Below, piece by piece: positions 1-64,000 of a stretch of 64,000 nucleotides of DNA; position 1 is the stretch's first letter; each line of letters begins with the position of its first letter. The position numbers and the translations under genes are program-made. The notes below the pieces were generated by a model. That model worked only from the letters and a program-made list of their open reading frames with translations, ran no database searches and was not told the DNA's origin. The stretch is from Serratia ficaria (GTDB taxonomy: Bacteria; Pseudomonadota; Gammaproteobacteria; Enterobacterales; Enterobacteriaceae): the NCBI RefSeq assembly GCF_900187015.1, contig NZ_LT906479.1, positions 1,674,001 to 1,738,000 on the forward strand, read 5' to 3'.

Positions 1-503
1 AATACGTGTTGCTGAAGGGCGAACCGGGCCATCCGGATGCCGAAGCGCGCACCACCTACGTGGTGAAAACGCTGAATGAGAAGGGCTTCAAAACCCAGCA
101 GCTGCAGATGGATACCGCGATGTGGGACACCGCGCAGGCGAAAGACAAAATGGACGCCTGGCTGTCCGGCCCTAACGCCAACAAGATTGAAGTGGTGATC
201 GCCAACAACGACGCCATGGCGATGGGCGCGGTGGAAGCGCTGAAGGCCCACAACAAATCCAGCATTCCGGTGTTTGGCGTGGATGCGCTGCCTGAAGCGC
301 TGGCGCTGGTGAAATCCGGCGCGATGGCCGGCACGGTGCTGAACGACGCCGACAACCAGGCGAAAGCCACCTTCGAACTGGCGAAAAACCTGGCCGCCGG
401 CAAACCGGCCGCCGACGGCACGCAATACAAGATCGAAAACAAAGTCGTGCGCATTCCTTACGTTGGCGTAGATAAAGACAACCTGTCTCAGTTTGTGAAA
501 TAA
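1..503 (+). CDS. mglB: D-galactose/methyl-galactoside periplasmic binding protein MglB (5' truncated)
   Basis: C-terminal half of the periplasmic galactose/glucose-binding protein that feeds the Mgl ABC importer and, in E. coli, also signals galactose to the Trg chemoreceptor. The reading frame is open from the first base, so the signal peptide and N-terminal lobe lie outside the window. The visible part follows E. coli MglB closely: [11 protein letters not shown] near the start, [18 protein letters not shown], then [16 protein letters not shown] and [11 protein letters not shown], which supply sugar-contacting residues of the family. It ends near [14 protein letters not shown] at the normal C-terminus. 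It is first in an mglB-mglA-mglC order and is followed by a GC-rich hairpin before mglA. The identification is firm; the start cannot be given. Confidence 0.96.
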
Positions 504-525
504 GCGCTGAGATAACCCGCAATGA

Positions 526-567
526 CCCCGCCCGCGGCCGCCAACACCAGGAAAGCCGCGGACGGGG
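526..567 (+). promoter_or_regulatory. mglB-mglA intergenic hairpin
   Basis: GC-rich stem of 13 positions (526-538 with 555-567, one mismatch) and a 16-base loop between the mglB stop and mglA. There is no T-run after it, so it is not a classical terminator. Such hairpins commonly protect the abundant binding-protein mRNA at its 3' end and lower expression of the downstream ATPase and permease. That role is inference; the fold is read directly. Confidence 0.6.
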
Positions 568-605
568 AAATTTACGATTAAAAGACCGATAAGCCAGGTG
601 TATTT

Positions 606-2114
606 ATGGCCGACAGCCCACGCGAGTTTCTGCTGGAAATGGCGGATATCAACAAGTCGTTTCCCGGCGTCAAGGCATTGGATAATGTGAACCTGCGCGT
701 TCGTCCGCACTCCATTCATGCATTAATGGGGGAAAACGGCGCGGGGAAATCGACGTTATTGAAATGCCTGTTTGGCATTTATAAAAAAGACAGCGGCAGC
801 ATCATTTTCCAGGGCCGGGAGGTGGACTTCAAAAGCTCGAAAGAGGCCTTGGAACACGGCGTTTCCATGGTGCATCAGGAGCTGAACCTGGTGTTGCAGC
901 GCACCGTGATGGACAACATGTGGCTGGGGCGTTACCCGACCAAGGGCATGTTCGTCGATCAGGACAAGATGCTCAAAGATACCCAGGCGATCTTCGACGA
1001 GCTGGATATCGATATCAACCCGCGCGACAAGGTGGGCACCTTGTCGGTATCGCAGATGCAGATGATCGAAATCGCCAAGGCGTTTTCCTACGACGCCAAG
1101 ATTGTGATCATGGACGAACCGACCTCTTCGCTGACGGAGAAAGAGGTGAACCACCTGTTCACCATTATCCGCAAGCTGAAAGAGCGCGGCTGCGGCATAG
1201 TGTATATCTCGCACAAGATGGAAGAGATCTTCCAGCTGTGCGACGAGATCACCATCCTGCGCGACGGCCAGTGGATCGCCACCCAGCCGCTGGAAGGGCT
1301 GGATATGGACAAGATCATCGCCATGATGGTCGGGCGATCGCTCAGCCAGCGTTTCCCCGATCGCCAGAACACGCCGGAAGAGGTGATCCTGGAGGTGAAA
1401 AATTTGACCTCGTTGCGCCAGCCGTCGATCCGCGACGTGTCTTTCGATCTGCACAAGGGGGAAATCCTCGGCATCGCCGGGCTGGTGGGCGCCAAGCGCA
1501 CCGACATCGTGGAAACCCTGTTCGGCATCCGCGAAAAGGTGGCGGGCACCATCAAGCTGCACGGCAAACCGATCAACAACCACTCGGCCAATGAAGCGAT
1601 CAACCACGGCTTTGCGCTGGTTACCGAGGAGCGCCGCTCCACCGGGATCTACGCCTATCTGGACGTGGGTTTCAACTCGCTGATCTCCAATATCCGCAAT
1701 TACAAAAACAAGATTGGCCTGCTGGACAACGCCCGGATGAAGAGCGACACCCAGTGGGTGATCGACGCCATGCGGGTCAAAACCCCGGGGCATCACACCC
1801 ATATCGGCTCGCTGTCCGGCGGCAACCAGCAGAAGGTGATCATCGGCCGCTGGCTGCTGACCCAACCGGAAATTCTGATGCTGGACGAGCCGACGCGCGG
1901 CATCGACGTGGGGGCCAAGTTCGAGATTTATCAGCTGATGACCGAGCTGGCGAAAAAGGGCAAAGGGATCATTATTGTCTCGTCCGAAATGCCGGAGCTT
2001 TTGGGAATTACCGACAGAATACTGGTGATGAGTAATGGTCAGGTTGCGGGCATCGTCAACACCAAACAGACCTCGCAAAATGAAATCTTACGTCTCGCAT
2101 CCCTGCACCTTTAA
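606..2114 (+). CDS. mglA: Galactose/methyl-galactoside ABC transporter ATP-binding protein MglA
   Basis: Cytoplasmic ATPase that powers galactose import through MglC. It has the fused double-ABC layout of sugar importers. The first domain has Walker [10 protein letters not shown] at residues 42-50, signature region [15 protein letters not shown] and Walker [12 protein letters not shown]. The second has a degenerate Walker A (GLVGAKRTD), as in E. coli MglA, then signature [14 protein letters not shown] and Walker [13 protein letters not shown]. At 502 residues it is close to the E. coli protein. It lies about 100 bases after mglB and 11 bases before mglC, so it is the middle gene of the operon. 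The degenerate second P-loop is normal for the family and means only one site probably hydrolyses ATP efficiently. Confidence 0.97.
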
Positions 2115-2125
2115 GGATCAGAATT

Positions 2126-3136
2126 ATGAACGCGCTGAATAAAAAAACCTTGTTCACCTACTTCAAGGAAGGTGGCATTTACGTGGTATTGCTGGTGCTG
2201 CTGGCGATCATTATTATCCAGGACCCGACCTTCCTCAGCCTGATGAACCTGAGCAACATCCTGACCCAGTCCTCGGTGCGCATCATCATCGCGCTGGGCG
2301 TGGCCGGGCTGATCGTCACCCAGGGCACCGACCTGTCCGCTGGGCGCCAGGTCGGCCTGGCGGCGGTGGTGGCGGCGACGCTGCTGCAGTCGATGGACAA
2401 CGTCAACAAGGTGTTTCCGCACATGGAAACCTGGTCGATTCCGCTGGTGATCCTGCTGGTGTGCGCGGTGGGCGCGGTGATCGGTCTGGTGAACGGCCTG
2501 ATCATCGCCTATCTCAACGTGACGCCGTTCATTACCACGCTGGGCACCATGATCATCGTGTACGGCATCAACTCGCTGTACTACGACTCGGTCGGCGCTT
2601 CGCCGGTCGCCGGCTTCGATCCGAAGTTCTCGACCTTCGCCCAGGGCTTCCTGCGCTTCGGCGACTTCAAGCTGTCGTACATTACCTTCTATGCGGTGAT
2701 AGCCATCGTGTTCGTGTGGATCCTGTGGAACAAGACCCGCTTCGGCAAGAATATCTTCGCCATCGGCGGCAATCCGGAAGCGGCCAAGGTCTCCGGCGTC
2801 AACGTGCCGTTGAACCTGATCATGATCTATGCGCTGTCCGGCGTGTTCTACGCCTTCGGCGGCCTGCTGGAAGCGGGGCGCATCGGCAGCGCCACCAACA
2901 ACCTCGGCTTTATGTATGAGCTGGATGCGATCGCCGCCTGCGTGGTGGGGGGCGTGTCCTTCGCCGGCGGGGTGGGGACGGTGCTGGGGGTGGTGACCGG
3001 GGTGATTATTTTCACCGTCATCAACTACGGCCTGACCTATATCGGCATCAACCCTTATTGGCAGTACATCATCAAGGGCAGCATCATTATCTTCGCGGTG
3101 GCGTTGGACTCGTTGAAATACGCCAAGAAGAAATAA
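2126..3136 (+). CDS. mglC: Galactose/methyl-galactoside ABC transporter permease MglC
   Basis: Inner-membrane permease of the Mgl importer, of the RbsC/AraH-type family. The 336-residue product is strongly hydrophobic with about eight to ten membrane segments, beginning with YVVLLVLLAIIIIQDPTF. It contains the family's conserved stretches LNLIMIYALSGVFYAFGGLL and ACVVGGVSFAGGVGTVLG in the C-terminal third. The start ATG follows an AGGA-type ribosome site 11 bases after mglA, which indicates co-translation. A strong terminator directly follows the stop, closing the mglBAC operon. Length and sequence match the E. coli protein. Confidence 0.97.
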   Translation: MNALNKKTLFTYFKEGGIYVVLLVLLAIIIIQDPTFLSLMNLSNILTQSSVRIIIALGVAGLIVTQGTDLSAGRQVGLAAVVAATLLQSMDNVNKVFPHMETWSIPLVILLVCAVGAVIGLVNGLIIAYLNVTPFITTLGTMIIVYGINSLYYDSVGASPVAGFDPKFSTFAQGFLRFGDFKLSYITFYAVIAIVFVWILWNKTRFGKNIFAIGGNPEAAKVSGVNVPLNLIMIYALSGVFYAFGGLLEAGRIGSATNNLGFMYELDAIAACVVGGVSFAGGVGTVLGVVTGVIIFTVINYGLTYIGINPYWQYIIKGSIIIFAVALDSLKYAKKK

Positions 3137-3157
3137 GCCTCGGCGCCAGAAAACACC

Positions 3158-3187
3158 ACGGCCAGCATTCATTGCTGGCCGTTTTTT
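3158..3187 (+). terminator. Rho-independent terminator after mglC
   Basis: Perfect 10-bp stem (3158-3167 with 3173-3182, core GGCCAGCA), five-base loop and a T6 run at 3182-3187. It lies 20 bases past the mglC stop and closes the mgl operon. The converging sanA gene ends at 3202. Confidence 0.9.
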
Positions 3188-3201
3188 ATCCGCTCGCCGG
3201 G

Positions 3202-3954
<753 letters not shown>

Positions 3955-4070
3955 TTACGCGCTGGGGGGGCTAAAAAGATGGATCAAGGCTACTTTACCT
4001 GACTGGCCGACGCAAGCTGTCCACCGCCTGAAGCACGTGCGGTGCCGCATTTTTCGGCGGTTTTAGGCAT

Positions 4071-4095
4071 AAAAAAAGGCCCGGCTCGCCGGACC
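4071..4095 (-). terminator. Terminator after maeA
   Basis: Read on the minus strand, a 7-bp GC stem (4089-4095 with 4078-4084, one G-T wobble) and CGAG loop are followed by seven Ts (4077-4071). It lies 21 bases past the maeA stop. A T6 run on the plus strand at about 4099-4104 could let it act weakly the other way. Confidence 0.8.
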
Positions 4096-4115
4096 TGGTT
4101 TTTTGAACGCGCAAA

Positions 4116-5825
<1,710 letters not shown>

Positions 5826-6042
5826 TTACGTATCAGATAACTTTATTGCTGCCGATCCTAAAAGATAGGGAGAATATGTACAGCATTTGTTGCCAAATGA
5901 TGAACCAGGTTGGCGCAATTATCGACAATCAAATGATTTTTTAACTAAAGAAAGTGTTTTGGAAGATGAATGGCATTGTATTTGGCGGGCCGGGCTGTTA
6001 ATGGCGGCGCCGGGCGGCTCCGCCATCTTGCTGCGCCCTACA

Positions 6043-6927
6043 TTAGAAAGCGACGCGGCTGACCTGCTGGCAGCCCAGCGCCGCCAGCGTGGCGCGGGTG
6101 GCGTCCCACTGGCTGAAAATGGCGCCCTGCGGTTCGGCCAGCACGGCGCGGCGGATCTTCAGGCAGTCGCCGCCCGAGACGTTCAACAGGATCAGCGCAG
6201 CCTGCAGCGGCGGCAGGCTCGGGTTGAAGGCGGCGTTCTCGGCATAGCGGCCGGCATACAGCGTGCCGTCTTCGGCTTCCAGCGCCACGCCGCTGTGGGC
6301 GTGGCTGTAAGGCGCGTGGCTCTGGTTGGCCGCCGCCAATGCGGCCTGCGCCAACGGTTCGGTCAGCGCCAATTGATAGCCGTGGTCGACCTGGTCCATC
6401 AGCAGCGTGGCGATATCCAGATCTTTCGGGCCGAAGGCGTCCGGCAGGTAATCCGCCAGCGTCGCCGGCGCGCGGCCCGGCAGGCGGATCTGCAGGCTGG
6501 CGCCGCTGTTCAGCTCATTCATAAACTGCCGGCAGTGGCCGCACGGCGTGTAGTTGACGGTGATGGAGGCCAGCGCCGCTTCGCCGCGCAGCCAGGCGTG
6601 CGTCACCGCGCACTGCTCGGCGTGCACCGTTTGCTGCATCGGCGCGCCGCTGAATTCCATATTGGCGCCAAAGTACAGGTTGCCGCTCTGCCCGCGGGCG
6701 ATGGCGCCGACGTGAAAATGCGATATCGGCGTTAACGAGCAGGCCGCCGCCAAAGGCAGCAGGGCAAATGCCAGGGCATCATCATCCAGCCCGCTGCGCT
6801 GCCGGATCGCCTCTGCCTGCTCCGCCGTGAACATCGCCGGAAAGTCAGGCGCATCGAGATAAGGCAGCAGGGCGGATTGCAGTGTCGCGGACAGTTCGCT
6901 GAAGGCGGTGTGAAAACGCGGGTGCAT
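6043..6927 (-). CDS. cdd: Cytidine deaminase Cdd
   Basis: Zinc-dependent hydrolase that deaminates cytidine and deoxycytidine to uridine and deoxyuridine in pyrimidine salvage. At 294 residues it is the long enterobacterial dimeric form. The catalytic centre is visible as TVHAEQ (zinc histidine and proton-shuttling glutamate) and TPCGHCRQF (two zinc cysteines). The C-terminal half is a degenerate repeat of the deaminase fold containing [15 protein letters not shown]. It is downstream of yohJ-yohK in the same direction, as in E. coli. The 136-base gap before it has a CRP-like site and a CytR-type octamer, consistent with nucleoside/cAMP control. Confidence 0.97.
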
Positions 6928-6985
6928 AGAAAGTCTCTCTACAGGTTAACGGGGTAACATTCTAGGCAGCCCGGCCAAATTAAAG

Positions 6986-7023
6986 TGTGATTCATCTCTC
7001 TTTATTGATGAAATCAATGCAAT
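6986..7023 (-). promoter_or_regulatory. Candidate CRP half-site and CytR octamer upstream of cdd
   Basis: At 6986-7001 the plus strand reads TGTGA, six bases, then TCTCT, matching 8 of 10 core positions of the CRP consensus. At 7016-7023 the minus strand reads ATTGCATT, one base from the CytR octamer GTTGCATT. E. coli cdd is controlled by CRP and CytR through tandem sites. The match is by eye only. Confidence 0.4.
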
Positions 7024-7063
7024 GAAACATATAAATGCGAGATGTATCGCAAGCTTTACCGGC

Positions 7064-7759
7064 TCAGGCGAACAGGTGCAGCAGCACCGGGAACAGGAAC
7101 GGCGCCAGCAATGAGGTGATAATCCCGCAGATCACCAGCGCCAGCGAGCCGAAGGCGCCTTCCTGGTAATCCAGCTCCGCGCAGCGCGCGGTACCCAACG
7201 CATGCGAGGCGGTGCCCATCGCCAGCCCGCGCGCCGAGCGGGTAGTAATGCGCAACAGGTTGAACAGCGCATGGCCGAACACCGCGCCGAGAATGCCGAC
7301 GAAGATCACGCACACCGCGCTGATCGCCGGGATGCCGCCGAGCGATTGCGCCACCGCCATGGCGATCGGCGTGGTGACCGATTTAGGCATGATCGACGCG
7401 GCGATCTCCGGCGTGGCGCCCATCCACAGCGCGATGGCGCCGCCGCTGATCATCGCGGTGATGCTGCCGATAAGGCACACCGCAATAATCGACTTCCAGC
7501 GGGCGCGGATCTGGTGCAGCTGTTCGTACAGCGGGAAGGCCAGCGCCACCACCGCCGGCTGCAGCAGGTCGTTGAGAATTTTGCTGCCCTGAAAATAACG
7601 CGCGTAGGGAATGCCGGTCAGCAGCAGCAGCGGAATAATCACCGCCATGGAAACCAGCAGGGGATTCAGCAGCGGCATGTTCAGCCACTGCGCCAGCCGG
7701 CGGGCGGCGAAGTAGACCGCCAGCGTCAACGGCAGGGACCACCAGATTTCATGGATCAT
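7064..7759 (-). CDS. yohK: LrgB/CidB-family inner-membrane protein YohK
   Basis: Inner-membrane protein of the LrgB/CidB family, paired with an LrgA-type partner. The 231 residues have about six to seven membrane segments, the family signature [12 protein letters not shown], and the C-terminal [10 protein letters not shown] followed by [13 protein letters not shown]. Roles suggested for the family are holin/antiholin-like control of murein hydrolases and, in some members, pyruvate or glycolate transport; the substrate here is unknown. The start overlaps the yohJ stop by four bases (ATGA type), so the two are translationally coupled. The order yohJ-yohK-cdd is conserved with E. coli. Confidence 0.93.
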
Positions 7760-8154
7760 TGTTCGTCCTCCGGCTTGCCGATAATGCGGCGCTCGCGATG
7801 GAAATAGTGCGAGCTATAGCCGACCACCACCAGCACCATCAGGGTGCTGATAAGGCAGGAAACCACCAGCGGGCCTAGGTGTTCGACGATCTGGCCATAG
7901 TATTTCATCACCCCCACGCCGATCGGCACGAACAGCAGCACCATATAGCGGATCAGCAGATGGCAGCCGGGTTTGACCCATTTGGCCGGCAGGATCTGCG
8001 TCGCAAGCAGGGCGAACAGCAGCAGCATGCCGATGATGCTGCCGGGAATGGCGATGGGCAGCAGCGCCGCCAGGGCATTGCCTACGAACAAACAGAGGTA
8101 GATGAGGACGAGCGCCCTCAGGTATTTCCAGCAGACAGTGAACACGTTGGCCAT
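7756..8154 (-). CDS. yohJ: LrgA/CidA-family inner-membrane protein YohJ
   Basis: Small holin-like membrane protein (132 residues, four membrane segments) that partners with YohK. Conserved LrgA features are [33 protein letters not shown] and [11 protein letters not shown]. The frame stays open to an ATG at 8187, but I chose the ATG at 8154 because [19 protein letters not shown] aligns with the E. coli start. A purine-rich GGGAAAGGG stretch precedes it, and nothing like a ribosome site precedes the upstream ATGs. It overlaps yohK by four bases. A near-consensus CRP site lies about 45-60 bases upstream. Confidence 0.92.
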
Positions 8155-8197
8155 CACCCTTTCCCGCTTAATTGATGTATTCATCATACAATTAAAC

Positions 8198-8213
8198 TGT
8201 GAGCCATGCCACA
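8198..8213 (-). promoter_or_regulatory. Near-consensus CRP-like site upstream of yohJ
   Basis: The plus strand reads TGTGA, GCCATG, CCACA, matching 9 of 10 core positions of the CRP dyad. It lies 44 bases upstream of the chosen yohJ start, where an activator of a yohJ-yohK-cdd transcript would be expected. I could not place a convincing -10/-35 pair, so the exact promoter is not called. Confidence 0.55.
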
Positions 8214-8292
8214 GATCGCACCATGAATTCTCGCTATGCCCGTCATGCCTGTCAGGCGGGTTGACAGTCGGTTTTAAGTGTAGCCTGCCCGC

Positions 8293-9507
8293 TCATTCCG
8301 CGCCCCCGGCGACGGCCGCAGGCCGCTGCGCCAGGCGGTGGCCGAGGAAAAAGAACAGCAGGCTCAGCAGCGCGGCGCCAATCAACATCACGAACATCAG
8401 CTGCGGTGCGGCATAGCTGAGCAGCAGGCCGCAGATCACCGGATTGACGGCGCCGCCCAGCGCGCTGAGGTTTTGCACGCCGTAGTAGCTGCCCTTCAGG
8501 TGCTGCGGGGCGATAAAGTCGATAAACATGTATTCCACCGGAATAACGACGATCTCCCCCAGGGTAAATATCGCCATGGCGACCACCCACAGCCAGAGCG
8601 ACTGCCCGGCCAGCATAAAGCCGAGCAGCCCGACGATAAAGAACAGGGTGCCCAGCACCAGCCAGCGCAGCATGTTTTCCTGGCGCATGCCGCGGCTGAG
8701 CAGGTACTGCAGGGCGATAACGATGCAGGCGTTGACGATCATCACCAGCCCGATGATTTTATAGGCGAATTGCGCGCTGGATACGGTGATCAGGTATTGC
8801 GACAGGTAGCCGGTAAACTGGCCGAATACCACCGCGCCCAGCGTGCTGCCCAGGGTGAAGTAAATCAGCCGCCGATCGTTGCGCAGAATGGCCAGCGTCT
8901 GGCGGAAGTCAGGCAGGGCGGCGGCCTCTGCCGCAGGGGCCGCGACTGCGGGTTGCTGCCGGCGCAGGCGCAGGCTCAGCGCCGCTACCGTCAACAGCGC
9001 CAGGCCGCCGGAAAGGTAGAACGGCAGCAGCGGGCTGAATCCGGCCACCATCACCCCGAGCGAAGAGCCGACCGCCCAGCCGACGTTGACCAGCGTGTAA
9101 TTGATTGAGAAAGCCTTGATGCGCTGCTCCACCGGCAGCCACTCGGCGAAGCAGGCCTTGATGGTGATGCTCAACACCGAATAGCAGGTATGCAGAATGG
9201 CCAGCACCAGGATGGCGCCGCCGGGGCGCGGGATCCAGGGGATGGCGAAGAAGCTCAGGGCGAACAGCAGGATGGACAGCAAAATCAGCCGGTTCTTGCT
9301 GAATTTGTCCACCAGATAGCCGCCGTACAGGCTGGCGAGAATGCCGATGGTCAGGCTGATGCCCAATATGACGCCCACGCTGTTCGGCAGCAGCCGGAAG
9401 TGCTCGGTAAGGTAGATGGTAATGAACGGCAGCGTAACGCCGCGGCCGATGGTCAGCACCAGCGAGCTGGCCAGCAGCGCGTTGATCAGCGGTGGGAATC
9501 CCTTCAT
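8293..9507 (-). CDS. MFS transporter, YdeE-like
   Basis: Twelve-segment major facilitator superfamily protein of 404 residues in the inner membrane. The N-terminus (NALLASSLVLTIGRGVTLPF) closely resembles E. coli YdeE, a proposed dipeptide exporter, as do FSINYTLVNVGWAVGSSLG and the segment-10/11 region FTLGEIVVIPVEYMFIDFIAP. The loop after segment 2 has YGGYLVDKFSKNR, a variant of the MFS motif between segments 2 and 3. The start at 9507 has an AGG seven bases upstream; the longer open frame beyond it runs antisense-like through the neighbouring gene region and is not used. It stands alone with no local regulator, so its substrate cannot be deduced from context. Confidence 0.85.
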   Translation of the reverse strand: MKGFPPLINALLASSLVLTIGRGVTLPFITIYLTEHFRLLPNSVGVILGISLTIGILASLYGGYLVDKFSKNRLILLSILLFALSFFAIPWIPRPGGAILVLAILHTCYSVLSITIKACFAEWLPVEQRIKAFSINYTLVNVGWAVGSSLGVMVAGFSPLLPFYLSGGLALLTVAALSLRLRRQQPAVAAPAAEAAALPDFRQTLAILRNDRRLIYFTLGSTLGAVVFGQFTGYLSQYLITVSSAQFAYKIIGLVMIVNACIVIALQYLLSRGMRQENMLRWLVLGTLFFIVGLLGFMLAGQSLWLWVVAMAIFTLGEIVVIPVEYMFIDFIAPQHLKGSYYGVQNLSALGGAVNPVICGLLLSYAAPQLMFVMLIGAALLSLLFFFLGHRLAQRPAAVAGGAE

Positions 9508-9599
9508 GTCGGACCTGTTTATGCATACAGTTATTGGCGATGCTGATAACAGTAGCGCATTTTGCTCGGCAGGGAAGGGGGAAGAGGAATAATTATTTG

Positions 9600-9625
9600 A
9601 AAAAAGAGGCTGCGTCGGCAGCCTC
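9600..9625 (-). terminator. Terminator after the sugar-binding protein gene
   Basis: Read leftward: 8-bp perfect stem (GAGGCTGC at 9618-9625 as complement, pairing with 9606-9613), a four-base loop, then six Ts. It lies 14 bases past the stop of the gene that ends at 9639. Confidence 0.85.
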
Positions 9626-9638
9626 GCAAAAAACGGGA

Positions 9639-10709
9639 TTATTGGCTGTGTTTGGCCTGCAGCGTGGCGAACCACGGCTGGATGAAGTCGCTGCTGGTGC
9701 CCCAGCCGGGGATGATCTTCGCCAGCCCGGCGACGTTGACCGGCCCCGGCTGCGCGACCAGCAGCGCCTGCGGAATGGCGGCGGCCTTGAACTGGTAGGT
9801 GGCCGGCGTCGCGTCGCCGGCGATCTTGTTGGCCACCAGCCGCAGATTGACCGCGCCGATAAGCTTCGGATCGACCGCCACGCTGACCCGCCACGGGCTG
9901 TTGGCTTCGCGCATCAGCTGCAGATCCTGATTGGAGATGTCGATGCTGTATAGCTTGATCTCGGTGCGGCCATTTTCCTTCAGCGCTTTGTAGGCGCCCT
10001 GGGCAAAGGCGTCCCAGGTGCCCCAAATGGCGTCAATCTTGCCTTTCGGGTATTTCGCCAACACCGCGCCGACCTTGTTGGCGGTGTCGCCCTGCACGTC
10101 GGACGATACGGCGCCGATCGACTCCAGCTCATGGATGCCCGGGTTCTGTTTCAGCAGCTGCCGATAGGCGGCCTGACGGCGCTCCATCGGCGGGAAACCG
10201 GCCACCCACAGCTTGATGATGTTGGCCTTGCCGTTGAAGTCCTTGACCAACTGGCCGAAAGATTCGTTGGCCAGCGAAGCGTCGTCCTGCTGCGAAACTG
10301 TCACGCCGGGAATGCTGGCGCTGACGTCGGTATCGAACGCCGAGACGGCAATGCCGGCCGCCGCAATGCGTTTTACCAAATCGGTGGAATAAGGGGCGCG
10401 GCCCTGCGAGAGGATAATGCCGTCGTATTTCTGGCTGATGGCCTGATTGACGAAGTCCTGGAAGCGCGCGTCGTCGCCGTTGCTGAGGAAGGTGTCCACC
10501 TTGAAGCCCAGCTTGCGGCCTTCCTGAATGGCGCCGGCCAGAAACTGGGTGGTGTTGTCGTCGGAACCCAGGTTGCGGATCACCGCAATGCGTACCGGCC
10601 CCTGATGTTGAGCGATGGCGGCCGGCACCGGCGCGGCGTTTTCCGCGGCGGCCAGCGGCAGGGCGGCCAACAGGCTGAGGGCCAGCAGTGAAGTCTTGAG
10701 GTTTTTCAT
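9639..10709 (-). CDS. Orphan periplasmic sugar-binding protein (ABC transporter, ribose/galactose-binding type)
   Basis: Predicted exported solute-binding protein of 356 residues in the periplasmic binding protein type 1 superfamily. A signal peptide is clear: MKNLKTSLLALSLLAALPLAAA, with cleavage near AAA-EN. The mature chain shows the family's first strand and loop (VRIAVIRNLGSDDNTTQFL), YDGIILSQGRAPYSTDLVKRIAAAGI and VSAFDTDV, and a hinge-region VDPKLIGAVNLRL. The start at 10709 has GGAG about ten bases upstream. No permease or ATPase gene is nearby: neighbours are the MFS gene and metG, and the gene has its own terminator. The ligand cannot be assigned; it may serve a transporter elsewhere or a chemoreceptor. 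Confidence 0.85.
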   Translation of the reverse strand: MKNLKTSLLALSLLAALPLAAAENAAPVPAAIAQHQGPVRIAVIRNLGSDDNTTQFLAGAIQEGRKLGFKVDTFLSNGDDARFQDFVNQAISQKYDGIILSQGRAPYSTDLVKRIAAAGIAVSAFDTDVSASIPGVTVSQQDDASLANESFGQLVKDFNGKANIIKLWVAGFPPMERRQAAYRQLLKQNPGIHELESIGAVSSDVQGDTANKVGAVLAKYPKGKIDAIWGTWDAFAQGAYKALKENGRTEIKLYSIDISNQDLQLMREANSPWRVSVAVDPKLIGAVNLRLVANKIAGDATPATYQFKAAAIPQALLVAQPGPVNVAGLAKIIPGWGTSSDFIQPWFATLQAKHSQ

Positions 10710-10897
10710 TATTATTGGCTCCAAAAAGCAGGTGAGAACGATCCCGGGGTGCGGCTCCAAGCAGGCGAACGTATAGCGGTCTTGCTGTCTGGACGTCTAT
10801 TTGTTGGGTCGGAGCATCATAACCAGTTGCGCGCGAATAAGGAATCGGCCGGTTATGACTTTTTGTCGGCGCTTATAGCCGTTGGTTTGGCAGGCAA

Positions 10898-10925
10898 TAA
10901 AAAGGGCCGAGCAAGCTCGACCCTT
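10898..10925 (-). terminator. Terminator after metG
   Basis: Read leftward: a stem pairing 10915-10925 with 10902-10912 (AAGGGTCGAGC-type, one G-T wobble, tight loop), followed by TTTTTATT. It lies about 20 bases past the metG stop. Confidence 0.75.
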
Positions 10926-10944
10926 GAAGAGAGGCATAATGCGG

Positions 10945-12972
10945 TTATTTCACCTGCATGCCCGGCTGTGCGCCGCTGTCCGGGCTGAGCAGGAAGATTT
11001 CTTTCCCGCCCGGGCCGGCCGCCATCACCATGCCTTCAGAGATGCCGAAGCGCATTTTACGCGGCGCCAGGTTGGCCACCATGATGGTCAAACGGCCTTC
11101 CAGCGCTTTCGGGTCCGGATAGGCCGAGCGAATGCCGGAGAAGATCTGGCGCGACTCGCCGCCCAGATCCAGCTGCAGCTTCAGCAGCTTGTCGGAGCCT
11201 TCGACAAAATCGGCGCTCTTGATCAACGCGATGCGCATGTCCACCTTGGCGAAATCGTCGAAGCTGATGGTGTCCTGGATAGGATCGTCGGCCAGCGGGC
11301 CGGTCGCCGGTGTGGCGGCGATCATGTCTTCTTTCGACGCGCCGACCATTTCGTTGACCTTGTCCAGATCGATACGGTTGAACAGGGCCTTGAACGCGTT
11401 GACCTGGTGACCCAGCAGCGGCTGCGGGATGGCGTCCCAGCTCAGTTCGCTGTTGAGGAAGGCCTCGGCGCGCTCGGTCAGCGCCGGCAGCACCGGCTTC
11501 AGGTAGGTCATCAGCACGCGGAACAGGTTGATGCCCATCGAGCAGATGGCCTGCAGATCGGCGTCGCGGCCTTCTTGCTTCGCCACCACCCACGGTGCCT
11601 GTTCGTCCACGTAGCGGTTGGCCAGATCGGCCAGCGCCATGATTTCGCGGATCGCGCGGCTGGACTCGCGGCTGGCGTAGGCGTCTGCGATGCTTTCCGC
11701 CGCGTCGACGAAGGTCTGGTACAGCGCCGGATCGGCCAGTTTGTCGGCCAGCTGGCCGCCGAAACGCTTGCTGATAAAGCCGGCGTTGCGCGAAGCCAGG
11801 TTAACCACCTTGTTGACGATGTCGGCGTTCACGCGCTGCACGAAGTCTTCCAGGTTAAGGTCGATATCGTCGATGCGCGAAGACAGCTTGGCGGCGTAGT
11901 AATAGCGCAGGCAGTCGGCATCCAGGTGCTGCAGGTAGGTGCCGGCCTTGATAAAGGTGCCGCGCGATTTGGACATCTTGGCGCCGTTCACCGTGACGTA
12001 ACCGTGCACGAACAGGTTGGTCGGCTTGCGGAAATTGCTGCCTTCCAGCATCGCCGGCCAGAACAGGCTGTGGAAGTAGACGATATCCTTGCCGATAAAG
12101 TGATACAGCTCGGTGCTGGAGTCTTTGCGCCAGAATTCGTCGAAGTCCAGATCGCCGCGCTTGTCGCACAGGTTCTTGAACGAGCCCATGTAGCCGATAG
12201 GCGCATCCAGCCAGACGTAGAAGTATTTGCCCGGCGCGTCCGGGATTTCAAAGCCGAAGTAAGGCGCATCGCGGGAGATGTCCCACTGCTGCAGGCCGGA
12301 CTCGAACCACTCCTGCATCTTGTTCGCCACCTGCTCCTGCAGCGCGCCGGAACGGGTCCAGGCCTGCAGCATTTCGCTGAACGACGGCAGATCGAAGAAG
12401 AAGTGTTCGGAGTCGCGCATCACCGGCGTGGCGCCGGACACCACGGATTTCGGATCGATAAGCTCGGTCGGGCTGTAGGTCGCGCCGCACACTTCGCAGT
12501 TATCGCCGTATTGATCCGGCGACTTGCACTTCGGACAGGTGCCCTTCACGAAACGGTCGGGCAGGAACATGCCTTTCTCCGGATCGTACAGCTGGGAGAT
12601 GGTGCGGTTCTTGATAAAGCCGTTTTCTTTCAGGCGACCGTAGATCAGGTTAGACAGCTCGCGGTTTTCATCGCTGTGGGTCGAATGATAGTTGTCATAG
12701 CTGATGCCAAACCCGGCGAAGTCCTGTTGGTGCTCCCGGCTCATTTCCGCGATCATTTCTTCCGGCTTCACGCCCAGCTGCTGCGCTTTCAGCATGATCG
12801 GCGTGCCGTGCGCGTCGTCCGCACAGATGAAATGAACTTCGTGGCCGCGCATTCGTTGGTAACGAACCCAGATATCCGCCTGGATGTGCTCGAGCATGTG
12901 GCCGAGATGGATGGAACCATTTGCGTACGGTAGCGCGCACGTCACCAATAATTTTTTCGCGACTTGAGCCAT
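10945..12972 (-). CDS. metG: Methionyl-tRNA synthetase MetG
   Basis: Class I aminoacyl-tRNA synthetase that charges tRNA-Met, cytosolic and essential. At 675 residues it is the long dimeric type. The HIGH-like motif HLGH is in [14 protein letters not shown] (about residues 15-28), zinc-binding cysteines are in [25 protein letters not shown] spacing near residues 145-165, and KMSKS is in [10 protein letters not shown] near residue 333. The C-terminal tRNA-binding/dimerisation OB domain is visible from [20 protein letters not shown] onward. It is divergent from mrp, as in E. coli, with a 159-base shared upstream region. Confidence 0.98.
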
Positions 12973-13131
12973 AGTGAGAACTTGCTTTCTGTAATAAATA
13001 AAAGGGCCTTCGATGTTAACCGATCGCGCCCCTCGCTGCTAGGGCGGTTTCTTGCAGGTTGTACGCGCCAGCCGCCCGGCAGTTCTGATATGCTTAGCCG
13101 GAAGCTACCCATTCAAAATCAAGGAGCCGGG

Positions 13132-14244
13132 ATGAACGCTAAATCCCCCGAGCAGACCAACCCCGAAGTTCTGCGTGCCCTGGTGACCGGAGTACTGGCC
13201 GCCTTTGAACACCCGACGTTGAAAAATAACCTGACCGCGCTGAAGGCCATCCATCACTGCGCGCTGCTGGACGACGTGCTGCATATCGAACTGACCATGC
13301 CGTTCGCCTGGCAGAGCGGCTTTGAGGCGCTGCAAGAGCGCGTCAGCGCCGAGCTGCTGCGCGTGACCGGCGCCGGCGCCATCGACTGGAAGCTGAAGCA
13401 GGATATCGTCACCCTCAAGCGCGCCAACGATCAGCCCGGCATCAAGGGCGTGCGCAACATCATCGCCGTCAGCTCCGGCAAGGGCGGGGTGGGGAAATCC
13501 AGCACCGCCGTTAACCTGGCGCTGGCGCTGGCCGCCGAAGGCGCCAAGGTCGGCATCCTGGACGCCGACATCTATGGCCCGTCGATCCCCAACATGCTGG
13601 GCACCGAACACGAGCGCCCGACGTCGCCGGACGGCCAGCACATGGCGCCGATCATGGCGCACGGCCTGGCGACCAACTCCATCGGCTACCTGGTCACCGA
13701 CGATAACGCCATGGTGTGGCGCGGCCCGATGGCCAGCAAGGCGCTGATGCAGCTGCTGCAGGACACGCTGTGGCCGGATCTGGATTACCTGGTGCTGGAC
13801 ATGCCGCCGGGCACCGGCGATATCCAGCTGACGCTGTCGCAAAACATTCCGGTGACCGGCGCGCTGGTGGTGACCACCCCGCAGGACATCGCGCTGCTGG
13901 ACGCCGCCAAGGGCATCGTGATGTTCGAAAAGGTGCATGTGCCGGTATTGGGCATCGTGGAGAACATGAGCGTGCATATTTGCAGCAACTGCGGTCACCA
14001 CGAACCGGTCTTCGGCACCGGCGGGGCGGAAAAGCTGGTGAAGAAATACAACAGCCGCCTGCTGGGGCAAATGCCGCTGCATATCTCGCTGCGTGAAGAT
14101 TTGGATCGCGGCGCGCCGACGGTGATCAGCCGCCCGGACAGCGAGTTCGCCGAGATGTATCGCCAGCTCGCCGGCCGCGTCGCCGCGCAGATGTACTGGC
14201 AAGGGGATGCGATCCCGACGGAGATTTCGTTCCGCGCGCTGTAA
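13132..14244 (+). CDS. mrp: Iron-sulfur cluster carrier ATPase Mrp (ApbC)
   Basis: P-loop ATPase of the Mrp/Nbp35 family that carries and delivers Fe-S clusters in the cytosol. The N-terminal MIP18-type domain (about 1-95) is followed by the deviant Walker A GKGGVGKSS at residues 116-124. LVLDMPPGTGD is the Walker B/switch region, and the paired cysteines C284 and C287 in ICSNCGHH are the conserved cluster-binding pair. The 370 residues match the E. coli length. The frame is open upstream to 12964, but I chose the ATG at 13132 because AAGGAG lies six bases before it and the upstream part overlaps metG. It is divergent from metG and ends in a terminator. Confidence 0.96.
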   Translation: MNAKSPEQTNPEVLRALVTGVLAAFEHPTLKNNLTALKAIHHCALLDDVLHIELTMPFAWQSGFEALQERVSAELLRVTGAGAIDWKLKQDIVTLKRANDQPGIKGVRNIIAVSSGKGGVGKSSTAVNLALALAAEGAKVGILDADIYGPSIPNMLGTEHERPTSPDGQHMAPIMAHGLATNSIGYLVTDDNAMVWRGPMASKALMQLLQDTLWPDLDYLVLDMPPGTGDIQLTLSQNIPVTGALVVTTPQDIALLDAAKGIVMFEKVHVPVLGIVENMSVHICSNCGHHEPVFGTGGAEKLVKKYNSRLLGQMPLHISLREDLDRGAPTVISRPDSEFAEMYRQLAGRVAAQMYWQGDAIPTEISFRAL

Positions 14245-14256
14245 GGCGCCGAAAGC

Positions 14257-14284
14257 AAAAACCGGCCAGTTGGCCGGTTTTTTA
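14257..14284 (+). terminator. Terminator after mrp
   Basis: Stem AAACCGGCCA at 14259-14268 pairs with TGGCCGGTTT at 14271-14280 and is followed by a T-run. It has A-rich sequence on the other side, so it could also end the converging PAP2 gene at 14285. Confidence 0.85.
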
Positions 14285-14914
14285 TTAGAGCTGCGGCGTC
14301 TGCCGATGCAGATCCGCCCGAGTATAGGGGCGCTCGATATGCGCCAGCGCGGTGGCGATATGTTCCAGCAGGCCCTGCGTCGGCGCCGGCTGCCGTTGGC
14401 CCATCAAGGCCAGCGGCACCGCCAGCGTAACGGCGATCTGCGGCCAGGAGAGCTGCGGGCGAGGTTTGCCGCGCTGCAGCCACAGAAACAGCGTGCTGGC
14501 CAGATAGCCTAAAATCAGTCCGCTGATCACTTCAGAAGGGGAGTGCACGTGGATAGCCAGCCGCGACATCCCGATAGTGAGGGGCAAGAGCAAACCGGCG
14601 ACCAGAGCCAGGCTGCGCAGCGGATGGGTGAAGCGCCCGGTCAGCGCCCACAGCAACGGGGGCCAGATGCTGGCGGCAAGCGCCGAATGCCCGCTGAAGC
14701 CGGTGAAATCATAACGTTCGCTGCCGATGCCCCAGCCCATAAAGGCCAATTTTGACAGGCAGACTATCCCGCCGGCGCAGCCGAAGATCAGCGCCCATTG
14801 CCAGCCGGCGGTTCGGGTGGCGCGAGGAATGGCCAACACGGCAAAAAGAATCAGCGAGCACGGCAGCAGCAGCATGCTGTCGCCAAAAAAAGTCAGAAAA
14901 TACCAATCCAGCAC
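14285..14914 (-). CDS. PAP2-family membrane phosphatase
   Basis: Inner-membrane protein of the type 2 phosphatidic acid phosphatase superfamily, whose members dephosphorylate lipid phosphates such as undecaprenyl pyrophosphate or phosphatidylglycerol phosphate. GFSGHSALAAS is the second motif with its catalytic histidine. GMSRLAIHVHSPSE fits the third motif (SR, five residues, H, three residues, acidic), with Glu in place of the usual Asp. The first motif (K, six residues, RP) is not convincing. About six membrane segments. I prefer a GTG start at 14914 (209 residues), since CGGAG lies six bases upstream; the longer reading begins with a Cys/Arg-rich stretch that looks non-coding. The substrate is unknown. 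Confidence 0.75.
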   Translation of the reverse strand: MLDWYFLTFFGDSMLLLPCSLILFAVLAIPRATRTAGWQWALIFGCAGGIVCLSKLAFMGWGIGSERYDFTGFSGHSALAASIWPPLLWALTGRFTHPLRSLALVAGLLLPLTIGMSRLAIHVHSPSEVISGLILGYLASTLFLWLQRGKPRPQLSWPQIAVTLAVPLALMGQRQPAPTQGLLEHIATALAHIERPYTRADLHRQTPQL

Positions 14915-15147
14915 ATCAATCTCCGGTGAACGAGGGTAACGCCCAAAATTGGGGCCCGAGCCAGCGCAGCAGTGTAACCTGCTCGCGTAGATCGCCATAG
15001 GCGCAGTAATCTTAAACTTTGTCGCGCCGGCCAGGGCTAAATAGGCGTGCAGCCGATAATATAGAGTGGCGCAAAGCCGGCTGACTCCCTATAATTGTCG
15101 CGTTTTAGTTCCCCCCCTTCACACTACGAAATCAGGTCTTTAATTTT

Positions 15148-15789
15148 ATGACTGACAAGCCGCATCAGTGCGTCATTATTGGTATAGCTGGCGCATCTGC
15201 CTCCGGAAAAAGCCTCATTGCCAGTACGTTATATCGCGAACTCCGCGACCAGGTCGGCGATGAACATATCGGCGTGATACCAGAAGACAGTTATTACAAA
15301 GACCAAACGCATCTGACCATGGAAGAACGGGTCAAAACCAACTACGATCACCCGAGCGCCATGGACCACAACCTGCTGTTCCAGCACCTGCAAATGCTGA
15401 AATCAGGCAAGGCGATAGAACTGCCGCTGTACAGCTATACCGAACATACGCGCAAAAAAGAGACCGTTCACCTGGAGCCAAAAAAGGTGATTATTCTGGA
15501 AGGGATCCTGCTGTTGACGGATATCCGTCTGCGTCAGGAGATGAACTTCTCGATCTTCGTCGATACCCCGCTGGATATTTGCCTGATGCGCCGCATGAAG
15601 CGCGACGTGAATGAACGCGGCCGTTCGATGGATTCGGTGATGGCTCAATATCAGAAAACCGTGCGTCCAATGTTCCTGCAGTTTATTGAACCTTCCAAGC
15701 AGTATGCCGACATTATCGTGCCGCGCGGCGGCAAGAACCGCATTGCGATCGATATTCTGAAAGCCAAAATCAGTCAATTCTTTGAATAA
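15148..15789 (+). CDS. udk: Uridine/cytidine kinase Udk
   Basis: Pyrimidine salvage kinase that phosphorylates uridine and cytidine with a nucleoside triphosphate. The P-loop GASASGKS is at residues 15-22. [12 protein letters not shown] and [12 protein letters not shown] are substrate-binding regions of the family, and LEGILLLTD and [13 protein letters not shown] follow. The 213 residues match E. coli Udk. A TATAAT at 15090-15095 lies about 50 bases upstream and could be the -10 element, though no good -35 is seen. It begins the udk-dcd-asmA series, in the same order as E. coli. Confidence 0.97.
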
Positions 15790-15800
15790 AGCCGCTTCAT

Positions 15801-15825
15801 GGCCGGAAAACCCGTATTTCCGGCC
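15801..15825 (+). promoter_or_regulatory. Hairpin between udk and dcd
   Basis: Perfect 9-bp stem, GGCCGGAAA with TTTCCGGCC (15801-15809, 15817-15825), and a seven-base loop. There is no T-run, so it is more likely an mRNA-processing or pausing hairpin than an efficient terminator, allowing readthrough to dcd. Confidence 0.5.
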
Positions 15826-15918
15826 TGCGGCCAACTATTTGCGCCCCGGCGTAGACCTTTCGCCCGTTGTGTGGCAATTTTTGTGTAGTTACGCGCTTTG
15901 CTTTGATGGAGAAAAGAA

Positions 15919-16500
15919 ATGAGACTGTGCGACCGCGATATAGAAGCCTGGCTGGATAGCGAAAAACTGGTGATTTCACCGCGTCCGCCGATTGAGCGCA
16001 TTAACGGGGCCACAGTGGATGTCCGTTTGGGCAACCAGTTCCGCGTGTTTCGCGGCCATACCGCCGCCTTTATCGATCTTAGCGGGCCAAAAGACGAAGT
16101 CAGCGCCGCGCTGGACCGCGTGATGAGCGATGAAATCGTGCTGCCGGAAGGCGAGGCTTTCTTCCTGCACCCGGGGGAATTGGCGTTGGCGGTTACGCTC
16201 GAGTCCGTGACGCTGCCGAACGATTTGGTCGGCTGGCTGGACGGCCGCTCTTCGCTGGCGCGCCTGGGGCTGATGGTGCACGTCACCGCACACCGCATCG
16301 ATCCCGGCTGGCAGGGCCGTATCGTGCTGGAGTTCTATAATTCAGGTAAGTTGCCGCTGGCGTTACGCCCGGGCATGTTGATCGGCGCGTTGAGTTTTGA
16401 ACCCTTGTCCGGACCGGCCGACAGGCCATACAACAGCCGGCAGGATGCCAAATACCGCGATCAGCAGGGTGCAGTGGCCAGTCGAATCGACAAGGACTAA
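15919..16500 (+). CDS. dcd: dCTP deaminase Dcd
   Basis: Homotrimeric enzyme that deaminates dCTP to dUTP, the main route to dTTP in enteric bacteria. The 193 residues equal the E. coli length. Signature motifs are [30 protein letters not shown] and [17 protein letters not shown]; the last holds the catalytic glutamate. The start follows GGAGAAAAGAA. It sits between udk and asmA, so two adjacent genes act in pyrimidine metabolism. Confidence 0.97.
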
Positions 16501-16544
16501 CGGCGCCGCAAGCACGGCCGCTGTGGCGCTGACAAGAGGGTGGC

Positions 16545-18380
16545 ATGAGAAGACTACTGACGACATTGGTGATTTTGCTGGTTGTGTTGGTTGCGGGAAT
16601 GTCCGCGCTGGTGCTGTTGGTGAATCCGAATGATTTTCGCGCTTATATGGTCAAGAAGGTCGAGCAGAAAAGCGGTTATCAGCTGACGCTCGAAGGCGAC
16701 CTGCGCTGGCACATCTGGCCGCAGTTGAGCATTTTGGCCGGCCGTATGACGCTGACTGCGCCGGGCGCCCAGGCGCCGGTGGTGAGCGCTGACAACATGC
16801 GCCTCGACGTCAAGCTGTTGCCGCTGTTGTCGCACCAGCTGTTTGTCAAACAGGTGATGCTGAAGAACGCCGTCGTTCGCCTCACCCCGGACAGCGAAGA
16901 GCAATCCAACGTCGACGCGCCCATCGCGCCGGCCGGCAAAGGCGGCGAGTCCGTGGACACGCCGTGGAAATTCGACATCGATAATCTGCGGGTGGTGGAC
17001 AGCCTGCTGATTTGGCAGCGGGCCGATAACGAGCAGATCAACGTCAGGGACATCAACCTCAGCCTGCAGCAAAATGACAAGCGTCAGGCGCAGATGGAGC
17101 TGTCCAGCCGGGTGAATCGCGATCAGCGCGATTTGACCTTCACCCTGGCGGCCGATATCGATCTGCAGCAATACCCACGCCAGATCGGCGCTAAGGTGAC
17201 CCGGTTCAATTACCAGCTGGCGGGCGCCGACATCCTGAACGGCGGCATCAAAGGCGAGGGCAGCGCCGAGGTGGCCTATCAGCAAACGCCGCGGAAAATC
17301 GCGCTCAACCAACTGAACGTCAGCGCCAATGACAGCCAGTTTGCCGGCGATGTCAGCGCCAGCCTGGATGACATCCCCACCTACGTGCTGAATCTGACGT
17401 CGTCCCATCTCGATCTCGATGCGCTCTCCGGCTGGCAGTCCAGCGCCGGCTCGCCGGAACAGCGCCAGACGATGACCTTCGCGCCGGTGATCGCCAGCCA
17501 GGCGGACGATCGGCAACAAAATCTCGACGCGCTGCACGATTTCAATGCGCAGCTCAATCTGCAGGCCGCCCAACTGACCTATCGCGGCCTGAGCATCGCC
17601 CAACTAGACGTTCAGGCCGACAACCAGCATGGGCTGTTGACGCTGCATAAACTTTCGGGCCAGGTGGCCGGCGGGGATTTCTCTCTGCCCGGCTCGCTGG
17701 ATGCGCGCGGCGCCAAACCGGTTATCGCGGTGCAGCCGGTGGTGAAGCAGGTTGAACTGGGCACGGTGCTCAAGGCCTTTGACATGCCGCAGGTGATGAC
17801 CGGCAAGTTCAGCCTGCAAGGGGAGCTGACCGGCGATCGCCTGACGGCGCAGTCTTTTGAACATCGTTGGCGCGGCACCGCCCGCTTGGCGATGCAGGAC
17901 GCGCAGCTGCACGGCCTGAATATTCAGCAGCTGATTCAGCAGGCGGTGGCGCGCAACGACGCCAGCGTGCGCGGGCAGGACCAATATCCGCGTTATACCG
18001 AGGTTAAACAGCTGGCGGCGCAGGCCAGCCTGGCGCAGGGGACGGTCAAAATCAGCGAGATGAACGCGGAGTCTTCGCTGCTGAATCTGAACGGCGGCGG
18101 CACCGTCGATATGCCGGGCAAGCAGTGCGACATGGCGCTCAACGTACGGGTGACCGGCGGTTGGCAGGGGCGCGGCGAACTGATCGAGCAGCTGCAGAAA
18201 ACGCCGATCCCGTTACGGGTATATGGCCCATGGAACCAGCTTAACTATCAGCTGCAGGTCGATCAGGTGCTGCGCAAGACGCTGCAGAACCGGGCCAAGG
18301 ATGCGTTGAACAAATGGGCCGAAAAGAACAAGGAATCGCGCGAAGGCCAGGACCTGAAAAAACTGCTCGATAAGCTTTAA
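16545..18380 (+). CDS. asmA: AsmA, outer-membrane assembly/lipid-transport family protein
   Basis: Large periplasmic protein held in the inner membrane by one N-terminal segment (about residues 3-26, LLTTLVILLVVLVAGMSALVLLV). It is the founder of the AsmA-like family, whose larger relatives (TamB, YhdP) move phospholipids to the outer membrane. The 611-residue chain has the N-terminal repeat-beta-groove region starting FRAYMVKKVEQKSGYQLTLEGDL and a C-terminal domain with GGGTVDMPGKQCDMALNVRVTG. E. coli AsmA loss affects OmpF assembly and LPS levels. It starts 44 bases after dcd, conserved with E. coli, so co-transcription is likely. Confidence 0.95.
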   Translation: MRRLLTTLVILLVVLVAGMSALVLLVNPNDFRAYMVKKVEQKSGYQLTLEGDLRWHIWPQLSILAGRMTLTAPGAQAPVVSADNMRLDVKLLPLLSHQLFVKQVMLKNAVVRLTPDSEEQSNVDAPIAPAGKGGESVDTPWKFDIDNLRVVDSLLIWQRADNEQINVRDINLSLQQNDKRQAQMELSSRVNRDQRDLTFTLAADIDLQQYPRQIGAKVTRFNYQLAGADILNGGIKGEGSAEVAYQQTPRKIALNQLNVSANDSQFAGDVSASLDDIPTYVLNLTSSHLDLDALSGWQSSAGSPEQRQTMTFAPVIASQADDRQQNLDALHDFNAQLNLQAAQLTYRGLSIAQLDVQADNQHGLLTLHKLSGQVAGGDFSLPGSLDARGAKPVIAVQPVVKQVELGTVLKAFDMPQVMTGKFSLQGELTGDRLTAQSFEHRWRGTARLAMQDAQLHGLNIQQLIQQAVARNDASVRGQDQYPRYTEVKQLAAQASLAQGTVKISEMNAESSLLNLNGGGTVDMPGKQCDMALNVRVTGGWQGRGELIEQLQKTPIPLRVYGPWNQLNYQLQVDQVLRKTLQNRAKDALNKWAEKNKESREGQDLKKLLDKL

Positions 18381-18387
18381 CCGCCCG

Positions 18388-18412
18388 GATGCGGGCCTTT
18401 GCGGCCCGCATC
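18388..18412 (+). promoter_or_regulatory. Hairpin after asmA
   Basis: Perfect 10-bp stem GATGCGGGCC/GGCCCGCATC (18388-18397, 18403-18412) with a five-base loop just past the asmA stop. No T-run follows, so any termination would be inefficient. Confidence 0.5.
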
Positions 18413-18450
18413 GCCTGGGGGTCGCCCGCCAATAATTTCCTGACGTTACC

Positions 18451-18464
18451 TTGATGAAGGTCAT
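18451..18464 (+). promoter_or_regulatory. Candidate FNR-type site upstream of dcuC
   Basis: TTGAT, GAAG, GTCAT matches 8 of 10 defined positions of the FNR consensus (TTGAT, four bases, ATCAA). It lies about 80 bases before dcuC. E. coli dcuC is activated by FNR under anaerobiosis, so the context fits. Single visual match; no mapped promoter. Confidence 0.4.
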
Positions 18465-18542
18465 GACCGCCCGCGCCGAGATTGTGCAGAGTAGCGCCTC
18501 ATGATGCGCTCACGCGCGAAAGAACGAACAAGCTGAGGAAAT

Positions 18543-19901
18543 ATGATAGAACTTCTGATTGGCGCCGCAGTGGCGGCCGGCGTTGGCCGCTATATCATCA
18601 AAGGCTATTCGGCGACCGGGGTTCTGCTGGTGGGCGGCCTGCTGTTGCTGGCCATCAGCGCCCTGATGGGGAAAAGGCTGCTGCCGGCCGGCGCGACCTC
18701 GACCGGCTGGAGCGCCACCGATATCATCGAGTACGTCAAAATCCTGCTGATGAGCCGCGGCGGCGACCTTGGCATGATGATCATGATGCTGTGCGGATTC
18801 GCCGCGTACATGACGCATATCGGCGCCAACGACGTGGTGGTGAAGCTGGCTTCGCGGCCGCTGCAGATGATCAACTCCCCCTATCTGCTGATGGTGGCGG
18901 CCTACTTTGTCGCCTGCCTGATGTCGTTGGCGGTGTCTTCCGCCACCGGACTGGGGGTGCTGCTGATGGCGACGCTGTTCCCGCTGATGGTTAACGTCGG
19001 CATCAGCCGCGGCGCCGCGGCCGCCATTTGCGCCTCACCGGCCGCCATTATTCTGGCGCCCACCTCGGGCGACGTGGTGCTGGCCGCCAAGGCGGCGGAG
19101 ATGCCGCTGGTCGATTTCGCCTTTAAAACCACCTTGCCGATCTCGATTGCGGCCATCGTCTGCATGGCGGTCGCGCATTATTTCTGGCAGCGCCACCTCG
19201 ACAGAAAGAACGATGAACAGCATCACATCATGGACGTCAGCGAAATCACCACGCATGCGCCGGGCTTCTACGCCATTTTGCCGTTTACCCCGATCCTCGG
19301 CGTGCTGGTATTCGACGGCAAGTGGGGGCCGGAGCTGCATATCATTACGGTGCTGGTCGGCTGCATGCTGCTGGCGGCGCTGATCGAGTTCGCGCGCAGC
19401 TTCAGCGCCAAACAGGTATTCAGCGGATTGGAAGTGGCCTACCGCGGCATGGCGGATGCCTTCGCCAGCGTGGTGATGCTGCTGGTGGCGGCGGGCGTAT
19501 TCGCCCAGGGGTTGAGCACCGTCGGCTTTATCAGCGGCCTGATCGGCCTGGCCCAGTCGTTTGGCACCGGCGGCCTGATTATGATGCTGGTGCTGGTGGT
19601 GATTACCATGCTGGCGGCGATGACGACCGGTTCCGGCAATGCCCCTTTCTACGCCTTTGTGGAGCTGATCCCCAAACTGGCGGCGCAAATGGGCGTCAAC
19701 CCGGCTTATCTGGTGATCCCGATGCTGCAGGCTTCCAACCTGGGGCGCACGCTGTCGCCGGTTTCCGGCGTGGTGGTGGCGGTGTCCGGCATGGCGAAAA
19801 TTTCACCCTTTGAGGTGGTGAAACGCACGTCGGTGCCGGTGATAGTCGGTTTGATCGTGGTGATTGTGGCGACGGAGCTGCTGGTTCCGCAGCATCCGTA
19901 A
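18543..19901 (+). CDS. dcuC: Anaerobic C4-dicarboxylate transporter DcuC
   Basis: Inner-membrane carrier that mainly exports succinate during anaerobic fermentation and can exchange fumarate and succinate. The 452 residues contain about 12 membrane segments. Long stretches match E. coli DcuC: ARYIIKGYSATGVL-type start, YVKILLMSRGGDLGMMIMM, CASPAAIILAPTSGDVVLAA, TTGSGNAPFYAFVELIPKL and LQASNLGRTLSPVSGVVVAV. In E. coli dcuC lies elsewhere; here it is inserted between asmA and yegH. A candidate FNR box sits upstream. It converges with yegH across 27 bases containing a short GC hairpin. Confidence 0.95.
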   Translation: MIELLIGAAVAAGVGRYIIKGYSATGVLLVGGLLLLAISALMGKRLLPAGATSTGWSATDIIEYVKILLMSRGGDLGMMIMMLCGFAAYMTHIGANDVVVKLASRPLQMINSPYLLMVAAYFVACLMSLAVSSATGLGVLLMATLFPLMVNVGISRGAAAAICASPAAIILAPTSGDVVLAAKAAEMPLVDFAFKTTLPISIAAIVCMAVAHYFWQRHLDRKNDEQHHIMDVSEITTHAPGFYAILPFTPILGVLVFDGKWGPELHIITVLVGCMLLAALIEFARSFSAKQVFSGLEVAYRGMADAFASVVMLLVAAGVFAQGLSTVGFISGLIGLAQSFGTGGLIMMLVLVVITMLAAMTTGSGNAPFYAFVELIPKLAAQMGVNPAYLVIPMLQASNLGRTLSPVSGVVVAVSGMAKISPFEVVKRTSVPVIVGLIVVIVATELLVPQHP

Positions 19902-19906
19902 TGGCG

Positions 19907-19923
19907 GCCGGGCGATGCCCGGC
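19907..19923. terminator. Short hairpin between convergent dcuC and yegH
   Basis: A 7-bp stem GCCGGGC/GCCCGGC around a GAT loop fills the 27-base gap between two convergent stops. There is no T-run on either strand; it may act as a weak bidirectional stop. Confidence 0.4.
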
Positions 19924-19928
19924 ACCTG

Positions 19929-21515
19929 TCAGACTTCGTAATCGGCGGCCGGCCGCGACAGCGGGGTGATTTTCACCTTCTGGATGCGGTGGCTGCTGAC
20001 CTCCAGGGGTTCGAACAGGTAGTCGCCGATCCGCAGCTGCTCCCCCTCCTGCGGGATGCGCTGGCTGTGCTCCATCAACAGGCCGGCCAGCGTATGATAT
20101 TCCCGTTTCTCTTCCAACGGCAGAGGCAGATACAGCACCAGATCTTCCAGCGGCATATAGCCGTTGGCGGTCCAGCTGCCGTCTTCGTTCTGCTGAATGT
20201 CATGCCGCGCGTCGACCTCCTCGCCGGCTTCCGGCAGGTTGCCGGCGATGGTCTCCATGACGTCGGTCAAGGTCACTATGCCCTCGACTGAACCGAACTC
20301 GTCCACCACGAACGCGAAGTGCGTCTGCGCCTGGCGGAACTGTTCCAGCGCGCTCAGCAGCGTCAACTGTTCGGGGAAGATCAGCGGTTGACGCACCAGC
20401 GCGCGCAAATCCAGCGGCGCCTGCGCCAGCTGTTGCTTGAGCACGTCAATGGTATGGATAACCCCCAGCGGCTCGTCGCTGGCGCTGTTTTCCACCACCA
20501 CGATGCGCGTATGCTGGTTTTTCTCCAGCAGCTGCGTCAGCTTTTCCTGCGGATCGTTCAGCTCGAGATATTCCACATCGTGACGCGAGGTCATGATGCT
20601 GCTGACCGTGCGCTGCGCCATGCCCAACACGCGCTCGATCATATGCCGTTCCTGCTGATTGAAAATTTCGCCGCTTTCGTTGGCGCTGTCGGCCAGCAGA
20701 TTGGCGGAGTGGCTGTCCACTTCCGCCTCTTCATGCTTGCCGCTCAGCATGCGCAGCACCGCCTCGGCGGTGCGTTCGCGCAGCGGCCGCACCTTGGACA
20801 GGAAGCGCCGGCGATTAAACTGCGCCAGCTGGTTCAGCGCTTCGATCATCACCGAGAAGCCAATCGCCGCGTACAGGTAGCCCTTGGGTATGTGGTAGCC
20901 GAAGCCTTCGGCGACCAGGCTGAAGCCGATCATCAGCAGGAAGCTCAGGCACAGGATGACGATGGTGGGGTGGCCGTTAACGAAGCGGGTCAAGGGCTTG
21001 CTGGCCAGCAGCATCAGACCGATGGCGATACAGACCGCGATCATCATCACCGCCAAATGATCGACCATGCCGACCGCGGTGATCACCGAGTCGAGCGAGA
21101 AGACGGCATCCAGCACCACGATCTGCGCCACCACCGGCCAGAACCGGGCGCCTTTGCGCGGCCCCTGCTGCTCTTCATCCTTGCCTTCCAGCCGTTCGTT
21201 CAACTCCATGGTGGCCTTGAACAGCAGGAATACCCCGCCGACCAGCATAATGAGATCGCGGCCGCTGAACGGGTGTTCGGCGACGATGAACCAGGGTTTG
21301 GTGAGCGTGGCCAGCCAGGAAATGGACGCCAGCAGCACCAGCCGCATCAGCAATGCCAGCAACAGGCCGACGACACGGGCCTTATCTCTTTGTTGTTTAG
21401 GTAATTTTTCCGCCAGGATGGCGATGAAGATAAGGTTGTCTATACCCAGAACGATTTCCAGCACGACCAGAGTGGCCAGGCCGGCCCAAATTGTTGGATC
21501 TGCGATCCATTCCAT
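19929..21515 (-). CDS. yegH: TerC-CBS-CorC membrane protein YegH
   Basis: Inner-membrane protein of 528 residues with three parts. A TerC-like domain of about seven segments (1-240) has acidic membrane motifs [19 protein letters not shown] and [19 protein letters not shown] pair follows (about 295-415: [36 protein letters not shown]), then a CorC/HlyC-type C-terminal domain (about 430-515: [15 protein letters not shown]). TerC relatives are implicated in metal-ion (manganese) efflux. Size and order match E. coli YegH, which also sits between asmA and the wza cluster, so this gene marks the left edge of the surface-polysaccharide island. Specific substrate unproven. Confidence 0.94.
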
Positions 21516-22154
21516 ACGCCCAATTTCACCTGTAAGTTCGACGGCTTATGCCGCTCAGGAATGATGGGTGCTGCGGCGGGAAAATTCAACTTTTATAGGC
21601 GGGCTGCGGGAAGCGAGGGGCGCGGAAAGACACTTCAAATCAGCATAATAACACGCGTAAATTAGCTAGATATGCCGGAAAAAAGACAAGTCAGGCGAAG
21701 GACATTACGGCGTTCACAAAAGAAGCGGAAAGGCAAAAACCAATAAAATCAATAAGTTGCATATTATTTGCTATGCTACCATGAGTATAAGCCGTAAGCG
21801 TTAGTAGTCTTATTCTGAAAACAGCCAGCCACGGGTATCTAAGGCTTGTATCGATAGGCCAATAGTATAAGAATCTTAGCCATATAAACGGTAACAACTA
21901 ACATCGTTTGGTTATAAAGACACAGTTTTTTTTATTGTTTTGTGACCGATACATCAGATGTGTTGTGGTACGAGCTGCAGTTTACATAACGGCGTGATTG
22001 AAATTCATACGATTGCGCACAGGAAAGTCACTAACAGTGCTTTGGTAGCTGCAAGCCAAGGGCGGTAGCGTGTCCGATGCATTCTCATGCACATCGCGAA
22101 CCTGCCCTGAATTGGCGCAGCTGCATCATCAGTAATTTGCTTGTGGATGGAAAA
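21516..22154. other. Gene-free regulatory region: yegH upstream and galU-galF-wza leader
   Basis: 639 bases with no credible gene. The left end must hold the yegH promoter (leftward). The composition changes here from GC-rich to AT-rich. Weak RcsAB-box candidates are TAGTCTTATTCTGA at 21805-21818 (11 of 14 to the consensus as I remember it) and the palindromic TAAGAATCTTA at 21868-21878. A T8 run is at about 21926-21933. The JUMPstart/ops element at 22035-22072 lies 83 bases before the galU start, so this is a long transcribed leader for the capsule operon. I did not place the promoter with confidence. Confidence 0.6.
22035..22072 (+). promoter_or_regulatory. JUMPstart element with ops site (RfaH recruitment), first copy
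   Basis: The 38 bases from CAGTGCTTTGGTAGCT to GCGGTAGCGTG match the JUMPstart element found upstream of enterobacterial O-antigen and capsule operons. The terminal GGCGGTAGCGTG at 22061-22072 is an exact ops element, where RNA polymerase pauses and recruits the antiterminator RfaH. It lies in the leader of galU-galF-wza-wzb-wzc and so predicts RfaH-dependent readthrough of the long capsule operon. Confidence 0.92.
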
Positions 22155-23051
22155 ATGCAGAAAAGACTTAAGGCTGTGATCCCTGTAGCGGGGTTGGGAA
22201 CCCGCATGTTGCCTGCAACCAAGGCAATCCCTAAAGAAATGTTGCCGGTGGTCGATAAACCGCTCATTCAGTACATCGTCAGCGAATGCGTCGCGGCCGG
22301 CATCAAAGACATCGTGTTGGTCACCCACTCGTCGAAAAATGCGATCGAGAACCACTTTGACACCTCCTTTGAGTTGGAAGCGGTGCTTGAGTCGCGCGTT
22401 AAACGCCAGCTGCTGGCGGAAGTGCAAAGCATTTGCCCACCGGACGTGACGGTGATGCAGGTGCGGCAGGGCCAGGCGAAAGGGTTGGGGCATGCGGTGC
22501 TGTGCGCCAAGCCGATGGTCGGCGATGAACCTTTTGTGGTGCTGCTGCCGGACGTGCTGCTGGATGATTCAACGGCGGATTTGCGTAAAGAGAACCTGGC
22601 CAAGATGATCCAACGCTTTGGTGAAACGGGTTACAGCCAGATTATGGTTGAGCCGGTGCCGGAGCAGGACGTTTCCAAATACGGCGTGGTGGACTGCGGT
22701 GGCGTGCCGCTTGCCGCGGGTGAAAGCACCTCCATGACCGCCGTGGTTGAAAAACCGGCGCGTGAAGATGCGCCTTCCAATCTGGCCGTGGTCGGCCGCT
22801 ATGTGCTTTCCGCCGATATCTGGCCGCTGCTCGAGAAAACCCCGCCGGGTGCGGGCGACGAAATCCAGCTCACCGACGCCATCGCCATGCTGATGGATGA
22901 AGAAACGGTTGAAGCATTCCATATGAGCGGTAAATCCCATGACTGTGGCGACAAGCTTGGCTATATGAAAGCCTTTGTGCAATATGGATTGCGCCACAGC
23001 TCTGAAGGTGAAGGTTTCAGCCAGTGGCTGAAGCAGACACTGAGCAAGTAA
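22155..23051 (+). CDS. galU: UTP-glucose-1-phosphate uridylyltransferase GalU
   Basis: Makes UDP-glucose from UTP and glucose 1-phosphate, the precursor for UDP-galactose and many surface sugars. The nucleotide-binding loop [19 protein letters not shown] is intact near the N-terminus, as are AVVEKPAR and the C-terminal [12 protein letters not shown] with the acidic residue expected in active enzymes. The 298 residues fit the family. The ATG at 22155 is preferred over the upstream one at 22077, which would add a non-conserved 26-residue leader running out of the JUMPstart; GGATGG precedes the chosen start. It is followed 49 bases later by a paralog (galF). Its place at the head of the capsule operon suggests substrate supply for WbaP via GalE. 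Confidence 0.93.
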
Positions 23052-23100
23052 GTTAGGCTATTACGGCTTAAAACGATCACAAGATTGAATGAGGACTACC

Positions 23101-23994
23101 ATGACGAAGTTGAAAGCGGTCATCCCTGTTGCCGGTTTAGGCATGCGTATGTTGCCGGCAACCAAGGCTATTCCAAAAGAAATGTTGCCGATCGTCGATA
23201 AGCCGTTGATTCAGTACATTGTCAATGAGTGCGTCGCTGCGGGGATCAAAGAGATCATTCTGGTGACGCATTCATCCAAGAATGCCATCGAAAACCACTT
23301 TGATACCTCTTTTGAGCTCGAAGCGATGCTCGAGGCGCGAGTGAAGCGCCAATTGCTGGAGGAAGTGCAGTCGATTACGCCAAAAGGCGTGACGCTGATG
23401 CATATTCGCCAGGGCCAACCCAAAGGCCTGGGACATGCGGTACTCTGCGCTAAACCGCTGGTGGGCGATTCGCCATTTGTGGTGGTGTTACCGGATGTTT
23501 TACTGGATGATGCGAAAGCCGACTTGAGAAAGGATAACCTTCCTCATATGATTGCTCGCTTCGAACAAACCGGGCAGAGTCAGGTGCTGGTTCAGACCGC
23601 AGACGAAAATGTACTTCACGATTACTCCGTAGTGGAGTGCGAAAACCCTTCGCTGCAGCCGGGCGAGAGCTCGCGTATGACTTCAATTATTGAGAAACCC
23701 GGTCGTGAGATTCAGCTCAAATCCAATTTTTCCGCCGTGGGACGCTATGTCCTCTCTGCGGATATCTGGCCGATTCTGGAAAAAATAGAGCCAGGCGCAT
23801 GGGGACGCATCCAGCTGACGGATGCGATCGCCGAACTGCTCAAGCAGCAGCCGGTTGACGCGACTGAATTGGTGGGGGAGTCCTTTAACTGCGGCGAAAA
23901 AATGGGTTATTTGCGAGCGTTTGTCACTTATGGTTTACGCCACCCAACCCAAGGTAAAGCATTCCGCGAGTGGGCCGAAAGGCTGGCGTTGTAA
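23101..23994 (+). CDS. galF: GalF, non-canonical GalU paralog
   Basis: Close paralog of the preceding GalU (297 residues), identified as GalF by its diagnostic changes. The nucleotide loop reads [19 protein letters not shown] (Met for Thr), and the C-terminal motif reads [12 protein letters not shown] where GalU has [12 protein letters not shown], so the acidic residues there are lost. Enteric GalF has little uridylyltransferase activity of its own and is thought to modulate GalU and UDP-glucose levels. The ATG at 23101 follows GAGG six bases upstream; an in-frame ATG at 23089 lacks such a site. GalF commonly borders enterobacterial polysaccharide clusters. Confidence 0.9.
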
Positions 23995-24305
23995 TAAGTT
24001 TATTCTGACATAATAGGGAATAAGCTTTATAGTTATGGCCAGGTTGGCATTGATTTAACGAGTTCGCATATCGCCATCACCTCGGGCTATTATAGGGGGA
24101 TGCTGTGTGCGAAGCGAAGTCGTATACATAACGGCACTATACGATAGCAAGTCTGGTCTCAATGGATGCTAAATGAAATACGTTGACAACGCATTTGTGA
24201 AGCTTTTACGGACGCTCAATTTTTTGCTGAGTGCTGCGATAGCGCCATGGTTGGCAGAGGACTTGGCACAGCAAACATATTTACTTTGAAAGTGATGATA
24301 ACTCG
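23995..24305 (+). other. Gene-free galF-wza spacer
   Basis: 311 bases without a credible gene. It holds an inverted repeat TCGTATA, 11 bases, TATACGA (24120-24126 and 24138-24144) that looks operator-like, but no regulator can be named. I see no T-tailed terminator, so transcription from the first JUMPstart may continue into wza. No clear wza promoter was found by eye. Confidence 0.45.
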
Positions 24306-25442
24306 ATGGCAAAAAAACAATGGAAACTGATACCACTCTTGGTATCGATTAGTGTGATCAGCGGTTGTACGATCATCCCTGGCACCCACCTTTCAACCAG
24401 TGGAAAAGACGTTGTCAAGCAACAGGATAGTGATTACGATCTCGATAAGTTGGTAAATATTTATCCGCTGACGCCAAGCCTGGTTGACAAAATGCGACCT
24501 GATGCCGTTGTGGCCCAGGCCAACCCTGCGTTGGAACGTGAGTTACAGAATTACGAGTACCGGATCGGCATTGGCGACGTGCTGATGGTGACCGTTTGGG
24601 ATCACCCCGAATTGACGACGCCAGCCGGCCAGTACCGCAGCGCCAGCGATACCGGCAACTGGGTTAACTCCGACGGCACGATATTCTACCCTTACATCGG
24701 TAAGGTGAGAGTGGCCGGGAAGACCTTGTCGCAGGTACGCAGTGAGATTTCCAACCGCTTGGCGCAGTTTATCGAAAGCCCGCAGGTTGATGTCAGCGTG
24801 GCGGCATTCCGCTCGCAAAAAGCCTATGTCACCGGTGAGGTGTCGAAATCGGGCCAGCAATCAATCACCAACGTGCCCCTTACCGTGATGGATGCCATCA
24901 ACGCCGCCGGTGGCCTGTCTGAAAATGCAGATTGGCGCAACGTGGTGTTGACGCACAACGGCAAGGAACGACGCATTTCTTTGCAGGCGCTGATGCAAAA
25001 AGGCGATCTGACGCAGAACCAGCTGCTGTACCCCGGTGATATCCTTTATATCCCGCGTAACGACGATCTGAAAGTGTTCGTTATGGGGGAAGTTAAGAAA
25101 CAGACCACCCTGAAAATGGACCGCAGCGGCATGACGTTGACCGAGGCCTTGGGCAATGCGGAGGGTATCGATCAATTGGCCTCCGATGCGACGGGCGTCT
25201 TTGTTATTCGTCCGTTACACGGTACCGAAGGCAGCAAACTGGCGAACATTTATCAGCTCAATGCCTCAGATGCGGCAGCCATGGTTATGGGCACGGAGTT
25301 CCATCTGCAACCATACGATATCGTTTATGTAACAACTGCACCTGTCGTTCGTTGGAACCGTGTCATCAGCCAACTGGTGCCGACAATCAATGGTTTCAAT
25401 AATCTCAGTGAAGGTACATTGCGTATCCGCAATTGGCCGTAG
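24306..25442 (+). CDS. wza: Outer-membrane polysaccharide export lipoprotein Wza
   Basis: Octameric outer-membrane channel through which Wzy-polymerised capsule leaves the cell, linked to Wzc across the periplasm. A lipoprotein signal with lipobox ISGC (Cys21) opens the protein. The polysaccharide-export domain follows ([19 protein letters not shown], about residues 80-180), then SLBB-type repeats ([21 protein letters not shown] and [16 protein letters not shown]), and a C-terminal amphipathic helix region that forms the outer-membrane pore. The 378 residues match E. coli Wza. It is the first of wza-wzb-wzc with short gaps, the standard colanic acid/group 1 capsule export set. Confidence 0.96.
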
Positions 25443-25460
25443 GTGTAGATAGGTAACTAT

Positions 25461-25895
25461 ATGTTTAATTCGATATTGGTTGTTTGTGTTGGCAATATCT
25501 GTCGCTCCCCTACGGGGGAGCGTTTATTGAAGAATTTGCTGCCAAACAAAAAAATCTCTTCGGCGGGATTGGGTGCTTTGGTCGATAAGCCGGCAGATGC
25601 AACCGCAGCTGAGGTCGCGATAGAGCGAGGAACCTCACTCGACGGGCACCAGGCGCAACAGCTGACGGCAAAAATGTGTCGCGAGTACGATCTGATTCTG
25701 GTGATGGAGAAAGAGCATATTGATTCCGTCTGCCGTTTGGCGCCTGAGGTCAGGGGAAAAACCATGCTGTATGGGCATTGGCTCGCGCAGCGAGAAATTG
25801 CCGACCCCTACAGGAAATCCCGCGAAGCCTTCGAGTTTGTATATGAGCTTCTTGATAAATCAGCCCAAAAATGGGCTCAAGCTTTAAGCCGCTAA
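25461..25895 (+). CDS. wzb: Low-molecular-weight protein-tyrosine phosphatase Wzb
   Basis: Cytoplasmic phosphatase that removes phosphate from the tyrosine-rich tail of Wzc and so resets capsule assembly. The P-loop CVGNICRS (C, five residues, R, S) lies near residues 9-16, and the general-acid loop DPYRKSREAFEFVYELL is near the C-terminus. The 144 residues fit the family. It sits 18 bases after wza and 17 bases before the chosen wzc start. Confidence 0.95.
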   Translation: MFNSILVVCVGNICRSPTGERLLKNLLPNKKISSAGLGALVDKPADATAAEVAIERGTSLDGHQAQQLTAKMCREYDLILVMEKEHIDSVCRLAPEVRGKTMLYGHWLAQREIADPYRKSREAFEFVYELLDKSAQKWAQALSR

Positions 25896-25912
25896 GTCAA
25901 TCAGGATTACCA

Positions 25913-28087
25913 ATGGCAGATAAGAATAGAGTAAGTGTGTCGCAGGGTGACAGTTCGGATGAACTGGATATCGGTCGTTTAGTCGGAGAGCTGATTGACA
26001 ATCGCTGGTTGATTATTGGTGTTACGGCAATTTTTCTTACCTTCGGCATTATATATTGCCTGTTCGCAACGCCGATCTACAGTGCGAATGCGATTGTTCA
26101 GGTTGAGCAAAACGTAGGCAACAAGCTATTAAGCAACATCAACCAGATGTTGCCTTCGGGTCAGCCGCAGTCAGCGCCGGAAATTGAATTATTGAAGTCC
26201 CGAATGATTCTCGGGAAGACAATAGAAGATTTGAACTTGACGACGGAAATCCAACAGAATTACTTCCCCATCTTCGGCCGCGGTTTAGCGCGTTTGATGC
26301 ATAACGACCCGGGAAAATTGGCGGTAACCAAGTTTAGCGTACCGAAAAGTTGGGATTCCCCTTCGTTGACCCTGACGGTAGACAGCCCGACTGATTACAC
26401 TATCAGCAAAGATGGTGACGAGCTGTTTAAAGGCAAGGTTGGCGTATTTGCCGAGAACAAGGGCGTCTCAATTCTGGTCAGTGACATTGTTGCTGAACCT
26501 GGCACCGACTTCACCATTACGGCCAGAACCTTCTTGTCAGTCGTTAATCAGCTGACTCAACAGTATGACGTTGTTGACCAAGGTAAAGATACCGGCGTTT
26601 TAGGTTTGACCCTGACAGGGGATGACCCGGTTCTGATCCAAAAGATTTTAGACAGCATTACGCGTAACTATCTTGAGCAAAACATTGAACGCAAGTCAGA
26701 AGAGGATGCCAAAAGTCTGGTATTCCTGCGGATGCAGTTGCCGAAAGTTCGTGAGGCTTTGGATACAGCCGAAGATAAATTGAGTCGCTATCGTCAGCAG
26801 AAAGACTCTGTTGACCTGTCGATGGAAGCCAAATCGATACTCGACAGTATTGTTTCCGTAGAAGGTCAGTTGAATGAGTTGACCTTCAAAGAAGCCGACA
26901 TTTCTAAGTTGTATACCAAGGAACACCCTGCGTATCGTTCTTTGCTCGAAAAGCGTAAAACGCTTGAAGAAGAAAGGGAACGTTTAAACAAGCGGGTGAA
27001 CACCATGCCTGAAACTCAACAGGAAGTTGTACGTTTGAGTCGAGACGTGGATTCTGGCAAAGAAGTCTATATGCAATTGCTTAATCGTGAGCAGGAGCTG
27101 AATATTTCCAAAGCCAGTACCATTGGTAACGTGCGCATCGTCGACCGTTCAATGACAGCTGATAAACCTGTGCAGCCGCGTAAAGCGGTCATTCTGTTCC
27201 TGAGCCTGGTCTTGGGTGGTTTGGTGTCCTGCGGTTACGTGTTGGCACGGACTTATCTGCATCGTGGTATTGAAAGTCCTGAACAGCTGGAAGCATTGGG
27301 TATCAACGTTTATGCGAGCGTGCCACTTTCAGAATGGCAGCGTAAACAGGATATTGAACTGCAGTCTAAAATGGGTGGCAAGAAGCGAAACGCTGACGCC
27401 AATTCATTGCTGGCCTTTGGCAACCCTGCCGATCTGGCGGTAGAAGCAATTCGTAGCCTGCGCACCAGCCTGCATTTCGCCATGATGGAAGCTAAGAATA
27501 ATGTGTTAATGATCTCTGGCGCCAGCCCGGGCATCGGTAAAACATTCATTAGTGCCAACCTGGCAGCCGTTGTGGCACAAACGGGCCAACGGGTGCTGCT
27601 GATCGACAGCGATATGCGTAAAGGTTATGCGCATGAGTTACTCGGTGCAGACGGGAAAAGAGGGCTCTCAGACGTATTATCCGGGAAGATGGCCATTAAT
27701 GAGGCTATACAGAATACTGATAACAACGTTTTTGACTTTATTTCTCGTGGGCAAATCCCGCCAAACCCGTCAGAGCTGTTAATGCATAGACGTTTTGAAG
27801 AGGCGTTGGCCTGGGCATCTGAACATTACGATTTGGTATTGGTCGATACCCCACCAATTCTGGCGGTGACCGATGCGGCGATCATCGGCAAACTTGCGGG
27901 CACCTCGTTGTTGGTGGCCAGGTTCGAGTTGAACAGCCCGAAAGAAGTCGAGGTGAGCGTTCGCAGGTTTGAGCAGAATGGCATTGATATTAAAGGCGTG
28001 ATACTCAATGCTGTGGTGAGAAAGGCATCTAATTATTACAGCTATGGCTATGATTACTATGAATATAGCTATAAATCAAAAGAATAA
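25913..28087 (+). CDS. wzc: Polysaccharide co-polymerase and BY-kinase Wzc
   Basis: Inner-membrane tyrosine autokinase that works with Wza and Wzy to control capsule chain length and export. Wzz-type first membrane segment at about residues 30-52 (LIIGVTAIFLTFGIIYCLF), a long periplasmic helical domain, and a second segment near 425-447 with PRKAVILFLSLVLGGLVSCG. The cytosolic kinase has Walker A GASPGIGKT (about 536-544), Walker A' LLIDSDMRKG and Walker B LVLVDTPPIL. The last 20 residues carry eight tyrosines (NYYSYGYDYYEYSY), the autophosphorylation cluster. I chose the ATG at 25913 (AGGA six bases upstream) over an in-frame one at 25871 that overlaps wzb. 724 residues. Confidence 0.96.
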   Translation: MADKNRVSVSQGDSSDELDIGRLVGELIDNRWLIIGVTAIFLTFGIIYCLFATPIYSANAIVQVEQNVGNKLLSNINQMLPSGQPQSAPEIELLKSRMILGKTIEDLNLTTEIQQNYFPIFGRGLARLMHNDPGKLAVTKFSVPKSWDSPSLTLTVDSPTDYTISKDGDELFKGKVGVFAENKGVSILVSDIVAEPGTDFTITARTFLSVVNQLTQQYDVVDQGKDTGVLGLTLTGDDPVLIQKILDSITRNYLEQNIERKSEEDAKSLVFLRMQLPKVREALDTAEDKLSRYRQQKDSVDLSMEAKSILDSIVSVEGQLNELTFKEADISKLYTKEHPAYRSLLEKRKTLEEERERLNKRVNTMPETQQEVVRLSRDVDSGKEVYMQLLNREQELNISKASTIGNVRIVDRSMTADKPVQPRKAVILFLSLVLGGLVSCGYVLARTYLHRGIESPEQLEALGINVYASVPLSEWQRKQDIELQSKMGGKKRNADANSLLAFGNPADLAVEAIRSLRTSLHFAMMEAKNNVLMISGASPGIGKTFISANLAAVVAQTGQRVLLIDSDMRKGYAHELLGADGKRGLSDVLSGKMAINEAIQNTDNNVFDFISRGQIPPNPSELLMHRRFEEALAWASEHYDLVLVDTPPILAVTDAAIIGKLAGTSLLVARFELNSPKEVEVSVRRFEQNGIDIKGVILNAVVRKASNYYSYGYDYYEYSYKSKE

Positions 28088-28103
28088 AATATAACCTTAT
28101 TTT

Positions 28104-28131
28104 AGCGGCTTATCTGGAATGATAAGCCGCT
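28104..28131 (+). terminator. Attenuator-like stem-loop after wzc
   Basis: Perfect stem AGCGGCTTATC/GATAAGCCGCT (28104-28114, 28121-28131) with a six-base loop, 17 bases after the wzc stop. Only three Ts follow, so termination is probably partial. An equivalent stem-loop after wzc in E. coli group 1 capsule clusters is known to reduce transcription into the downstream genes. Confidence 0.7.
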
Positions 28132-28379
28132 TTGATAAAGTTGGTTTCCTGCAAAAAATCCCTCGCAAAATCATATGACTTTTGACTAGTACTCTTTGCA
28201 AAATAAACCATAACCGCATAGAAATTAGAGTGAGTAACTATATGGTTATTCCAATAATTAACATTGATTGTGATTGTATTGTTTACTGGAGTTAATTTAG
28301 ATATTGTTTCTGGTAAAAGGTACTTCAGTTAATTAAATAAATATTTCAAACCTGTGTTTTTACATGCGCGGGAGAAGTG

Positions 28380-28393
28380 TGAGAGTATTCTTA
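28380..28393 (+). promoter_or_regulatory. Candidate RcsAB box upstream of wbaP
   Basis: TGAGAGTATTCTTA matches 12 of 14 positions of the degenerate RcsAB consensus (TRVGAAWAWTSYGR, from memory). It lies 175 bases before wbaP in the gene-free spacer. If real, the Rcs envelope-stress phosphorelay would act on an internal capsule promoter. Based on one visual match. Confidence 0.35.
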
Positions 28394-28567
28394 TGTGGAC
28401 CCATTATTCAGACTTTTCGAATAAATTAATAACTTTACTAAGATAGTGGGATGTTATTTGGCCGAAATTTAAGAACTCCAGACAGGTGGATGTGTAAGCT
28501 AAGCATACATATTAAGATATCGGGATAGTGTCTCGGATTAACAGTCCTACTAATAAAGGATAATTCT

Positions 28568-30001
28568 ATGAGTGCGCTCAGTTACTCAAAAAAAACGAAT
28601 ATTGTAAAACTTATATTGGCATTATCTGACTTTGTGTTTTTTACGCTGTCTTTAGTTATTGCCGTAAAGTTAATCGGATTGTTTGGTGCTAACATCGATG
28701 AATTCATTCCTGAATCAGAGATGTCAGCTCGTTTTCTGACCCATGTCATGCTGGCCGTGTTATGTGTCGGATGGTTTTGGGTCAGGTTACGCCATTACAC
28801 ATATCGAAAGCCTTTTTGGTTTGAATTAAAAGAAATATTTCGCACCTTATTGATATTTGCGGTATGCGATCTTGCTTTAGTGGCGTTCTCTAAATGGCAG
28901 TTTTCGCGTTACGTCTGGATATTGACCTGGACCCTGGCCCTGATATTGGTACCGTTGGCGCGGGCAATAACAAAACGCCTGCTAAACAAACTCGGGATGT
29001 GGCAGAAACATACGATTATCATCGGTTCCGGCAAGAATGCTTGCGATGCTTACGCGGCCTTGCAGAGCGAAGAAGTTTTAGGATTCGCAATTTGCGGTTT
29101 CTTCTCCAGTGGTAAACAGTGCGAAAAAGAATTGCTGGGAAAACCCGTTATCTGTGATGAGAAAGAATTGTGGCAGCAGAGCGATCCTGAAACGACTCAG
29201 TTCATCGTGGCATTGGAGTTCGATGAGCATGCATTGCGTGATGAGTGGCTTAAAAAACTTGCAAAGCATCACTGCCGTTCGGTTTCCGTTATCCCAACAC
29301 TTCGCGGCGTTCCATTATATGGAACGGACATGTCGTTCATTTTTAGTCATGAAGTAATGATACTGCGAGTGAGTAATAGCCTGGCCAAAAGAACCTCGCG
29401 TTTTTTGAAAAGAACATTCGATATTATCGGCTCGGTATCCATTATACTTTTACTGTCCCCAATTTTGGCCATTCTGGCTTATCTGGTTTCTAAAGATGGT
29501 GGTAAGGCGATCTATGGTCATGAACGTGTCGGCCGTGACGGTAATAAGTTCAAATGCTTAAAGTTTCGTTCTATGGTGATGAATTCGCAAGAAGTACTCA
29601 AGCAACTATTAGAAAATGATCCTGAAGCGCGAGCCGAATGGGACAAAGATTTTAAACTCAAAAATGACCCTCGCATTACCAGAGTCGGTAAATTCATTCG
29701 AAAAACCAGTTTAGATGAGTTACCGCAACTCTTTAACGTACTGAAGGGCGAAATGAGTTTGGTGGGGCCGCGTCCGGTAATCGAAAAAGAATTAGAGCGC
29801 TATGCCGGCGATGTTGATTACTACCTGATGGCAAAACCTGGAATGACAGGTCTTTGGCAGGTCAGCGGAAGAAACGATGTGGACTATGATACCCGTGTAT
29901 ATTTTGATGCATGGTATGTTAAAAATTGGTCCCTATGGAATGATATTGCAATTCTTTTCAAAACCATCAATGTGGTATTAAAAAGAGATGGCGCATATTA
30001 A
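28568..30001 (+). CDS. wbaP: Undecaprenyl-phosphate galactose phosphotransferase WbaP
   Basis: Polyprenyl-phosphate hexose-1-phosphate transferase that starts the capsule repeat unit by placing a hexose 1-phosphate, most likely galactose 1-phosphate from UDP-Gal, on undecaprenyl phosphate. The 477 residues match WbaP: about four N-terminal membrane segments, a soluble Rossmann-like central domain ([16 protein letters not shown]), then the catalytic C-terminal half with a membrane helix ([23 protein letters not shown]). Catalytic motifs are [40 protein letters not shown] and [13 protein letters not shown]. Galactose rather than glucose specificity is inferred from resemblance to WbaP and the presence of galE in the island. 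First of the glycan-building genes. Confidence 0.9.
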
Positions 30002-30027
30002 ATAATATAATGGATATTGAGGGTGCT

Positions 30028-31092
30028 ATGAAAATTATCGTTACCGGCGGTGCCGGGTTTATTGGGTCTGCTGTGGCTCGCCATATTATTAACGATACCG
30101 CGGATGAGATCTTGGTTCTGGATAGCCTGACCTATGCAGGGAATCTCGAGTCGTTAAAAACGATTGCAGACAGCGAGCGTTATACATTTGAACATGCCGA
30201 TATTTGCAATCGTGCAGAACTGGACCGCATCTTTAGTGAATTTAAACCAGATGCAGTGATGCATCTGGCTGCAGAAAGCCACGTAGACCGTTCTATTGAT
30301 GGCCCCGCCGCATTTATTGAAACCAATATTGTGGGTACTTACACTCTCCTGGAAGCGGCGCGTCAATATTGGAATACGCTGGATGCGGACGGGAAAAAGG
30401 CATTCCGTTTCCATCATATTTCTACCGATGAAGTCTATGGCGACTTGCATGGTACCGATGACCTGTTTACCGAGACCACGCCGTATGCCCCAAGCAGCCC
30501 GTATTCCGCTTCTAAAGCGTCCAGCGACCATCTGGTTCGCGCGTGGCTGCGTACCTACGGTTTCCCAACCATAGTCACCAACTGTTCCAACAACTATGGT
30601 CCTTATCATTTCCCGGAAAAATTGATCCCGCTGATCATCCTTAACGCACTGGATGGCAAATCCTTACCGGTTTATGGCAATGGCGCACAAATTCGTGATT
30701 GGCTGTATGTAGAAGACCATGCCCGTGCGCTATATAAAGTTGTCACAGAGGGGGAAGTGGGGGAGACCTACAACATCGGTGGCCATAACGAGCGTAAAAA
30801 TATCGAAGTGGTGCAAACAATTTGCCGCTTGTTGGATGAGTTGGTGCCAAACAAACCGGCAGGCGTGGGGCAATATGAAGACTTGATTACCTATGTCACT
30901 GACCGTCCTGGCCACGATATTCGTTACGCGATTGATGCTTCAAAAATTGAGCGAGAGCTGGGTTGGAAGCCTCAAGAGACGTTTGAGAGCGGTATTAAAA
31001 AAACGGTAGAATGGTATCTGGCGAATGAAGAGTGGTGGAGCCGAGTTAAAGATGGTTCATATGCTGGTGAGCGCTTAGGTCAGGCCCGTTAA
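30028..31092 (+). CDS. rmlB: dTDP-glucose 4,6-dehydratase RmlB
   Basis: Second step of dTDP-L-rhamnose synthesis: dTDP-glucose to dTDP-4-keto-6-deoxyglucose. Extended short-chain dehydrogenase fold with NAD motif GGAGFIGS (about residues 7-14), catalytic [11 protein letters not shown] (Thr-Asp-Glu) and [11 protein letters not shown] (Tyr, three residues, Lys). 354 residues, normal length. I chose the ATG at 30028, with GAGGG about five bases upstream, over the in-frame ATG at 30010. First of four rhamnose genes in the order B-A-C-D; E. coli usually has B-D-A-C. Confidence 0.96.
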
Positions 31093-31112
31093 TATTAAGT
31101 TAGGAGTAGAAA

Positions 31113-31982
31113 ATGAAAGGTATTGTATTAGCGGGGGGCTCCGGCACACGTTTATACCCAATCACTCGTGGTGTATCTAAACAATTGCTGCCTATTTATG
31201 ATAAACCGATGGTTTATTATCCAATTTCGGTGCTGATGTTAGCCGGCATTCGGGACATTCTGGTTATCTCAACGCCAGAGGATATGCCCTCTTTCCAGCG
31301 CTTACTTGGAGATGGCAGCCGTTTTGGCATCAGACTGAGCTATGAAATCCAACCAAGTCCAGATGGGCTGGCTCAAGCTTTCCTGATTGGCGAAGAGTTT
31401 ATCAACGGTGAGCGCTGCGCTCTGGTTCTGGGTGACAATATCTATTTTGGCCAAAGTTTCGGTGCAAAATTGGAAAGCGTAGTAGCCCGTAATGAAGGTG
31501 CTACCGTTTTCGGTTATCAGGTTATGGATCCTGAACGGTTTGGTGTTGTTGAGTTTGACGAGCAATTCCGGGCCTTATCTCTTGAAGAAAAACCTAAGGT
31601 GCCCAAGTCCAACTGGGCGGTTACCGGCCTGTACTTCTATGACAACAATGTCGTGGATATGGCCAAGCAGGTTAAGCCTTCCCACCGCGGTGAGCTGGAA
31701 ATTACCACGTTGAACCAGATGTATCTGGATCAAGGTAATTTGAATGTAGAACTGCTGGGGCGCGGTTTTGCCTGGCTGGATACCGGGACACACGACAGCC
31801 TGATTGAAGCATCGCAATTCATTCATACCATTGAGAAACGTCAGGGTTTCAAAGTGGCGTGCCTGGAAGAGATTGCATTCCGCAAAGGGTGGCTTTCGCG
31901 TGAACAGGTAGCGGAAGAAGCAAAATTGCTCAGTAAGACACTTTATGGGCAGTATCTTGCTCATTTGATCGGGGACAAGTGA
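31113..31982 (+). CDS. rmlA: Glucose-1-phosphate thymidylyltransferase RmlA
   Basis: First step of dTDP-L-rhamnose synthesis: glucose 1-phosphate plus dTTP to dTDP-glucose, feedback-inhibited by dTDP-rhamnose in studied members. The nucleotidyltransferase signature [20 protein letters not shown] is at the N-terminus, with [31 protein letters not shown] and [10 protein letters not shown] further on. 289 residues. It starts 20 bases after rmlB and ends one base before rmlC, with tight operon spacing. Confidence 0.96.
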
Positions 31983-31983
31983 T

Positions 31984-32520
31984 ATGCAGGTTATCGACAC
32001 AAAAATTGAAGGCGTAAAAATTATTCAGCCTAAGGTCTTCGGTGATGCGCGCGGTTTCTTCCTGGAAACCTTCGAGAAAAAACGCTACCAAGAAATGCTG
32101 AATATCGATCTTGATTTTGTTCAGGACAACCATTCGCGTTCCGCCAAAGGCGTGTTGCGCGGCTTGCATTTTCAAAAAGTAAATCCGCAAGGTAAGCTGG
32201 TTCGCGTAGTCCGCGGCGAAGTTTTCGATGTGGCCGTCGATATTCGTCCGGATTCACCGACCTACGGCGCCTGGGAAGGCGTCATTCTGTCGGAAGAGAA
32301 CAAGACGCAATTTTGGGTCCCGCCAGGCTTGGCACATGGTTTCGTGGTTCTTTCCGATATTGCCGATTTCGAATATAAATGCACGGATTACTACAACCCG
32401 GCGCATGAAGGTTGTCTGCTGTGGAACGATCCTGAAGTTGGTATCGAATGGCCAATTGATAATCCACTGCTTTCTGAGAAAGATAAAGTCGGTAAGTTGT
32501 TTAAGGAGTTGGCCAAATGA
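31984..32520 (+). CDS. rmlC: dTDP-4-dehydrorhamnose 3,5-epimerase RmlC
   Basis: Third step of the rhamnose pathway: double epimerisation at C3 and C5. Small cupin of 178 residues with DARGFFLETFEK, the catalytic-histidine motif VLRGLHFQ and the late VPPGLAHGFVVLSD. It has a near-complete tail (DNPLLSEKDK). It overlaps rmlD by four bases (ATGA), so the two are translationally coupled. Confidence 0.96.
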   Translation: MQVIDTKIEGVKIIQPKVFGDARGFFLETFEKKRYQEMLNIDLDFVQDNHSRSAKGVLRGLHFQKVNPQGKLVRVVRGEVFDVAVDIRPDSPTYGAWEGVILSEENKTQFWVPPGLAHGFVVLSDIADFEYKCTDYYNPAHEGCLLWNDPEVGIEWPIDNPLLSEKDKVGKLFKELAK

Positions 32521-33380
32521 AGGTATTGCTGACGGGCTCTAAAGGGCAGCTGGGCAGCTGCTTCCAGGATCGTTTGCCGCAGGGTTGGGAAGTCTGGGCT
32601 ACGGACTCGGACGTGCTCGATATTACCGATTTAGCCAAAGTTAAACAGGCGGTCGCGCAATTTGAACCGAACGTTATCGTTAACGCCGCTGCATATACCG
32701 CAGTAGATAAAGCAGAGAGTGACCGCGAATTGGCGGCTCTGATCAACGAGACTGGCCCCAAAAATTTGGCGTTGGCAGCCAACGACGTTGGCGCGCGCCT
32801 GGTGCATGTGTCGACTGACTATGTTTTCGACGGCACGGCGACGACGCCTTATGTTGAAACCGATGCAACGAACCCGCTGGGCGTTTACGGTAAAACCAAG
32901 CTGGATGGTGAGATTGCCGTCGCCGGTGTACAGCCCGAAGCCATCATTATTCGCACCGCTTGGGTATTCAGTGAGTATGGCAATAACTTTGTGAAAACCA
33001 TGCTGCGGTTGGCTAATGATCGCGACACCTTGGGGGTGGTTGCCGACCAGTACGGTTGCCCGACCTATGCCGGAGATATTGCATCTGCAATTATTAGCTT
33101 GCTATCGGCGAACGTCAAAGGTGGTATTTATCATTATTGCGGATCAGATGAAATGAACTGGGCGGATTTCGCAGAAAGAATATTCGAGTATGCGAACGAT
33201 GCCAAGCTAATTGATAAGAATATTGTAGTGAAAAAAATCACTACTGAAGATTATAAAACACCAGCGGCAAGGCCAAAGTATTCAATTTTATCAAAGAGCA
33301 AGATATCTGAACAGGGCATTCGTAGCGTTAGTGTTTCTGATAGTCTGAGATATGTTTTAAATGAAATTAAGAATAAATAA
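32517..33380 (+). CDS. rmlD: dTDP-4-dehydrorhamnose reductase RmlD
   Basis: Final step: NAD(P)H reduction to dTDP-L-rhamnose. Rossmann start VLLTGSKGQLG, VSTDYVFDGT with the catalytic Thr, and YGKTKLDGE with the Tyr/Lys pair. 287 residues. The last third (from about 33200) becomes AT-rich compared with the start, so the boundary between the moderately GC rml genes and the AT-rich glycan-specific core lies inside or just after this gene. With rmlBAC it predicts L-rhamnose in the capsule. Confidence 0.95.
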   Translation: MKVLLTGSKGQLGSCFQDRLPQGWEVWATDSDVLDITDLAKVKQAVAQFEPNVIVNAAAYTAVDKAESDRELAALINETGPKNLALAANDVGARLVHVSTDYVFDGTATTPYVETDATNPLGVYGKTKLDGEIAVAGVQPEAIIIRTAWVFSEYGNNFVKTMLRLANDRDTLGVVADQYGCPTYAGDIASAIISLLSANVKGGIYHYCGSDEMNWADFAERIFEYANDAKLIDKNIVVKKITTEDYKTPAARPKYSILSKSKISEQGIRSVSVSDSLRYVLNEIKNK

Positions 33381-33445
33381 TTTCTTTTGAGTAAATGGTA
33401 TGTCTTGGGGTGGGTATGGGCAATCGTGATAAAAATGGGAGTTTT

Positions 33446-34288
33446 ATGGATAATTTGCCAAAGGTGAGTGTTTATATTTCGACGTTCAATCGGTTAGAGC
33501 GACTTAAGCGAGCTATTCGTTCTGTAAAAGAACAAGATTATAAAAATATAGAACTGATTGTTTGCGATGATGCTTCTACGGATGAAACGAAAAGTTTTAT
33601 GGAAAGTCTGGCAGAAAGTGATTCGGATATTATCTATCTGCGTAATGAGGAAAATAAAGGCGCCTGTGCAACAAGGAATTTGGGTATATTCAAGGCTACA
33701 GGGCACTTTATTACAGGGCTAGATGACGATGATGAATTTACACCGGATAGAATAAGATTTTTAGTAGATAGCTGGAATGATAAATACTCATTCATTTGTT
33801 GTGATTTTATCGAGAGGTTTGCAGACGGGAAGCAAAAGAACTTTTATAATAAAAAAAAGGATATATACTTTAGCGATTTTAGATCGATTCTTTTCGAAAA
33901 TGTTGCTTCAAATCAGATATTTACATTGACCTCTCGATTAAGAGACATTGGTGGCTTCAATCCTGAAGTTAAGCGCTTGCAAGACTGGGATACTTGGTTA
34001 CGGTTGGCGAATAAATACGGTGGTTTTTTACGTAAGAAAGAATCGAAGTATATAATGCATCATGATCATACAATTAACGAAGAGCGAGTGTCAAAAAGTT
34101 ACCCCCTCAGTCGTTCTTTGACGGACTTGTTAAACAGAAATAAGAGCATGTATCAGGGGAGTGATAGAGATTTTATGCAATTTCTTATCGATATGAGTGA
34201 TAAAAAAGTAGGTATTCCAAGAGCTGCTTACTGGAGTTTTATAAAATTCAATCCGAAGTTTATTGTTAAGAAATTAATAAACAGATAA
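33446..34288 (+). CDS. Family 2 glycosyltransferase (capsule)
   Basis: Cytoplasmic, inverting GT-A transferase of about 280 residues that should add one sugar to the lipid-linked repeat unit. The N-terminus PKVSVYISTFNRLERLKRAI is the GT2 nucleotide-binding strand and loop. VCDDAST and the acidic GLDDDDEF (metal-binding DxD-type) follow, then RLQDWDTWLRLA as the candidate catalytic-base region. I start at the ATG at 33446 because GGGAG lies four to five bases before it; the frame is open to 33395 without a ribosome site. It contains an A8 run at 33851-33858. Donor and acceptor cannot be read from sequence; rhamnose is one candidate since rmlBACD adjoins. Confidence 0.85.
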   Translation: MDNLPKVSVYISTFNRLERLKRAIRSVKEQDYKNIELIVCDDASTDETKSFMESLAESDSDIIYLRNEENKGACATRNLGIFKATGHFITGLDDDDEFTPDRIRFLVDSWNDKYSFICCDFIERFADGKQKNFYNKKKDIYFSDFRSILFENVASNQIFTLTSRLRDIGGFNPEVKRLQDWDTWLRLANKYGGFLRKKESKYIMHHDHTINEERVSKSYPLSRSLTDLLNRNKSMYQGSDRDFMQFLIDMSDKKVGIPRAAYWSFIKFNPKFIVKKLINR

Positions 34289-34386
34289 GGCAGTGCTAAC
34301 TGAATCAAGAAGTGTTATAATTATATATAAATGTTTTTGTTATTAATATTTGGCATCTAATAAATAATACTTCTTGAGTTAACCTA

Positions 34387-35592
34387 ATGATGGCAACCAT
34401 GTCTAAAATAAAATCTAGTTTCTTTATAAAAACTACAATATATTTGCTCGTTCTACGCAGTCCATTAATTATTGTTTCTATACTCTGCTATTTGTTTTCA
34501 CATAAGAAAATATTTGCCAAGTTCACTATAACCATTATCCCTTTTTTAATATTCTTGGTTGTCGCGGCTCTTTATTCAATGCAAATGAATAATGATTTGG
34601 CAAATATATCGGGTCAGGGTAGGGATATTCTTCTTGCGGTTATTGTTGCCTTGTTTTTGGTTGAGTGTGGGCGTTATGATATTAGTAATAGGGAAATAAT
34701 ATATAATTCTTTAAAGATATGTCTTTCCTTAATTGCATGTGGGAAAATATTCATCATAATATTTTCTGTGATCACAGGGATTAGCTCGCTAGATATCATT
34801 ACCTGGATTACAGAAGTCTGGGACATTAATATGATGAAGTTGGGTGTCGGCGATACATTCATCACTCGTCTACAAATCCCCATGGATTCACTAGTTCCAT
34901 TTATGCTTTATTTCATAACGAAAGATATGATTCTTGGGAGGGGGGGGGTTAATACTAAGATCGTTTTCATATTATTAGTTATCTCTCTCGCTTTAACCTT
35001 ATCAAGATCTTTCTGGGCTCAAGGTGTTCTGTTCATTGGCTTGGCTATATTATTAGAAGCTACATTTTCAAAAATTGTCAAGATATCGATTTTATCTATA
35101 GTTGGCATCGTAATAATACTATTCTTTACCCCGCTTGGTGATGTAATATTTGCACTTATAGATTCCCGACTGAATAATCAGAGTTTAAATGCTGCTTCTG
35201 ACAAGGAGCGTATATTCCAAAACAATGCATTGTTAAATGCAATATCTTCTCATCCTCTTCTCGGCCATGGAATGGGATATTATATACCAAATGCACTGCG
35301 GTCAACGTCTACGCCATATTTGTATGAAAGTCAAACCTTGTCATTGGTTATGGATTTTGGAATAATAGGTGTCAGCACTCTGTTTTTGATTTTCTTATTT
35401 ACATGTCTATCCAATGCTATAAATGTCAATGGTAAAAAACGAGTTAAGAATTTAATTATGCCATTAGTGTGTTTTGCTATCTGGTTATTATCTGGTTCTG
35501 TGAACCCGTTTTTATTCGGTGCTTCAGGCGGGATTATTATATTCTTCTTCTCGAGATTCCATTTCGTTGATGATTTCTACAAAGAAAAATGA
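34387..35592 (+). CDS. wzy: Capsule repeat-unit polymerase Wzy
   Basis: Inner-membrane protein of 401 residues with about ten to eleven hydrophobic segments, the only multi-span protein of the cluster besides Wzx. It polymerises repeat units on the periplasmic face. The C-terminal third has the O-antigen ligase/polymerase-type motif SSHPLLGHGMGYYIPNAL in a periplasmic loop, and LALTLSRSFWAQGVLF before it carries the arginine usual in this fold. Wzy sequences vary greatly, so topology and position support the call more than identity. Three nearby ATGs (34387, 34390, 34399) are possible starts. Composition is very AT-rich, and codons 184-187 contain a G9 tract (34940-34948), where slippage would truncate the protein. 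Confidence 0.82.
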   Translation: MMATMSKIKSSFFIKTTIYLLVLRSPLIIVSILCYLFSHKKIFAKFTITIIPFLIFLVVAALYSMQMNNDLANISGQGRDILLAVIVALFLVECGRYDISNREIIYNSLKICLSLIACGKIFIIIFSVITGISSLDIITWITEVWDINMMKLGVGDTFITRLQIPMDSLVPFMLYFITKDMILGRGGVNTKIVFILLVISLALTLSRSFWAQGVLFIGLAILLEATFSKIVKISILSIVGIVIILFFTPLGDVIFALIDSRLNNQSLNAASDKERIFQNNALLNAISSHPLLGHGMGYYIPNALRSTSTPYLYESQTLSLVMDFGIIGVSTLFLIFLFTCLSNAINVNGKKRVKNLIMPLVCFAIWLLSGSVNPFLFGASGGIIIFFFSRFHFVDDFYKEK

Positions 35593-35633
35593 TAGTCAAG
35601 TGGTTTACTATAAAAACTTAATATGAAGATTAC

Positions 35634-36479
35634 ATGGAAAATGGTATGAGTAATAAATGCTTGGTTATCGTAGTTACGTATAATAGTGAAAAACATATTC
35701 AGTGGTGCGTTAGTGGTCTCGATAACATAAACAGTGATCTGGAAATCAGAATTGTAGATTCAGGTTCTAAAGATACCGAGTATTTAGATCATTTGATATC
35801 GACTAATAAGCTTAGCGTTATCAAAGAAGAAAATATTGGTTTTGTTGCGGGCAATAATAAAGCGCTATACGACCTTGATAAATTTGATTGGGTTCTATTT
35901 TTGAATCCTGATGCACGTATTGAAAGCGGCTGCCTGGAAAAACTGTTGAGTTTCGCAGCATTACCGGAACAAAATAATGTTGGGATGCTTACGGTTCCAT
36001 TGGTTCGGTATGATATTCATGCTAATAAGTCGTTGAATGTTTTTGATTCGGTTGGAATAGCCTGTAACTATTATGGACGTTGGCAAGATATTAAGGCGAA
36101 CGAACCACAAATAGATATTGAAGAGACTTTTACGCCTGCAGAAGCTATCTGCGGTGCTTTTATGTTGACTCGAGTCTCTGCGCTAACTCAATGCGTTGAT
36201 TCGAAGGGGTTGCCAGGTTTCGAACGTACTTATTATATGTACAAGGAAGACATTGAAATATCTCAGCGACTTGTCAAGGCAGGCTGGCGTTTAGGTATCT
36301 ACAATGAATGTACCGCATTCCATTGTCGTGGGTGGAATGCCTCGAGAAAAGCTGTTCCATATTGGGCAAAATGGCATTCTGCGATAAATGATGTCGATGT
36401 AGCAAAGAAATATAAATGGCGTGCATTACCCTTGGCGTTGAGCAAGCTTGCTTGGGTTAAGTTTGTTGAAAAAAAATAG
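35634..36479 (+). CDS. Family 2 glycosyltransferase, rhamnosyltransferase-like (capsule)
   Basis: GT2 transferase of 281 residues resembling WbbL-type rhamnosyltransferases. KCLVIVVTYNSEKHIQWCV forms the nucleotide-binding start, with IGFVAGNNKAL and the metal-binding FLNPDARIESG in the middle. MYKEDIEISQRLVKAGWRLG is the candidate catalytic-base segment (ED), and the late HCRGWN is typical of the group. Either ATG at 35634 or 35646 could start it. With rmlBACD in the operon, transfer of L-rhamnose is a reasonable guess, not a demonstrated function. Confidence 0.85.
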   Translation: MENGMSNKCLVIVVTYNSEKHIQWCVSGLDNINSDLEIRIVDSGSKDTEYLDHLISTNKLSVIKEENIGFVAGNNKALYDLDKFDWVLFLNPDARIESGCLEKLLSFAALPEQNNVGMLTVPLVRYDIHANKSLNVFDSVGIACNYYGRWQDIKANEPQIDIEETFTPAEAICGAFMLTRVSALTQCVDSKGLPGFERTYYMYKEDIEISQRLVKAGWRLGIYNECTAFHCRGWNASRKAVPYWAKWHSAINDVDVAKKYKWRALPLALSKLAWVKFVEKK

Positions 36480-36493
36480 GTCGTGGAGTGTTT

Positions 36494-37078
36494 ATGAAAG
36501 TCATTACTGTACTAAATTCTGATTTTGATAATTTGTGTTTTCAGCTTGCTGATAAGATCAATGCAGGTTACTCACCGGACCTAATCGTTGGTATCGCCAC
36601 TGGAGGCGAGTTTGTTGCAAAAAAGATTGCAGAGAGGTTGAATTTACCCACTGTAATTATCAAGCGGCAGAGAGCTTCAACTAAACATAAGAAAAAATTC
36701 AAGATAGCGAAAGTGCTACCTTTATTGCCAGTGTTTATAAATAACTCCCTTAGGATTGCTGAAATTAAGTATAATGAATGGCGGTTTAATCGTAATGGAC
36801 GAGCGGTAAGTTCTGGTGAGGTCATTTTCAAAGAGGGCGATTTGAGACTGCTTAAAGAATGCCAGAATATTGTCTTGGTTGATGATTCCGTAGATAGCGG
36901 TGGAACATTTGTTGATTGTATTAAATATATCAAAAATCAAGTAGGCGAGGGTGCAGCAGTCAGAACTGCTGCACTTAATGTGACCTTTTCCAATCCTGTT
37001 GTAAAACCGGACTTCTGCATGTATGAAGACATTCTGCTGCGTTGTCCTTGGGCTAACGATGTGGCTCCGGCGAAATGA
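36494..37078 (+). CDS. Phosphoribosyltransferase-fold protein, candidate glycan ribosyltransferase
   Basis: A 194-residue type I phosphoribosyltransferase-fold protein. The PRPP-binding motif is complete: IVLVDDSVDSGGT with D130, D131 and the SGGT phosphate loop. The N-terminal DLIVGIATGGEFVAKKIAERL is the usual pyrophosphate-loop strand. It lies among glycosyltransferases and overlaps the next gene (a HAD phosphatase) by four bases, with no purine or pyrimidine salvage context. I infer that it transfers 5-phosphoribose from PRPP to the glycan, which the HAD partner would dephosphorylate to ribofuranose. A two-step PRPP route of this kind is known for ribofuranose in Klebsiella O-antigens, where the two domains are fused. 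Start at 36494 chosen for GGAG six bases upstream. Confidence 0.7.
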   Translation: MKVITVLNSDFDNLCFQLADKINAGYSPDLIVGIATGGEFVAKKIAERLNLPTVIIKRQRASTKHKKKFKIAKVLPLLPVFINNSLRIAEIKYNEWRFNRNGRAVSSGEVIFKEGDLRLLKECQNIVLVDDSVDSGGTFVDCIKYIKNQVGEGAAVRTAALNVTFSNPVVKPDFCMYEDILLRCPWANDVAPAK

Positions 37079-37683
37079 AATATATTGCATACGATCTAGA
37101 TGGAACCTTGGTTAAATTCAATACTTTTAAAGTATGGATTATTTTGTCATTCTTATTATCGTTTGTTTTTTTCCGATTCTCTTTTTTGAAGAGATTTATA
37201 GGATTCGTCCGTCTTCGAAAACAACGAAAGCTGGATCGCGTAGGTTTTAAGGCGGCGGTCTTGGCTATTCAGGTTGGTTCACCTTTCTGGAAAAAGGTGG
37301 GGAAATTATATGGTAACTATTTGGCAATCTTTTCTCTGCGGCGAGATCTATTAGCGTTGCATAAAGATGCAATCCGTTGTCTTGCTACGGCTGCTCCGGA
37401 TATCTATGTCATTCCGTTTTCACAGAAAGCAGGTGTTTTTGATACGGTGATTTACTCTCATTTTGTATCTGATAATACATTCATAGAAACTCTCAATGAA
37501 GAGAAAAAGAAAGCCGTGTTGAAAGTTTTCTCTTCAAATCCAGATTTTTTGTTTACCGATCATTATGATGATTTTCCATTAATCAACGCTTGCAAGTTCA
37601 CCTATTTGGTTTCACCTGACCCCGCTTCTAAAAAGAAGCTTGTTGAGAGATTATCCCAGGAAAATTATCAAATAATTGATTGA
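37075..37683 (+). CDS. HAD-superfamily phosphatase, candidate phosphoribosyl phosphatase
   Basis: A 202-residue haloacid dehalogenase-type hydrolase. The nucleophile motif YDLDGTL has D7 and D9; the second motif is probably ATAAPDIYV, the Lys region is EKKKAVLKVF, and the fourth motif is FTDHYDDFPLI with its acidic pair. Between motifs 1 and 2 lies an unusually hydrophobic stretch (about residues 19-36, IILSFLLSFVFFRFSFL) that could be a cap helix or dip into the membrane near the lipid-linked substrate. The start ATG overlaps the stop of the phosphoribosyltransferase gene (ATGA), so the two proteins are made together. I infer removal of the 5-phosphate left by the partner; a general sugar-phosphatase role is the alternative. 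Confidence 0.72.
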   Translation: MKYIAYDLDGTLVKFNTFKVWIILSFLLSFVFFRFSFLKRFIGFVRLRKQRKLDRVGFKAAVLAIQVGSPFWKKVGKLYGNYLAIFSLRRDLLALHKDAIRCLATAAPDIYVIPFSQKAGVFDTVIYSHFVSDNTFIETLNEEKKKAVLKVFSSNPDFLFTDHYDDFPLINACKFTYLVSPDPASKKKLVERLSQENYQIID

Positions 37684-37846
37684 TATGAATGAAGCTAACC
37701 CGCCGTATCTTGGCTAACTGGTCATCATACTATTATCTGATATTGGGAATTTCTTGGGTTACATACACCCTCTCTCAGCACTTTCTGATTGCAATTGTTT
37801 AATTGATGAAGGAAAGTGGGCAATTTTTATAGGTCATTAAATAATT

Positions 37847-39328
37847 ATGAGTCTACGAGAAAAAACGGTGCGGGGAGCTAAATGGTCTGCAATTTCCACC
37901 GTGATCATTATAGGCCTCAGTTTTTTACAATTGACATTGCTTTCACGTATGATTGAGCGAAGTGAGTTTGGCCTTCTGACCATAGCCATGGTCGTGATCG
38001 CACTTGCTGACACTATTTCAGACTTCGGTATATCAAATTCAATTGTTCAGAAAAAAGACATTACAGAGTCTCAATTAACCACGCTATATTGGTTAAACGT
38101 CGGGATTGGATTTACGGTTAGCGTTGTCACGTTTTTAACCAGCGGCTTGATTGCTGATGCCTTAAATGCACCAGGGTTAGAGCCATTGGTTAAAATAATC
38201 TCCATTGCCTTTTTGCTTATCCCGCATGGGCAACAGTTCCGCGCTTTGATGCAAAAGGAGCTTGATTTTGCTACTATCGGTAAAATCGAGTCATTTTCCT
38301 ATTTCTTGGGCTTCGCGTTTTCTCTCGGCTTTGCCACTATCTACCCTTTCGCCATTGTTGCGATCTACGGGTATTTAATTAACGCTTTGGTAAGAACGTT
38401 ATTGTTCGCTTATTTCGGCCGCAGTATTTATCGCCCCAGCATGAAGTTTTCATTTTTCGAGGTGAAATCTAACATCAAGTTTGGCGCTTATCTGACCGCT
38501 GACAGTCTTGTCAATTTCCTCAATACCAACGTTTCAACAGCTATTTTGGCACGGACATTAGGTACGGTTGTCACCGGGGGCTATAACCTGGCTTATAATG
38601 TCGCGGTTATGCCGCCGACCAAGTTAAACCCCATTATCACGCGTGTCTTATTCCCTGCGTTTGCAAAAATTCAGGATGACAGTGCCAAGTTGAAAGACTC
38701 TTTCTACAAACTGATTTCTCTGGTTGGTATCATCAACTTTCCGGCATTGCTTGGCTTGATGGTGGTTTCTCATAGTTTTGTGTTGTTTGTTTTTGGCGAG
38801 CGCTGGCTGTTCATTACTCCTATTTTGCAAATTCTTTGTGTCGTCGGTCTTCTTCGTTCTATTGGCAATCCAATAGGCTCTTTGCTGATGGCCAAGGCCA
38901 GGGTTGACATTAGTTTTAAGTTCAATGTGTTCAAAACATTGCTTTTTATCCCTAGCATGTTGCTTGGCGTTAAGTTAGGTGGCGCTATAGGGGTTGCACT
39001 GGCATTTTTAATCGTCCAGGTTATCAATACTTACCTTAGCTATTTCATATTGATTAAACCAGTGCTTGGCCCCAGTTATCGTCAGTACATTGATAGTCTA
39101 TGGTTGCCATTTAAATTAACGGTGCCGACCATAGTTGTCAGTTGGTGTGTTGGGTATTTTATGCCTCCTCAGGTATCGAATGCCGTTAGTTTATTTATGC
39201 AAATATTTCTTGGTCTTTTTGCTTTTGCTATAACAATTTACTTCACTAAGGCGCCGTTGATTAATGAAGTGAAGTTGCAGCTAATTAAAAGTGAAAAATT
39301 ACGTAAAATTTTCAGGGTGGAATGTTAA
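37847..39328 (+). CDS. wzx: Polysaccharide flippase, WzxC-like
   Basis: Inner-membrane transporter of 493 residues and about twelve to fourteen segments that flips the lipid-linked repeat unit to the periplasm. It resembles E. coli WzxC, the colanic acid exporter, over its whole length: SLREKTVRGAKWSAIS at the start, VIALADTISDFGISNSIVQ, IPHGQQFRALMQKELDF, KLNPIITRVLFPAFAKIQDD, and GLLRSIGNPIGSLLMAKARVD. The rest of the cluster does not look like colanic acid, so a WzxC-type flippase is combined with different transferases. It lies 163 bases after the HAD gene. Confidence 0.92.
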   Translation: MSLREKTVRGAKWSAISTVIIIGLSFLQLTLLSRMIERSEFGLLTIAMVVIALADTISDFGISNSIVQKKDITESQLTTLYWLNVGIGFTVSVVTFLTSGLIADALNAPGLEPLVKIISIAFLLIPHGQQFRALMQKELDFATIGKIESFSYFLGFAFSLGFATIYPFAIVAIYGYLINALVRTLLFAYFGRSIYRPSMKFSFFEVKSNIKFGAYLTADSLVNFLNTNVSTAILARTLGTVVTGGYNLAYNVAVMPPTKLNPIITRVLFPAFAKIQDDSAKLKDSFYKLISLVGIINFPALLGLMVVSHSFVLFVFGERWLFITPILQILCVVGLLRSIGNPIGSLLMAKARVDISFKFNVFKTLLFIPSMLLGVKLGGAIGVALAFLIVQVINTYLSYFILIKPVLGPSYRQYIDSLWLPFKLTVPTIVVSWCVGYFMPPQVSNAVSLFMQIFLGLFAFAITIYFTKAPLINEVKLQLIKSEKLRKIFRVEC

Positions 39329-39330
39329 AG

Positions 39331-40287
39331 ATGGAAAGAATGCAAACTTTAAAAGATAACTTGTCCGTTATTGAAAAGGTTATACCTAAAGGTAGCGAAA
39401 TAATTTATCTTGATTATCCCTTGCATTTGAATGTTGGTGATTTATTGATTCTCAAAGGGGCAGAGCAATTCTTTAAAGAGAATAATTATAAGGTCATTTC
39501 TCGTCACTCTGACCATACCAGCATGCATTTTGTCGAGCAGACTGATTCTATTCCGGAAAATGTTATTATCGTCCTTCACGGCGGTGGGAACTTTGGCGAT
39601 CTTTATCCAGCGCATCAGAGGCTTCGCGAAGCCGTTGTTAAAAAATACAAGAAAAATAAAGTGGTTATCTTACCGCAAACTGTCCATTTCAAAGAGAGCA
39701 GCAACCTGATAAAGTCGGGTGAGATATTTAAACAGCACCCTAATCTGACGATTTTTTGTCGAGACACCAATAGCCAGGAGATCCTTAAAAAACACTTCTG
39801 CGATAATGTGTTCCTCTGCCCTGACATGGCGCAATCACTGTGGAACATTTTCCCTCAACAAAAAGAGGGTGATGTAAAAAAGAAAACCATGTGGATGATC
39901 AGACGAGACATCGAAAAAACCGATCTCTCTGTTCTGGGTGAAAATGCCGATCCCAATGAGTTCGTAGACTGGTACGATATTTGTTCAGACGGCGACCGTC
40001 GTTTTATGAAGACTATGCACCTGTTCGAAAAATTGAACAAACGAATTCCAGGAAATCTCTTCCCAGCTAATACCCTTTGGTATTGGTATACGGATAAATT
40101 AGTTGCTCGTGTTAACTCTCTTTTCATGTCTCATGAGTCAGTCGTCACTTCACGTATGCATGGTCACATCCTGTGCTGTTTATTGAAAATGCATACCCAG
40201 CTTATCGATAACTCTTATGGCAAGAACTCTGGTTACTATGAGTCCTGGACGAAGGGTGTTCCTGGTTGTGAGCTGATTAAAATATGA
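39331..40287 (+). CDS. Polysaccharide pyruvyl transferase family protein
   Basis: A 318-residue protein of the polysaccharide pyruvyltransferase family (WcaK/ExoV/CsaB type), which uses phosphoenolpyruvate to form pyruvate ketals on sugars. Family features are HLNVGDLLILKGAEQFF, VIIVLHGGGNFGDLYPAHQRLR, VVILPQTVHFKESS, TIFCRDTNS and, near the end, VVTSRMHGHILCCLL with its conserved Arg/His. A pyruvate ketal would give the capsule a negative charge. Starts at 39322 (overlapping wzx), 39331 and 39340 are possible; 39331 has AGGGTGG about ten bases upstream. The target sugar is unknown. Confidence 0.85.
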   Translation: MERMQTLKDNLSVIEKVIPKGSEIIYLDYPLHLNVGDLLILKGAEQFFKENNYKVISRHSDHTSMHFVEQTDSIPENVIIVLHGGGNFGDLYPAHQRLREAVVKKYKKNKVVILPQTVHFKESSNLIKSGEIFKQHPNLTIFCRDTNSQEILKKHFCDNVFLCPDMAQSLWNIFPQQKEGDVKKKTMWMIRRDIEKTDLSVLGENADPNEFVDWYDICSDGDRRFMKTMHLFEKLNKRIPGNLFPANTLWYWYTDKLVARVNSLFMSHESVVTSRMHGHILCCLLKMHTQLIDNSYGKNSGYYESWTKGVPGCELIKI

Positions 40288-41273
40288 TGATATCCAACGA
40301 TTCCGTAAAAATCTCGGTAGTTATACCTGTTTATAATGTCAAGAAATATGTAAAACAGGCGGTAGACTCTATTCTTGCCCAGTCTGTGGCCCCCTATGAG
40401 GTCATCATTGTAGATGATGGTTCTACCGATGGTTCCGGCGACTTGCTTGAAGAACTCTATGGTCATCTTGAGGTTGTCAAGATCGTTCATACGACAAACC
40501 ATGGTTTAGGTGAGGCGCGTAATGAGGGCAGCCGTCATGTGACCGGTGAGTTTACCTATTACTTCGACTCGGACGATATCGCGGTTCCGACATTGTTGGA
40601 AGAATTTATGCTGGCATATCAGCGTAATTCTGACCTGGATATCTTCTGTTTCTCGGCAGACTCCTTTTTTGATACGCCGAACAACTCCAATCAGCCATTG
40701 CCGTTCTATACGAGAAAGATGGATAAAGATTTTCCTGATGGTGTTGCCGCGTTCAACACCTTGTCGGCGTATGGCACATTCTATCCTAATGCCTGGATGT
40801 ATGTTTTTCGTTCTAATTTACTTTCTAAGCATGATCTAAGATTTAAGCCTATAATCCATGAAGATGAAGAGTTCACGCCTCGGTTGTTCTTCAAGGCTGG
40901 GAAGGTCACAGCATCAAATAAAATCCTGTTTAAGCGCAGAGTGCGAGCTGGCTCTATTATGCAAAGCAATCGCAATGAGAAAAATGTGATTGGTTATATT
41001 GAGAGTATTAATGCATTAGAGTTGCTACGAAGCGCAAGTGAAAGCAAAAAGACAAAAAAACATCTTAGCGATAGAATTTATACTAACATTATCACCATCT
41101 CAAATATTATTGAATGTGGTCACATATCTCTTACTGATGATCTTAATGTTAAACTTGTCGGAATTAAAGAAAGAAACAAGAGTGTGTTGATTTATCTGGC
41201 TAAACTAAACCCTCGTGTTTATAGATTGTTTTATTTAATCAAACGTAGGTTAACCAGGCCAATCTACGCCTAA
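40284..41273 (+). CDS. Family 2 glycosyltransferase (capsule)
   Basis: GT2 enzyme of 329 residues, the third of its kind in the cluster. KISVVIPVYNVKKYVKQAVDS, VIIVDDGSTDGSG, GLGEARNEGSRHVTGE and the DxD motif YYFDSDDIAVP are classical GT-A signs. IIHEDEEFTPRLFF is the candidate catalytic-base region. The start overlaps the pyruvyltransferase stop by four bases. The C-terminal 80 residues are basic and could contact the membrane (LFYLIKRRLTRPIY). Donor unknown. It is followed by a hairpin with a short T-run, so it may end the biosynthetic transcript. Confidence 0.86.
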   Translation: MMISNDSVKISVVIPVYNVKKYVKQAVDSILAQSVAPYEVIIVDDGSTDGSGDLLEELYGHLEVVKIVHTTNHGLGEARNEGSRHVTGEFTYYFDSDDIAVPTLLEEFMLAYQRNSDLDIFCFSADSFFDTPNNSNQPLPFYTRKMDKDFPDGVAAFNTLSAYGTFYPNAWMYVFRSNLLSKHDLRFKPIIHEDEEFTPRLFFKAGKVTASNKILFKRRVRAGSIMQSNRNEKNVIGYIESINALELLRSASESKKTKKHLSDRIYTNIITISNIIECGHISLTDDLNVKLVGIKERNKSVLIYLAKLNPRVYRLFYLIKRRLTRPIYA

Positions 41274-41298
41274 GCCTAAGAAGTACCATTTCAGGTTT

Positions 41299-41326
41299 AG
41301 CCCTTATTAATAATGTAAGGGCTTTT
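41299..41326 (+). terminator. Candidate terminator between the third GT2 gene and the glycoside hydrolase gene
   Basis: Stem AGCCCTTA/TAAGGGCT (41299-41306, 41316-41323), nine-base loop, then TTT. The stem is only 8 bp with a short T-tail, so leaky termination is more likely than a full stop. Confidence 0.55.
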
Positions 41327-41405
41327 AAATTCACAAAAAAGGATTTAATCTCTTTTGTCATTGACCTCAGGATGCTCAGCTTTTTATATTTATTTTGGAG
41401 GTAAC

Positions 41406-42908
41406 ATGAAATTATATCCTACTGCAAATGTTGGCGCTTATAGTCTTTCCTGCTTGTTTTTTATCGTGAGTTCACTGCCAATGTGTGCAAAAGCGGCTGC
41501 GACTCAAGCTCAATATTATGCAGAGATGAAGAAAACCCGTGAAGACCTAAGTGATGACACTTCAACATATGTCTATAATAAGCTTATGAAACGTGAGCTT
41601 TCACGCAGTTCGGACAATGATGGTGTAGATTTTGGTGTACACGGGATGGAAATACCCGCGGTTAAATCGACGGGTGATTTGAAAGCGATCGATAAGGCAT
41701 TTGAACTTCTATCTCGTACCGGGGTAAATAGTTTACGCAGTGCAGAAACCGCGTGGCACCGAGTCGCTGATGCTAATGGGGACCCTACTAATTTTAAAGA
41801 GGTCGATTTCCAACTGAAGGAAGCTAAAAAGTATGGCATGAGTCATAATTTCCTTTTCGGTTACCCACCAGCAAAATACACAGTTTCTCATAATAAACTT
41901 TCTGCTGTTGATCCCAAGTATTATGACAAATATAAGAATTACCTCAATGTCACCTTAAAACATCTTGAAGGTTATGATGTCAAATATGCTGAGTTAGGCA
42001 ATGAGGTGGATGCGCCGAGCGTTTGGTGGATTAAATCGACCCCGGCGATGTATGTCAATGAGATGAAAATGCTCAAAGAAGCCATTCAGGCCTCAGGGCA
42101 AAATATTAAAACGGTGGCTTTTGCAGCGACATACTCACGTTCAGAGTTTAAAGGTGGGTTAGACGGCGGCCGGAGATTTGTCGATAAAAGCTTTAAGCTC
42201 GGTATAGATAAGTATGCGGATGCTTACTCTATTCACCACTATGTTTTCGGCGCGGATAATTTGCCTGGCTATATGCGGGATATGGCGAACAAATACGGGG
42301 GCGGCAACAAACCTATCCTGGATACGGAACAGCTCGATACGGCCTCGACGGGTCGATATCAGTCAAATCCGTATGACCTGGTGAAGCTATTTGCACGCGG
42401 TTTCTATTTCTATGATATGAAAAGAGTCGATTATTATTTGGCTCAGGATCGATTCTTGAACGGCAAGCTGTACTACTTCGGTTTGTTTGACGAGAACTGG
42501 AAGCCTAAATTACGCTTACTGGCTTATGCCATGGCAGTCGACGCAATGAAAGGGAAGCACTTGCTCTATATGGCTAGCCCGCAGAAAGACGTTGAGGCCT
42601 ATGTTTTACAAGCCAACCCTAACACCAAGGGTAAAAAATACACGATTCTCATGTGGAAAAACCCGCCCAAAAATGCGCGCGTAACGCCGGCTACGGTTAC
42701 CGGGATTAGAGGCAATGTCTCTATCGAACAGTGGAACCTGGATGTTGAGAATAAGGCGGATATTTCGCAGGGAATTAAAGTAGACGATAAACCCATTGCC
42801 ATCTATACCGACGAAAAACCGGATTGGCAAACGGTCAATAAGTCATCATTTGCTGCCAAGTTGCCGGCCATGGCCGTCAGTCGCTCCCCGATGCCAAATG
42901 ACAAATAA
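41406..42908 (+). CDS. Exported glycoside hydrolase, clan GH-A (GH39-like)
   Basis: A 500-residue protein with a signal peptide (about residues 1-30, SLSCLFFIVSSLPMCAKA) and a predicted (beta/alpha)8-barrel hydrolase domain. YAELGNEVDAP carries the N-E pair expected for the acid/base (E200). PILDTEQLDTAS carries a second Glu (E308) where clan GH-A enzymes have the nucleophile; the 108-residue spacing suits this. WHRV, SIHHYVFG and FDENWKPKLRLLAYA also resemble GH39/GH79-type barrels. It is the last gene before the strong terminator at 42973, and a GGAGG ribosome site at 41397 fixes the start. It probably trims or clears capsule in the periplasm or outside; the substrate is unproven. Confidence 0.75.
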   Translation: MKLYPTANVGAYSLSCLFFIVSSLPMCAKAAATQAQYYAEMKKTREDLSDDTSTYVYNKLMKRELSRSSDNDGVDFGVHGMEIPAVKSTGDLKAIDKAFELLSRTGVNSLRSAETAWHRVADANGDPTNFKEVDFQLKEAKKYGMSHNFLFGYPPAKYTVSHNKLSAVDPKYYDKYKNYLNVTLKHLEGYDVKYAELGNEVDAPSVWWIKSTPAMYVNEMKMLKEAIQASGQNIKTVAFAATYSRSEFKGGLDGGRRFVDKSFKLGIDKYADAYSIHHYVFGADNLPGYMRDMANKYGGGNKPILDTEQLDTASTGRYQSNPYDLVKLFARGFYFYDMKRVDYYLAQDRFLNGKLYYFGLFDENWKPKLRLLAYAMAVDAMKGKHLLYMASPQKDVEAYVLQANPNTKGKKYTILMWKNPPKNARVTPATVTGIRGNVSIEQWNLDVENKADISQGIKVDDKPIAIYTDEKPDWQTVNKSSFAAKLPAMAVSRSPMPNDK

Positions 42909-43258
42909 ATTACGTGACCGAGAATTTTTGATGTAAAACGCAAGTGAAAAATTTTTAGCTGTTGACCTAACGAGGGCAGAGTAAAACTCTGCCCTTTTTT
43001 TATTTTTTAAGCGTTGCCCCGCAGTCAAGCCCTTTCTTATTTTTCGACGGTATCCCGGGTTAATCATTAACCATGTAACGTTATAATTTTTTTGTCTTTC
43101 TTCCCTCCCGACCTTGCCTAATCTCAAACCCTCTACCATAGTTAATTCCAGTTCTAGCACTCCGTTTCAGCAGATTGTTTTATAACCTGTTGAGAGGGAT
43201 TTTGCCGGGTTAAGCCATTAACTGTAAACAGTAAACCATAGGTTTAAGAGGGATTAGT
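42909..43258 (+). other. Gene-free spacer between the capsule operon and lipBCD
   Basis: 350 bases without a credible gene. It contains the capsule-operon terminator (42973-43001) and must hold the lipBCD promoter. A TATAAT at 43082-43087 is a possible -10, about 170 bases before lipB, but the sequence 16-18 bases upstream of it is a poor -35. I see no confident Fur or other operator. Confidence 0.5.
42973..43001 (+). terminator. Terminator of the capsule operon
   Basis: Perfect 10-bp stem AGGGCAGAGT/ACTCTGCCCT (42973-42982, 42986-42995), AAA loop, and a T7 run from 42995. It is 64 bases past the glycoside hydrolase stop and separates the capsule genes from lipBCD. Confidence 0.93.
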
Positions 43259-45025
43259 GTGACCCCAACGTTACCCTATAATGAAATTGCAGCCGTCGTG
43301 CGCGCTCGCAGCAAGGTGTTCTGGACCTTGGGTATTTTTACTGCGTTAATCAACCTGCTTATGTTGGTCCCGTCGATTTATATGCTGCAGGTCTATGATC
43401 GCGCGCTCCCCTCGCGGAATGAAATTACCCTGTTGATGTTGACGCTTATTATGCTGTCCATGTTTGGCGTAATGGCATTGCTGGAGTATGTGCGCAGCAT
43501 GGTGGTCATTCGCATTGGCAGCCAATTGGATATGCAGCTCAACACGCGAATTTATACCGCAGCCTTTGAGGCTAATCTGAAAAACGGTTCTTCAGATGCC
43601 GGGCAAATGCTGAACGACCTCACCAACGTACGGCAGTTTTTGACCGGCAGCGCGTTGTTCGCCTTCTTTGACGCCCCGTGGTTCCCGATCTATTTGCTGG
43701 TTATCTTCCTGTTTAACCCGTGGCTGGGCCTTTTCGCGTTGGTCGGCTCGCTGTTGCTGGTCGGGTTGGCGGTGTTGAACGAATGGCTGTCGCGCAAGCC
43801 GCTAGGCGAAGCGAGTAAGCTGTCAATTATGTCCAGCAGCCTGGCGAGCACCAACTTGCGTAATGCGGAAGTGATCGAAGCGTTGGGGATGTTGCCGAAT
43901 TTAAAGCGGCGTTGGTTCAACCTGCATAAAAGATTCCTCAATAACCAGCGAATCGCCAGCGAGCGCTCGGCGCGCGTGACCTCCATAACCAAGTTTGTGC
44001 GGCTTTCTTTACAGTCCCTGGTGCTGGGGCTGGGCGGCTGGTTAGCGATTGATGGGCTGATCACGCCCGGCATGATGATCGCCGGCTCTATTCTGATGGG
44101 GCGCACGCTGGCGCCTATCGAACAAGTCATTAACGTTTGGAAAAGCTACAGCTCTTCCAAACTCTCATATAACCGCCTGGTTCAATTATTAAATGCGTAT
44201 CCGCAGCGCGGGGAGGGGATGTCATTGCCGCGTCCTCAGGGCGCGTTGTCCGTTGAGAACGTGACGGCAACGCCGCCGGGCTCGCAAGCGAATGCCGTGC
44301 TGCACAACGTCAGTTTTGCGCTGCAGGCGGGGGACGTGTTGGGCATTATCGGCCCGAGCGCTTCGGGAAAGTCAACGCTTGCTCGGCTGTTGGTAGGGAT
44401 CTGGCCCGTCTCTGCAGGCATAGTCCGGCTCGATGGCGCCGACATTTATCAGTGGAATAAGGATGAACTGGGTCCTTATATCGGCTACCTGCCGCAAGAC
44501 ATCGAGTTATTTGCCGGCACAATCGCCGAGAATATCGCCCGCTTTAATGACATCGACTCGGAGAAAGTCATCGAGGCCGCCCAGCTGGCGGGCGTGCATG
44601 AAATGATCCTGCGCTTTCCCAACGGCTACGACTCGGTCATTGGCAATGGCGGCGCCGGGCTTTCCGGCGGGCAAAAGCAAAGGATCGGTTTGGCGCGCGC
44701 CCTTTATGGTTCCCCGTCTCTGGTGGTGTTGGATGAACCCAACTCCAACCTTGATGACATTGGGGAACGCGCGCTCAATATCGCCATACAGACGCTGCAC
44801 CAACGTAAAACGACGGTGGTGTTGATCACGCATCGCACCAATTTGCTCTCGATGACCAACAAGCTGCTGGTGCTGACTAACGGTCAGGTAAATGCATTTG
44901 GCACTACGCAGCAGGTTATACAGGCGCTGTCACAGGCACAAAAAGCGCCGGCGCAGCAGCCGGTGGCCCAAGCGGTGAACAGTGAGCTTGAGCAGGAAAA
45001 TTTGCCAAAAACACAAACCCATTAA
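43259..45025 (+). CDS. lipB: Type I secretion ABC exporter LipB
   Basis: Inner-membrane ABC exporter (PrtD/HasD/LipB family) that recognises C-terminal secretion signals of substrates such as lipase, metalloprotease and S-layer protein in S. marcescens. The membrane domain (about 1-310) starts with ALINLLMLVPSIYMLQVYDR, a signature of the protease/lipase exporter branch, and lacks the peptidase domain. The ATPase domain has Walker A GPSASGKST, GYLPQDIELFAGTI, signature GLSGGQKQRIGLARAL and Walker B LVVLDEPNSNLD. The 588 residues equal the known LipB length. The start is GTG, preceded by AGAGGG. No substrate gene lies in the window. Confidence 0.93.
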   Translation: MTPTLPYNEIAAVVRARSKVFWTLGIFTALINLLMLVPSIYMLQVYDRALPSRNEITLLMLTLIMLSMFGVMALLEYVRSMVVIRIGSQLDMQLNTRIYTAAFEANLKNGSSDAGQMLNDLTNVRQFLTGSALFAFFDAPWFPIYLLVIFLFNPWLGLFALVGSLLLVGLAVLNEWLSRKPLGEASKLSIMSSSLASTNLRNAEVIEALGMLPNLKRRWFNLHKRFLNNQRIASERSARVTSITKFVRLSLQSLVLGLGGWLAIDGLITPGMMIAGSILMGRTLAPIEQVINVWKSYSSSKLSYNRLVQLLNAYPQRGEGMSLPRPQGALSVENVTATPPGSQANAVLHNVSFALQAGDVLGIIGPSASGKSTLARLLVGIWPVSAGIVRLDGADIYQWNKDELGPYIGYLPQDIELFAGTIAENIARFNDIDSEKVIEAAQLAGVHEMILRFPNGYDSVIGNGGAGLSGGQKQRIGLARALYGSPSLVVLDEPNSNLDDIGERALNIAIQTLHQRKTTVVLITHRTNLLSMTNKLLVLTNGQVNAFGTTQQVIQALSQAQKAPAQQPVAQAVNSELEQENLPKTQTH

Positions 45026-45073
45026 CATGAGTTTTATTTCGACGTTTTGTCGGCAGCGGTCAAAGGAGCAGTA

Positions 45074-46405
45074 ATGTCTACGCAGATTAATGAGGCAAAG
45101 GGCTCATATATTAGCGAAATGCCTCTGGATGAAAGGCGCTATACCCGTATGGGATGGCTGGTCATCCTGATTGGGTTTATTGGTTTTCTGGCATGGGCTG
45201 CATTCGCACCACTGGATAAAGGGGTTGCATCATCCGGCTCGGTGATTGTATCCGGCAATCGTAAAACGGTGCAGGCGCCGGCGAGCGGCATCATTAACAA
45301 TATTCTTGTGAAAGAGGGCGAAAAGGTTAAAGCCGGCCAGATATTGGTGCAGCTAAGCCAGACGCAGGTTCAGGCGCAGGTCGATTCATTGCGCGACCAA
45401 TATTACACCACCTTGGCGTCGAGCGGACGACTGTTGGCGGAGCGCGACGGTCTGAAAAGCGTTACTTTTTCCCCGGTGCTCCAGGCAATCCAGACGCAGC
45501 CGCGTGTCGCTGAAATACTGGCCCTGCAAAATCAGCTGTTTGTTTCCCGGCGCCAGGGGCTGCAAAGCGAGATCGATGGTTACAGGCAAGCCATGGATGG
45601 GATCCGTTTTCAACTGAAAGGTTCACAGGACTCGCTGGTCAATAAGAAGATCCAGCTATCAACCTTGCGTGAGCAAATGAACAGCATGAAGTCGCTGGCT
45701 GCCGACGGGTATTTGCCGCGAAACCGCTATTTGGAAATTCAGCGCCAATTTGCCGAAGTTAACGGCAGCATGGATGAAAGCCAGGGGCGTATCGGCCAAT
45801 TGCAAAAACAGCTGCTGGAAACTCAACAAAAAATCGAACAGCGTATGGCGGACTATCAGCGCGAGGTCAGAACGCAACTGGCGCAGACGCAGATGGAATC
45901 CAGTGAATACCGCAACAAACTCGAAATGGCGAACTTTGACCTGGGCAATACCGCCATTACGGCGCCGGTCACCGGTACGGTGGTTGGGTTGAGCATCTTT
46001 ACCCAAGGGGGCGTCGTCGCGGCGGGGGATCACCTGCTGGATGTTGTTCCAAGCCAGGCGAACCTGGTTGTCGATGCTCGCTTGAAAGTTGAACTGATCG
46101 ACAAGGTTTATAACGGGTTACCGGTCGACCTGATGTTTACCGCTTTCAATCAAAATAAAACCCCGAAGATCCCGGGTACGGTGACGTTGATTTCCGCTGA
46201 CCGCCTGGTGGATAAGGCCAATGGCGAGCCGTATTACCAAATGCAGGCTACCGTTACGCCGGAAGGCATGAAGATGCTGAATGCGGAAGAGATCAAGCCA
46301 GGCATGCCGGTCGAGGTGTTTGTTAAAACGGGGTCGCGCTCGCTGCTGAGTTATTTGTTCAAACCTATTTTGGATCGCGCTCATACTTCATTGACTGAGG
46401 AATAA
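45074..46405 (+). CDS. lipC: Type I secretion membrane-fusion protein LipC
   Basis: HlyD-family adaptor linking LipB to LipD across the periplasm. One inner-membrane segment (about residues 24-44, MGWLVILIGFIGFLAWAAFAPL) is followed by a lipoyl/biotinyl half-motif (GIINNILVKEGEKVKAGQILVQL). A long helical hairpin (about 90-290) and a C-terminal beta domain (TAITAPVTGTVVGLSIFTQGG, KPGMPVEVFVKTGSRS) follow. With the ATG at 45074 (AAGGAG six bases upstream) it has 443 residues, as reported for S. marcescens LipC; the frame is open to 45047 without a ribosome site. It ends two bases before lipD. Confidence 0.94.
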   Translation: MSTQINEAKGSYISEMPLDERRYTRMGWLVILIGFIGFLAWAAFAPLDKGVASSGSVIVSGNRKTVQAPASGIINNILVKEGEKVKAGQILVQLSQTQVQAQVDSLRDQYYTTLASSGRLLAERDGLKSVTFSPVLQAIQTQPRVAEILALQNQLFVSRRQGLQSEIDGYRQAMDGIRFQLKGSQDSLVNKKIQLSTLREQMNSMKSLAADGYLPRNRYLEIQRQFAEVNGSMDESQGRIGQLQKQLLETQQKIEQRMADYQREVRTQLAQTQMESSEYRNKLEMANFDLGNTAITAPVTGTVVGLSIFTQGGVVAAGDHLLDVVPSQANLVVDARLKVELIDKVYNGLPVDLMFTAFNQNKTPKIPGTVTLISADRLVDKANGEPYYQMQATVTPEGMKMLNAEEIKPGMPVEVFVKTGSRSLLSYLFKPILDRAHTSLTEE

Positions 46406-46407
46406 TT

Positions 46408-47784
46408 TTGATTCGATTAAAACGACAGGCTGCTGGTCTTGCCATTAGCACCCTATTGTTTGCGATTTCTGCGCCGGTATATTCAATAGGGATTTTAGAC
46501 GCATATTCGCTGGCACTTGAGAAAGATCCGACCTTCAGGGCGGCGATAAAAGAGAAAGAGGCGGGGGACGAAAACGAAAATATCGGCAGGGCGGGGCTGC
46601 TGCCGAAGGTGTCGCTCAATTACCAGAATTCGCCGCGTAACTGGCAGACGCAAAAGTATCCGCAAAGCGATTTTTTTGGCAACGTCTCAGAGACGACCAA
46701 GCGCCAGCAATACCGCAGTTACTCCAGCTCGGTAACGTTGACGCAGCCGCTGTTCGATTATGAAGCCTACGCGCGCTATAAGGCCGGCGTCGCCCAAACC
46801 TTGATGTCGGATGAGCGTTACCGCGGGAAATTGCTGGATCTGGCGGTGAGAGTGATCAGCGCCTATGTCGAAGTGGCCTATTCCAAGGATCAAATCGCCT
46901 TGGCCGAAGCGCAAAAGGCGGCTTACAAAGAGCAGCTGACGTTGAACGATCGCTTGATGAGTGCGGGCGAAGGCACCATTACCGACGTTTCGGAAACCCA
47001 GGCGCGCTATAGCCTGGCGGAAGCCCAGGTGATCGAAGCGCGTGATGCGTTGGATTCGGCCCAGCGTGAGCTGGAAGTGATTATTGGCATGCCGTTGGAT
47101 CAGGTCGATGAGCTGCAGGTATTGCGCCCGGGGAAATTCCAGGTGGCGCCGCTTATCCCGTCAAAATTTGACGAATGGCAAAAGATTGCTTTGGAGAATA
47201 ACCCCGCGCTGGCGGCGTCCCGTCACGGCGTTGATGCGGCGAAATATGACGTGGAGAGAAACCGGGCCGGCTTTATGCCGCAGGTGCAGCTCTACGCTTC
47301 GCACTCGGAGAACGATTCCAGCAGCGATAACACGGTAAACCAGAAATACCGTACCGACAGCATCGGCGTGCAGGTCAGCATGCCTATCTATTCCGGCGGT
47401 GGGGTTTCGGCGTCGACCCGCCAGGCTGCGGCGCGATACGGCCAGGCGATGTATGAGATGGATGCGCAGACCGGCACTACGCTGAACGATTTACGCAAGC
47501 AGTTCAATCTGTGCATCAGCAGCCGCGCCAAGCTGGCGGCTTATGAACTGGCGGTGAAATCTGCGACCACGCAGGTGACGGCAACGCGGCAAAGCGTGCT
47601 GGCTGGGCAGCGCGTTAACGTTGACGTGCTCAATGCCGAACAGCAGCTGTACAGCGCGCAAAAGGATCTGGCCTCGGCGAAATACACTTACATCAAATCG
47701 TGGATCACTCTGCTGAGCGACTCGGGAACGCTGGATGAAAACGACGTGAAACGCGTAGCGCAATATTTCGCGCGTTCGCGCTAG
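46408..47784 (+). CDS. lipD: Type I secretion outer-membrane channel LipD (TolC family)
   Basis: TolC-type outer-membrane trimer that completes the LipBCD exporter. A signal peptide (about 1-26, AISTLLFAISAPVYS) precedes two OEP repeats; typical features are LDAYSLALEKDPTF, a middle turn MPLDQVDELQVLRPGKF, and YSGGGVSASTRQAAARYGQA in the second repeat. 458 residues. The start is an unusual TTG at 46408, seven bases after TGAGG and two bases after the lipC stop. No upstream ATG fits the frame, and the leader sequence directly from the TTG makes a good signal peptide. A strong terminator follows. Confidence 0.93.
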   Translation: MIRLKRQAAGLAISTLLFAISAPVYSIGILDAYSLALEKDPTFRAAIKEKEAGDENENIGRAGLLPKVSLNYQNSPRNWQTQKYPQSDFFGNVSETTKRQQYRSYSSSVTLTQPLFDYEAYARYKAGVAQTLMSDERYRGKLLDLAVRVISAYVEVAYSKDQIALAEAQKAAYKEQLTLNDRLMSAGEGTITDVSETQARYSLAEAQVIEARDALDSAQRELEVIIGMPLDQVDELQVLRPGKFQVAPLIPSKFDEWQKIALENNPALAASRHGVDAAKYDVERNRAGFMPQVQLYASHSENDSSSDNTVNQKYRTDSIGVQVSMPIYSGGGVSASTRQAAARYGQAMYEMDAQTGTTLNDLRKQFNLCISSRAKLAAYELAVKSATTQVTATRQSVLAGQRVNVDVLNAEQQLYSAQKDLASAKYTYIKSWITLLSDSGTLDENDVKRVAQYFARSR

Positions 47785-47803
47785 CCCGCGCCATGCGCGA
47801 CAG

Positions 47804-47832
47804 AAAGAGCAGCGTTGCGCTGCTCTTTTTTA
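47804..47832 (+). terminator. Terminator after lipD
   Basis: Perfect 11-bp stem AAAGAGCAGCG/CGCTGCTCTTT (47804-47814, 47818-47828) with a TTG loop and a T-run to 47831. It closes lipBCD 20 bases past the lipD stop. Confidence 0.93.
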
Positions 47833-48006
47833 TTGCGGCTGAGCGGAGGAGTGAAGGCGAATTTCCCCGATAACCGTTTGACTTGAAACGGGTTGTCAGC
47901 CTCGGTTGGCGCAGCGCCTTCGATCAGGAAGCTTCTGACTGACTTGCTGGTCAGAATGGAGTATAAATCATAATTTCAGCGCTATGGGAGCGCGTAGGGA
48001 GTTGTT

Positions 48007-49023
48007 ATGGCGATTTTAGTCACTGGCGGTGCCGGTTATATTGGTTCTCACACGGTACTGGCCTTGCTGGCGCGTGGTGAAGAGGTGGTGGTGTTGGATA
48101 ATCTGTCGAATTCGTCAGAGGAATCCTTGTCTCGCGTGGCAAAATTGACGGGCAAATCCGCTGCGTTCTATCAGGGGGATATTCAGGATGCCGCATGTCT
48201 GAATGGCATCTTCAGCGATCATGACATCACCGCAGTGATCCACTTCGCGGGATTGAAGGCGGTCGGCGAATCGACGCGTAAGCCGCTCGAGTATTATCAA
48301 AACAACGTAGCCGGCACTTTGGTGTTGCTGGATGCGATGCGCCGGGCCGGAGTACACCGCTTTATCTTCAGCTCTTCAGCCACCGTGTATGGTGCCAACT
48401 CTCCGGTGCCTTATGTGGAAACCACGCCAATCGGCGGCACCACCAGTCCTTATGGCACCTCCAAGCTGATGGTGGAACAGGTCCTGCAGGATTTTGCTAA
48501 AGCCGAGCCGCAGTTCTCCATCATCGCCTTGCGTTATTTCAATCCGGTGGGCGCCCATGAGTCGGGCATGATTGGCGAAGATCCTAACGGCATTCCCAAC
48601 AATCTTTTGCCGTATATCTCTCAGGTGGCGATTGGCAAGCTGGAAAAACTGGGCATCTTTGGCGGCGATTACCCCACCAAGGACGGCACCGGCGTTCGCG
48701 ATTACATCCATGTGATGGATCTGGCGGAAGGCCACCTGATGGCGATGGATCACTTAAATAATATTGAAGGGATCAAGGCGTACAACCTGGGCGCCGGGGT
48801 AGGGTATTCCGTGCTGGAGATGGTGCAGGCGTTTGAAAAAGCGTCAGGCGTCGCTATCCCCTATCAGATATTGCCGCGCCGCGACGGCGATCTGCCGGCA
48901 TTCTGGGCCGATGCCAACCTGGCGAAAAACGAGCTGGGCTGGGAAGTTAGACGCGGCGTTGATGAAATGATGCGCGATACCTGGAATTGGCAAAGCAAAA
49001 ACCCGCAAGGCTACCGCAAGTAA
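48007..49023 (+). CDS. galE: UDP-glucose 4-epimerase GalE
   Basis: Interconverts UDP-glucose and UDP-galactose. Extended SDR fold: NAD motif [10 protein letters not shown] (about residues 7-16), [14 protein letters not shown], catalytic SSSATVYG and [12 protein letters not shown] (Tyr, three residues, Lys), [18 protein letters not shown] and [14 protein letters not shown]. 338 residues, as in E. coli GalE. It stands alone between the lipD terminator and the second JUMPstart leader, not in a gal operon. It probably supplies UDP-Gal for WbaP and LPS core. Confidence 0.95.
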
Positions 49024-49613
49024 CGTTTCCCGATCCCTCAAATGCATGATTGCGGTCAGAAGACTGCAGTCATGTATCCTATAAGATATATCCTCATTTG
49101 CTATCATCGATAAAATGACAATTATAATAACTATTTGATTGATAATGATTTTGTATGTAATGAATTTTTTTCTGCATGTTTAATGAACGTTCATTTTCAG
49201 ATAAGCCTGAAAGAACAGATAATGTACAGGTGTTTTGATAGGTAAGGTGATAGCATACGCAGCAAAAATATTTATGCTGTTAGCCTATATACCCCGTCAG
49301 GATGACAAATGTGTGACACCGCGTGCCATACAGGGGGCCATCGCAACGGGCTTGTATGGGAAATTTTATTTAATATCAGTCAGTTGGTAGCTGTTGAGCC
49401 AAGGGCGGTAGCGTGCTTTTCGCTGGCGCCGATGACAGCTGGGTTTATCACCTGTGCAGGTGTTGAAACTGTAACGATAGTGATGAGTCGTTCTGCTGGC
49501 TTTTAGCCGGTGAATTGAAAAGACAATAGTAAGCGCAGCAATTGAACGTGATGTATTGGCTTAAGTGGTTGTATTGCTGGAGCTATCTAGCTGAGCGTTA
49601 TAAAGGATAAAAA
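49024..49613 (+). other. Gene-free leader region of the polymannose O-antigen operon
   Basis: 590 AT-rich bases without a credible gene. Just after galE a 13-position imperfect stem (49045-49057 with 49062-49074, AGAA loop, two wobble-type pairs) may weakly end galE transcription; it has no T-run. The JUMPstart/ops element lies at 49377-49415, nearly 200 bases before manC. The O-antigen promoter should lie between about 49100 and 49370; I could not choose one -10/-35 pair. Confidence 0.55.
49377..49415 (+). promoter_or_regulatory. JUMPstart element with ops site (RfaH recruitment), second copy
   Basis: TTGGTAGCTGTTGAGCC and the exact ops GGCGGTAGCGTG at 49404-49415 make a JUMPstart element very like the first copy at 22035-22072. 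It is located about 200 bases upstream of manC, giving the manC-to-wbdC operon its own predicted RfaH control. Confidence 0.92.
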
Positions 49614-51026
49614 ATGTTACTACCCGTAATTATGGCAGGCGGCACTGGTAGCCGCTTATGGCCGATGTCCCGTGAACTTCACCCTAAACAGTTTTTGCGT
49701 TTGCACAGCTTGCACTCGATGTTGCAGGAAACGTTAAAACGACTTGATGGGGTGGAAATCGGTGAGCCTGTCGTAATCTGTAACGAAGACCACCGTTTTA
49801 TGGTGGCTGAGCAACTGCGTCAAATCGACATGTTGTCCCATAATATCATTTTGGAGCCTATTGGCCGCAATACGGCGCCGGCTATCGCCTTGGCGGCCCT
49901 GAATGCCGTTGCTCAGGGGCAAGATCCCATCATGTTGGTGTTGGCTGCAGACCACATCATCAAAGACAACAAGACATTCCATCGCGCCATCGAGGCGGCG
50001 ATGCCTTTCGCGGCGAAGCAAAGCCTCGTCACCTTCGGCATTGTGCCGACCGGCCCGGAAACGGGTTATGGCTATATTCAGCGCGGCGAACCCTGCGGTG
50101 AAGACTCGGTGGCGGCGGGCGTAAAACGCTTTGTTGAAAAACCCAATCTTGCCACTGCCCAAAGCTATGTGGATTCCGGTGAATATTTATGGAACAGCGG
50201 CATGTTCATGTTCCGCGCCAAACGCTACCTGGAAGAGCTGGAGAAGTTCCGTCCGGACATTCTCGAAGCCTGCCGTCATTCTCTGAATGAGACCGAATGC
50301 GATAAAAACTTCATCAACGTCAATCGAGACGCTTTTGCCGCTTGCCCGGATGAGTCGGTTGACTATGCGGTGATGGAGAAAACCCACGATGCCGTAGTGA
50401 TCCCGCTTGATGCCGGCTGGAGCGATGTCGGCTCATGGTCTGCATTATGGGAGGTGAGCCAAAAAGACGATGCGGGTAACGCATTGACCGGTGATACCTT
50501 CCTGCACAACACCCACGATTGCTATATCAACACCGACGAAAAGCTGGTGGCTGCCGTGGGGGTGGACAACCTGGTGATCGTTAACACTAAAGATGCGGTG
50601 TTGGTTGTTGATAAATCGAAAGTTCAGGATGTTAAGAAAGTTGTAGAACATCTGAAGAAACAAAAAAGAAGCGAATACAGAAGACACCGCGAAGTTTATC
50701 GCCCATGGGGCATTTGCGACATTTTGGTGGCGGAAAAACGCTTTAATGTGAATCGCATTACCGTGAATCCGGGAGAGGCGTTCTCTCTGCAAATGCATCA
50801 TCACCGTACAGAGCACTGGGTCGTACTTTCTGGTACGGCAAAGGTAACAACCGGGGATAAAACGTTCTTGCTTACTGAAAATCAGTCAACATTCATTCCT
50901 ATCGGGGTCATTCACCGTTTAGAAAACCCAGGGAATATCCCCTTGGAGCTGATCGAAATCCAATCGGGCTCTTATTTAGGGGATGATGACATTATCCGTA
51001 TTAAAGATCATTACGGTCGTTGCTAA
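49614..51026 (+). CDS. manC: Mannose-1-phosphate guanylyltransferase ManC
   Basis: Makes GDP-mannose from mannose 1-phosphate and GTP, the donor for the polymannose chain. The N-terminal nucleotidyltransferase domain opens with [25 protein letters not shown] and contains [14 protein letters not shown]. The C-terminal cupin (type II mannose-6-phosphate isomerase) domain has [37 protein letters not shown] and [12 protein letters not shown]. At 470 residues it is the full two-domain form, so it may also isomerise fructose 6-phosphate. First gene after the second JUMPstart. Confidence 0.95.
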
Positions 51027-51040
51027 TTTTTGAGGTTTTA

Positions 51041-52414
51041 ATGAGTACCTTAACTTGTTTTAAAGCATATGATATTCGTGGGCAGCTTGGCGAAGAGCTG
51101 AATGAAGACATTGCCTACCGTATCGGCCGCGCCTATGGCGAATACCTGAAACCCCAGCGCGTGATTGTGGGCGGGGATGTGCGCCTGACGAGCGAGGCGC
51201 TGAAGCTGGCTTTGGCTAACGGGCTGCGGGATGCCGGTGCCGATGTATACGATATCGGCATGAGTGGAACAGAAGAAGTGTATTTCGCCACTTTCCATCT
51301 GGGTATGGATGGTGGCATTGAGGTTACGGCTAGCCATAACCCAATGAATTACAACGGTATGAAGTTAGTTAAAGCCAATGCCCAGCCGATTAGCGGTGAT
51401 ACGGGCCTATTGAATATCAAGCAACTGGCGGAAGACAACAATTTCGCGCCGGTTGATGAAAGCCGGCGTGGCAGTTACCAGACTCTTTCTGTCCTGAATG
51501 AGTATGTGGATCATTTGCTGAGCTATATTGATGTGGCTGAGTTGAAACCGATGAAACTGGTCATCAACTCAGGTAATGGCGCTGCCGGCCACGTTATCGA
51601 TGAGATCGAGCGTCGGTTCAAACGTGATAATATCCCGGTCTCTTTCGTCAAGGTTCACCACCAGCCTGATGGCCATTTCCCTAATGGCATTCCCAACCCG
51701 CTGTTACCAGAGTGCCGCGCCGACACCGCCAAAGCGGTAGTTGAGCATCGGGCGGATATGGGCATCGCCTTCGACGGCGATTTTGACCGTTGTTTCCTGT
51801 TTGATGAAAAAGCCACCTTCATTGAAGGCTACTACATCGTTGGCCTGCTGGCCGAGGCTTTCCTTCAGACTCACCCCGGTGCCAAGATCATTCACGACCC
51901 TCGCCTTTCCTGGAACACGATTGACATTGTCAATCAGGCCGGCGGCGTACCGGTTATGTCGAAAACCGGGCATGCCTTTATCAAAGAACGCATGCGCAAG
52001 GAAGACGCTATCTACGGCGGCGAGATGAGCGCGCATCATTATTTCCGCGATTTCGCGTATTGCGACAGCGGGATGATCCCATGGCTGCTGGTCGCCAGCC
52101 TGCTTTCAGCCAAAGGCAAAGCGCTGAGTGCATTGGTGAAGGATCGCATGCGCGCCTATCCGGCATCCGGCGAGATTAACCGCAAGCTGCTTGATGCCAA
52201 GACTGCCATTGATCGCGTTTTGAACGTCTATAAAAATGATGCTCTGGTTTTTGATATGACTGACGGTATTAGTCTTGAGTTTGATGAATGGCGTTTTAAT
52301 TTGCGCACCTCAAATACCGAGCCTGTCGTGCGTTTGAACGTTGAATCAAAGGGGAACGTTGAACTGATGCAGAAGAAAACTAAAGAGATTCTGGCACTCT
52401 TAGGCGGAGAATAA
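51041..52414 (+). CDS. manB: Phosphomannomutase ManB
   Basis: Converts mannose 6-phosphate to mannose 1-phosphate for ManC. Alpha-D-phosphohexomutase fold: catalytic-serine loop [14 protein letters not shown], metal-binding DGDFDR (in [13 protein letters not shown]), sugar-binding [19 protein letters not shown], and a C-terminal phosphate loop [18 protein letters not shown]. 457 residues with the ATG at 51041, which has GAGG seven to eight bases upstream; the frame is open to 51020 inside manC. It ends two bases before wzm. Confidence 0.95.
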
Positions 52415-52416
52415 CA

Positions 52417-53211
52417 ATGAAAGAGATGTTATTAGCCATCTACGGTTATCGGGGTTTCATTTGGAGCAGTATTAAACGGGACTTTCAGTCCCGTTATCAG
52501 ACCAGCATGTTGGGGGCGCTGTGGTTGGTATTGCAGCCGTTAGCCATGATTTTGGTTTATACGCTGGTATTTTCCGAGGTGATGAAGGCCAGGATGCCTG
52601 ATAACTCTGGTCCTTTTGCTTACAGTATTTATCTGTGTTCCGGGGTGCTGACGTGGGGTCTATTTACCGAGATTCTTGATAAGAGTCAAAGTGTATTTAT
52701 CACCAATGCCAACTTAATCAAAAAACTCAGCTTCCCGAAAATATGTTTGCCGGTCATCGTTACCGCATCGGCGATTTTAAACTTCGCCATCATATTCAGT
52801 TTGTTTTTGGTCTTCCTTGTTTTTACCGGTAATTTCCCAGGGGTTTTATTCTTCTCCGTGCTGCCGGTTTTGGCACTGCAGGTCCTGTTCACCGTCGGGC
52901 TGGGAATGACATTGGGGGTGATGAACGTATTCTTCCGCGACGTCGGGCAGTTTGTAGGCGTCTTGCTGCAGTTCTGGTTCTGGTTTACACCTATCGTCTA
53001 CGTATTGAATTCGCTGCCGGAATGGGCAAGAAAATCACTGATGTATAACCCAATGGCTCGGGTAATGCAGTCATACCAGTCGATATTTGCCTATCATCAG
53101 CAACCTAACTGGTACTCATTATGGCCGGTATTGGTACTGGCAATAATATTCTGCGCGTTTGGGATGAGACTGTTCAGGAAGCATGCTGCAGATATGGTGG
53201 ACGAGTTATAA
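52417..53211 (+). CDS. wzm: O-antigen ABC transporter permease Wzm
   Basis: Membrane half of the ABC exporter that moves completed, lipid-linked O-polysaccharide across the inner membrane. ABC-2 family, 264 residues, six membrane segments: KRDFQSRYQTSMLGALWLVLQPLAMILVYTLVF at the start spans the amphipathic connecting helix and first segment. The end has FRDVGQFVGVLLQFWFWFTPIVY and the charged FRKHAADMVDEL. Its stop overlaps the wzt start (TAATG). It implies a synthesis route separate from the Wzx/Wzy cluster 11 kb upstream. Confidence 0.94.
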   Translation: MKEMLLAIYGYRGFIWSSIKRDFQSRYQTSMLGALWLVLQPLAMILVYTLVFSEVMKARMPDNSGPFAYSIYLCSGVLTWGLFTEILDKSQSVFITNANLIKKLSFPKICLPVIVTASAILNFAIIFSLFLVFLVFTGNFPGVLFFSVLPVLALQVLFTVGLGMTLGVMNVFFRDVGQFVGVLLQFWFWFTPIVYVLNSLPEWARKSLMYNPMARVMQSYQSIFAYHQQPNWYSLWPVLVLAIIFCAFGMRLFRKHAADMVDEL

Positions 53212-54428
53212 TGAGTTATATCAAAGTACATAATGTTGGCAAAGCATACAAACAGTACACCTCTAAAACCGGGCGCCTGGTTGAATGGATTTCGCCATTT
53301 AATACCGTCAAGCATAAGCTGAAGTGGATCCTGCAGGACATCAGTTTTAACGTTGAGCCTGGCGAAGCGCTGGGTATTATTGGGATCAACGGCGCAGGTA
53401 AAAGCACATTATTGAAGTTGATTACCGGCACTGCCAAACCCACCTGCGGCGACATTGCTCTTTCTGGCCGTGTGGCCGCGCTGCTGGAGCTCGGGATGGG
53501 CTTCCATTCTGACTTTACTGGCCGCCAGAATGTTTATATGTCCGGGCAGTTGCTGGGTATTTCCGTCGAAAAAATTACGGAACTGATGCCGGAAATCGAA
53601 GAGTTCGCCGAAATCGGCGATTATATCGATCAGCCAGTCCGTGTTTATTCAAGCGGTATGCAGGTGCGACTGGCATTCAGCGTTGCAACGGCGATTCGGC
53701 CGGATATTCTGATTGTCGATGAGGCATTGTCCGTCGGCGACGCCTATTTCCAACACAAAAGTTTCGAGCGGATACGCGAGTTTCGCAAGCTAGGCACTAC
53801 GCTTCTGCTGGTTTCACATGACAAGCAGGCGATCCAAAGCATATGCGACAGGGCTATTTTGCTGAATAAAGGCAGGATAGAGATGGAGGGTGAGCCGGAA
53901 TCCGTAATGGATTATTATAATGCGTTGCTCGCCGACAAGCAGAACTTGTCTATTCGCCAGGTTGAAAATAACGGAAAGTTACAGACCCGTTCCGGCTCGG
54001 GTGAAGCGAGCATCACCGATATTCGTCTGTTGAACGATGAGGGTGAAAGCATCGAGGTGGCGACAGTGGGGCAGCCTGTTAATCTGCAGGTTAAAGTGCA
54101 TATCAATGAGGCACTTCCCGAACTGGTTGTGGGGTATATGATTAAAGACCGATTAGGACAGCCGGTTTTTGGCACCAATACCCATCACCTGGGGCAGCCG
54201 CTGTTTGAGCTGAAAGAGAATGATTCTAGAACCTTTTCATTTGCTTTTTCAGCCAACTTGGGCGTTGGATCCTACTCGGTTGCGGTCGCTTTACACACGT
54301 CTGGAACTCACGTTGGCAAAAATTACGAATGGCGCGATTTAGCGGTCGTTTTCAACGTGGTGAATTCAGACGAGAAAGAATTTATTGGAGTAGCCTGGTT
54401 GCCTCCTAAGTTGGAGATTTTTGAATGA
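53211..54428 (+). CDS. wzt: O-antigen ABC transporter ATPase Wzt with carbohydrate-binding domain
   Basis: ATPase half of the exporter. The nucleotide-binding domain (about 1-240) has Walker A GINGAGKST, signature YSSGMQVRLAFSVA and Walker B DILIVDEALSVGDAYF. A C-terminal extension (about 265-405), starting near GEASITDIRLLNDEGESIEV and rich in beta strands, is the Wzt_C carbohydrate-binding domain. Such long Wzt proteins export only chains carrying the right non-reducing-end cap, as in E. coli O8/O9a. The next gene encodes the predicted capping enzyme and overlaps by four bases. 405 residues. Start fixed at 53211 by the one-base overlap with wzm. Confidence 0.94.
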   Translation: MSYIKVHNVGKAYKQYTSKTGRLVEWISPFNTVKHKLKWILQDISFNVEPGEALGIIGINGAGKSTLLKLITGTAKPTCGDIALSGRVAALLELGMGFHSDFTGRQNVYMSGQLLGISVEKITELMPEIEEFAEIGDYIDQPVRVYSSGMQVRLAFSVATAIRPDILIVDEALSVGDAYFQHKSFERIREFRKLGTTLLLVSHDKQAIQSICDRAILLNKGRIEMEGEPESVMDYYNALLADKQNLSIRQVENNGKLQTRSGSGEASITDIRLLNDEGESIEVATVGQPVNLQVKVHINEALPELVVGYMIKDRLGQPVFGTNTHHLGQPLFELKENDSRTFSFAFSANLGVGSYSVAVALHTSGTHVGKNYEWRDLAVVFNVVNSDEKEFIGVAWLPPKLEIFE

Positions 54429-55720
54429 GTGATGATTTCTATCGCGTTTTTGAGGAAAAGCATCGGGGTAGCGTACAGGACATCAAACAACGCTTATCCG
54501 TGTACCTTCCTTTCATCACGGCGTTGGCAAAAATTTACCCTTCAGCTGAAGTTGTCGATGTGGGCTGTGGGCGTGGAGAGTGGCTCGAAACCTTAAGGGA
54601 CAATGCTATTCCGGCCATGGGGGTCGATCTGGATGATGGCATGCTCGAACGCGCCTTGCAGGTCGGCCTGAACGTGAAGAAGATGGATTGCCTGGACTTT
54701 CTCCAACAGCAGGCAGACGCCAGCCTGCTGGCCATTACCGGTTTTCATATTGCCGAACATCTGCCCTTTGAGGTTTTACAGTCATTGGTCAAAGAGGCTC
54801 TGCGAGTGTTAAAACCTGGCGGCCTGCTGATTCTGGAGACGCCGAATCCTGAAAACGTGAGCGTCGGAACCTGCTCTTTTTATATGGATCCCACCCACAA
54901 CCATCCGCTGCCCCCCGCGCTGCTTGAGTTCATTCCAAACTATTACGGCTTTCTGAGAACCAAGATACTGCGCCTGCAGGAAAAATCCGCGTTGAGAGAC
55001 TCGGACTCGTCGGTTTATTTGGTCGACGTGTTGAAAGGCGTCAGCCCCGATTATAGCCTGATTGCCCAGAAAGAGGCCGACGAGTCGATTGTCCGCGAGT
55101 TAGATTCTTATTTCGATAAAGAATATGGGATTACTCTCGATGGCCTGAGCGATCGCTATGACCAACGCTTGCAGAGTCAATTTAAGCGAGTGGATAAGGC
55201 GCAGCGTGCGCAGGCGGCGAAACTTCACGACATGGGCAATCAATTGGAGCGCGTCCGGCACCAATGGGATAAATCGCATCAGGAACTGATGGCGGTACAT
55301 GCCCACAATCAAAGCTTGCAGCAACAACTCATTGATGTGCATGCCAGTAATTCTTGGCGTGTGACTTATCCATTACGGTGGGTTTCTTGTCAGCTGCAGG
55401 CTGTTCGGGATGAAGGCATCAAAGCCCGGGGCCGCAAGGCGGTCAAAAAGGTTTTGAGAAAAACGATCAATACGACTCTCGGCCTGTTCCATGAGCATCC
55501 AAAGTTCAAAGGCTTTGTGCTCTCCAGCGCTAGAAAGCTGGGCGTATACCGGTTGCTGCAATCTGTTTTCCGACGCGTTTTGAATTCCGCGCCTAACTAT
55601 CACGCCGATCTTATGGCGAATGAACGTCATGTTGTTTATCAGGAGAATATGACGACCAGGGCCATTGATCTGTATGAACAGTTAAAGAACGCAAATAATA
55701 AGAAGCACGGAGAGTCATAA
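54425..55720 (+). CDS. wbdD: Chain-terminating methyltransferase, WbdD-like (O8 type, no kinase)
   Basis: Predicted to end polymannose growth by methylating the terminal mannose, creating the cap read by Wzt. A SAM-dependent methyltransferase domain (about 1-210) has motif I VVDVGCGRGEW (residues 43-53), GVDLDDGML, GFHIAEHLPF and LKPGGLLILETPNPEN. A helical coiled-coil-like part (about 235-315, LHDMGNQLERVRHQWDKSHQEL) follows, then a basic tail with amphipathic helices. The coiled coil is the molecular ruler and the tail the membrane/WbdA-recruiting part in E. coli WbdD. At 431 residues there is no kinase domain between the methyltransferase and coiled coil, so the cap should be methyl only, as in O8, not methyl-phosphate as in O9a. 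Confidence 0.87.
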   Translation: MSDDFYRVFEEKHRGSVQDIKQRLSVYLPFITALAKIYPSAEVVDVGCGRGEWLETLRDNAIPAMGVDLDDGMLERALQVGLNVKKMDCLDFLQQQADASLLAITGFHIAEHLPFEVLQSLVKEALRVLKPGGLLILETPNPENVSVGTCSFYMDPTHNHPLPPALLEFIPNYYGFLRTKILRLQEKSALRDSDSSVYLVDVLKGVSPDYSLIAQKEADESIVRELDSYFDKEYGITLDGLSDRYDQRLQSQFKRVDKAQRAQAAKLHDMGNQLERVRHQWDKSHQELMAVHAHNQSLQQQLIDVHASNSWRVTYPLRWVSCQLQAVRDEGIKARGRKAVKKVLRKTINTTLGLFHEHPKFKGFVLSSARKLGVYRLLQSVFRRVLNSAPNYHADLMANERHVVYQENMTTRAIDLYEQLKNANNKKHGES

Positions 55721-58700
55721 TGCGCATTGTTATTGACCTGCAAGGGGCACAAACGGAAAGCCGCTTTCGTGGGATTGGTCGCTATACTATTTCGATCGCC
55801 AAGGCGATTATCCGCAACAACAGCCAACACGAAATCTTTATCGCTTTGTCCTCATTATTCCCGGAAACCATCGCCGACCTGAAGGCGCAGTTTAGTCGCC
55901 TGGTTCCGGCCGAAAATATCGTGGTTTGGTATGCGCCTGGCCCGGTGCGAGCGATGGAGAGGCACAATGCCTGGCGGGGCGAATGCGCGGAGTATGTTCG
56001 CGAAGCCTTTTTACACAATCTTGAACCTGATGTTGTGTTTATCACCAGTTTGTTTGAAGGGCATGTGGATAACGCGGTGACCTCGATCGCCAAATTCACG
56101 CCTAAAACAAAAGTGGCGGTGTTGCATCATGACCTGATCCCATTGGTGCAATCGGACGTATACCTTCAGGATGAAGTTTATAAAGAATACTACCTTAAGA
56201 AAGTCAATTGGCTGAAGAAAGCCGACCTGCTGCTCACCAACTCGGACTACACCTCTGCCGAGGTGATGGAATGGTTGGATGTCCCCGCAGACAAGGTGTG
56301 CACGATCTCTGCTGCGACAGAGGAGCATTTTGTTATCAGCGAGGCATCAGACGATGAATTTTCCGCTTTAAAACAGCGATACGGCATTACCCGCGATGTC
56401 GTGCTGTATGCTCCGGGCGGTTTCGATTCCCGTAAAAACTTCAAACGTTTGGTTGAAGCCTATAGCAAATTGGCGCCGGCATTGCGTGAAAAAAACCAGT
56501 TGGTCATCGTCAGTAAGCTGTCGGAAAGCGATCGCAGCTACCTGAGGTCTATTGCTCAAAACGTTCAGCTGCGTGAAGACGAGATGATCCTGACCGGGTA
56601 TGTGTCGGAACAAGATTTGGTCGTTTTTTATCAGTTGGCCAAGCTGTTTGTTTTCGCTTCGCTGCATGAGGGGTTTGGTCTGCCGATTTTGGAGGCCATG
56701 ACGTGCGGCGCGGCGACTATCGGCTCTAACGTAACCAGTATTCCGGAAGTGATAGGCTACGCCGACGCCTTGTTTGATCCTTATTCAGTGGAATCAATTA
56801 AAGAGAAGCTTCATCAGGCGTTGAGTGATGAGGTTTTCCTCGGCAAGCTTAAGCAGCACGCGATGGAGCAGGCCGGCAAGTTCTCGTGGGACAAGGCGGG
56901 AATTACCGCCTTGGCGCGCTTTGAACAATTGGTTTCCGATGGCGGAGAAGTGATGCCCGAGACGGTAACATCATCGCAATTGATTGCCGCCATCTCCGCG
57001 ATCGCATGCCGCGAAGAACCTACAGATAACGATTTACGCTCCACCGCCGAAGCGATGGACCGCAATGCCAAACGGTTGGAACTGCAGGGGATTGATTTGG
57101 CTGCGTTGTCCTGGCGTGTCGAAGGGCCTTATGACAGCTCCTACAGCTTGGCTCTGGTGAATAGAGAATTCGCGCGGGCGCTCAGTCGGGATAATGTTGA
57201 GGTTTTATTGCACTCAACGGAAGGGCCGGGCGACTTTGCTCCGAGTGAAGCCTTCCTGAATGATGAGAACAACGCGGATCTGAAAGCATATCATCAACGG
57301 GTTCAGCAACGGAGCGATAGGCCGGTTAACGTATTGAGCCGCAACCTCTATCCGCCACGCGTCAGTGACATGAAGGCCGATGTGAAGCTCCTGCATTGCT
57401 ATGCCTGGGAAGAAAGCGGTTTTCCGCAAGGTTGGATCAACAACTTCAACCGTGAGCTGGATGCGATCCTTTGCACCTCCGAACATGTACGTAAAGTATT
57501 GATCGATAATGGCACCAAGGTTCCCGTGTTTAACGTAGGGAACGGGTGCGAGCATTGGGAACGCATTCAGTCCGCGCAGCAACCGCAGCTGAACGCCAAG
57601 ACATTCAGGTTCCTGCATGTTTCTTCGTGTTTCCCGCGCAAGGGCGTTCAGGCGATGCTGGCGGCTTATGGCGCCGCATTCACCGCCCAGGATGACGTTT
57701 CCCTGATCATTAAAACCTTCGCTAATCCGCACAATGAAGTGCAGGCTTGGCTGAAGCAGGCCCAGAAGCAGCATGCCAGCTATCCTGACGTCATTATCAT
57801 CGAACAGGATATGCCGGAGCAGGAGCTGAAGGCGCTCTACGAGTATTGCGATGTGTTGGTGGCGCCAAGCTGCGCCGAAGGGTTCGGCTTGCCGATTGCG
57901 GAAGCTATGCTGAGCGGCTTGCCGGCGATCACCACCGATTGGAGCGGGCAGCTTGATTTTTGCACGCCAGAAAACTCGTGGCTGGTCGATTACCGTTTTG
58001 AGCGCGCGAAGACACACTTTGGCCTGTTCTCTTCGTCATGGGTCGGCGCCGACGTCGAGAATCTGGCAGAGGCGATGAAACAGGCCGCCGCTACCGACAA
58101 GACGCAGCTATCCGCTATGGCGGCAAAAGGCCGCGAGCTTATTCTCCGTCAGTTTACCTGGGACGATGTCGCCCAGCGATCGGCCGCGGCGGTCGGCGCG
58201 TTGCGTAAGCATTTCGACGTCGCGCAAGAGGGCGCCCGCATTGGTTGGCTTTCGACCTGGAATACCAAATGCGGCATTGCCACCTACTCGCAACATCTGG
58301 TCGCTGACATGCCGAGCGATCAGATCGTGATTTTCGCACCGACAGCGAATGATCTGGTTCATGCGGATGAAAGCAACGTTCTGCGGAGCTGGGTGGTTGG
58401 CAAAGAAAACAACTATCTTGATGCCCTGGATGCGCAGATCGAAACGCTGCGTTTGAATACGCTCGTTATCCAGTTCAACTACGGGTTCTTTAACCACCGC
58501 GAGCTATCGGCCTTCATCGAAAGGCACCACCAGGCGGGCAGGGTTATCGTTATGGCCATGCATTCGACGGTCGATCCGCTGGAAAAAGAGCCGCACTGGA
58601 ACTTCCGGTTGTCAGAAATGGTCGACGCGCTGAAAATGTGCGATCGTTTGCTGGTGCACTCTATTACCGACATCAACCGCCTGAAACAGCTGGGTCTGGT

Positions 58701-59364
58701 CAATAATGTGACCCTCTTCCCGCACGGGGTGATTAATTATCCCGCCAAGGCGCCGGTGGCCGCCAAACGCAATGCGCTGCCGCTGGTGGCGAGCTACGGT
58801 TTTTGCTTGCCTCACAAAGGGTTGAAAGAGCTCATCGAAGCGGTGGCCTACCTTAAAAAGGCGGGTAAACCTATCCGCTTAAGGTTGGTTAATGCGGAAT
58901 ATCCCGTCAGTGAATCCGCCGCCCTGGTGCGCGAGCTTAAAGCGACGGCGGCTAATCTGAAGGTTGAAGATCTGGTCGAGATGCATAACGATTTTCTGGA
59001 TGACAAAGAAAGTCTGCGTTTGCTCTCTGATGCCGATCTGCTGGTCTTCGCTTATCAAAACACCGGCGAGTCAGCCAGTGGTGCGGTACGCTACGGCATG
59101 GCGACGCATAAGCCCGTGGCTGTGACGCCGTTAGCCATCTTTGACGATCTCGGCGATGCCGTCTTCAAATTCGAGGGCGCCTCGGCAACGGAGGTGGCCG
59201 AGGGCATTGCCGAAATTATCTCTGATATCGCTAAAAACTCGGCGAGTGCAGTTGAAACACAGCGCCGTGCGGATGCATGGTGCGAACAGCATGATTACCA
59301 TGCCGTCGCCAGAAGGCTTGAAAATATGTGTACGGGTTTGTTAAGAGCCAAGCACTTCAAGTAG
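55720..59364 (+). CDS. wbdA: Three-module polymannose polymerase WbdA
   Basis: Very large (1214 residues) cytoplasmic, membrane-associated mannosyltransferase with three tandem GT4-type modules. Module 1 (about 1-400) starts RIVIDLQGAQTESRFRGIGRY and has EX7E EGFGLPILE at 317-325. Module 2 (about 457-830) has EGFGLPIAE at 720-728. Module 3 (about 840-1210) starts RIGWLSTWNTKCGIATYSQ, and the aligned site is ESASGAVRY at 1117-1125, so the second Glu is Tyr. In E. coli O8, WbdA also has three modules making a trisaccharide mannan repeat, whereas O9a WbdA has two. The start overlaps the wbdD stop by one base. The chain length is well beyond usual GT4 enzymes and the frame is intact. Confidence 0.9.
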   Translation: MRIVIDLQGAQTESRFRGIGRYTISIAKAIIRNNSQHEIFIALSSLFPETIADLKAQFSRLVPAENIVVWYAPGPVRAMERHNAWRGECAEYVREAFLHNLEPDVVFITSLFEGHVDNAVTSIAKFTPKTKVAVLHHDLIPLVQSDVYLQDEVYKEYYLKKVNWLKKADLLLTNSDYTSAEVMEWLDVPADKVCTISAATEEHFVISEASDDEFSALKQRYGITRDVVLYAPGGFDSRKNFKRLVEAYSKLAPALREKNQLVIVSKLSESDRSYLRSIAQNVQLREDEMILTGYVSEQDLVVFYQLAKLFVFASLHEGFGLPILEAMTCGAATIGSNVTSIPEVIGYADALFDPYSVESIKEKLHQALSDEVFLGKLKQHAMEQAGKFSWDKAGITALARFEQLVSDGGEVMPETVTSSQLIAAISAIACREEPTDNDLRSTAEAMDRNAKRLELQGIDLAALSWRVEGPYDSSYSLALVNREFARALSRDNVEVLLHSTEGPGDFAPSEAFLNDENNADLKAYHQRVQQRSDRPVNVLSRNLYPPRVSDMKADVKLLHCYAWEESGFPQGWINNFNRELDAILCTSEHVRKVLIDNGTKVPVFNVGNGCEHWERIQSAQQPQLNAKTFRFLHVSSCFPRKGVQAMLAAYGAAFTAQDDVSLIIKTFANPHNEVQAWLKQAQKQHASYPDVIIIEQDMPEQELKALYEYCDVLVAPSCAEGFGLPIAEAMLSGLPAITTDWSGQLDFCTPENSWLVDYRFERAKTHFGLFSSSWVGADVENLAEAMKQAAATDKTQLSAMAAKGRELILRQFTWDDVAQRSAAAVGALRKHFDVAQEGARIGWLSTWNTKCGIATYSQHLVADMPSDQIVIFAPTANDLVHADESNVLRSWVVGKENNYLDALDAQIETLRLNTLVIQFNYGFFNHRELSAFIERHHQAGRVIVMAMHSTVDPLEKEPHWNFRLSEMVDALKMCDRLLVHSITDINRLKQLGLVNNVTLFPHGVINYPAKAPVAAKRNALPLVASYGFCLPHKGLKELIEAVAYLKKAGKPIRLRLVNAEYPVSESAALVRELKATAANLKVEDLVEMHNDFLDDKESLRLLSDADLLVFAYQNTGESASGAVRYGMATHKPVAVTPLAIFDDLGDAVFKFEGASATEVAEGIAEIISDIAKNSASAVETQRRADAWCEQHDYHAVARRLENMCTGLLRAKHFK

Positions 59365-59385
59365 CCCCTGGGTTTTAGCCCTTTC

Positions 59386-59457
59386 AATGCAGCAGGCGCC
59401 GTTTTGCCCTGCTGCATTGTATCTATATGCTGAAAGCATAAATATTCCATGGAATAT
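59386..59457 (+). repeat. Three consecutive dyads between wbdA and wbdB
   Basis: In the 101-base gap: an 11-bp perfect stem AATGCAGCAGG/CCTGCTGCATT (59386-59396, 59408-59418), a 6-bp stem TATGCT/AGCATA (59426-59431, 59435-59440), and a 16-base perfect palindrome ATATTCCATGGAATAT (59442-59457). None has a T-run. The palindrome covers the only GGA-type ribosome site before wbdB, so folding could limit wbdB translation. Function is inference. Confidence 0.6.
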
Positions 59458-59465
59458 GACCCTAG

Positions 59466-60611
59466 ATGAAAATAATTCTTTCTGTTGAGCCAATCAAGTT
59501 TCCGCTAACGGGCATAGGGCGTTATACCTATGAGTTGGCAAAGGGCTTGCAAAGCAGCAACGAAATTGAAGAGCTTCATTTTTTTTCCGGCACTCACTTT
59601 TTATCAGATATTCCCACAGCAAAAAATACATCTGATGGGAGTCACCGGTTAAAAAAAATTGTGCAGAGCAACTCTCTGGCGATTGAGGCCTATAGATTGC
59701 TGATGCCGCGCCTCAAAAAGAAGGCGCTGCGTGGCTATGAACGTTGCCTTTTCCATGGCCCTAACTTTTTTCTCCCTCCCTTTGATGGCCCCTCCGTCGC
59801 AACGTTTCATGATCTTTCTCCGTTTAAATGGGAACACTGCTTCGATCCCAAAAGGAACCGTTTTACCCAGAAAGAAATGTTAAGCGCATTGTCCCGGGCT
59901 AATGGTCTTATAACGGTATCGAACTATATCCGTAACGAGATTCATGAGTATTTTGACTACCCGCTTGAAAAGATTCACACGGTCCATTTGGCCAGCTCTC
60001 CCGATTTTTACCCGCGCAAGGCGGAGCAGGTATCCAGCATTTTAAAAAAATTTGGCTTAGCCTATAAAGGCTTCACCTTATTTGTTGGTACCATTGAACC
60101 GAGAAAGAACATCCTTTCTTTAATCCACGCCTATAGAAACCTTCCGGGTGAGCTACGCACTCGTTATCCGTTAGTTCTCTCTGGCTATAAGGGATGGCGC
60201 AATGATGACATCATGCAGGAAATCGAACGAGGGCAGCGTGAAGGCTGGCTCAAATACCTGGGATTTGCCGCCGCGGAGGAATTACCGCTGTTGTACTCTG
60301 CCGCCAGCCTGTTTGTTTTCCCTTCGCACTATGAAGGCTTCGGGCTGCCGGTGCTGGAAGCCATGAGCTCAGGAACCCCGGTAATCTGTTCTAACAGCTC
60401 CTCGTTGCCGGAGGTGGTGGGCGGCGCGGCGATGGCCCATGCCCCGGAGGATGTCAGTTTATTAACGGAGCTCATCACCAGGGGCCTGACGGATGAACAG
60501 TGGCGCAAAGAGGCTGTCGAACTAGGGTTGTCAAATGCAGCAACGTTTTCCTGGCAAAGTTGCACTCGCCAAACTTTAGACGTTTATCAAAAACTGGCCA
60601 ATAATGATTAA
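59466..60611 (+). CDS. wbdB: Mannosyltransferase WbdB (adaptor)
   Basis: GT4 transferase of 381 residues. [28 protein letters not shown] is the N-terminal acceptor-side start, HGPNFFLPP and [16 protein letters not shown] follow. [16 protein letters not shown] and EX7[10 protein letters not shown] complete the nucleotide-binding half. In the E. coli O8/O9a systems, WbdB adds mannose residues to the primer before WbdA polymerises the chain. It overlaps wbdC by eight bases. No strong ribosome site is visible: the candidate GGA lies within the palindrome just upstream, so expression may be low, as befits an adaptor enzyme. Confidence 0.87.
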
Positions 60612-61734
60612 AGTACTCCATTTCTATAAAACTTATTATCCAGACTCTTTCGGCGGCATCGAGCAAGTGATATATCAGCTTGCTGAAGGCGGTGTCGAGA
60701 AAGGCGTCTCGACGGATGTCCTGTCCGTGACGCCTGCGGATAAGGATAGTTGCGAAGTTATTTCACAGCATACTGCCCATAAAGTCAGACAAGATTTTAG
60801 CATTGCGTCTAACCCTTTCTCGCTTCGCGTCATAAAGAAGTTTAAAGAGCTCAGCGAACAAGCGGATATCATTCACTACCATTTCCCATGGCCTTACATG
60901 GACCTCGTGCACTTCCTTTCGGGGGTCAAGAAGCCGACGGTGGTTAGTTATCACTCTGATATAATTAGACAAAAAAACCTGCTGCGGCTTTATAAACCGT
61001 TGATGCACCTGTTTTTGCGCAAGGTAGATTGCATTGTTGCGACATCGCCGAACTATGTGGCCACCAGTGACGTATTGGAGACCTTTAAAGACAAGGTCAC
61101 CGTAATCCCGATAGGCCTGGACAAAGCGACGTATCCCGTACCGGAACAGAGCCGGCTGGATAAATGGCAACGGCAGATCGGTCAGCCGTTCTTCCTGTTT
61201 ATCGGTACGCTGCGCTATTACAAAGGTTTGCATATCCTGCTTGAGGCTGCCATCGGTGCAGACTACCCGATCGTGATTGTCGGCGCCGGGCCGATAGAAA
61301 GTGAGTTGCGCGAGCAGGCCCAAAATTTGGGGCTGAAAAACGTTCATTTTCTTGGGGCGTTGCCGGATGAGGATAAAACGGCACTATTGATGCTGTGCTA
61401 CGGCATTGTGTTTCCTTCACATTTGCGTTCCGAAGCGTTTGGCATATCGCTGCTGGAAGGCGCCATGTACCGAAAACCCATGATTTCCAGTGAAATCGGC
61501 ACCGGTACCACCTTCATCAATATCGATAACCAGACCGGATTGGTGATCCCTCCGTCGGATCCCTCCGCCTTGCGAAAAGCCATGGATAAGCTGTGGGGCA
61601 ACCCTCGGTTGGCAGAGCAGTTCGGCAATAAGGCGTATGAACGCTACGAGGAAATGTTTACTTCAAAGCAAATGGTTGAGGAGTATACGAAAATCTACAG
61701 GTCGCTGCTGGCACGCCAAAATGAGCCCGGCTGA
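60604..61734 (+). CDS. wbdC: Mannosyltransferase WbdC (first mannose)
   Basis: GT4 transferase of 376 residues. The N-terminus [24 protein letters not shown] has the glycine loop and matches E. coli WbdC. FLFIGTLRYYKGLHIL, IVIVGAGPIESEL and the EX7E segment SEAFGISLLEGA form the donor half. WbdC is the enzyme that places the first mannose on undecaprenyl-PP-GlcNAc made by WecA, which is not in this window. Last gene of the O-antigen operon; no strong terminator follows directly before the gnd leader. Confidence 0.87.
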   Translation: MIKVLHFYKTYYPDSFGGIEQVIYQLAEGGVEKGVSTDVLSVTPADKDSCEVISQHTAHKVRQDFSIASNPFSLRVIKKFKELSEQADIIHYHFPWPYMDLVHFLSGVKKPTVVSYHSDIIRQKNLLRLYKPLMHLFLRKVDCIVATSPNYVATSDVLETFKDKVTVIPIGLDKATYPVPEQSRLDKWQRQIGQPFFLFIGTLRYYKGLHILLEAAIGADYPIVIVGAGPIESELREQAQNLGLKNVHFLGALPDEDKTALLMLCYGIVFPSHLRSEAFGISLLEGAMYRKPMISSEIGTGTTFINIDNQTGLVIPPSDPSALRKAMDKLWGNPRLAEQFGNKAYERYEEMFTSKQMVEEYTKIYRSLLARQNEPG

Positions 61735-61889
61735 AGCCGGCCGGCCGGTGCCCTGTCGGCTTGAAGCGGTTGCTTGTTTTGTGAGCTCCGTCAGCCAGTT
61801 ACTGAAAATTTAAACGAGATATGTGACCTATCGCACCAATCACTACCCACACGTATCAATCCTGAGTTAACATGTTTGCCACATCAAAA

Positions 61890-61917
61890 ACCTGTTGGCC
61901 GTAGGCCGTTAACAGGT
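61890..61917 (+). promoter_or_regulatory. Hairpin in the gnd leader
   Basis: Nested pairing ACCTGTT/AACAGGT (61890-61896, 61911-61917) around GGCC-GTA-GGCC, 25 bases before the gnd start. No T-run, so probably a leader mRNA fold. Any regulatory effect is unknown. Confidence 0.45.
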
Positions 61918-61941
61918 GTCATCCTCAGACAGGAGTTCCTA

Positions 61942-63348
<1,407 letters not shown>

Positions 63349-63366
63349 TCCCGCCCGTTGAGCGAT

Positions 63367-63404
63367 AAAAAAAGCCGCCGAGGTTAACGCCCGGCGGCTT
63401 TTTT
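63367..63404. terminator. Bidirectional terminator between gnd and hisIE
   Basis: Stem AAAGCCGCCG/CGGCGGCTTT (63371-63380, 63392-63401), with an A-run before and a T6 run after, so it gives T-tailed hairpins on both strands. It sits between convergent gnd and hisIE. Confidence 0.92.
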
Positions 63405-63422
63405 ATTGCCTGCAATCCAGGA

Positions 63423-64000
63423 TCACTTCTGATGCCGTTCGCGCAGGCGGCCGATCACCTTGCTCAAGTCCAGATCCTGATCCTGCAGCAGCACCAGCAG
63501 GTGGTAAATCAGGTCCGAGGCTTCGTTGGTCAGCTCTTCGCGGTCGTTGACCGTGGCGGCCAGCGCGGTTTCCACGCCTTCTTCCCCGACCTTCTGCGCG
63601 ATGCGCTTGGTGCCGCTGGCGTACAGGCTGGCGGTGTACGAGCTGTCCGGGCTGGCGGTCTTGCGCTCCGCCAGCAGCTGTTCCAACCGGTACAGGAAGC
63701 CCCAGTCGCTGGCGGCGGGGTGGAAGCAGCTGCTGTTGCCCAGGTGGCAGGTCGGGCCGATCGGATTGACCAGCACCAACAGCGTGTCGTTATCGCAGTC
63801 CGGGGTAATGCTGACCACGTTGAGGAAATGGCCGGAGCTTTCGCCCTTGGTCCACAGCCGCTGTTTGGTGCGCGAGAAGAAGGTGACCTTGCCGCTTTGC
63901 TCGGTTTTCGCCAGCGCCTCCTGATTCATATAGCCCAGCATCAGCACCTCGCCGGAGACGGCGTGTTGCACGATAGCCGGCATCAGGTTGTCGGTTTTTT
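63423..64000 (-). CDS. hisI: Bifunctional phosphoribosyl-AMP cyclohydrolase/phosphoribosyl-ATP pyrophosphatase HisIE (5' truncated)
   Basis: Second and third steps of histidine synthesis in one cytosolic protein. The cyclohydrolase half has [42 protein letters not shown] and [12 protein letters not shown] with zinc-binding Cys/His. The pyrophosphatase half has [28 protein letters not shown] and [14 protein letters not shown]. The frame continues through [11 protein letters not shown] to the window edge, and E. coli has about 17 residues before MPVIVQ, so the Met at 63983 is internal and the true start lies just outside. Last gene of the his operon, converging on gnd. Confidence 0.96.

Follow-up and report, generated by a model that had tools for sequence, protein, structure and literature searches.

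A conserved phosphoribosyltransferase and HAD phosphatase gene pair in a Serratia ficaria capsule cluster, probably a split system for PRPP-dependent ribofuranose transfer

A type I phosphoribosyltransferase (PRT) and a HAD phosphatase, encoded by overlapping genes within a capsule cluster of Serratia ficaria, form a genuine, well-conserved two-gene module. Both genes of the pair in the window (the whole stretch of 64,000 nucleotides that was analysed) carry intact motifs, the linkage of PRT and HAD extends across phyla, frequently with an adjoining glycosyltransferase (GT), and the PRT has the fold class of purine salvage enzymes with the purine contacts replaced. We consider it likely that the pair is a split, cytoplasmic system for PRPP-dependent ribofuranosyl transfer, with a PRT lineage distinct from gPRT. 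The pair and its surroundings comprise the following features.

33395..34288, forward strand: GT2 glycosyltransferase, cluster context (PF00535, E 2.2e-34)
34387..35592, forward strand: Wzy-type polymerase, cluster context (PF04932)
35634..36479, forward strand: GT2 glycosyltransferase directly upstream of the PRT (PF00535)
36494..37078, forward strand: type I phosphoribosyltransferase, proposed ribose-5-phosphate transferase (194 aa, PF00156)
36881..36907, forward strand: PRPP-binding loop, PRT residues 130-138 (DDSVDSGGT), with D130, D131, D134, G136 and T138 invariant (90/90)
37040..37060, forward strand: C-terminal family signature of the PRT, residues 183-189 (RCPWAND), from the 90-sequence alignment
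37075..37078, forward strand: ATGA, the 4 bases shared by the end of the PRT gene and the beginning of the HAD gene
37075..37683, forward strand: HAD-IB-type phosphatase, proposed 5-phosphatase of the transferred ribose (202 aa, PF12710)
37847..39328, forward strand: Wzx (MOP) flippase, cluster context (PF13440 and NF007773)
39322..40287, forward strand: polysaccharide pyruvyltransferase, cluster context (PF04230)
40284..41273, forward strand: GT2 glycosyltransferase, cluster context (PF00535)

The sequence-only reading of this DNA had placed the two open reading frames (ORFs) exactly: the PRT gene starts with the ATG at 36494 (an in-frame GTG lies at 36488) and stops at 37076-37078, the HAD gene runs from the ATG at 37075 to the stop at 37681-37683, and the 4-base ATGA overlap is present. 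Both proteins exceed the Pfam gathering scores (PF00156 against the PRT, E 3.3e-13; PF12710 against the HAD, E 2.8e-7), the PRPP motif that was called complete reads NIVLVDDSVDSGGT, and the DLDGT that was called intact belongs to motif I of the HAD, YDLDGT. Within the C-terminal signature of the PRT, P185, W186 and D189 are invariant (90/90), and R183 is found in 89 of the 90 sequences.

That the pair lies among capsule glycosyltransferases, away from nucleotide salvage, is confirmed by Pfam scanning of nine cluster genes, which gave, in order, GT2, Wzy, GT2, PRT, HAD, Wzx, pyruvyltransferase, GT2 and an unassigned ORF, with no salvage gene seen among them; further upstream, the ORFs read as wza, wzb, wzc, an undecaprenyl-phosphate sugar transferase and rmlBADC-like genes. 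The GT2 at 35634..36479 ends 14 nt before the PRT ATG and is a possible partner that makes the acceptor of the PRT. The cluster is closed by a 517-aa ORF (41355-42908, residues from 41400 scanned) with no confident Pfam or NCBIfam match, the best being PF11790 at E 0.052. Two genomes of the same genus (L012 and L013) have the pair in a capsule locus with other glycosyltransferases, by reading; there, 433-aa ORFs that read as hydrolase-like adjoin the pair, and a repeat-rich ORF of 1011-1025 aa (L013:12818-15895, L012:3813-6848) stands between the hydrolase-like gene and type I secretion-like genes, an ORF that is missing from the counterpart place in the window, 42908-43259.

The main test of linkage consisted of separate PRT and HAD profile searches in the same 297 genomes of one Bacteroidales family, that of genome G321, in which record titles give Porphyromonadaceae or Bacteroidales and which we read as Muribaculaceae-like. 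The PRT was found in 71 of these genomes, the HAD in 67 and both in 66 (hypergeometric P about 7e-59, relatedness ignored), and in 64 of the 66 the two genes are same-strand neighbours, the other two having them adjacent but convergent (G985) or on different contigs (G822). The five genomes with a PRT only comprise G959, where the stretch does hold an adjoining HAD, G872 (L046), where the HAD match is cut by the stretch end, G851, where the PRT lies at base 55 of its contig, and G711 and G920 (L077 and L079), where no HAD was found in the stretches fetched; the sole HAD-only genome, G821, has a partial match near a contig start. Across a survey of 45 loci, of which L005-L008 were found by the HAD and the others by the PRT, 43 have the HAD after the PRT in the same orientation, with at most 120 nt between the ends of the profile matches, the exceptions being L037, where it is convergent, and L045, where it was not found. 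In 23 of 26 loci whose ORFs were read from the first start codon onwards, the PRT ORF overlaps the HAD ORF, and a natural fusion places both in one 483-aa ORF (L074:3504-4955, genome G797). The earlier claim that the domains are separate stands for the window, with its two genes, and the same order recurs in the survey. The loci with a PRT and no HAD found are L045/L079 and L077, and in L077 a GT2 comes next.

These counts bear on the alternative that the PRT transfers phosphoribose to a glycan and the HAD acts elsewhere, or the phosphate is partly kept, so that the polymer would be phosphoribosylated. The absence of a nearby HAD from the stretches fetched in two of the 71 PRT genomes of the Bacteroidales family (G711 and G920) speaks for it, but the adjoining HAD of 43 loci in 45 and the fusion in one further genome leave it quite improbable in our estimation. 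The distances among PRTs and among HADs are also correlated (Mantel r 0.69, 40 loci), and in 25 loci with a GT the correlation is 0.75 for PRT-HAD versus 0.60 for PRT-GT and 0.60 for HAD-GT; because all of these values are confounded by species history, we do not count them as proof.

The link with glycosyltransferases is frequent. On the same strand upstream, a GT ends at most 41 nt from the PRT match in 27 of 45 loci, or in 27 of the 41 with 400 nt or more of sequence there (four of the 18 loci without a GT, namely L021, L027, L028 and L065, have less than 300 nt upstream); the 14 of 41 that lack one include L007, L053, L066 and L067, where the neighbours are unrelated. Because five of the eight query proteins that found these GTs are themselves upstream genes of the survey, the Pfam check matters: among 20 upstream genes (those of 18 of the 27 GT loci, and of L078 and L080), 18 gave PF00535 and two gave GT4-type families (presumably those of L012 and L013). 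In 8 of 26 loci, the GT ORF shares exactly 4 nt with the PRT ORF. In the 19-kb Bacteroidales loci, the eight queries gave other GT matches only in L057 (two) and L061 (one), so the GT adjoining the PRT is not background.

The same gene pair, which the sequence-only reading had proposed to seek in other polysaccharide loci, was found there in L012, L013, L008, L049, L075, L076 and L082. Pfam identifies GT2, GT4, pyruvyltransferase or Wzx-type genes near the pair in L008, L049, L075 and L082 (the last being CP131057.1, Hyphomicrobiales bacterium UR115), and the neighbourhood in L076 is similar by eye; among the neighbours listed for L048 there are no polysaccharide-type genes. The pair thus has both the linked HAD and the polysaccharide or GT context expected of a PRPP-dependent glycan ribofuranosyltransferase. 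A pyruvyltransferase is close to the pair in L075 (10170-11192) and L082 (10283-11263), as it is in the window. Bacteroidales loci show a closely spaced GT2-PRT-HAD triplet (L005, L006, L050-L052, L054, L056-L064 and L069), the GT2s of which resemble each other; in the loci read, these triplets lie outside any polysaccharide cluster. This last observation would fit a pair that modifies another surface molecule, be it a lipid, a core oligosaccharide or a protein, with its place in the capsule cluster being incidental, but the copies in Serratia-like genomes and in alphaproteobacteria have polysaccharide genes of varied content around them, and we give this possibility little credence.

The PRT itself retains the core of its superfamily. 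It matches PF00156 and has a PRPP loop with a vicinal acidic pair, as type I PRTs do, and the vicinal DD is kept in all 90 members aligned. Its AlphaFold model (pLDDT 93.3, pTM 0.89) has as nearest folds, among the structural matches listed, the purine PRTs 1vdm, 5bqp and 4zfn, and a single-sequence PDB search gave weak matches to purine PRTs; the earlier description of a type I PRT that keeps the classical motif is accordingly upheld. In the 6-oxopurine PRTs, we take a Lys to contact the base and a Trp near the C-terminal PW to stack on it. Both residues are kept in 1vdm, in 4z1o and in the gpt-like protein of the source genome (L003), whereas the equivalent positions of the family never carry Lys (position 164: T 86, S 3, A 1) or an aromatic residue (position 181: L 81, I 8, T 1; L181 in the window). 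With these replacements in 90 of 90 members, the family lacks the base-contact features of the HGXPRT/Gpt salvage enzymes, from which (1vdm; Sulfolobus HGXPRT 5bqp/4zfn; E. coli Gpt) it differs also in a helical segment, residues 71-100, with invariant P79 and R87 (AlphaFold model and 90 sequences), and in having HAD and often GT neighbours. We infer an origin of the PRT in the hypoxanthine/guanine/xanthine salvage stock rather than in the gPRT lineage that has been characterised. PADLOC gave only weak matches of the PRT to retron III-A PRTase models (best E 2.6e-5); as none of them reaches beyond residues 101-162, the surroundings of the PRPP loop, they were set aside.

The resemblance to purine PRTs in fold and sequence, together with the retention of D134, which we take to be the equivalent of the general base of human HPRT, invites a reading in which the PRT salvages nucleobases or makes nucleosides and the HAD, as a nucleotidase, would turn the PRT product into a nucleoside. 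The replacement of both purine-site residues, Lys and Trp, throughout the family argues otherwise, as do the GT genes that the PRT gene often adjoins. The source genome, moreover, has 10 PF00156 matches, three of which read as hpt, prs and gpt (L001, L002 and L003), and since it thus holds hpt- and gpt-like proteins, salvage would have no need of the PRT in the window. Of all the alternatives, we hold this one the least probable.

PRPP-dependent ribosylation followed by dephosphorylation by a HAD phosphatase is established for Bcs3 of Hib, with its CriT and CrpP domains (PMC10299916), for Klebsiella O4/O7 (PMC11231755) and for Cj1432 of C. jejuni (PMC12096443), and a lipid-linked variant of PRPP-based ribosylation exists as well (PMC11127046). 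The pair resembles the gPRT-PRP ribofuranosyltransferases in bringing together a PRT-fold transferase and a HAD phosphatase in polysaccharide loci, but in the window these are two genes, whereas the known enzymes are fused. CriT is described as comprising residues 592-1036, that is, 445 residues, with helical bundles around the site, without a vicinal DD, and with D680 and E818 in different loops (PMC10299916). Compared with this description, the PRT in the window has 194 aa and the vicinal DD (90/90), and does not fit the CriT type. The helical bundle HB-2 of CriT (716-795) follows loop 2, and the helices at 71-100 of the PRT follow the R60/K66 loop, a similar place in the fold according to a reading of the CriT text against the PRT model. 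CrpP keeps only the first Asp of DxD (PMC10299916), in contrast to the HAD, where D7 and D9 are both invariant in 26 of 26 sequences, so that the HAD is not CrpP-like in this respect; the comparison covers CrpP among the PRPs.

The structural comparison with gPRT-PRP proteins that the sequence-only reading had called for yielded the salvage-enzyme fold, and no solved gPRT or CriT/CrpP chain was recognised among the 50 structural matches listed; likewise, no gPRT-PRP chain was recognised among the PDB sequence matches, three for the HAD profile and the best 60 of 74 for the PRT profile. With the vicinal DD kept throughout the PRTs and both Asp residues throughout the HADs, we infer a gPRT-PRP-like mode of working but do not class the pair as gPRT-PRP. 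The earlier suggestion of a distinct family performing the same chemistry is partly supported, in that the vicinal DD, the salvage fold and the replaced base positions fit a distinct family for ribose transfer.

The HAD is modelled with similar quality (pLDDT 95.5, pTM 0.90), and D7, D9, T105, K144, D162 and D166, along with motifs I-IV as a whole, are invariant in 26 sequences. A PDB sequence search with the HAD alone returned nothing meaningful, and its profile nothing convincing (best E 0.14). The HAD fold with a helical cap and the HAD motifs of CrpP-type PRPs are present, features common to many other HAD phosphatases. The early hydrophobic stretch that had been noticed is real, with a 19-residue Kyte-Doolittle mean of 2.19, but it is modelled as the first cap helix, residues 17-31. 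The support that it lends to a membrane location is weak: the mean is at least 1.99 in the HAD of the window, its ten closest relatives and P0039, whereas P0030-P0038 and L007 have a weaker stretch, and P0040, L005, L006 and L008 have their strongest hydrophobic stretch at another place.

The strongly hydrophobic cap helix in the HAD of the window and its closest relatives would be in keeping with a pair that makes polyprenyl-phosphate-ribose as a donor to be used afterwards in the periplasm, on the model of the three-component pentofuranose systems (ORF15 PPPRS plus PRP, a MATE flippase and GT136), which resemble the pair in their PRPP origin and likewise have a HAD PRP domain (PMC11127046). 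The synthase of those systems, however, is an integral-membrane protein of the UbiA type, with transfer in the periplasm (PMC11127046), a fold that the PRT, with its type I PRT fold, does not have, and no UbiA or GT-C family was matched among the nine cluster genes scanned with Pfam. We consider a lipid-linked donor unlikely, if the least unlikely of the alternatives. Mycobacterial DPPRS (Rv3806c) with Rv3807c offers another likeness, in that its phosphatase is encoded apart from the PRPP-dependent transferase (PMC11127046), but its transferase is unrelated to the PRT and its phosphatase to the HAD.

If the pair is, as we favour, a split ribofuranosyl-transfer system, the PRT would bind Mg-PRPP through the invariant DDxxDSGxT loop, the motif pointing to PRPP as the donor. 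In place of a nucleobase, the acceptor would be a hydroxyl, probably deprotonated by D134, of a growing lipid-linked oligosaccharide that a glycosyltransferase from this cluster had prepared. The predicted product is a beta-D-ribofuranose-5-phosphate, formed with inversion, from which the HAD, acting second and on this same substrate, would remove the 5-phosphate through D7; the ribosylated unit could then grow further before Wzx flips it and Wzy polymerises it.

The literature touches on this proposal in a few places. No description of a split PRT and HAD pair was recognised among the open-access matches listed, which is weak evidence, and the screens of Kelly et al. 2022, reported to have met sequence-based outliers (PMC11127046), may already list related forms. 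The main text of a paper on the S. marcescens capsule, with neither 'phosphoribosyl' nor 'haloacid' in it, lends no support, and it reports that the ribose signal of S. marcescens UMH9 is not capsule-dependent (PMC9000132). For ribose in Klebsiella capsules, the matched text led only to O4 (PMC12149307), and passages from a review of gut glycans name ribose only in a streptococcal exopolysaccharide (PMC12413058).

With single sequences as queries, 18 homologues of the PRT and 22 of the HAD were found; their names include Serratia, which is nearest, Gibbsiella, Brenneria and Klebsiella. The PRT profile scored 7997 candidates and extended the PRT set to 173 homologues (E up to 1e-6), the named ones among the best 120 of the 173 being called only phosphoribosyltransferase, hypoxanthine phosphoribosyltransferase or hypothetical protein. 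The distribution is patchy: the PRT was found in 3 of 30 genomes of the genus and 3 of 398 of the phylum of the window, in 1 of 295 of its family (the window itself; single-sequence search, E up to 1e-8), in 1 of 296 of the phylum of G321 (the seed) and in 5 of 289 of the class of G324 (seed included). G386 and G1402 represent the same place, as do G1333 and CP131057.1. A scan of genome contigs gave no relative with the PRT alone as query and 4 loci with the HAD alignment as query; no DNA-level match was found in 20,395 E. coli records, a search that diverged copies could escape, and a protein-level search of plasmid records gave one match. In-frame stops are flagged in some genome matches (G323, G920, G1467 and others), but the PRT ORFs of L007, L079 and L076 are intact when read, and the flags may therefore be edge effects rather than decay. 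A tree of 49 PRTs unites the three enterobacterial members and puts six members labelled ALPHA (among them L049, known only to share the phylum of the window) in one clade with a single Bacteroidales member, L038; we claim no history of transfer from it.

We lean, by a modest degree, towards a second, independent origin of PRPP-dependent glycan O-ribosylation, in which a purine-salvage PRT was repurposed as a glycan transferase and acquired a HAD of its own. As a portable GT-PRT-HAD cassette it would then have reached enterobacterial capsules, exopolysaccharide loci of alphaproteobacteria and roughly one in four of the genomes sampled from one Bacteroidales family, where it perhaps ribosylates an undescribed surface glycan. 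If so, ribofuranose transfer to glycans would have been invented more than once from PRPP chemistry, and the case would bear on how N-glycosidic salvage enzymes are turned into O-glycosyltransferases. The PRT family would mark ribose in glycans of unknown structure, and there would be a sequence marker, a small pair of separable enzymes for making glycans in vitro and a testable prediction for the surface glycans of a Bacteroidales family.
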